Assembly: GCA_029935455.1 (NCBI GenBank)
Contig: JAOZKI010000014.1
Location: 1-33,126 of the forward strand
DNA: 33,126 bases
Reading direction: 5' to 3'
Origin: Lysobacterales bacterium
Lineage (GTDB): Bacteria > Pseudomonadota > Gammaproteobacteria > Xanthomonadales > SZUA-36
Shown here: piece after piece, positions 1-33,126 of the stretch
Position numbering within the stretch: position 1 is the stretch's first letter
Layout: every line of letters starts with the position of its first letter
Notes under the pieces: generated by a model
Databases searched by the model: none
What the model was told of the DNA's origin: nothing
What the model saw: only the letters and a program-made list of their open reading frames with translations
Position numbers and translations under genes: made by a program

Positions 1-757
1 CCCGTCCCCCGCTGAGCTTGGACGGATCTTTCGGCTCACCCTTGCCAAGCAGTAGCGGCTTGCCAAGGATGAAGAAAACCAGGCCGATCAGCATACCCAG
101 ACCGGCCAGACCGAAGCCGTACTTCCAGCCATAGGTTTGACCGAGATAGCCGCAGATGATGGACGCGGTCGCGGCGCCCACATTAATGCCCATGTAGAAA
201 ATCGTGTAAGCCGGATCCCGCCGCACATCGGTGCGGGCATAAAGTTGGCCGACAATGACCGAGATATTGGCTTTCAAAAAGCCCGAGCCAACAATAATCA
301 GCGCCAGGGCCAACCAGAAAACATTGATCATGGGGTCGGACTGACCGCCACCCCCCTCGAAGGCCATAAAGAAGTGACCAAAAGTCAGCAGGATGGCGCC
401 GAACAGAACCGCCTTGCGCTGGCCCAAATAGCGGTCAGCCAGATAGCCCCCAACCACTGGCGTGATGTAAACCAAAGCCGTGTAAGCACCATAGATAATC
501 GACGCTTCGCTGTCTGAGAACAGCCAGTGCTGGACTAGGTAGAAAATCAACAGGGCCCGCATGCCGTAGTAGGAAAACCGCTCCCACATCTCCGCCAGGA
601 ACAGAACAAAGAGCCCCTTGGGATGACCGACCACCTCCGGTTCCGGACGCGTGATGATGAAAAGACCGGCCAGGAGAAAGCCAGCCAGTGCAATCACTGC
701 AATCCAGAAAGTCCACATCTCAAATGCGGAATCGAAAGTAAAAATAAACTCTTGCAT
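1..757 (-). CDS. POT/PTR family proton-coupled peptide transporter (5' part, continues beyond window start)
   Basis: Inner-membrane proton:oligopeptide symporter of the major facilitator superfamily. The reverse strand is open from an ATG at 757 to the window edge, giving 252 residues without a stop. The POT signature is present: ExxERF in AEMWERFSYYGMRALL (E56, E59, R60, F61), then alternating hydrophobic segments and a GYLADRYLGQRK loop typical of MFS helices 2-3. Family members I recall begin close to GHPxGL before this motif. Here about 42 extra residues precede it, including a hydrophobic stretch at residues 15-36 that looks like an additional transmembrane helix. A GTG at codon 42 is an alternative start, but the reading frame upstream is clean and hydrophobic. 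No strong Shine-Dalgarno precedes the ATG. Substrate range cannot be read from this part. Confidence 0.85.
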   Translation of the reverse strand, partial: MQEFIFTFDSAFEMWTFWIAVIALAGFLLAGLFIITRPEPEVVGHPKGLFVLFLAEMWERFSYYGMRALLIFYLVQHWLFSDSEASIIYGAYTALVYITPVVGGYLADRYLGQRKAVLFGAILLTFGHFFMAFEGGGGQSDPMINVFWLALALIIVGSGFLKANISVIVGQLYARTDVRRDPAYTIFYMGINVGAATASIICGYLGQTYGWKYGFGLAGLGMLIGLVFFILGKPLLLGKGEPKDPSKLSGGR

Positions 758-1106
758 AGGTGACTGCCCCCGGTTTGTCTGGGTGTATTTAGCGGATGAA
801 ACCAGCTGCAAATCGCTTAGCCCCCCGGGCCAAAGTGTCGATCGCAGGCTCTTCTGGCGCCAAAGAGTATCACTTGCGACTTGGCAGGTGCCACGCATGA
901 ACCGTTGCAACCGCTGCAGATAATGGCTACATGGGGATCGCACCCGCTCCAGATAGCGCTTAAATCGGGCTGACACGGACCTCGCGCGCTTACCGATACA
1001 TGCCATACTAAATACCGGCGGCGCTTGTTGCGGCAGACCCTAGCAGGTCAATGAAGCCGGGAACAAGCGTCAGACAGAAGCGCTAGCTAACGCGTCAGAG
1101 CCTGAG
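758..1106. other. 349-bp divergent intergenic region
   Basis: This region separates the leftward peptide transporter from the rightward sulfite dehydrogenase, so it should hold both promoters. I see no convincing ORF. A hairpin with arms CTCTT and AAGAG around TGGCGCCA lies near 850-872. An AT-rich patch near 988-1014 could carry a rightward -10, but no matching -35 is clear. Nothing else is assigned. Confidence 0.4.
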
Positions 1107-2414
1107 ATGAAACGACAGAAAAAAGGGCTACATGCCCTCTACGCAGTGGATCCGATTGGCGCCGACGAACGCGTCTTCGGCCGCCGCTCTCACCCACTCA
1201 CCCGCCGTGGCTTTGTGAGCGGTCTCGGTACCATGAGCGCAGCGCTGGGGGCAGACCTGGTATTCCACGCCAGCATGCCGGCCGGATTGATCCCCGCCGC
1301 CCTGGCCGACAGCAGCGCGCCCTTCGCCCTGGCCGGTAAAGACCCACGCCTGACCTTACTGAATGACCGTCCGGTGAACGCCGAGACACCCGCCCACCTG
1401 CTGGATGAACCGGTCACATCAGCCGCACGCATGTTTGTGCGTAACAACGGGATTCCGCCAGCGGTGGTGGACCCGGCGAACTGGACCCTAACCGTGGGTG
1501 GCGAATCGGCCCGCCAGCAGAAACACTTTTCCATTGAAGAGCTGAAGCGGCGTTTCACCGTGGTCAGCCAGCAGTTGGTCATCGAGTGCGGCGGTAACGG
1601 CCGGGCCGAATTCCAGCCGCCCGCTGCCGGCAATCAATGGACCCTGGGGGCTGTTGCCTGTCCCGTCTTTGACGGCGTCAGGCTGGCTGACGTACTGGAG
1701 GACTGCGGCATTGCCGAGGATGCGGTTTACGTTGCCTACACCGGCGCCGATCGCCACCTGTCAGGCGACCCGGACAAGCAAGCCATTTCACGCGGCATAC
1801 CTCTGGCCAAAGCGCTGGAGCCGGAATCGCTGATTGCCTTCGGCATGAACGGGGAAGCACTGCACCCGCTGCACGGTCACCCCTTGAGGCTTGCGATCGG
1901 TGGCTGGCCCGGCTCCGTGTCCGGCAAGTGGCTGCAAGGCCTGCTGATTCGAGATCGGGTCCACGATGGCGCAAAAATGGGCGGTAGCTCCTACCGCGTA
2001 CCCTGCGAACCGGTGGAGCCCGGGGCGCCGGTGGCCGCTGAGGACATGTGCATTATTGAGTCCATGCCCGTGAAGTCGCTGATTACCGCACCGCAAACGG
2101 GCTTGCGCCAGCCGCAAGCGGAACCACTGGAGGTGCGTGGTCATGCCTGGGGCGGCGACCTCAGCGTTGCGCAGGTAGAGCTGTCCATGGACTTTGGTCA
2201 GAGCTGGCTGCAGGCCGCTCTGGAAGCGCCTGCCAACCGCCTGGCCTGGCAACGCTGGTCCCTGCAGTTGCAGCTGCCCCAGCGTGGTTACTACGAGCTT
2301 TGGGCACGGGCGACGGACAGCGCCGGGCGGGCCCAGCCCATGGTTCTGCCGGGCTGGAATCCCAAGGGCTATCTGAATAATGCTACCCACCGAGTGGCTG
2401 TCTATGCGATTTAA
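1107..2414 (+). CDS. sorA: Molybdopterin-dependent sulfite dehydrogenase, SorA/SoxC type, Tat-exported
   Basis: Periplasmic sulfite oxidation to sulfate with electrons passed to a c-type cytochrome. The 435-residue protein has a twin-arginine signal (TRRGFVSGLG, R33-R34), as expected for a cofactor-loaded export substrate. The oxidoreductase molybdopterin domain covers about residues 80-310. It contains FVRNNGIP (pterin pocket) and ECGGNGR, whose Cys161 sits where sulfite oxidases ligate molybdenum. GNQWTLGAV and GGWPGSVSGKWL match SoxC/SorA-like blocks. Residues 325-435 are the Mo-co dimerisation domain. The stop overlaps the next gene, a c-type cytochrome, as in sorAB operons. A SoxC-type role is possible, but no other sox genes are present, so SorA-like is preferred. 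Confidence 0.85.
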   Translation: MKRQKKGLHALYAVDPIGADERVFGRRSHPLTRRGFVSGLGTMSAALGADLVFHASMPAGLIPAALADSSAPFALAGKDPRLTLLNDRPVNAETPAHLLDEPVTSAARMFVRNNGIPPAVVDPANWTLTVGGESARQQKHFSIEELKRRFTVVSQQLVIECGGNGRAEFQPPAAGNQWTLGAVACPVFDGVRLADVLEDCGIAEDAVYVAYTGADRHLSGDPDKQAISRGIPLAKALEPESLIAFGMNGEALHPLHGHPLRLAIGGWPGSVSGKWLQGLLIRDRVHDGAKMGGSSYRVPCEPVEPGAPVAAEDMCIIESMPVKSLITAPQTGLRQPQAEPLEVRGHAWGGDLSVAQVELSMDFGQSWLQAALEAPANRLAWQRWSLQLQLPQRGYYELWARATDSAGRAQPMVLPGWNPKGYLNNATHRVAVYAI

Positions 2415-2766
2415 GCCCACCATGAGGACCTGGTGCTCTGGGGCCATGCTGGCACTGGCATGCTATGCAGTGCTGACAGATGCCCAGACGGATCTAGCGC
2501 CTGGAACGCTGGTTGAAGGTCCGGGCAAACCGCTGGTACAGGCTCATTGCAGCGCCTGCCACTCCCTCGCCCTGGTGACGCAGAATCGCGGCGATGCGGA
2601 GCACTGGACGCGCCTGATTCGCTGGATGCAGGCGGAGCACAAACTATGGGATCTGGGGCCGGCGGAAGCGCCGCTGGTGGCGTACCTCGCCACCCACTAC
2701 GGCGCACCCGCTAATCCGCCCCGGCGCCAGCCCTTGCAGACCCAGTGGCGTGAGGCTAGCGACTAG
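2404..2766 (+). CDS. sorB: c-type cytochrome subunit, SorB-like electron acceptor of the sulfite dehydrogenase
   Basis: Small exported monohaem cytochrome, 120 residues from the ATG at 2404, which overlaps the end of sorA by 11 bases. An in-frame ATG at 2380 exists but lies deeper in sorA. A signal peptide (hydrophobic core LALACYAVL) ends near residue 27. The only haem motif is CSACH (C49, C52, H53). The following segment RLIRWMQAEHKLWDL supplies a methionine that could be the distal ligand. The gene order of Mo-subunit followed by cytochrome supports electron transfer from sulfite to the respiratory chain. Its stop TAG shares the palindrome CTAG with the stop of the convergent egtD. Confidence 0.8.
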   Translation: MRFKPTMRTWCSGAMLALACYAVLTDAQTDLAPGTLVEGPGKPLVQAHCSACHSLALVTQNRGDAEHWTRLIRWMQAEHKLWDLGPAEAPLVAYLATHYGAPANPPRRQPLQTQWREASD

Positions 2767-3725
2767 CTCTCAGCGGGCACCCAGAGCTGATTGGTGAACC
2801 AGCGCCGCGCATCATAGAAGCGATGAGCGACCGCGAAGCCGGCCGCCTGCGTGATGCGGTCAATCAGTGCCGCGTCATACTTTTGGCTGATTTCCATCTG
2901 CATACGCTCACCGGCCGCGAAATGAAAGTGACGGTCTAGCGCCGCCAGGTGAACCTGCTGATCGCAGCGGCTGACCAGAAAGCTCCGCGCAGCGCCCGAC
3001 TCTGGGTCATAGCTGGGACAATGCTTGAAGCAGGTGAGGTCAAAATCGCCCGTCAGCTCCCGGTTGATGCGTTCCAGCAGGTTGAGATTAAAAGCAGCCG
3101 TAATCCCGGCGCTGTCGTTATAGGCCGCGCGAATGATGGCCGGATCCTTTTTCAGGTCCAGGCCGACCAGCAGAAAATCGCCCGCCTTCATGGCCGCACG
3201 CAGGGCCGCGAGAAAGGCGATCGCATCCGCCTCACTGAAATTACCCAGATTCGAGCCCATGAACGCAAAGACACGGCGGATGCCTGGGCGTCGGGGCTGC
3301 GCCAGCCAATCCATATAGTTGACGGCCAGCGGCTGCACATCCAGCCAGGGACGACCGGGGCGAACCCGCTCAGCCAGCAGTTGCAGCACATGCGCCGAAA
3401 TATCGAGTGGCCGGTAGATGAACTCAGCATCTTGCGCATGCAGCGCATCGAGCAGAAAACCGATCTTGCTGCCATCACCCGCACCCAACTCCAGCAGCTC
3501 AAAGGGCCCGCCGGGACTGATGGCCGCCGCGAGGGCCTCACTGTGTTCCTGCAAGTTGGCCCGTTCGCAATCCGTCAGATAATACTCCGGACTGGCCATA
3601 ATTTGCTGGAATAGACGGTCGCCAGCGGCATCATAAAAATATTGTGATGACAGTCGCTTGGGCGTCGCCGCGAGGCCTGCTAGCACGGCCTGGGCAAAAG
3701 CGGGATCGTAGGCCTGATCGTCCAT
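2763..3725 (-). CDS. egtD: L-histidine N-alpha-methyltransferase EgtD (ergothioneine biosynthesis)
   Basis: Cytoplasmic SAM-dependent trimethylation of histidine to hercynine, the first step of ergothioneine synthesis. At 320 residues it has the usual family length. Recognisable blocks are FYDAAGDRLFQQIMASPEYYLTD near the N terminus, the SAM motif ELGAGDGSK, and FMGSNLGNFS, which carries the asparagine expected to contact the substrate. The C-terminal MEISQKYD and FTNQLWVP blocks are also present. I chose the ATG at 3725 because GGAG sits five bases upstream; a GTG two codons earlier would overlap that site. No egtB sulfoxide synthase is adjacent, so the partner must lie elsewhere if the pathway is complete. 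The 3' end overlaps sorB by four bases. Confidence 0.85.
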   Translation of the reverse strand: MDDQAYDPAFAQAVLAGLAATPKRLSSQYFYDAAGDRLFQQIMASPEYYLTDCERANLQEHSEALAAAISPGGPFELLELGAGDGSKIGFLLDALHAQDAEFIYRPLDISAHVLQLLAERVRPGRPWLDVQPLAVNYMDWLAQPRRPGIRRVFAFMGSNLGNFSEADAIAFLAALRAAMKAGDFLLVGLDLKKDPAIIRAAYNDSAGITAAFNLNLLERINRELTGDFDLTCFKHCPSYDPESGAARSFLVSRCDQQVHLAALDRHFHFAAGERMQMEISQKYDAALIDRITQAAGFAVAHRFYDARRWFTNQLWVPAES

Positions 3726-3848
3726 TGACACTCCGAAATGAGGTTGCTTTCAACCGCGCTGTGGCTTCTGACGTCCGCCAGCGGTCTTAACGCGAGCGCA
3801 TACGGTAGCGGTTGCGGGCGGCGCTTGCCAGCCTTCCTATCACCAAAC

Positions 3849-3877
3849 TTGCACCGGCGCATGGGCGGACGGATACT
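3849..3877 (+). promoter_or_regulatory. Probable sigma70-type promoter of ilvE
   Basis: TTGCAC (3849-3854) and GATACT (3872-3877) are separated by 17 bases and lie 33 bases before the ilvE start codon. Fit to the consensus is moderate. Confidence 0.45.
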
Positions 3878-3909
3878 CTTTAGCCCGACCCAAAAGGCAC
3901 AGCTCCGCC

Positions 3910-4827
3910 ATGAGTGATGATTTTAAGGCCTGGTTCAACGGCCAGCTTCGACCCTTCAATGAGTGCACGGTCAATATCCGCACCCATGCGCTGCACTACG
4001 GCTCTTCGGTGTTTGAAGGCATTCGTGCCTATCGCACCCACCAGGGCACCCGGATTTTCCGCCTTAGCGACCATCTGAAGCGTTTTTTCTGGTCGGCGGA
4101 GGTGTATCGCATGCCGATCCCCTACAGTTTTGATGAATTGCACGCGGCCTGCCGGCAAACGGTGCAGGAGAACGGACTGGAGTCCGCTTATCTGCGGCCG
4201 GTGGCGTTCCGTGGTGATGTGGGCCTCGGTCTCATGCCGGGCGAGCTGAGCGCGATTGAAACAGCCGTTATCGTGGCGGACTGGGGCACCTACCTGGGCG
4301 AAGGCGTACTCGATCGCGGCGTCGAGGTCTGTGTCAGCTCCTGGCAGCGCGTGGCGCCCAATACGATTCCGGCTGGGGCCAAGGCCGGCGGCAATTACCT
4401 GTCATCCTTCCTGATCGTTTCCGAAGCCCGCGAGCGCGGCTTTACCGAAGGCATTGCCATGGGAACTGACGGACTGGTCAGTGAAGGCAGTGGCGAGAAC
4501 GTGTTTGTGGTCAGCGACGGGCGCATTCTGACCCCGCCGGTTGCCGCCTCCATTCTCAGCGGCATCACGCGCGATACGGCCATCAAGCTAGCCCGGGATC
4601 TGGGCATGACGGTGGAAGAACAATCCATTTCTCGTGAACAGCTTTATGCCGCCGAAGAAATCTTCATGACCGGCACCGCTGTGGAGATCACGCCGGTGCG
4701 CAAGGTCGATCATATGGTCATCGGCAACGGCGGGCGCGGCCCGGTAACAGAGCAGCTTCAGCAGGCCTTTTTCGGCCTGTTTGACGGCCGCACGGCAGAT
4801 TCGCGCGGCTGGTTGGAGCCGCTCTGA
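3910..4827 (+). CDS. ilvE: Branched-chain amino acid aminotransferase
   Basis: PLP-dependent transaminase that converts branched 2-oxo acids to valine, leucine and isoleucine with glutamate as donor. The 305-residue length matches IlvE class IV enzymes. Diagnostic parts are the N-terminal WFNGQ block, ALHYGSSVFEGIRAY, RLSDHLKR, and AGAKAGGNYLSS with the PLP Schiff-base lysine K158. SEGSGENVF (E192) and SGITRD complete the cofactor and substrate pocket. The gene is monocistronic by context, with its own promoter upstream and a convergent small gene two bases beyond the stop. Class IV also includes D-amino acid transaminase and ADC lyase, but the motifs fit IlvE best. Confidence 0.93.
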   Translation: MSDDFKAWFNGQLRPFNECTVNIRTHALHYGSSVFEGIRAYRTHQGTRIFRLSDHLKRFFWSAEVYRMPIPYSFDELHAACRQTVQENGLESAYLRPVAFRGDVGLGLMPGELSAIETAVIVADWGTYLGEGVLDRGVEVCVSSWQRVAPNTIPAGAKAGGNYLSSFLIVSEARERGFTEGIAMGTDGLVSEGSGENVFVVSDGRILTPPVAASILSGITRDTAIKLARDLGMTVEEQSISREQLYAAEEIFMTGTAVEITPVRKVDHMVIGNGGRGPVTEQLQQAFFGLFDGRTADSRGWLEPL

Positions 4828-4829
4828 CG

Positions 4830-5207
4830 CTAGCCCGGAACGCTTGGGGCTAGCGGCTCCAGTTGCAGCTCTATGGCCAGCGCGCCATCGGTCATGGCCA
4901 CGGACTCACCGGGCGTTACCAGCAGTCGCGGCTGACTGTCCAGACGCCCGCTGCTAAAGCGCAGCTGCACAAAAACATCGCCATTACCGGCGGGTTTGGC
5001 ACTGGCCGCGAGCCGGTAGCTGACCGCTTCAGGCGAAAGCTGTTGATAAACCGCTTCTTCACCGTCCACCAGATCCAGCTGCTGGCGCGCAATCTCCTCT
5101 CCCAGATGGGTGAAAACAAAGGTCGCGCGATAATCAGAATCAGCGCTTGCCTGCAGCGGGCAGAGCAAAAGCAGCGCTGTGAAAAGGCCTGTAGTGATCA
5201 CTTTCAT
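4830..5207 (-). CDS. Small exported protein of unknown function
   Basis: I do not recognise the family. The 125-residue product has a clear signal peptide (MKVITTGLFTALLLLCPL, likely cleavage after QASA at about residue 22). The mature domain of about 100 residues contains alternating beta-type segments (YRATFVFTHLG, VFVQLRF, RLLVTPGESVAM, LAIELQLEPL). This suggests a small periplasmic beta-rich protein. There are no cysteines in the mature part. It converges on ilvE with two bases between the stops and stands alone upstream. Confidence 0.65.
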   Translation of the reverse strand: MKVITTGLFTALLLLCPLQASADSDYRATFVFTHLGEEIARQQLDLVDGEEAVYQQLSPEAVSYRLAASAKPAGNGDVFVQLRFSSGRLDSQPRLLVTPGESVAMTDGALAIELQLEPLAPSVPG

Positions 5208-5370
5208 GGTGTTCTCCGGCCCGGCTGAACGCGGCCGGGCACTTTGGGACTTACCCCACCAAGCTACCGAAGGCGGCGGTGCTTGGCAACTTTGAGGGCC
5301 GCCACCAGGCGCTACTCAGTCACTGGATGCTTGGGTAAGCTGTGACTTTCGCAAGCAATGGGTAACGATT

Positions 5371-5724
5371 ATGGATACTTCTTTCGAGGCTTTTCTCGAA
5401 CGCCGCAGGCGTGGCAACGAAAAACTACTGGCAACCGACAATATGGCCATCAAGCGCTTTATGAGCCTCGACAAGCAGGTTTATGGCGACGGTGCCCTGG
5501 CCGTTAAGACCAAGGAGCTTATGGGGCTGGTGGCCTCGGCGGTACTGCGCTGCAACGACTGCATCGATTATCACCTGCAACGCTGTGTCGAAGAAGGCTG
5601 CGACAAGCGAGAACTGGACGAGGCACTGGCCGTCGCCCTGATGGTGGGTGGCTCGATTGTTATCCCGCATGCGCGCCATGCGGCGGAAACGCTGGACCAG
5701 CTTGGCGTGAGTCCTGAGGCCTAG
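5371..5724 (+). CDS. Carboxymuconolactone decarboxylase / AhpD-like family protein
   Basis: Small all-alpha protein of the CMD superfamily, 117 residues. It keeps the AhpD-type redox motif CNDC (C61, C64) followed by H68, with E49 upstream in KTKELMGLVASAV, the usual proton-relay arrangement. Members with CxxC are generally peroxidase or disulfide-reductase-like rather than true decarboxylases, so a thiol-dependent peroxidase role is the reasonable inference. Its stop codon overlaps that of the convergent NYN-domain gene in a shared CTAG (5721-5724). No operon partner is visible. Confidence 0.85.
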   Translation: MDTSFEAFLERRRRGNEKLLATDNMAIKRFMSLDKQVYGDGALAVKTKELMGLVASAVLRCNDCIDYHLQRCVEEGCDKRELDEALAVALMVGGSIVIPHARHAAETLDQLGVSPEA

Positions 5725-6560
5725 TCGCGGCGGAAATCCGTAATAAGGTAACCACCGGACTTGCTGTCATGCTCCAGAGCCAGCAACTCGCTTTGCTCCA
5801 TGTCTTCCAGCAAGCTGCCAAAGGACCGGAAGCCATGGTAGTTCTCCGAAAATGAGGGTTTGCGACGCTTGATGGCCTGCTTCACCATGGACCCCCAGAT
5901 ATTGCTCTGATCATCGCGTTCACTGCTGATATCTTCCAGCGTGGACAGCACCAGCTCGTGCGCTTTCTTGCGACGCTCCTCACCTTTGCGCGCATGATTG
6001 CCGTTGGTAGCAGCCGCGGGCTGCTCAGCTGCGGGCTCCCCGCCCTCCCCTGCCCCGGCGCCGCGCGATTTGGGTTTGCGGCGCTTGGCCTTGCGCACGA
6101 TGTCCTCGTAGTAAATGAACTCATCACAGTTGGCAATTAGCAGGTCCGAGGTCGACTCCTTGACGCCCACGCCAATCACCAGCTTGTTGTTCTCACGCAG
6201 CTTGGAAACGAGCGGTGAAAAATCCGAATCGCCGGAGATAATGACAAAGCAATCAACGTGCGACTTGGTGTAGCAAAGGTCCAGCGCGTCAACCACCATG
6301 CGAATGTCCGCCGAATTTTTACCGGACTGGCGGCGATGCGGGATATCAATCAGCTCAAAGCTGGCCTCATGCATATCGCGCTTAAAGTCTTTGTAGCGCT
6401 CCCAGTCGCAGTAGGCTTTCTTCACCACGATGTTGCCCTTCACCAACAGGCGTTCAAGTACTTCCTGAATGTCGAAGCGAGCATAGCGAGCGTCGCGCAC
6501 ACCCAGCGCGATGTTTTCAAAATCGCAGTAAAGGGCCAGATTTTTGGTGCCATTGCCCAT
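5721..6560 (-). CDS. NYN-domain (PIN-like) protein with C-terminal OST-HTH/LOTUS domain
   Basis: Probable RNA-targeting protein of 279 residues. The N-terminal NYN domain (about 7-157, LabA/DUF88 type) has a PIN-like acidic set: D13 and E15 in YCDFENIALG, D85 in SADIRM, D91, and D111/D113 in SGDSDFSPLV. All the metal-binding residues expected for a ribonuclease seem retained. A charged, Ala/Gly/Pro-rich linker (158-195) follows. The C-terminal region (196-279) with WGSMVKQAIKRRKPSFSENYHGFRSF resembles the OST-HTH/LOTUS fold, which binds RNA. The substrate cannot be inferred. The 3' end overlaps the AhpD-like gene by four bases. The ATG at 6560 has no good ribosome-binding site. Confidence 0.85.
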   Translation of the reverse strand: MGNGTKNLALYCDFENIALGVRDARYARFDIQEVLERLLVKGNIVVKKAYCDWERYKDFKRDMHEASFELIDIPHRRQSGKNSADIRMVVDALDLCYTKSHVDCFVIISGDSDFSPLVSKLRENNKLVIGVGVKESTSDLLIANCDEFIYYEDIVRKAKRRKPKSRGAGAGEGGEPAAEQPAAATNGNHARKGEERRKKAHELVLSTLEDISSERDDQSNIWGSMVKQAIKRRKPSFSENYHGFRSFGSLLEDMEQSELLALEHDSKSGGYLITDFRRD

Positions 6561-6649
6561 GAGCAGCTAATTCCCAAAGAAAGCTCCATGCTACACCCTG
6601 AAGCGTGAGAACGCGGCAGCGAGATGCCTGAACCGCTAAGATGCCCGCC

Positions 6650-7645
6650 ATGATCGATGCGCCGGACAATACGCCCTACTACGAGCTGGGACCAGACACG
6701 GTGATACGCGCCGTGGAGTCACTCGGCCTGTTTTGCGACGGGCGCCTGCTGGCGCTGAACAGCTATGAAAACCGGGTGTACCAGGTTGGACTGGAGGAGG
6801 CGGCGCCCGTGATAGCGAAGTTCTATCGGCCCGGTCGCTGGAGCGATGCACAGATTCTGGAGGAGCATGCCTTTGCTGGCGAACTGGCCGCGCAGGAAAT
6901 CCCCCTGGTGCCGCCGCTGGTGCACCAAGAGCAGACGCTGCACCACTTTGAAGGCTTTCGCTTCGCGCTGTTTGAACGCCGCGGCGGCCATGCACCGGAA
7001 CTGGATCAGCGGGAGACACGCCTCTGGCTGGGACGTTTTATGGGCCGCATTCATGCGGTCGGCGCGGCGCAACGCTTCCAGCATCGGCCTGCGCTCACAC
7101 CACAGCGCTTTGGCGATGAAGCGCTGGCCACCATTGCCGAAGGCCCCTGGCTACCCGCTCACCTCCAGACGGCCTTTGCCAGCCTCGGCGAAGACCTGAT
7201 GACACATGTGGGCGCCGCCTGGGAACGCACCGGGGCGATCAATCCCATTCGCCTGCATGGCGACTGTCATGTGGGCAATATCCTGTGGCGGGACGGACCG
7301 TTCTTTGTCGATCTTGACGATTGCCAGTCCGGTCCGGCCGTGCAGGACCTGTGGATGTTTCTATCGGGCGAGCGCGAAGAAATGGCGCTGCAAATGAAGG
7401 ATCTACTGGATGGCTATCGTGAGTTTGCGTCTTTCCCGATCGCGCAACTGCAGTTGATCGAGGCGCTACGCACCTTACGCATGCTCTATCACGCTGCCTG
7501 GCTGGCACGACGCTGGGCTGACCCCGCTTTTCCCCGTGCCTTCCCGTGGTTTGGAGAGCCCCGTTACTGGGAAGAACTGGTGCTTGGGCTACGCGAACAG
7601 CTGGCACGCATGCAGGAACCCGCGCTGGAACTCCCCTGGGCCTGA
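6650..7645 (+). CDS. srkA: Stress response Ser/Thr kinase SrkA (YihE/RdoA)
   Basis: Cytoplasmic protein kinase of the aminoglycoside-phosphotransferase fold; in E. coli SrkA is linked to Cpx stress and to countering MazEF-driven death. Numbering from an in-frame ATG at 6641, the invariant lysine is K60 (PVIAKFYRP). The catalytic loop is HGDCHVGN (D208, N213), and the metal-binding aspartate is D224 in FFVDLDD. Length (331-334 residues) and the SYENRVYQVG glycine-loop region match the family. The start is uncertain between 6641 and 6650; neither has a strong ribosome-binding site, and I favour 6650. It converges on slyX with three bases between the stops. Confidence 0.9.
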   Translation: MIDAPDNTPYYELGPDTVIRAVESLGLFCDGRLLALNSYENRVYQVGLEEAAPVIAKFYRPGRWSDAQILEEHAFAGELAAQEIPLVPPLVHQEQTLHHFEGFRFALFERRGGHAPELDQRETRLWLGRFMGRIHAVGAAQRFQHRPALTPQRFGDEALATIAEGPWLPAHLQTAFASLGEDLMTHVGAAWERTGAINPIRLHGDCHVGNILWRDGPFFVDLDDCQSGPAVQDLWMFLSGEREEMALQMKDLLDGYREFASFPIAQLQLIEALRTLRMLYHAAWLARRWADPAFPRAFPWFGEPRYWEELVLGLREQLARMQEPALELPWA

Positions 7646-7648
7646 ATT

Positions 7649-7876
7649 TCAATAATGCGGTGGCACCTCATCGGCGGCGGAGAAGCTGCCGCCACCCGCA
7701 TCCCGCATTTCGTCCAAACGCATCAGCAGAGCTTTGAGCTGACGCTTAAGCTCGAGCAGTTCACGGTCCTGCCGCGCGACCGTATCGTCGAGACGGCGCT
7801 GAAGCTCTTCCTGAAAGGCCGCCTGTGTTTCCAGCTCCTCAAGCCGTGTTTTGAGCGCAGCAAGCTCGCTACTCAT
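7649..7876 (-). CDS. slyX: SlyX family coiled-coil protein
   Basis: Short protein of 75 residues made of one long heptad-patterned helix (LAALKTRLEELETQAAFQEE and onward). It ends in the diagnostic PPHY. The role is unknown in the family. The start at 7876 forms an ATGA overlap with the stop of the upstream VOC gene, indicating translational coupling. A longer frame upstream exists but would extend into the VOC gene and lacks family support. Confidence 0.88.
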   Translation of the reverse strand: MSSELAALKTRLEELETQAAFQEELQRRLDDTVARQDRELLELKRQLKALLMRLDEMRDAGGGSFSAADEVPPHY

Positions 7877-8298
7877 GACGGGTCCCCTGCCTCGGCAGGC
7901 GGCAGCTCTGACGGCGGCTCCCACAGCTCAACCCGGTTGCCGTCAGGATCCACAAACCAGCCAAAGCGGCCAAAATCGGCCTCCTCACGCTCCTCCAGCA
8001 CCTCTGCGCCGGCGAGTTTGACGCGCAGCAGGGCCGCATCCAAATCATCGACCACCAGATTGATCATAAAACTCTGCCCGGACGGGCCAAAGTACTGCGT
8101 GTCCCGGGCAAAGGCGCTCCAAACCGTAAAAGCGTTCTCGGGCATGCCCTGGGGCGCGAAGCTGGTACCCCTGGTATCACCCCAGGCCTCGATGTCCAGC
8201 CCCAGGTGCATTCGATACCAGTCACCGAGCTGCACCGGATCTTGAGATCGGAAGAAAACTCCACCAATACCTAGCGCACGTCCTTTTGATGTACTCAT
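7873..8298 (-). CDS. VOC (glyoxalase/bleomycin-resistance fold) family protein
   Basis: Small metal-dependent or binding-fold protein of 141 residues. The vicinal-oxygen-chelate pattern is seen as IGGVFFRSQDPVQLGDWYRMHLGL at the start, INLVVDDLDAALLRVKLAGAEV in the middle, and GRFGWFVDPDGNRVELWEPP with the C-terminal glutamate. Substrate is not predictable. The ATG at 8298 is preferred to one ten codons upstream because GAGAG precedes it and the domain begins shortly after. It is coupled to slyX by a four-base overlap. It starts head to head with the phospholipase-D-like lipoprotein, leaving about 96 bases for both promoters. Confidence 0.8.
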   Translation of the reverse strand: MSTSKGRALGIGGVFFRSQDPVQLGDWYRMHLGLDIEAWGDTRGTSFAPQGMPENAFTVWSAFARDTQYFGPSGQSFMINLVVDDLDAALLRVKLAGAEVLEEREEADFGRFGWFVDPDGNRVELWEPPSELPPAEAGDPS

Positions 8299-8394
8299 AT
8301 TTGCTCTCGCCTGCCCTCTATGGCGCATGATAGCGCAGCGAGCCCGTGCACACGCTGTGCTAGGCTGCGCGTGACGCCAAAAACCGGAAACCGT

Positions 8395-9936
8395 ATGCGC
8401 TGTTCAAGCCTGCTCCTGCTGCTGTTGCTCATTCTGGCTGGGTGCACCACCGTGCCACAGCAGTTTGAGCAACCGGAAAGCAGCGCCTGGATCACGCCTG
8501 AGACCACCCGCATGGGTGCTTTCTTTCTGCAAAGTGATGGCGCCGGCGCCGGGCGCTCCGGCGTGCGCCTGCTTCCCCGCGGCGACGAAGCATTCATTAC
8601 CCGCTTCGCACTGGCGGCGCAGGCCGAACACACACTGGACCTGCAATATTACCTGTGGAAAGGCGATACCACGGGCCAGGCCCTGCTACATCAGGTACTG
8701 GAAGCGGCCGACCGTGGCGTGCGGGTGCGCATTCTAATCGACGATATCTACCATAGCGGCCGCGATCAGGTATACGCAGCCATCAACACCCATCCGCAGG
8801 TCGAAGTTCGCGTTTTTAACCCGGTGGGTGCCCGCGGGCTGGGGCGCAATCTGAACTTTATCGGTCGCAAGGGTGAGCTCAATCACCGCATGCACAACAA
8901 GATTTTTCTGGCGGACAACGCGGTCGCCATACTCGGCGGGCGCAATATTGGCGATGACTACTTCGGCATTGATCCCAAACTCAACTTTCGTGACCTTGAT
9001 GTGCTGACGGTGGGGCCTGCAGCCCGTGAGGCCGGCGCGGCCTTTGATGATTACTGGAACTCTCGCCGCGCGGTGCCAATCGAGGTGATCTACCAGCACA
9101 GCTTGCCGCCCTCACAGCTACTCCGCATGCGCACGGAACTGGATGCCCGGCTAAGTGACTTTCTCGACGCCATGCCCTACCGCGTGCCTCTGGCGCAGCC
9201 GGAGCTGGAGCAAAGAATGCGCGCGCTCGAGCAGCAGATGGTTTGGGCGCCCGCCGAGATCGTGGTCGACACGCTGGAGCGTTTTGAAGGCGGTGAGACC
9301 TCCGCCTTCGTCACACTGGCAGAGCGCCTGCATCCAGAAATGCGCGAGGAAGTGGTGGTGCAGACCGCCTACCTGATTCCAACCCAGGAGGGCATTGACG
9401 CCATCGCCGCCGATATAGATCGAGGCGTTCGCTATCGGGTCATGACCAATTCCCTGCTGTCTAATAACCATCTGTCCGTACACGGGCACTATAAGAAGTA
9501 TCGCAAGCCGCTCCTGGAGGCGGGTGTAGAACTCTACGAATTGCGTGCTGATGCGGCTCTGCTGGCCTATTACGATTCCCTGGATGACCGCGCGGACAAT
9601 GCCCATGCGGGCCTGCACACGAAAGCCTTTGTGATTGATCGGCGCTACAGCATGATCGGATCCTTCAATATGGATCCGCGCTCGCGGATCTGGAACTCCG
9701 AAATTGGCCTGCTGGTGGACAGCGAGGCATTTGCGGAACGGGTGCTGGCGGAAATGGACGACGAATTTGCGCCGGGTACGGCCTATCGCTTGTCGCTGGA
9801 TGAGCGTGGCAAAGTGCGCTGGACCTTGGACCTCCCGGACGGGGCGCAAAGCTGGAGCCACGACCCGGAAGCCTCTCTCTGGAAACGCTTCCTGGCAACG
9901 CTGATCGGCTGGCTGCCCATTGAGCAGGAACTGTAG
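8395..9936 (+). CDS. Phospholipase D/cardiolipin synthase-like lipoprotein (ClsC/YmdC-related)
   Basis: Phosphatidyltransferase-superfamily protein of 513 residues with both HKD motifs: HNKIFLAD (H167, K169, D174) followed by GGRNIGDDYF, and HTKAFVID (H408, K410, D415) followed by GSFNMDPRS. This fits cardiolipin synthase C-like enzymes. The start at 8395 was chosen because it opens directly with a lipoprotein signal (MRCSSLLLLLLLILAGC, lipobox Cys17) and GGAAA precedes it. An ATG 25 codons earlier would bury that signal. Mature residue 18 is threonine, not aspartate, so outer-membrane sorting is plausible. It acts at the periplasmic membrane face. No YmdB-like partner is adjacent. Confidence 0.85.
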   Translation: MRCSSLLLLLLLILAGCTTVPQQFEQPESSAWITPETTRMGAFFLQSDGAGAGRSGVRLLPRGDEAFITRFALAAQAEHTLDLQYYLWKGDTTGQALLHQVLEAADRGVRVRILIDDIYHSGRDQVYAAINTHPQVEVRVFNPVGARGLGRNLNFIGRKGELNHRMHNKIFLADNAVAILGGRNIGDDYFGIDPKLNFRDLDVLTVGPAAREAGAAFDDYWNSRRAVPIEVIYQHSLPPSQLLRMRTELDARLSDFLDAMPYRVPLAQPELEQRMRALEQQMVWAPAEIVVDTLERFEGGETSAFVTLAERLHPEMREEVVVQTAYLIPTQEGIDAIAADIDRGVRYRVMTNSLLSNNHLSVHGHYKKYRKPLLEAGVELYELRADAALLAYYDSLDDRADNAHAGLHTKAFVIDRRYSMIGSFNMDPRSRIWNSEIGLLVDSEAFAERVLAEMDDEFAPGTAYRLSLDERGKVRWTLDLPDGAQSWSHDPEASLWKRFLATLIGWLPIEQEL

Positions 9937-9989
9937 AGCCAACACTGGCACCCATAGGCAAGCTTTGGAGCGATCGCTACAATCGCGCC

Positions 9990-10559
9990 ATGGATTCATT
10001 TTATCTCCAGGACGGCACGCTCAGCCTGCGCGGCATGCGCGCAGAAGACGCCCGCTTTGTACAGCAGTGCCGGACACACCCGGAGGTGGCCCGCTTTCAG
10101 TCCTGGCGACCGGCTACCGTCGCCGAGGTTGTGGCGCTGGCGCAAGAACAGGAAGGCCGGGCGCCAGGCATGCAAGAAGAACCCTTCCAGGTCGTCATCG
10201 CACTGCAGGACGCGCAGGGCCAGGAGCATCGGGTGGGCGATATGGGTACCGGCGCTTTCGATCCGGGACGCCAGATGGAGCTGGGCATCGTGCTCGATCC
10301 AGCCTGGCAGGGACGCGGACTGGCCTCCCGCGCCTGCCGCCTGCTACTAACGCATCTTTTTACAGTCGGACTGCATCGGGTCACGGCCCGAATCGACCCT
10401 CGCAATGGTCCTTCACTGCGCCTGTTTGAGCGCCTGGGCTTCGAACACGAGGGCCAGGAGCATCAGTGTTGTTGGGATGAGCACTATCAGGAATGGACCG
10501 ACGAAGTGCTTTTTGCCATGCTCGCGAGCCGCTGGCCCCATTACCCTGACGGCCGCTAA
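9990..10559 (+). CDS. GNAT family N-acetyltransferase (RimJ/RimL-like)
   Basis: Acetyl-CoA-dependent acetyltransferase of 189 residues. The GNAT fold is indicated by the opening LRGMRAEDA, the strand-loop-helix MELGIVLDPAWQGRGLASRA with the acetyl-CoA pyrophosphate loop (QGRGLA), and the C-terminal RVTARIDPRNGPSLRLFERLGFEHEG, typical of RimJ/RimL and small-molecule acetyltransferases. The acceptor cannot be predicted. It lies 53 bases after the PLD-like gene and could be co-transcribed with it. Confidence 0.85.
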   Translation: MDSFYLQDGTLSLRGMRAEDARFVQQCRTHPEVARFQSWRPATVAEVVALAQEQEGRAPGMQEEPFQVVIALQDAQGQEHRVGDMGTGAFDPGRQMELGIVLDPAWQGRGLASRACRLLLTHLFTVGLHRVTARIDPRNGPSLRLFERLGFEHEGQEHQCCWDEHYQEWTDEVLFAMLASRWPHYPDGR

Positions 10560-10785
10560 CGCCCTTGGTATATGCTGGGGTTCATTGACAGGCCGTGCAA
10601 CGGCTAAAAACCGAAGCGCGACGCAGGAGAGAGAAGGCTGTGACCGGAGCAAAACGTCTCCTCCGGCCAGGCCCCCTGGCATTGATCGACCGCTGATACC
10701 GCATACCAATCAACGGCCATATTGCCTTGCCGGGTGCCTGCCCCAAGCTTAGTGAGCTGAACTTTTTACAACAGGATACTTTTCT
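10560..10785 (+). other. 226-bp intergenic region with two consecutive hairpins
   Basis: Between the GNAT gene and the small acidic protein. CCGGAG (10644-10649) can pair with CTCCGG (10661-10666). Directly after it, GCCAG can pair with CTGGC around GCCCC (about 10666-10680). There is no T-run, so these are not classical terminators. They could be 5'-leader structure of the downstream gene. AGGA with a nine-base spacer precedes the ATG at 10786. Confidence 0.3.
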
Positions 10786-11193
10786 ATGAGCGACCCTATG
10801 CAGGAACAGGACATCCAGATGGATGGCGCAAATCTCGCGCGCGAAGACGTGTTCACGGACAGCCGCATCGGCACAATCCGGCGCCTCACGCCCGTCACGG
10901 AAGACGGCAGCGAAGACAGCAACCGTGAGGTTCAGTACATCGGTTCCACGCAAATCATGACCCCAGCGGGTGCCTTGCCGCTAACATTTGAATTACCCAA
11001 CGAATCACTGGCTGCGGCCGTTGCCGGTTTCGGTGATGCCGCCAAGGAAGCGGTGGAACGCACCATGGAAGAGCTCAAGGAAATGCAGCGCCAGGCGGCC
11101 TCTCAAATTGTGGTACCGAAAGGCGGCATGGATCCTGGCATGGGTGGCATGGGTGGGGCTGGCGGCCCCGGCGGCGGCATCCAGATGCCCTAA
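10786..11193 (+). CDS. Conserved hypothetical cytoplasmic protein with Gly/Met-rich tail
   Basis: I recognise the general pattern (EDVFTDxRxGTIRRLTPV, GSTQIMTPxGALPLTFELP) as recurrent in marine gammaproteobacteria, but know no function. The 135-residue product has an acidic N terminus and a compact middle domain (about 25-70). A helical segment follows (LAAAVAGFGDAAKEAVERTM), and the last 25 residues are rich in Gly, Met and Pro (DPGMGGMGGAGGPGGG). No signal peptide. AGGA precedes the start. It ends two bases before the exported cyclophilin, so the two are almost certainly co-transcribed. Confidence 0.75.
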   Translation: MSDPMQEQDIQMDGANLAREDVFTDSRIGTIRRLTPVTEDGSEDSNREVQYIGSTQIMTPAGALPLTFELPNESLAAAVAGFGDAAKEAVERTMEELKEMQRQAASQIVVPKGGMDPGMGGMGGAGGPGGGIQMP

Positions 11194-11195
11194 CC

Positions 11196-12083
11196 ATGAG
11201 TCGGCCAGGGGGGAAATTCTGCCGATTCCTGAGCCTGTTGGCCGGGCTGTTGCTGAGCAGCAACCTGGCCGCTCAGGAGGGTCAGATCTGGCGCAAGGTA
11301 GCGCCAGAAAATCTGGTCTTTATTGGCATGCGCGAGGGCGAAATCGTCCTGGAACTGAACCCGGACTTTGCGCCAGTAACCAGCGCCCGTTTCCGCGATC
11401 TGGTGCGTGAGGATTTCTACCGCGGCCTGAGTTTCTACCGCGTCATCGAAGGCTTTGTTGCGCAGGCAGGCACAGAAAGTGCCTTGCCGCCCAAACCGGA
11501 CCAGCAATTGCCCCCGGAATTTGAGCGCAGCTGGGATGCCGCGCTGAACTGGACACCGGTTCAAACGGATGACCTATATGCTGCGCGAACCGGTTTTGTA
11601 GACGGTGTGCCCGCCGCACGTGCGGATGGGCAGATTTGGCTTGCCCACTGCCCGGGCGCCGTGGCCATGGCGCGCGATACGGCGCCTGACTCGGGCAGCA
11701 CCGACTTCTACATTGTGCTGGGCCAGGCGCCACGCTATCTGGACCGCAACCTAACGATTTTTGCGCGCGTGATCGATGGCATGGAGGTGGCTCAGCGCAT
11801 TCAGCGTGGCGCCGCCGGGGACAATGGCATGATCACCAACGACCTCGCTCGCAGCCGCATTGGACGCATGCGCCTGTTTGATCAACTCAGCGCGGAAGAG
11901 CGCCGGGAATACTACGTGGTCGACACCAACAGTGAATACTTTCGCAAGACCCTGGAACAGCGACGAGAACGTCGCGATGCCTTCTTTATCCAAAGCCCGC
12001 CCGCGGTGCTGGATGTGTGCCAGGTGCCCGTGGCCAGTCGCGCAGAGCGGGTCGGCATCAGTCGGGAACTGAACCCCAACTAA
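11196..12083 (+). CDS. Exported cyclophilin-type peptidyl-prolyl cis-trans isomerase
   Basis: Periplasmic foldase candidate of 295 residues. A signal peptide (FCRFLSLLAGLLLSSNLAAQ) ends near residue 27. The cyclophilin domain follows: IVLELNPDFAPVTSARFRDLV, DFYRGLSFYRVIEGFVAQAG, GAVAMARDTAPDSGSTDFYIVLG and YLDRNLTIFARVIDGMEV are canonical blocks. An insertion of about 60 residues sits between the FVAQAG and GAVAMAR blocks. The C-terminal extension of about 70 residues is outside the standard fold. It lies two bases after the small acidic protein gene. Confidence 0.87.
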   Translation: MSRPGGKFCRFLSLLAGLLLSSNLAAQEGQIWRKVAPENLVFIGMREGEIVLELNPDFAPVTSARFRDLVREDFYRGLSFYRVIEGFVAQAGTESALPPKPDQQLPPEFERSWDAALNWTPVQTDDLYAARTGFVDGVPAARADGQIWLAHCPGAVAMARDTAPDSGSTDFYIVLGQAPRYLDRNLTIFARVIDGMEVAQRIQRGAAGDNGMITNDLARSRIGRMRLFDQLSAEERREYYVVDTNSEYFRKTLEQRRERRDAFFIQSPPAVLDVCQVPVASRAERVGISRELNPN

Positions 12084-12109
12084 GCGCAAGCCGAGATGGT
12101 GCAGACAGC

Positions 12110-13273
12110 ATGTTGAATCGATATATGAAACGCCAACTCACTTGCGCCCTACTGCTTAGCCTGAGCCTGATCGGCCCCCTATCCGCGGCCGAATATTTTC
12201 CGCCACGCGGTGACTGGGAGCGCATCAGCCCCGCCGCGGCGGGCTTTAAACCAGAAGCCCTTAAAACCGCCGTGGCCCTCGCTCAATCCCGTGTGGCGCT
12301 CGAACCGCGGGACCTCCGAATCTCCATCCAGGAAGCCTTTGGCCGAGAACCGAATTTCCGCATCCTGGGACCAACGGGCACCCGCGAGGGCGGCTCGGGG
12401 CTGATTATTCGGGGCGGCAAGATCGTCGCCGAGTGGGGTGATCTCAGTCGCCCGGAAATGACCTTCAGTGTGGTCAAAAGCTACCTGTCGACCGTGGCCG
12501 GCCTGGCCTGGGGCAAGGGCCTGATCAGGGATCTCAATGCGCCGGTCGCTGAGCTGGTCAAGGACGGGAGCTTTGCCTCTGAGCACAATCGCAAGATCAC
12601 CTGGCATCATCTGCTGAACCAAACCTCGGACTGGTCCGGTGAGCTTTGGGAAACCTGGGATTGGGCGGATCGGCCGGTCGGCGATGACCCCTCTGCGTGG
12701 GCCCAGCGGGCACGGCATGAGCCAGGCAGTTTCTACAAGTACAACGACGTGCGCGTCAACCTGCTGGCCTATAGTTTGCTACAGGTGCTGCGCGAACCGC
12801 TGCCGGTAGTGCTGCGCCGGGAACTGATGGATCCCATCGGCGCCTCGCCCAGTTGGCGCTGGCATGGCTATGACAATTCCTGGGTCACCCTGGACGGTCA
12901 GAGCATGCAGTCCGTCTCCGGCGGCGGTCATTTCGGCGGAGGCCTGTTTATCGACACCTTGGACCATGCACGGTTTGGCTTGTTAATGCTGCGCGAAGGC
13001 CGCTGGCAGGATCAGCAACTGGTCCCGGACGGCTGGCTGGAACGGGCCCTCAGGCCCAGCACCGCGCGCTCCGATTATGGTTATCTCTGGTGGCTGAATA
13101 CGAATCGGGAGCGCATTCCGGCGGCTCCGGAAGCGGCTTTCTGGGCCGCGGGCTTCGGCGGCAACTATATCTATATGGACCCGGAGCATGATCTGCTACT
13201 GGTGCTGCGCTGGACGCCTGCCTTGGAAGAAATCGTGACCGCGATCATGGCTGCACTTGTGCCCGGCAGCTGA
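12110..13273 (+). CDS. Serine hydrolase of the beta-lactamase / penicillin-binding-protein fold
   Basis: Exported hydrolase of 387 residues. The signal peptide core (LTCALLLSLSLIGPLSAA) ends near residue 27 counting from the ATG at 12110; an ATG five codons later (12125) is equally possible. The catalytic SxxK is S120-V-V-K123 in MTFSVVKSYLS. The second motif is represented by Y211 in KYNDVRVNLL, and SGGGHFGGG supplies the third glycine-rich block. Relatives include esterases, peptidases and class C beta-lactamase-like proteins, so the substrate is open. Upstream spacing of 26 bases to the cyclophilin gene suggests one transcript. Confidence 0.85.
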   Translation: MLNRYMKRQLTCALLLSLSLIGPLSAAEYFPPRGDWERISPAAAGFKPEALKTAVALAQSRVALEPRDLRISIQEAFGREPNFRILGPTGTREGGSGLIIRGGKIVAEWGDLSRPEMTFSVVKSYLSTVAGLAWGKGLIRDLNAPVAELVKDGSFASEHNRKITWHHLLNQTSDWSGELWETWDWADRPVGDDPSAWAQRARHEPGSFYKYNDVRVNLLAYSLLQVLREPLPVVLRRELMDPIGASPSWRWHGYDNSWVTLDGQSMQSVSGGGHFGGGLFIDTLDHARFGLLMLREGRWQDQQLVPDGWLERALRPSTARSDYGYLWWLNTNRERIPAAPEAAFWAAGFGGNYIYMDPEHDLLLVLRWTPALEEIVTAIMAALVPGS

Positions 13274-13356
13274 AGCGGACCGGCGGTTCTGACCTCCCGC
13301 GGGGAAGCTGCCCGTGTGGCTGCGCCTGGCGCGCATCCTATGGCAATCACGAAGCC

Positions 13357-13977
13357 CTAGACAGACACTGCCGACAAGTCGGGAAAATAGCCCTGTAACA
13401 ACAAATTCGGCGGTGCCAGCGCCGCCAGTAAGTCCGCGTCGCGACGGGCCAGCAGATGCTGAAAATGCCGCGGTCGCAGCAACAGCAACTCCAGTTCACG
13501 ACCGATCCGACGGGCGGCCAGTTTGAGGGCAGGTTCCAGTTGTTCCCGTCCACCCCCCTCACAAACCAGCAGCAATTTCAGGTGTTTGTTTGACTGTTCC
13601 AGGCCAGCCCCAAAAAGCAGGGCCAACTCTGGGGCTGGTGACAGGCTATCCAGCGCCTCTCGAAACACCATATGGCTGCCAAAACTTTTCACCACCATGC
13701 GGCGAAGCTCTGCATAGAAGGGACTTGCCGGATTGGCCTGGTAATGCCGCTGATTACCTCTGCGCTCCACCGTCAGCAGGCCCACGGCACTAAGGCGGGC
13801 AAGCTCCCGCTGCACAGCGCCCGTACCCACAGCAACCCGACGCACAACCTCATTGGCATAGAACGAGCGCTCGGGATAGCCATAGAACAGAGATAACACA
13901 CGGCGGCGCGAGCGCGTGAACAGTGCGCGCCACAGATCCTTACCTTGCCCATAAACACCCATATAAGGTACGATCAT
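13357..13977 (-). CDS. Winged-helix regulator fused to a degenerate nucleotidyltransferase domain
   Basis: Probable DNA-binding regulator of 206 residues. Residues 12-85 form an ArsR/MarR-like winged helix (RRRVLSLFYGYPERSFYANE, VQRELARLSAVGLLTVERRG). The C-terminal half matches the position of a minimal nucleotidyltransferase domain in known HTH-NT fusions. There the family pattern GSxARGE...SDxD is replaced by FGAGLEQSNKHLKLLL, so the catalytic aspartates are gone. Start choice is unresolved. The ATG at 13977 lies inside a palindrome and has GAGG only one base away. The ATG at 13962 would suit a nearly leaderless transcript from TATGAT (13973-13978, reverse strand). It is divergent from the candidate RNA at 13981. 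Confidence 0.75.
   Translation of the reverse strand: MIVPYMGVYGQGKDLWRALFTRSRRRVLSLFYGYPERSFYANEVVRRVAVGTGAVQRELARLSAVGLLTVERRGNQRHYQANPASPFYAELRRMVVKSFGSHMVFREALDSLSPAPELALLFGAGLEQSNKHLKLLLVCEGGGREQLEPALKLAARRIGRELELLLLRPRHFQHLLARRDADLLAALAPPNLLLQGYFPDLSAVSV
13945..13974 (+). promoter_or_regulatory. Candidate rightward sigma70 promoter for the structured RNA
   Basis: TTGCCC (13945-13950) and TACGAT (13969-13974) are separated by 18 bases, giving an expected start near 13981. The -35 lies within the first codons of the divergent regulator gene. Confidence 0.4.
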
Positions 13978-13980
13978 ACC
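13967..13980. promoter_or_regulatory. 14-bp near-palindrome, candidate operator
   Basis: GGTACGATCATACC reads the same on both strands except for one mismatched position pair. It covers the -10 of the rightward candidate promoter and the first ATG of the leftward regulator, so a bound regulator would block both. Autorepression is an inference from position only. Confidence 0.4.
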
Positions 13981-14243
13981 TCATTTGGGTTTTTCTGGTG
14001 CCAGACCACACCGCATTGGAAAAGCCGGATGAGTGTCCAAGGACGCAGCTGGCTGTTCTGGTTTGCTGCACGGGACGCTACCCTGAAGGGGTGTCAGATT
14101 TCGGAGCCAACGAGCCGAAAGTGCTGCATGGGCTACACCACCCACAGCCAGCTAAGCCCGGGCGCAAGGGCCCTGCAAGGATCAGGACGGGTTGAATTCA
14201 GGGTAGGTTGTTATGGCCGGCCGCAGTTGCGGCCGGCATTTTT
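13981..14243 (+). ncRNA. Candidate structured small RNA with possible pseudoknot
   Basis: A stretch of about 263 nt with a promoter-like element before it and a strong intrinsic terminator at its end. Two exact 10-base complementarities are present. 14047-14056 (AGCTGGCTGT) pairs with 14144-14153, and 14078-14087 (CTACCCTGAA) pairs with 14197-14206. The second 5' arm lies inside the first helix and its 3' arm outside, so together they form a pseudoknot. Local helices fit between them: TTTCGG/CCGAAA (14099-14104/14115-14120), enclosed by GGTGT/ACACC (14090-14094/14135-14139). Seven GGA triplets occur, one in the loop of CCTG-CAAGGAT-CAGG. It does not match my memory of 6S, tmRNA, RNase P, SRP or common riboswitches. 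No plausible protein frame ends before the terminator. Confidence 0.45.
14216..14243 (+). terminator. Strong rho-independent terminator
   Basis: Nine-base perfect stem GCCGGCCGC / GCGGCCGGC around the loop AGTT (14216-14237), followed by ATTTTT. No gene ends just upstream on this strand, which implies a non-coding transcript. Confidence 0.75.
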
Positions 14244-14304
14244 CCTGGACGCCCTGAAATGATGAGATTTTTTCACGCGCTGTCAGTATGCCCGCCGTGA
14301 CAAA

Positions 14305-14320
14305 GGCCTGATATCAGGCC
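14305..14320. repeat. Perfect 16-bp palindrome
   Basis: GGCCTGATATCAGGCC is fully self-complementary. It sits between the first terminator and the next candidate promoter. No T-run follows, so it is more likely a protein site or a transcript hairpin than a terminator. Confidence 0.5.
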
Positions 14321-14325
14321 CCTTC

Positions 14326-14377
14326 AAATGCAAGCGACTCGCATTTAGCCATAAATGCACGTATAGTGTGTCGCATT
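14326..14377. promoter_or_regulatory. Alternating AATGC/GCATT half-sites around a putative -10
   Basis: AAATGC (14326), GCATTT (14341), AAATGC (14353) and GCATT (14373) alternate in orientation. TATAGT at 14362-14367 could be a -10, giving a rightward start near 14374. The -35 region is poor, as would suit an activated or regulated promoter. The binding protein is unknown. Confidence 0.35.
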
Positions 14378-14610
14378 AGCGCGGTTTTCACGAAAATTTT
14401 CGATTCAGTGAAACAACCCGGACGTCCCCACGCCGGCATCGCCAGAAAAAATATGCAGCTTTTCCGAGACTTAGGGAAGCTGAGATGGGCGAGCCGCCAG
14501 TTGAGTTTTAGTCACGTGGAGTGCTGGCAAACCTTTGCTGCCAGCACCATGGAATTACGTCGCCACCCGCGTGATTAATAGAAAGCCCGGCTTCTCCTGG
14601 CCGGGCTTTC
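14374..14610 (+). ncRNA. Second candidate small RNA or untranslated transcript
   Basis: About 237 nt between a putative -10 (14362) and a bidirectional terminator (14581-14610). Local helices are visible: TTTCAC/GTGAAA (14386-14391/14408-14413) enclosing CGAAAATTTTCG, and a perfect 8-base hairpin GTGCTGGC/GCCAGCAC (14521-14528/14540-14547). I see no convincing ORF. This is weaker than the first candidate because long-range pairing is not evident and the promoter is poor. Confidence 0.3.
14581..14610. terminator. Bidirectional terminator hairpin
   Basis: An 11-base perfect stem (GAAAGCCCGGC / GCCGGGCTTTC, 14581-14591 and 14600-14610) with loop TTCTCCTG. It lies 18 bases past the ABC transporter stop on the reverse strand. 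It could also end rightward transcripts from 14374. Confidence 0.7.
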
Positions 14611-14627
14611 ACTTATTCGCAGGCAGC

Positions 14628-16412
14628 TCAGGCCGCTCGATGGCCAAATTGCAGCGCCGCCAGCCGCGCATACAGGGCGTTGCTTTGGACCAATTCTTCA
14701 TGGCTCCCTTCGGCCACGATACGGCCACGGTCCATCACCAGGATGCGATCGGCCTTCTTCACGGTAGACAAACGATGGGCAATGATCAGTGTTGTGCGAT
14801 TTTCCATCAACCGCTCAAGCGCCGCCTGCACCAGTCGTTCACTTTCCGAATCCAGAGAACTGGTGGCCTCATCCAGCAGCAGCACAGGGGGGTCCTTCAG
14901 AATCGCACGCGCGATAGCTATACGTTGCCGTTGCCCGCCGGATAAGCGGATACCTCGTTCACCCAGAAAGGTTTCATAGCCATCTGGTAATTCGCTGATG
15001 AAGTCATGCGCCGCAGCCGCTTTGGCGGCCGCCTCAACGTCAGCATCACTGGCACCCGGTCGACCGAGACGGATATTCTCGCGTGCGTTGTCACCAAATA
15101 ACACGGTTTCCTGGGGCACCAGGGCCAGTTGGCTACGCAAGGCCACGGGATCCAGGTGGGTAAGGGCCTGGTCGTCAATGGAGATACTGCCCTTGGCAGG
15201 ATCATAGAAGCGCAGCAGCAGTTGCAAGCAGGTGCTTTTCCCTGCGCCTGAAGGCCCCACGATGGCAACCGTTTCACCGGCACGGATGCGTAGGTTGAGA
15301 TCTGCCACCGCCAGATCGCCCGGTCGCGATGGATAGCTGAAGCTCACCTGATCAAAGTGGATCCGCCCTTCAGCACGGGTATCAAGGGTGGCCGGATTGG
15401 CGGGCGACTTGATGGCAGGGCGGGCCTGGAGCAGTTCTGCCAAGCGCTCCATGGCCCCGGCCCCACGCTGTATATCTCCCCACACCTCGCTAAGCCCTGC
15501 GGCAGAGCCGCCAACCATCAGCGAGTAGAGTAAAAACTGAGCCAGTTGTCCGCCACTCATGTCACCGGCAACAACAGCGCGCGACCCCATCCATAGAATA
15601 AAGGTGATGGCCGCGAACACCAGCGCGAAACCCAACGCGGTCATGATGGCGCGCATGCGCATGCGACGCAGTGCAGCGAAGAAACTCTCCTCCACCGCAT
15701 GCTCGTAGCGCCGGGTTTGGCTGTCTTCCAGCGTATATGCCTGCACCGTCTGAATGGCCTCCAGCGACTCCCCGGCCATGCCACTAGTGTCCGCGACCCG
15801 GTCCTGGGAAATTCTGGACAGCGAACGAATCCGTCGACCAACCATCACCAGGGGTAAAACCACCACTGGAATCCCCAGGACGATATAACTGGTGAGCTGA
15901 AAGCTGGTCAGCAGCAGCAGGATGAGACCACCGGTCAGATTCAGTATGGCCCGTAGCGCGATGGACAACGTCACACCAGAGATGCTCTGGACCAGGGTCG
16001 TATCGGTGGTCAAACGCGACAGCACTTCCCCGGTTTTGGTGACCTCAAAAAAGGTCGGATCCATGCGCACCACACGGGCAAAGACCGCGTTACGCAAATC
16101 TGCCACCACGCGCTCGCCGATCCAGGTCACCAGATAAAAACGCAGGGCAGCAAACAGACCAAACACCATGGCGGCGGCGAAGAACCAGCCAAAATAACGG
16201 TTAACGGTTGCCAGATCACCACCTGCAAAACCATTATCAATCAGAAAACGCAGGGCGATGGGCACCGCCAATAACGCCGCGGAAGCGATGAACAGCGCGG
16301 CCAGGGCAGCGGCCACGCGCTTACGGTAAGGCCGAATAAACGGCCCTAGGGTGCGAAGAGGCGCCAGCGAATCGGCCTTGGGCCGACCTTCATGATCAAG
16401 TGACGGAGGCAT
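14628..16412 (-). CDS. ABCB-type half-transporter (fused permease and ATPase, MsbA-like exporter)
   Basis: Inner-membrane ATP-driven exporter that works as a homodimer, 594 residues. The transmembrane domain spans about 25-315 with hydrophobic segments near 32-58, 74-95, 150-192 and 257-300. The ATPase domain (348-594) has Walker A GPSGAGKST (386-393), Q-loop LVPQE, signature LSGGQRQ (490-494), Walker B VLLLDEA (E515) and H-loop H546 in IIAHRLST. The substrate could be lipid, drug or peptide. True msbA is usually followed by lpxK, which is absent here, so I do not assign that name. A terminator lies 18 bases beyond the stop, and the gene follows the sulfatase on the same strand by 30 bases. 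Confidence 0.92.
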   Translation of the reverse strand: MPPSLDHEGRPKADSLAPLRTLGPFIRPYRKRVAAALAALFIASAALLAVPIALRFLIDNGFAGGDLATVNRYFGWFFAAAMVFGLFAALRFYLVTWIGERVVADLRNAVFARVVRMDPTFFEVTKTGEVLSRLTTDTTLVQSISGVTLSIALRAILNLTGGLILLLLTSFQLTSYIVLGIPVVVLPLVMVGRRIRSLSRISQDRVADTSGMAGESLEAIQTVQAYTLEDSQTRRYEHAVEESFFAALRRMRMRAIMTALGFALVFAAITFILWMGSRAVVAGDMSGGQLAQFLLYSLMVGGSAAGLSEVWGDIQRGAGAMERLAELLQARPAIKSPANPATLDTRAEGRIHFDQVSFSYPSRPGDLAVADLNLRIRAGETVAIVGPSGAGKSTCLQLLLRFYDPAKGSISIDDQALTHLDPVALRSQLALVPQETVLFGDNARENIRLGRPGASDADVEAAAKAAAAHDFISELPDGYETFLGERGIRLSGGQRQRIAIARAILKDPPVLLLDEATSSLDSESERLVQAALERLMENRTTLIIAHRLSTVKKADRILVMDRGRIVAEGSHEELVQSNALYARLAALQFGHRAA

Positions 16413-16442
16413 GAGCAGAAAATGGGGCCGGAGCGCCGGTTC

Positions 16443-17924
16443 TCAATGCGTCAGCTGCCAGCTTGCTAGGCGCCAGCATGCGGACGTCCCGGTTAAACTC
16501 TGTGCGCCCTGCGCCAGCCTAGGGCCCGGAGCGCCCGGGTCTGCCGCAATCGATGCCTGATGCGCTTCCAGCGCCTCGTAGAGGGGGAAATCGACCCAGG
16601 TGTCGTTGAGGTAGTTCAACTCCGGCACCTCTTCCTTGGGATCCACAATCAGGTTGTAAACACTAGGATAAGCCAGATCCCGCACCGCGTAGCTGCTCTC
16701 ATCCATGTCCTTCAACAGCAGCTTCCAGTCCCGCCATTTCACTCCAAACAGGGTGTTACCAAGGTAGATGGGCACCACCTCCCGCGCAGATTTTGCCGTT
16801 TTTCCCATCAGGAAACTGGACTGATCGGCACCGTCCATAATCCGGTCCTCGGGGACCTTGGCGCCGGTAAAAGCCGCCAGCGTCGGCATCAGGTCAACGG
16901 CATGCATGATCTGGTTGGAGCTTGCAGCGGCCGGTATCTTGTTGGGCCAGCGAATCAGGAACGGCACCCGCAGCGAACCCTCCCAGGGCGAAAACATGCT
17001 GCCACGCCAGGGGCCGGTAAAGCCGAAAGACCGTGGTACACCCTCACGACCGTTGTCAGAGGTAAAAATGAAAATCGTATTGTCTTTGATACCCAGCTGG
17101 TCGACGGTAGCGAGCAGCTCACCCACATAGCTGTCGGTTTGAGCCAGCACATCAGCAAAGCTTCCATGGCCAGTTTTGCCATACCAGTCCGGATGCGGGT
17201 CAACCGGCTCATGGGTCTGGGTATAGGACAAAAACACGAAAAACGGTTTACCAGCCTCATGTTGGCGCCGCATGAAGTCCATGCCCTGACTGGTGATCTC
17301 GCGATCTATGGTTTTGCGCTTCGCCCGATCAAACAGCGCCACCTCCTTGGGTGCTTCACCTTTCTTGGCACTCATGACGTGTGTGAACACGGCGCCGGGG
17401 TGCGCGTCCGGGTCGTAGCTATTGCTGTCGGGCCAGAAAGCCCGGTCTGAGGAACGCGGGAGTCCAATCCATTCATCGAAGCCCTGACTGGAAGGAAAGC
17501 GCCCCTCCGTATCGCCCAGATGCCACTTGCCAAACAGACCGGTGCGGTAGCCAGCGTCGGACAGCATCTCCGCCATGGTGACTTCCCAGGCCGTGATGCC
17601 ATACCAGGTGCCGCGCGGCTCGCCTTCTTCACGCTGACGAGTGCGAATACCAAAGCGACCTGTCATCAGGGACGCCCGCGAGGGAACACACTCCGCTTCC
17701 ACGTTATAGTTGGTCAGCTTAAAGCCCTCATGGGCGATGCCATCAATATGGGGCGTCGGCGCGCCACGCATGATGCCGCCGCCGTAGGCGCCGATTTCAC
17801 CCCAGCCGAAATTGTCCATCAACACCAGTACGATGTTTGGCTTTTCATTGGCACTGACCGGGGGCAGTGCGAGTGCGACCAGGGCCAGAAATAAGATCGC
17901 CTTGCACACCAGTTGCTTGTTCAT
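16443..17924 (-). CDS. Secreted type I (formylglycine-dependent) sulfatase
   Basis: Hydrolysis of sulfate esters in the periplasm or outside the cell. The 493-residue protein starts with a signal peptide (core ILFLALVALALPPVSA, cleavage near 25). The sulfatase signature is AECVPSRASLMTGR with Cys79 as the residue converted to formylglycine (C-x-P-S-R). Metal ligands are represented by LMDNFGWGE (D37, N38) near the N terminus and FTSDNGREG in the middle. GKWHLGD is also canonical. The activating enzyme (FGE) is not in this window. A GGGGAAGG site precedes the ATG. The last 25 residues are not typical of the fold and may be a loose tail. The substrate is unknown. Confidence 0.9.
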   Translation of the reverse strand: MNKQLVCKAILFLALVALALPPVSANEKPNIVLVLMDNFGWGEIGAYGGGIMRGAPTPHIDGIAHEGFKLTNYNVEAECVPSRASLMTGRFGIRTRQREEGEPRGTWYGITAWEVTMAEMLSDAGYRTGLFGKWHLGDTEGRFPSSQGFDEWIGLPRSSDRAFWPDSNSYDPDAHPGAVFTHVMSAKKGEAPKEVALFDRAKRKTIDREITSQGMDFMRRQHEAGKPFFVFLSYTQTHEPVDPHPDWYGKTGHGSFADVLAQTDSYVGELLATVDQLGIKDNTIFIFTSDNGREGVPRSFGFTGPWRGSMFSPWEGSLRVPFLIRWPNKIPAAASSNQIMHAVDLMPTLAAFTGAKVPEDRIMDGADQSSFLMGKTAKSAREVVPIYLGNTLFGVKWRDWKLLLKDMDESSYAVRDLAYPSVYNLIVDPKEEVPELNYLNDTWVDFPLYEALEAHQASIAADPGAPGPRLAQGAQSLTGTSACWRLASWQLTH

Positions 17925-18098
17925 CAGCCTTCCCCGCTTGATATTTCGATAGTTTGAGGATCAGCATAGCAGGCCTTTCGAGGCCAGCCTTCGCGCCTGT
18001 CAGGCAGCAGAGACTCAGCGCCGGAGCCCCGCTGTGACCCGCCGTTGCTCAGCCCATGACCAGGACATTAGGGGACATGGGGGCTACCCGCAGCAGTC

Positions 18099-18422
18099 TC
18101 AGGCCGCGCCCGGCGCTTCGATCTGTACCGGACAGTGCACACCGTAGAGGCGTTTTGCCACCGCTGTCGCTACGAGGATGGAGGCGTCTGGATGCGGCAG
18201 CACGATGCGGCGCGGCCCGAAACCACGGCGCAGACAATCGGCCAGCACGGAAGGACCGCTGGTACTGCCCGTCGTACCGGGCAGGTACAGCTCTCGGCCA
18301 GCAATACAGGCGCCAAATTGGGGATGCCGCGCATCGCGAATCCGGCCTGTCTCCGGATCCAGGCCACTCCAGAGGCTAAGCGGCGCCGTAAGCACCAGTC
18401 GCTCTGCGTCCGGTCGCGTCAT
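18099..18422 (-). CDS. Aconitase X small (swivel) subunit
   Basis: Swivel domain of the aconitase X family (DUF126), 107 residues. PLSLWSGLDPETGRIRDARHP and LPGTTGSTSGPSVLADCL match the family. The serine in the GSTSGP loop occupies the aconitase active-site serine position. It works with the large subunit encoded immediately upstream, with which it overlaps by ATGA. In bacteria characterised AcnX enzymes are cis-3-hydroxy-L-proline dehydratases, and in archaea mevalonate-5-phosphate dehydratases. Which substrate applies here is not decided by the sequence I can read. Confidence 0.85.
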   Translation of the reverse strand: MTRPDAERLVLTAPLSLWSGLDPETGRIRDARHPQFGACIAGRELYLPGTTGSTSGPSVLADCLRRGFGPRRIVLPHPDASILVATAVAKRLYGVHCPVQIEAPGAA

Positions 18423-19645
18423 GGCAAGCGGCCCACACAGGCGGCCTCCACCGCCTCAGGCAGACGCAGGAAGCTGATATCACAGTCCAGCTGCTGGCGC
18501 GCGTACCAGGCCCACTTGGCCGACGTGGTGGCCACATGGCCATCACAACCGGGCAGGGTCGGTGCGTAATAGGTGCAGCGCCCCGTAACCAGCCGCACGC
18601 CGGCCTCGCGCAGTCGTGCTGCCGTGCCATCACGGCTTATTTCCGCTAGCACGGCCTGGTTGGTCGCGAAATAGACCCGCAACCCGGGCGCCACAGAGCG
18701 CCCCTTGAGCTGTGCCAGCAACTGTCTCGCATCTTCTGCCCAGCCATGCGGCGCACCCAGGCACAGCGCCGTCAGCGCCGCGCCACGGTGTCGGTTCAGT
18801 GCCCGCGCCGCCGCCTCCAGCGCCGCAGGCGTCAGGGTCCAGCTGGCCTGGGGTTCCTGTGCGCCGTAGGCCGCGACCGGGTCTGGCGCCTCCGGTGTCA
18901 GTCCGACGGCGTGAAACATGTCCAGCGCGCCGCTGGCGGCGGCGGCCGCACCCAGCGCACACAGGTCCCGTCTGCTACTGGACGCCGGCAGACCTTCCAG
19001 CGCAGGAATGCGCTGACCACACTTCTGGCCCAGCCACAGGCCAAGCGCCTCAAAAGCCCACCGATCCTCAAACCAGTTTCGGGGGATGGCACTGACATCG
19101 ACCCGCAGCTGCGCATGCCGGGCATCGGCGCGTAACAGGCCCAGCTCCGGCACCCGGCCGGTGAGGGCCGCGCAAAGATCCAGAAATTCAGGAAAGCGCT
19201 GACAACGCGCACCGGCCACCGAGTTGGCATAGACAATGGCGCTGGACTCACACCATGCCAGCACCGCCTCAGGCTCAAGTGCCGCGTGGCCCAGATAAGG
19301 CGCACAGGTGAGCGCCGGCTGACAACCCATGGCCCGATGCAGCTGCAGTAACTCGCACTGGCGCGCTGGTGCATCAGCAAGGGGGCGCTGCGTGTCAAAA
19401 GCACAGCTGGTCAGTGTCGTCGGCACGCGCACGCGCGCTTGCAGACGGACCAGTTCACGCGCGAAATCCAAATTGACCGGCGTGTTGTCATAGGCACTGG
19501 CCACATGCGCCCCCTGCAGCGTCAAAAAGCGCTGTGCGCCGCTGGCCACCGCCTGCTCGTGCAACAGACCCATGGCAAATGCGGCCGCCTCGCCAAAGCG
19601 ACCGTCCAGCAATTGCTGATCAATGACTTCCAGGGCTACCGTCAT
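18419..19645 (-). CDS. Aconitase X catalytic (large) subunit
   Basis: Iron-sulfur dehydratase of the AcnX family (DUF521), 408 residues. Family blocks are LLDGRFGEAAAFAMGLL, HVASAYDNTPVNLDFARELV, VRVPTTLTSCAFD, ALTCAPYLGH, CESSAIVYANSVAGARC, ALTGRVPELGL and, near the end, LVTGRCTYYAPTL. Several of the cysteines (CAFD, CAPY, GARC, GRCTYY) could be cluster ligands. It is the first gene of a two-gene unit with the small subunit. No proline racemase or hydroxyproline catabolic gene is adjacent, so the physiological pathway is open. The start codon has only a weak ribosome-binding site. Confidence 0.88.
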   Translation of the reverse strand: MTVALEVIDQQLLDGRFGEAAAFAMGLLHEQAVASGAQRFLTLQGAHVASAYDNTPVNLDFARELVRLQARVRVPTTLTSCAFDTQRPLADAPARQCELLQLHRAMGCQPALTCAPYLGHAALEPEAVLAWCESSAIVYANSVAGARCQRFPEFLDLCAALTGRVPELGLLRADARHAQLRVDVSAIPRNWFEDRWAFEALGLWLGQKCGQRIPALEGLPASSSRRDLCALGAAAAASGALDMFHAVGLTPEAPDPVAAYGAQEPQASWTLTPAALEAAARALNRHRGAALTALCLGAPHGWAEDARQLLAQLKGRSVAPGLRVYFATNQAVLAEISRDGTAARLREAGVRLVTGRCTYYAPTLPGCDGHVATTSAKWAWYARQQLDCDISFLRLPEAVEAACVGRLP

Positions 19646-19754
19646 GCGGCAAGCTTACGCCGCGTGCACGCTGCTGGCGAGGACCGCAGCCTAACGTCGG
19701 TCTTTGCTATATTGCCCAGAGCATGCCAAAGGCAGAACGGCCGAAGGACACACC

Positions 19755-20696
19755 TTGAAAAAACTGGCTTTTTTCATTGCCCTGCTTGCGGGTCTGGTCA
19801 TCGTGGGGCTGGGCAGCTATCAGTGGCTGCAGGACCCGGAACGCAAAGATTTGGATCAGGATGCGCGGGACCTGCTCGGTGGCAGCTATCTGCGCCTGTC
19901 CCAGGGTGTGGTGCACTATGAGCTGGGCGGGCCTGTCCATGGGGAGACCCTGGTGCTGCTCCACGGCTTCTCCGTACCCGGCTACATTTGGGACAACACC
20001 TTCCGCTACTTTACCGACGCCGGCTATCGCGTGCTGCGTTTCGATCTCTACGGCCGTGGCTACAGCGATCGGCCGGACGTGGCCTATGACGGCGCGCTGT
20101 TTGTGCAGCAACTGCATGAACTGGTCACCGCTCTTGAGCTGCCACAGCCCTTTAACCTGGTGGGCCTGTCTATGGGCGGGCCCATAGCAGCCCTGTATGC
20201 CGACGAGCATGCCTCCAGCGTCCGGCGGCTGGCGCTGGTAGCGCCATTAACCGTGGTGCCGACGGCGGAACAGGTCAGACCGCTGACCCGGCCGCTGCTG
20301 GGTAACTTTCTGGCCACCACTAGCTTTATGCCCGGGCTGCTGGCAGGGCAGAGCAAGGATTTCGCGGACCCGCAGCGGGTACCCGATTGGCAACAGCGCT
20401 TCGCGGAGCAGATGGAATATCGCGGTTTCCGGCGCGCCATTCTTTCCACCATAAAGCATCTGCCCGACCTTGATACGCTCGGCGCCTACGAGCAGCTGCA
20501 AAGGCAGGGCTTTCCCGTGCGACTGTTTTGGGGCACGGAAGACCGCACGGTACCGCTGGCACATAGCGAGCAGCTGCTAGAGCTATTGCCGCGGGCGGAA
20601 TTGATCCTGATCCCGGATACGGGTCACGTACCCATGGTGGAGTCTTTCGAACGCTTCAATCCGCTATTGGCGGACTTTCTGACCGTTTCGGACTAG
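19755..20696 (+). CDS. Membrane-anchored or exported alpha/beta hydrolase, TTG start
   Basis: Hydrolase of the alpha/beta fold, 313 residues. The nucleophile elbow is GLSMGG (S139), the acid is D263 in GTEDRTVP and the base is H291 in DTGHVP. LLHGFSVPGYIWD forms the oxyanion region. I take the TTG at 19755 as start. GAAGGA stands six bases upstream, and the protein then begins MKKLAFFIALLAGLVIVGL, a regular signal or anchor sequence. An ATG 17 codons earlier (19704) would add a polar stretch and has no site. The fold does not reveal the substrate. The stop overlaps the convergent DUF3014 gene in a shared CTAG. Confidence 0.85.
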   Translation: MKKLAFFIALLAGLVIVGLGSYQWLQDPERKDLDQDARDLLGGSYLRLSQGVVHYELGGPVHGETLVLLHGFSVPGYIWDNTFRYFTDAGYRVLRFDLYGRGYSDRPDVAYDGALFVQQLHELVTALELPQPFNLVGLSMGGPIAALYADEHASSVRRLALVAPLTVVPTAEQVRPLTRPLLGNFLATTSFMPGLLAGQSKDFADPQRVPDWQQRFAEQMEYRGFRRAILSTIKHLPDLDTLGAYEQLQRQGFPVRLFWGTEDRTVPLAHSEQLLELLPRAELILIPDTGHVPMVESFERFNPLLADFLTVSD

Positions 20697-21532
20697 CTGT
20701 CAGCGGCGGTGGCCACGCCATCACGCAGCACCTGCAGGCGCGCGCGCATACGCTGGCCCTGATCCGGCCCCAGACGATAGAGCGCCTTCTGTCCGACGCT
20801 CATGGCTTCCAGTTCGGGCGCCACAAACTCATAGACGGCTTCATTCTGGCGCAGTGCCGCCGGGCCCTGCGGCAGGGGCGTGACCAGCAAGTGATCAAGA
20901 ATCGCCACCAGGCGGTCGTTGAAGTACACGTCCTCGTAACCCAGGCCCAGATAGGCCTCCTGGAAGAGTGGGTAGTATTCCCGGTAATAGCGGATCAGAT
21001 CGGCCATATCCACCGCCTCGATCAGCTCTACATAGGGCGCATAGCGCGCGGCGTTTGCCGGGCTGAGCGCCGCATCCTGCGCCTGACCAAGCACCAGGAA
21101 GCGGCCCGCAATCGGCACAATCGGCCGCATGGCGGGCGCCACACGACGGCCATCCAGGCTATCCACGGTCGCCACCAGACGACTGACCAGATAATCGGTG
21201 ACAAACCACTGATCCAGAGCTGGCTCACCGATCAGGGAAACGCCTGCAGAACGGACGAACTCGTCGCTGTCCGCCAGAGTTGGCAGGATCAGTTTTGCAG
21301 CCGGCGGCTCCGGCAAGGGCTGCTCGGATGAGACCGCGAGCTCGGCGTCTGACTCAGGCGCGGGCGCAGGGATGGCTTCAATGGGATAGCGGGGTTCCGG
21401 CGGCGGCGGTTTCGGCGACGGGATCACTTCGGCTTGTTCGATTTGGGCCATGTCCTGGCGCACGCTGTAGTGATAGCCGATACCGACCACCATGACGCCG
21501 AGCAAGATAGCCCAGACCATCAGATTCTTCAT
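20693..21532 (-). CDS. DUF3014 family membrane-anchored protein
   Basis: Conserved protein of unknown function, 279 residues. One N-terminal membrane segment (MVWAILLGVMVVGIGYHY) is followed by a Pro/Glu-rich spacer of about 70 residues (PSPKPPPPEPRYP and onward). The periplasmic domain contains LPTLADSDEFVRSAG, RRVAPAMRPIVPIAGRFLV, YAPYVELIEAVDMADLIRYYREYYPLFQEAY and PQGPAALRQNEAVYEF, the hallmarks of DUF3014. The ATG at 21532 is chosen because GGGGGA lies five bases upstream. It follows gltD by 69 bases on the same strand and may be the last gene of a gltBD transcript. Confidence 0.85.
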   Translation of the reverse strand: MKNLMVWAILLGVMVVGIGYHYSVRQDMAQIEQAEVIPSPKPPPPEPRYPIEAIPAPAPESDAELAVSSEQPLPEPPAAKLILPTLADSDEFVRSAGVSLIGEPALDQWFVTDYLVSRLVATVDSLDGRRVAPAMRPIVPIAGRFLVLGQAQDAALSPANAARYAPYVELIEAVDMADLIRYYREYYPLFQEAYLGLGYEDVYFNDRLVAILDHLLVTPLPQGPAALRQNEAVYEFVAPELEAMSVGQKALYRLGPDQGQRMRARLQVLRDGVATAADS

Positions 21533-21601
21533 GCTTGTCCCCCGTTGCTTCCGGGCCATGCGACACGGTGCGCCGCTTCTTTTGCTGTGACCGCGAGCGT
21601 C

Positions 21602-27570
<5,969 letters not shown>

Positions 27571-27594
27571 AGTACTGAGTTCCTGTATGAAGTC

Positions 27595-27615
27595 CCGCCG
27601 CACTTTTTGCGGCGG
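27595..27615 (-). promoter_or_regulatory. Stem-loop in the gltB 5' leader
   Basis: Eight-base perfect stem CCGCCGCA / TGCGGCGG with a five-base loop (AAAAG on the transcript strand), 25 bases before the gltB ATG. There is no U-run after it, so it is not a simple terminator. It may affect leader stability or ribosome access. Confidence 0.4.
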
Positions 27616-27703
27616 AACGGTCCAGTGTAGAGAATTTTTCCAACAATGGAAGTGTCATCGCCACCATAAAACTCACAGGCGGGCGGCGTCTTCCGATCTC
27701 ATA

Positions 27704-27720
27704 GGGCCCCAATCGGGCCC
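27704..27720. terminator. Weak terminator-like hairpin after the methyltransferase gene
   Basis: GGGCCC repeated around a short loop gives a six-base stem just beyond the stop at 27728. There is no U-tract on either strand, so termination efficiency is doubtful. Confidence 0.3.
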
Positions 27721-27727
27721 ACACGGC

Positions 27728-28486
27728 TCACTCTTTAACGAATTTGAGCGTAAAGCGATCCGTATTGCCGCTGACGGAACGACGTCCGACTTCGTATTCC
27801 AGTTCATCGTCGGCGCGGTAGTGAAGGCGCGAATAATCCACCAGGCGGAAGCCTGCCTCCTGAATCTCCTTAATGGCGAGCACGGGATCAAAACGGCGTC
27901 GGTTTTCGTCATTGGGGCTTTCCATATGACGCATGGTGTGGTCGACCACGCCGTAGATACCGCCCGTCTTGAGCGCTGCATAGGCGGCTTCGTTCATGGC
28001 TCGCCGACCGCTTTCGCTGAAATTGTGATAGTTGCGGAAGGTCAGCACCATATCGACGTCATCCACGCCGAGGCCGTCCATCTCCATGCTGTACAGGCGT
28101 TCACCCTCTTCGCGGAAAATGCGCGCGTCCTCAGCGACCACGGACATCTCCTCGAAGCCGGCCACATCGCTCATGGCTTCCTGCACCCGACCCGCACCGA
28201 TAGCGGCGTGGTAACTGCCGTTCTCTGCCAGCACGGGCACCAGAATCTTCGTATACCAGCCACCACCTGGCAGCAATTCCACCACCGTCATGTCATCCCG
28301 GAGACCAAAAAACTCCAGTGTTTCCAGAGGCCGACGGTTACGGTCACGCTCGGTCTCTGACTCCGAGCGAATATCGGACGCCATGGCTGCTTTGATTTTG
28401 GCGGCCGTATCCGCGTGATCATCTGCCTGCAGGCCAGCGGCACCCCCGGCCAACAGTGCGGCCGCAATGATTTTTACCAACTTCAT
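27728..28486 (-). CDS. Exported class I SAM-methyltransferase-like protein
   Basis: Rossmann methyltransferase-fold protein of 252 residues preceded by a signal peptide (MKLVKIIAAALLAGGAAGLQA, cleavage near 21). Motif I appears as VVELLPGGGWYT. Further blocks are NGSYHAAIGAG, VDMVLTFRNYHNFSE and LKTGGIYGVVDHTMR, with a C-terminal FRLVDYS segment. This is the pattern of COG4798-type predicted methyltransferases. SAM is not expected in the periplasm, so the substrate, and even catalysis, is uncertain. AAGGAGAG gives a strong ribosome-binding site. It follows the lipocalin gene by 64 bases on the same strand and is probably co-expressed with it. Confidence 0.8.
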   Translation of the reverse strand: MKLVKIIAAALLAGGAAGLQADDHADTAAKIKAAMASDIRSESETERDRNRRPLETLEFFGLRDDMTVVELLPGGGWYTKILVPVLAENGSYHAAIGAGRVQEAMSDVAGFEEMSVVAEDARIFREEGERLYSMEMDGLGVDDVDMVLTFRNYHNFSESGRRAMNEAAYAALKTGGIYGVVDHTMRHMESPNDENRRRFDPVLAIKEIQEAGFRLVDYSRLHYRADDELEYEVGRRSVSGNTDRFTLKFVKE

Positions 28487-28550
28487 GAAACTCTCCTTCT
28501 GCTTGTTGTGGCGCCAGCGCAGAGGCTCGCGCGTCGTTTTGATTGATACC

Positions 28551-29111
28551 CTAGCTGTCCTGCGACACCCAGATCAGTTCCTCTACCGGGAAGCCGGCCG
28601 CGCGGGCCATGGCCACCAGTTCATCTTTGCTGGCCTGGTCCAGCACCGGCGTTCGCGCCAGCAGCCAGAGGTTACCTTTGTTCGGGCCTGCGACCAGCGA
28701 AACGCGATAATGCTCCACCCCGCGGTCCAGGTGCATGATGTTATAGCTGCCGTAGAAAGGCCCAAAAAAGGACACCTTGAGCTCGCCCACATCACGTGCA
28801 CCGACGAATTTCGCGCGACCTTCGGCCTGCTCCCATTCACCGTCCGCGTCACGATAGCCCCGATTGGTCACGCGCACCGTACCATCGTCATTGAGCGCGT
28901 AGTTGGCCGTGACCCGACTCAGACCCCGCTCAAAGCGATGATCCAGGCGGCCGATCTCGTACCAGGTTCCTAGATAGCGTTCCAGTTCGAAGTCCTGCAC
29001 CGTCTCTACGCCCTCTGGGACACGTACCGTGCAAGCACTCAGCAGCGCCACCGCAAGCAATGAGAAGCTCAGGCAGCGGGCGGAATAACCGTGTGTTTGT
29101 TTTGATTTCAT
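28551..29111 (-). CDS. blc: Outer-membrane lipocalin (Blc family)
   Basis: Bacterial lipocalin lipoprotein of 186 residues that binds lipids or lysophospholipids at the outer membrane. The lipobox is LLSAC (Cys27) with threonine next, compatible with outer-membrane sorting. The lipocalin motif is LERYLGTWYEIGRLDHRFERGL. GDW-like and TDY-like positions are covered by DGEWEQAEGRAKF and NIMHLDRGVEHYRVSLVAGP, and LWLLARTP closes the barrel. It is divergent from the photolyase with 98 bases between the start codons. Lipocalins of this kind are frequent members of light- and stress-induced gene sets with photolyases. Confidence 0.9.
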   Translation of the reverse strand: MKSKQTHGYSARCLSFSLLAVALLSACTVRVPEGVETVQDFELERYLGTWYEIGRLDHRFERGLSRVTANYALNDDGTVRVTNRGYRDADGEWEQAEGRAKFVGARDVGELKVSFFGPFYGSYNIMHLDRGVEHYRVSLVAGPNKGNLWLLARTPVLDQASKDELVAMARAAGFPVEELIWVSQDS

Positions 29112-29159
29112 GTACGAAGCATACGCGTGCCGGGGAAAAAATCTGTGAACCTGAAAAAG

Positions 29160-29181
29160 CTAAACAAATCCTATACAATCC
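29160..29181 (+). promoter_or_regulatory. Two tandem 11-bp direct repeats, candidate CarH/LitR-type operator
   Basis: CTAAACAAATC (29160-29170) is followed at once by CTATACAATCC (29171-29181), 8 of 11 positions identical. Both fit nTnnACAnnnn, the 11-bp repeat unit I recall for CarH DNA-binding domains. TATACA at 29172-29177 can serve as the -10 of the photolyase operon, so binding would cover the promoter. The site lies between lipocalin and photolyase and could control both. Confidence 0.5.
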
Positions 29182-29209
29182 ACAAAAGGCCGTTCACATG
29201 CTTTAACTG

Positions 29210-30667
29210 ATGCCCAGCTCACCCACCTTGGTCTGGTTCCGCAAGGATCTCCGCCTGAATGACAATCCAGCCCTGACTGCCGCGCTGAAGCGCGAACAGC
29301 CGGTGGTGCCCGTTTATATCCACGCCCCGGAAGAAGCGGAGCCCTGGGCGCCTGGCGGCGCCTCCCGCTGGTGGCTGCATCATGCACTGAATGCGCTGCG
29401 CGCGGCCCTTGCGGAACGCGGCTTACCGCTGATATTGCGCCACGGCCCCAGCAGCAAAGCCCTGACCGATCTGGTTGCGGAAACGGGCGCCGATACGGTG
29501 TACTGGAATCGGCGCTACGAGCCGGCGCTCATCAGCCGTGACCGGGAGCTGAAAGCCGCGTTAAGGGACCAGGGCCTGAGCGTCCGCAGTTTTAACGGGG
29601 CGTTAATGTGGGAGCCGCATACGGTGGCCAACAAGCAGGGCTTGCCCTTTCGGGTATTCACGCCGTTCTGGCGCCACCTGCAAAGCCTGCCCGTAGCCGC
29701 TCCGGTGCAACTTCCGGAAACGGGCTGGCGCGCACCGGAACAGCGCCTTGCCAGCGACGCGCTGGAATCGTTTCAACTGGAGCCGCACACGCCCTGGGAT
29801 CAGGGCCTGGAAGCACGCTGGGACCCCAGCCTGAGCGGGGCCAGCGCGGCGCTGGAGGCGTTTCTCACCGGGCCGGTGAACCGCTACGGCACAGACCGTG
29901 ACCTGCCGGGCAAACGTGGAACCAGCCGTCTGTCGCCTTACCTGGCCAGCGGACAGCTGAGCCCCCGGCAGGTATGGGCTGCGGCCCATGCGGCCGGTCT
30001 CGGCAGCAACAAGGACGCGTTCAAATTTCTCTCGGAAATTGGCTGGCGCGAATTTGCCTACCACCTGCTGGTGCACTTTCCGCACACGCCGGAACAGTCG
30101 CTGGGTGAAGCCTATCGTCACTTCCCGTGGCAGGAAGATCCGGCTTTGCTGGGTGCCTGGCAACGCGGTGAGACCGGTTATCCGATTGTTGATGCCGGCA
30201 TGCGCGAACTCTGGCAAACGGGCTGGATGCACAACCGCGTACGCATGATCGTCGGCTCCCTGCTGGTCAAGCACCTGCTGCAACCCTGGCAAGCCGGTGC
30301 GCGCTGGTTCTGGGACACGCTGGTTGATGCGGACCTGGCCAGTAACACCATGGGCTGGCAATGGTCAGCCGGTTGCGGTGCCGACGCCGCGCCCTACTTT
30401 CGGATCTTCAACCCCATGCTCCAGGGTCAAAAGTTTGATGCCAAAGGACAGTACGTACGACGCTGGGTCCCGGAGCTGGCGGGGCTACCCGATAAGCACC
30501 TGCATACACCGTGGGAAGCGCCTCCCGTATTGCTTCAAAGCGCTGGCGTCGTGCTGGGCAAAAATTACCCGAAGCCCGTGATTGATCACAAGGCAGGCCG
30601 GCAACGCGCCCTGGATGCGCTGGCGCTTAACAAGCAACGGAACGCGGAACGGGAATGCCCTTTATGA
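29210..30667 (+). CDS. phrB: Class I deoxyribodipyrimidine photolyase
   Basis: Light-driven repair of cyclobutane pyrimidine dimers using FADH-, 485 residues. The N-terminal alpha/beta antenna domain (about 5-135) begins LVWFRKDLRLNDNPAL. The FAD domain has GKRGTSRLSPYLASGQLSPRQVW, IGWREFAYHLL, GYPIVDAGMRELWQTGWMHNRVRMI, LVDADLASNTMGWQWSAGCGADAAPYFRIFNP and YVRRWVPEL, all canonical for class I enzymes. The start lacks a clear ribosome-binding site. It is the first gene of a three-gene unit (phrB, SDR, merR). Its stop TGA overlaps the SDR start as ATGA. Confidence 0.95.
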   Translation: MPSSPTLVWFRKDLRLNDNPALTAALKREQPVVPVYIHAPEEAEPWAPGGASRWWLHHALNALRAALAERGLPLILRHGPSSKALTDLVAETGADTVYWNRRYEPALISRDRELKAALRDQGLSVRSFNGALMWEPHTVANKQGLPFRVFTPFWRHLQSLPVAAPVQLPETGWRAPEQRLASDALESFQLEPHTPWDQGLEARWDPSLSGASAALEAFLTGPVNRYGTDRDLPGKRGTSRLSPYLASGQLSPRQVWAAAHAAGLGSNKDAFKFLSEIGWREFAYHLLVHFPHTPEQSLGEAYRHFPWQEDPALLGAWQRGETGYPIVDAGMRELWQTGWMHNRVRMIVGSLLVKHLLQPWQAGARWFWDTLVDADLASNTMGWQWSAGCGADAAPYFRIFNPMLQGQKFDAKGQYVRRWVPELAGLPDKHLHTPWEAPPVLLQSAGVVLGKNYPKPVIDHKAGRQRALDALALNKQRNAERECPL

Positions 30668-31434
30668 GCGACGGGCTATGCTTCGCCGCGGGTGATGCTC
30701 TGGTGGTCGGCGCCAGCCGCGGTCTCGGTCTGGCCCTGGCACGGATGCTGCTGGCAGAGCACCAACCGGAACGGCTTTTTCTGACCTATCGCGGCACATC
30801 GGTACCCGAGGACTTGCAGCGCCTGCAAGCCAGCGCCAGGCTGCCCGTTGAGCTACTTGCCTGCGAGCTCACCTGCGACGAAGACCTCGCCGCCCTGCAG
30901 AGCTCGCTGCGAACAGCCGATGCCAAACTGGGGCTGACGCTTCACGCCGCAGGCATTCTGCACGAAACTCAGCTGCGCCCGGAAAAGGCCCTCAGCCAAG
31001 TGCGGCGTGCGGGACTCGCGCGCCTGTTTGAGGTCAACAGCATCGGCCCGATACTTCTGGCGCAGGCCGTTATGAGCCACATCCCCCGCCATGAACCCGC
31101 CCATTTCGCCGCACTCTCGGCCATGGTGGGCAGCATAGGCGACAACCGCATGGGCGGCTGGTTTGGCTACCGCGCGTCCAAGACTGCACTCAACCAACTG
31201 TTGCGAACGTTGGCGATCGAAGGCCGACGTACGCATCCGGCCCTGTGCATCACCAGCATTCATCCCGGCACCACGGACACGGATCTGTCACGCCCCTTTC
31301 AGAGTGGCGTGAGCGCAGACAAGCTCTATCATCCAGATCAGTCAGCACGGCGCATCCTACAGGTGGTGCTGGCGGGCACACCGGAGGAATCCGGGCGCTT
31401 TATGAATTGGAACGGGAGCGCGCTGCCCTGGTAG
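30664..31434 (+). CDS. Short-chain dehydrogenase/reductase, C-factor (CsgA)-like
   Basis: NAD(P)-dependent oxidoreductase of 256 residues. The Rossmann motif is VGASRGLGLALA (TGxxxGxG variant), LHAAGIL is the NNAG-like block, the catalytic serine lies in LSAMVGSIGD, and YRASKTALN holds the catalytic Tyr and Lys. IHPGTTDTDLSRPF matches the CsgA-like subgroup. The ATG at 30664 overlaps the photolyase stop and is preferred to one three codons upstream. SDRs of this subgroup recur beside photolyases in light-regulated clusters; the substrate is unknown. Confidence 0.88.
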   Translation: MSDGLCFAAGDALVVGASRGLGLALARMLLAEHQPERLFLTYRGTSVPEDLQRLQASARLPVELLACELTCDEDLAALQSSLRTADAKLGLTLHAAGILHETQLRPEKALSQVRRAGLARLFEVNSIGPILLAQAVMSHIPRHEPAHFAALSAMVGSIGDNRMGGWFGYRASKTALNQLLRTLAIEGRRTHPALCITSIHPGTTDTDLSRPFQSGVSADKLYHPDQSARRILQVVLAGTPEESGRFMNWNGSALPW

Positions 31435-31461
31435 GGCAACTAAATCTATGGAAGACAAAGT

Positions 31462-32454
31462 ATGACCGCACAATCAGAGAACGACACGGCGAAAGAATCC
31501 ACCTACACGATCGGCGCCGTCGCACGGCTAACGGGGCTCAGCACACAACTGATCAGGGTCTGGGAACAGCGCTACGCGGCCGTGGTCGCCGAGCGCTCAG
31601 CCAATGGCCGGCGCGTCTACAGCACGACCGACGCGGAGAAGCTCGGGCTACTCAAAGCCCTGACGGAACGGGGCATTGCCATCAGCACCATTGCCAGCCT
31701 GTCGCTTGATGAACTGCGCGCCCGGGTACAGGAAGCCGATCAGGTCGCCTTGAAGCCCCTTCCGAGAAAGGTTTCCGTGGCGGCACTGGGCACCTTGCTT
31801 CCGGCGGTGGTCTGCGAAGAAATCGTTCCTGCCAACCCGGTTGAGTTAAGTCTTTCCGGCACCGACGCGGAAGCCTTCATGCTCGAGGGGCGGGGGCTGC
31901 AACCAGACGTACTGGTGGTGGAACTGACCAACCTCGGGCCGAGCTCTATTGACCAGCTCGCCAGCTTGCGCGAAGCGCTACAGCCCAAAGCGACCCTGGT
32001 GGCCTATCGCTTTGCGCGCTTGGAGGATGAGAAAACGCTGGCTCAGAATGGCTTCCGTTTGCTGCGCCTGCCCCTGGCCCCCGATGGCCTGGCGGTCTCC
32101 ATCCTGGCCGCAGCGGTCGACCTCCGCGCCGGGCAGCATTACAAGCCGCCCCCAGCGGAAGCGCCCGACACGCCCCGCGAACTGCCGGCACCGCCCGCGC
32201 GGCGCTTCTCCGAGACCCAGCTACTGAAACTGGCGCGCATTGAGAGCGCTGTCGATTGCGAATGCCCGCATCACATGGCACAGGTTGTACAGACCCTGGC
32301 CGCCTTTGAGCTCTACAGCGCCCAGTGCGAAAACCGTAATGATGAAGACGCTGAACTGCACGCCTATCTGCACCGCGCTACGGCGCAGGCTCGGGCTGGT
32401 ATGGAAGAAGCTCTGGCCCATCTGGTGGCCGTAGAGGGATTGAGTTTGGACTAG
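31462..32454 (+). CDS. MerR-type regulator related to LitR/CarH, lacking the canonical B12 motif
   Basis: Probable light or photo-oxidative regulator of 330 residues. Residues 14-80 are a MerR winged helix (YTIGAVARLTGLSTQLIRVWEQRY, NGRRVYSTTDAEKLGLL). Residues 103-222 look like a Rossmann domain in the position of the B12-binding domain. The E/DxHxxG cobalamin-ligand motif is absent, with GTLLPAV at the equivalent strand-loop. A proline-rich linker (228-247) leads to a C-terminal helical domain with DCECPHH (C266, C268, H270, H271) and C289, a possible metal or cofactor site. GGAAG precedes the start, 27 bases after the SDR, so it lies in the photolyase operon. Confidence 0.85.
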   Translation: MTAQSENDTAKESTYTIGAVARLTGLSTQLIRVWEQRYAAVVAERSANGRRVYSTTDAEKLGLLKALTERGIAISTIASLSLDELRARVQEADQVALKPLPRKVSVAALGTLLPAVVCEEIVPANPVELSLSGTDAEAFMLEGRGLQPDVLVVELTNLGPSSIDQLASLREALQPKATLVAYRFARLEDEKTLAQNGFRLLRLPLAPDGLAVSILAAAVDLRAGQHYKPPPAEAPDTPRELPAPPARRFSETQLLKLARIESAVDCECPHHMAQVVQTLAAFELYSAQCENRNDEDAELHAYLHRATAQARAGMEEALAHLVAVEGLSLD

Positions 32455-32469
32455 GGTGTTGCTTTTTGT

Positions 32470-32489
32470 TTATGTTATGTATAACATAA
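32470..32489. promoter_or_regulatory. 9-2-9 inverted repeat, candidate operator over an sRNA promoter
   Basis: TTATGTTAT and ATAACATAA form a perfect inverted repeat around GT. TTGCTT (32459-32464) with TAACAT (32482-32487) at 17-base spacing makes a possible rightward promoter, so the dyad would cover its spacer and -10. The only rightward feature downstream is the candidate sRNA. Confidence 0.5.
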
Positions 32490-32491
32490 GT

Positions 32492-32625
32492 TACATGTTA
32501 GCCAAACATTGGATAGACACCGACTTCCCATAGACTACTCATATCTCCCTCTGCACTTCGCACTCCCATCACTCCGATGGATGTGAGTAGTCATTAGCCC
32601 GCCGAGTCATCGACGGGCTTTTTTT
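32492..32625 (+). ncRNA. Candidate small RNA with CUCC-exposing loops
   Basis: About 134 nt; the 5' end is estimated from the putative -10 at 32482. A long helix joins 32533-32544 (GACTACTCATAT) with 32581-32592 (ATGTGAGTAGTC), 12 pairs with one U-G. Stacked against its top is CCATC-ACTCC-GATGG (32566-32580), whose five-base loop is ACUCC. The opposite single-stranded side (32545-32565) holds CUCCC and ends in ACUC, which runs into a further CCC. These are Shine-Dalgarno-complementary sequences, as in sRNAs that block translation starts. The intrinsic terminator at 32597-32625 ends the transcript. No ORF of note is present. The RNA lies between a merR regulator and a photolyase-family gene, so light or oxidative stress control is an inference. 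Confidence 0.5.
32597..32625 (+). terminator. Intrinsic terminator of the candidate sRNA
   Basis: GCCCG-C-CGA / TCG-A-CGGGC stem (32597-32618, one C-A mismatch) with loop GTCA and seven T residues after it. It could also end merR read-through. Confidence 0.8.
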
Positions 32626-32667
32626 ATGCTGATCAATCCGTGCTAGGCCAAGGAATTGGCCGGACGT

Positions 32668-33126
32668 TTACAAGGCGTTGAGGTTGACGAGTAGTTGCTC
32701 GGCACTTGCCAGCACCGCCTCACGATCCGCGGCGCTGCGCCGATCCCAGCTGCGGTAAATCATGCCGATACGGGGGTTGCGGCTGAGCAACTCCCGGTGA
32801 CGATCCATAAAGTGCCAGTAAAGAGGGTTGAAAGGACACGCTTTGGGGCCGGTTCGCTGCTTCACGTCATAGAAACAGCCCGCACAATGGTCACCCATCT
32901 TGTTGAGGTAATTGCCCGAGGACACATAGGGCTTGCTGGCAATAACGCCACCATCGGCGAACTGGCTCATGCCCCGCGTGTTGGGCATCTCCACCCACTC
33001 AATGGCATCGATATAGATACCCAGATACCAGGCGTCTACCGCGTCGGGATCCACCCCAGCGAGCAGCGCAAAATTACCGGTGACCATAAGCCGCTGGATG
33101 TGATGGGCGTAGGCATGGTCCAGCGA
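32668..33126 (-). CDS. FeS-BCP cryptochrome/(6-4) photolyase family protein (C-terminal part, continues beyond window end)
   Basis: C-terminal 152 residues of the iron-sulfur bacterial cryptochrome/photolyase family (DPRP). The frame is open to the window edge. Visible blocks are LDHAYAHHIQRLMVTGNFALLAG, including the conserved histidines near the flavin, WYLGIYIDAIEWVEMPNTRGMSQFADGG and the cluster cysteines in HCAGCFYD and KACPFNPLYWHF. Characterised members repair (6-4) photoproducts with FAD, a lumazine antenna and a [4Fe-4S] cluster. Together with the class I photolyase, the locus would cover both major UV lesions. The gene converges on merR with 213 bases between the stops. Confidence 0.92.
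   Translation of the reverse strand, partial: SLDHAYAHHIQRLMVTGNFALLAGVDPDAVDAWYLGIYIDAIEWVEMPNTRGMSQFADGGVIASKPYVSSGNYLNKMGDHCAGCFYDVKQRTGPKACPFNPLYWHFMDRHRELLSRNPRIGMIYRSWDRRSAADREAVLASAEQLLVNLNAL

Follow-up and report, generated by a model that had tools for sequence, protein, structure and literature searches.

Between the merR gene and the FeS-BCP gene of the analysed stretch of Lysobacterales DNA (the window, 33,126 nucleotides from the start of a contig of 43.8 kb; genome G000, 2.63 Mb), a small RNA of about 130 nt is predicted, for which the best-supported reading, with a probability of roughly 0.6, is that of a light-derepressed trans-acting sRNA of the CarH/LitR regulon, the CUCC loop of which would pair with G-rich mRNA starts. 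Sequence comparison with a congener (G002, contig JABSSV010000414.1) and with a member of another genus (G038) confirmed the sRNA as a real, structure-conserved transcript unit, the expression of which is predicted.

Structure and conservation of the sRNA unit

The gap is bounded by the merR stop codon at 32454 and the stop codon of the convergent FeS-BCP gene at 32668. A previous reading made from the sequence only had described a complete small transcription unit here, and all of the elements that it listed are present (Table 1).

Table 1. Features of the window in and around the sRNA unit
Feature	Position	Strand	Remarks
Second operator copy, upstream of the photolyase gene	29161–29177	+	TAAACA-N5-TATACA; conserved in G002
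phr, DNA photolyase/cryptochrome gene	29210–30667	+	PF00875, PF03441; NCBIfam photolyase/cryptochrome models match below their cut-offs
SDR oxidoreductase gene	30655–31434	+	PF00106
merR, MerR-family regulator gene	31462–32454	+	CarH-like HTH, without B12 domain; PF13411; NCBIfam CarH match confined to HTH
Probable promoter	32459–32487	+	TTGCTT (32459–32464), 17 nt, TAACAT (32482–32487) or TATAAC (32480–32485); non-consensus, weak
CarH/LitR-type operator at the sRNA, 11-bp direct repeat	32467–32483	−	TATACA-N5-TAAACA (+ strand TGTTTA-N5-TGTATA); kept in G002
9-2-9 inverted repeat	32470–32489		TTATGTTAT-GT-ATAACATAA, perfect in the window; outer arms broken in G002 (TTAGGTTATGTATAACATGT)
Diverged 6-nt block, discriminator-like	32488–32493	+	6/6 positions differ between G000 and G002; both flanks fully identical
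Predicted small RNA, about 130 nt	32494–32625	+	Near-identity to G002; fold z −4.76
Helix 1, 5′ strand	32533–32544	+	GACUACUCAUAU; pairs with 32581–32592
Invariant internal-loop motif, presumed seed	32545–32559	+	CUCCCUCUGCACUYC; same in G000, G002 and G038 except Y
Inner hairpin, genus-specific	32566–32580	+	CCAUC-ACUCC-GAUGG; in G000 and G002, not G038
Helix 1, 3′ strand	32581–32592	+	AUGUGAGUAGUC; pairs with 32533–32544
Intrinsic terminator with U7	32596–32625	+	Stem-loop 32596–32619, seven T 32619–32625; U-run after stem in all three genomes
FeS-BCP-type photolyase-related gene, 3′ part	32668–33126	−	Convergent to the sRNA; orthologue L080:10521–12071 is PF04244 DPRP

The fold of the plus-strand RNA has a z-score of −4.76, and none of 200 shuffled sequences folded equally well. 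Helix 1, which had been reported as a 12-bp helix, is formed by GACTACTCATAT (32533–32544) with ATGTGAGTAGTC (32581–32592), including one U–G pair. The CUCC-rich single-stranded side, likewise recognized in the previous reading, is located at 32545–32565, and the mean unpaired probability of its CUCCCUC segment is 0.93 in the window, compared with 0.70 in G038.

When G000 and G002 were aligned over 4 kb, 130 of the 132 positions of 32494–32626 were found to be identical (98.5%), with both changes in the terminator loop. Identity at third codon positions is 58% in merR and 70% in phr, the spacer that follows the terminator is 26% identical, and the coding genes contain no 94-column window as conserved as the sRNA body. 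A covariance model made from G000 and G002 only identified a third copy in G038 with an E value of about 2e-6. This copy is syntenic, being located in the gap between the SDR and FeS-BCP genes, without merR. In the alignment of the three sequences all 26 pairs are kept and none is broken, while nine are changed on both sides; with respect to G038, these double changes comprise six of the 12 pairs of helix 1, all 12 of which are kept, and three pairs of the terminator stem. None of 500 shuffles was as good, and structures slid along the alignment gave 0–1. The covariance-model search that had been proposed as a check thus returned compensatory changes, a retained CUCC loop and a retained terminator in three genomes.

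The motif CUCCCUCUGCACUYC does not vary, while the helix surrounding it is rebuilt in G038. The hairpin with the loop ACUCC, to which the previous reading had drawn attention, is found in both congeners but is missing in G038, and the inner hairpin is therefore not the core of the sRNA; the conserved feature is the internal-loop motif. The weakest structural point is the fold of the G038 sequence on its own, which is modestly better than those of shuffled sequences (z −1.72). The strong terminator with seven T residues was borne out, its stem and U-run being kept in the three genomes. A strict consensus scan called neither a σ70 promoter nor a terminator at the gap; the terminator stem bears a C–A mismatch, which may be why a simple scan missed it. 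No Rfam family reached its gathering score for the sRNA region.

A frame of 12 codons, MLAKHWIDTDFP (32495–32533), begins at the predicted 5′ end of the sRNA; it is unchanged in G002 and not present in G038.

Promoter, operator and candidate light regulators

The possible promoter of the previous reading is non-consensus and unreported by the strict scan, but it is conserved in G002 and has a counterpart in G038, TTGCAT-N17-TATTAT, with the same distance from TGTATA to TTGC in G000 and G038. Between G000 and G002 the segment 32440–32487 contains a single change, which sits in the operator spacer. The diverged block that follows lies between the kept promoter and the kept body, which places the start site near 32494. 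Phylogenetic footprinting singled out the repeat TGTTTA-N5-TGTATA at the sRNA promoter. The 9-2-9 palindrome had been regarded as covering the promoter. Although it is perfect in the window, G002 breaks it and keeps the 11-bp direct repeat, and it was therefore rejected as the main regulatory site; the site is better read as a direct repeat of the CarH type, with which the palindrome probably overlaps incidentally. In G038, a very AT-rich stretch between the SDR gene and the sRNA promoter (L079:4524–4553) contains two further TGTATA hexamers 20 bp apart.

The pattern TGTWTA-N5-TGTWTA, which was defined after these sites had been seen, occurs twice in G000 (at phr and at the sRNA), at the same two places in G002 and once in G038 (at the sRNA), with 0.1–0.16 matches expected in the window genome at its base composition. 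In its reverse-strand reading, TAWACA-N5-TAWACA, it fits the CarH repeat consensus nnnnTnnACAn with its 11-bp period (PMC9304148), with two repeats in each of the three genomes; the sRNA promoter of G038 carries TATACA-N5-TATACA. Described CarH operators often contain three or four repeats, and one or two repeats with pseudorepeats also occur (PMC9304148). The regulation and the link to light, which had been proposed from the neighbouring genes only, are thus backed at the sequence level by an operator that is common only to the photolyase and sRNA promoters in the genome. Since TGTATA overlaps the −10 region, repression of the sRNA promoter in the dark is suggested.

A gene for a CarH-like B12-dependent MerR protein is located outside the window, 9 kb downstream of the sRNA (G000:C34:41587–42525; L078:10588–11526), and lies 9 kb downstream in G038 as well. 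The protein combines a MerR HTH domain (PF13411) with both B12 domains (PF02607 and PF02310), has Thermus CarH as its best PDB matches and keeps the B12-ligand motifs E-x-H-x-x-G (ERHEVG) and W-x9-EH; its score against the strict NCBIfam equivalog is below the cut-off (136 versus 400). The promoter of the CarH gene itself lacks the repeat in G000. It is tentatively proposed, at somewhat less than even odds, that the B12 photoreceptor CarH directly controls the sRNA, which would then constitute a post-transcriptional arm of the light response in a non-phototrophic gammaproteobacterium.

Some further observations concern the neighbouring genes. The CarH-like gene ends a cluster of FeS-BCP, cfa-like, DUF1365, amine oxidase and methyltransferase genes, the order of which is identical in G038. 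The MerR regulator encoded next to the sRNA (window 31462–32454; also L032:2992–3936) lacks a B12 domain and carries a conserved CECPHHM motif at its C-terminus, and its gene is not beside the sRNA in G038. A relative of this regulator in a Pseudomonadales MAG is encoded between genes for an acyl-CoA dehydrogenase-like protein and a σ70-type factor, with SDR and FeS-BCP genes nearby. The part of the FeS-BCP gene inside the window has matches in 12 family genomes.

Proposed mechanism and alternative explanations

In the dark, a MerR-type regulator, which may be the adjacent MerR or the CarH-like B12 protein from the gene 9 kb downstream, would occupy the 11-bp direct repeats at the −10 region and repress the photolyase and sRNA promoters alike, and light would free both. 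The sRNA would then be made as a closed helix that displays the largely unpaired invariant loop and ends at the intrinsic terminator. Pairing of the CUCC loop with G-rich starts of target mRNAs would reduce translation, as in sRNAs with C-rich loops such as sX13. The start sites of the three genomes contain no full 13-nt complement of the motif, even with wobble allowed, so any pairing must be short or imperfect; long complements are found inside coding frames only. When duplexes with local starts were ranked, no target was consistent across genomes, and the CUCC cores of the loop fit Shine–Dalgarno sequences in general.

The lack of a full-length mRNA complement would also agree with a protein-binding RNA or an RNA sponge, in which the invariant loop and closed helix would form a recognition element and not an mRNA-pairing seed, and an invariant motif of 15 nt enclosed by a covarying helix is what specific recognition typically looks like. 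We consider this unlikely, as CUCC-rich loops have been tested as pairing sites for G-rich mRNAs in the same order (sX13; PMC3771888). The element might otherwise be the 3′ UTR and terminator of a phr–SDR–merR operon, possibly processed into a 3′-UTR-derived sRNA that lacks its own promoter. Transcripts reading through from merR would end at this terminator, as no other is found between the merR stop codon and 32596, and the phr promoter carries the same operator. However, G038 has the element without a preceding merR gene, the merR stop codon is followed, ahead of the conserved body, by a separate operator and a conserved promoter, and conservation is interrupted at 32488–32493, where the start site would fall, which together make such an origin rather improbable.

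The 12-codon frame, which opens at the conserved 5′ edge, could indicate a short and possibly leaderless coding RNA for a small peptide. This is very unlikely, since no matching peptide is found in G038 and conservation mostly concerns the helix, loop and terminator; a search of the sRNA unit for a conserved ORF gave none, the short frames present in the window having no counterparts in G038, in agreement with the previous statement that nothing protein-coding explains the gap. Generic terminators also score in the sRNA model, as would be the case if an ordinary terminator and spacer had a helix by chance, but the z-score of −4.76, the compensatory changes and the identity of 98.5% versus 26% in the next spacer contradict this, and the chance that it is correct is negligible. 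The light-derepressed, trans-acting sRNA remains the preferred reading.

Distribution and comparison with known systems

A search of 398 genomes of the order for the exact motif CTCCCTCTGCACTYC returned only the three sRNA copies and one coding match. A motif match in G022 falls in a transhydrogenase-like coding frame and was rejected as an sRNA. Model R2, run against genomes of the family (39), the class (369) and the order (398), detected the same three copies and no others at E ≤ 1e-5. The two weaker family matches examined, in G020 and G009, were rejected because they overlap coding ends and their terminator is unrelated; the full motif is missing from all of the weaker family matches that were aligned. 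A plasmid search with the locus matched nothing. With three homologues found in total, of which those of G000 and G002 are close, the sRNA represents a new, very rare and narrowly distributed family of a known kind.

Among known sRNAs, sX13 is a structured Xanthomonas sRNA of about 115 nt with C-rich single-stranded loops directed against G-rich motifs near translation starts (PMC3771888). The predicted sRNA resembles it in being structured, in belonging to the same order (Xanthomonadales) and in its C-rich single-stranded loops. However, sX13 consists of three separate stem-loops with 4C/5C loops, whereas here one long closed helix holds the internal motif and the promoter carries a light-type operator; the sX13 family of Rfam did not match the sRNA up to E = 10. 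The C/U-rich loops of the CcsR/cuckoo RNAs also resemble those of the window sRNA. CcsR1–4 and related cuckoo RNAs of Rhodobacter and other alphaproteobacteria are stress-defence sRNAs linked to photo-oxidative stress (PMC10253847). They occur as tandem copies that share a transcript with a DUF1127 gene, driven by an RpoHI/RpoHII promoter, and are excised by RNase E, whereas the window sRNA is single-copy, has its own predicted promoter and terminator, and is flanked not by DUF1127 but by phr, SDR, merR, FeS-BCP and cfa. Anti-hemB (RF02837) and the Betaproteobacteria toxic sRNA (RF02278) similarly combine a C-rich stretch with a strong terminator downstream of it; membership of these families was rejected, as the matches reach 17–22 bits against gathering scores of 49.5–50 and are mostly terminator-driven.

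The 11-bp TnnACA direct repeats over the promoter and the proximity to photolyase genes are shared with the crt and phr promoters of the CarH/LitR regulon (PMC9304148). The class II LitR operator of Pseudomonas, TGTACA-N12-TGTACA (PMC9758184), has a spacing unlike the N5 repeat of the window. Light regulation by CarH/LitR is known for carotenoid and photolyase genes, and the targets described in the literature consulted are protein-coding, whereas here the target would be an sRNA; a text search revealed no CarH-controlled sRNA by title or abstract, which is not proof of absence. If the proposal is correct, an sRNA under a CarH/LitR operator would mean that these regulators also act post-transcriptionally on unlinked genes, which would explain how the regulon could have wide effects although each genome has only two strict operators. 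The prediction is directly testable, as the start site, operator bases and loop bases are all sharply defined.

In relatives, the relaxed form of the operator, which includes a few likely chance matches, is found 5′ of genes for a CIA30-like protein, a PNPOx–ferrochelatase pair, PNPOx, BLUF and glutathione peroxidase and of one merR gene, which form a convincing candidate photo-oxidative regulon. In three genera the repeat lies 5′ of a gene for a PNPOx-like flavoprotein (L118:1501–1517, L093:1501–1517 and L123:1501–1517), followed in G038 by ferrochelatase, and a CarH-type operator lies 5′ of BLUF photoreceptor and glutathione peroxidase genes (L126:1501–1517 and L120:8–24; G036).
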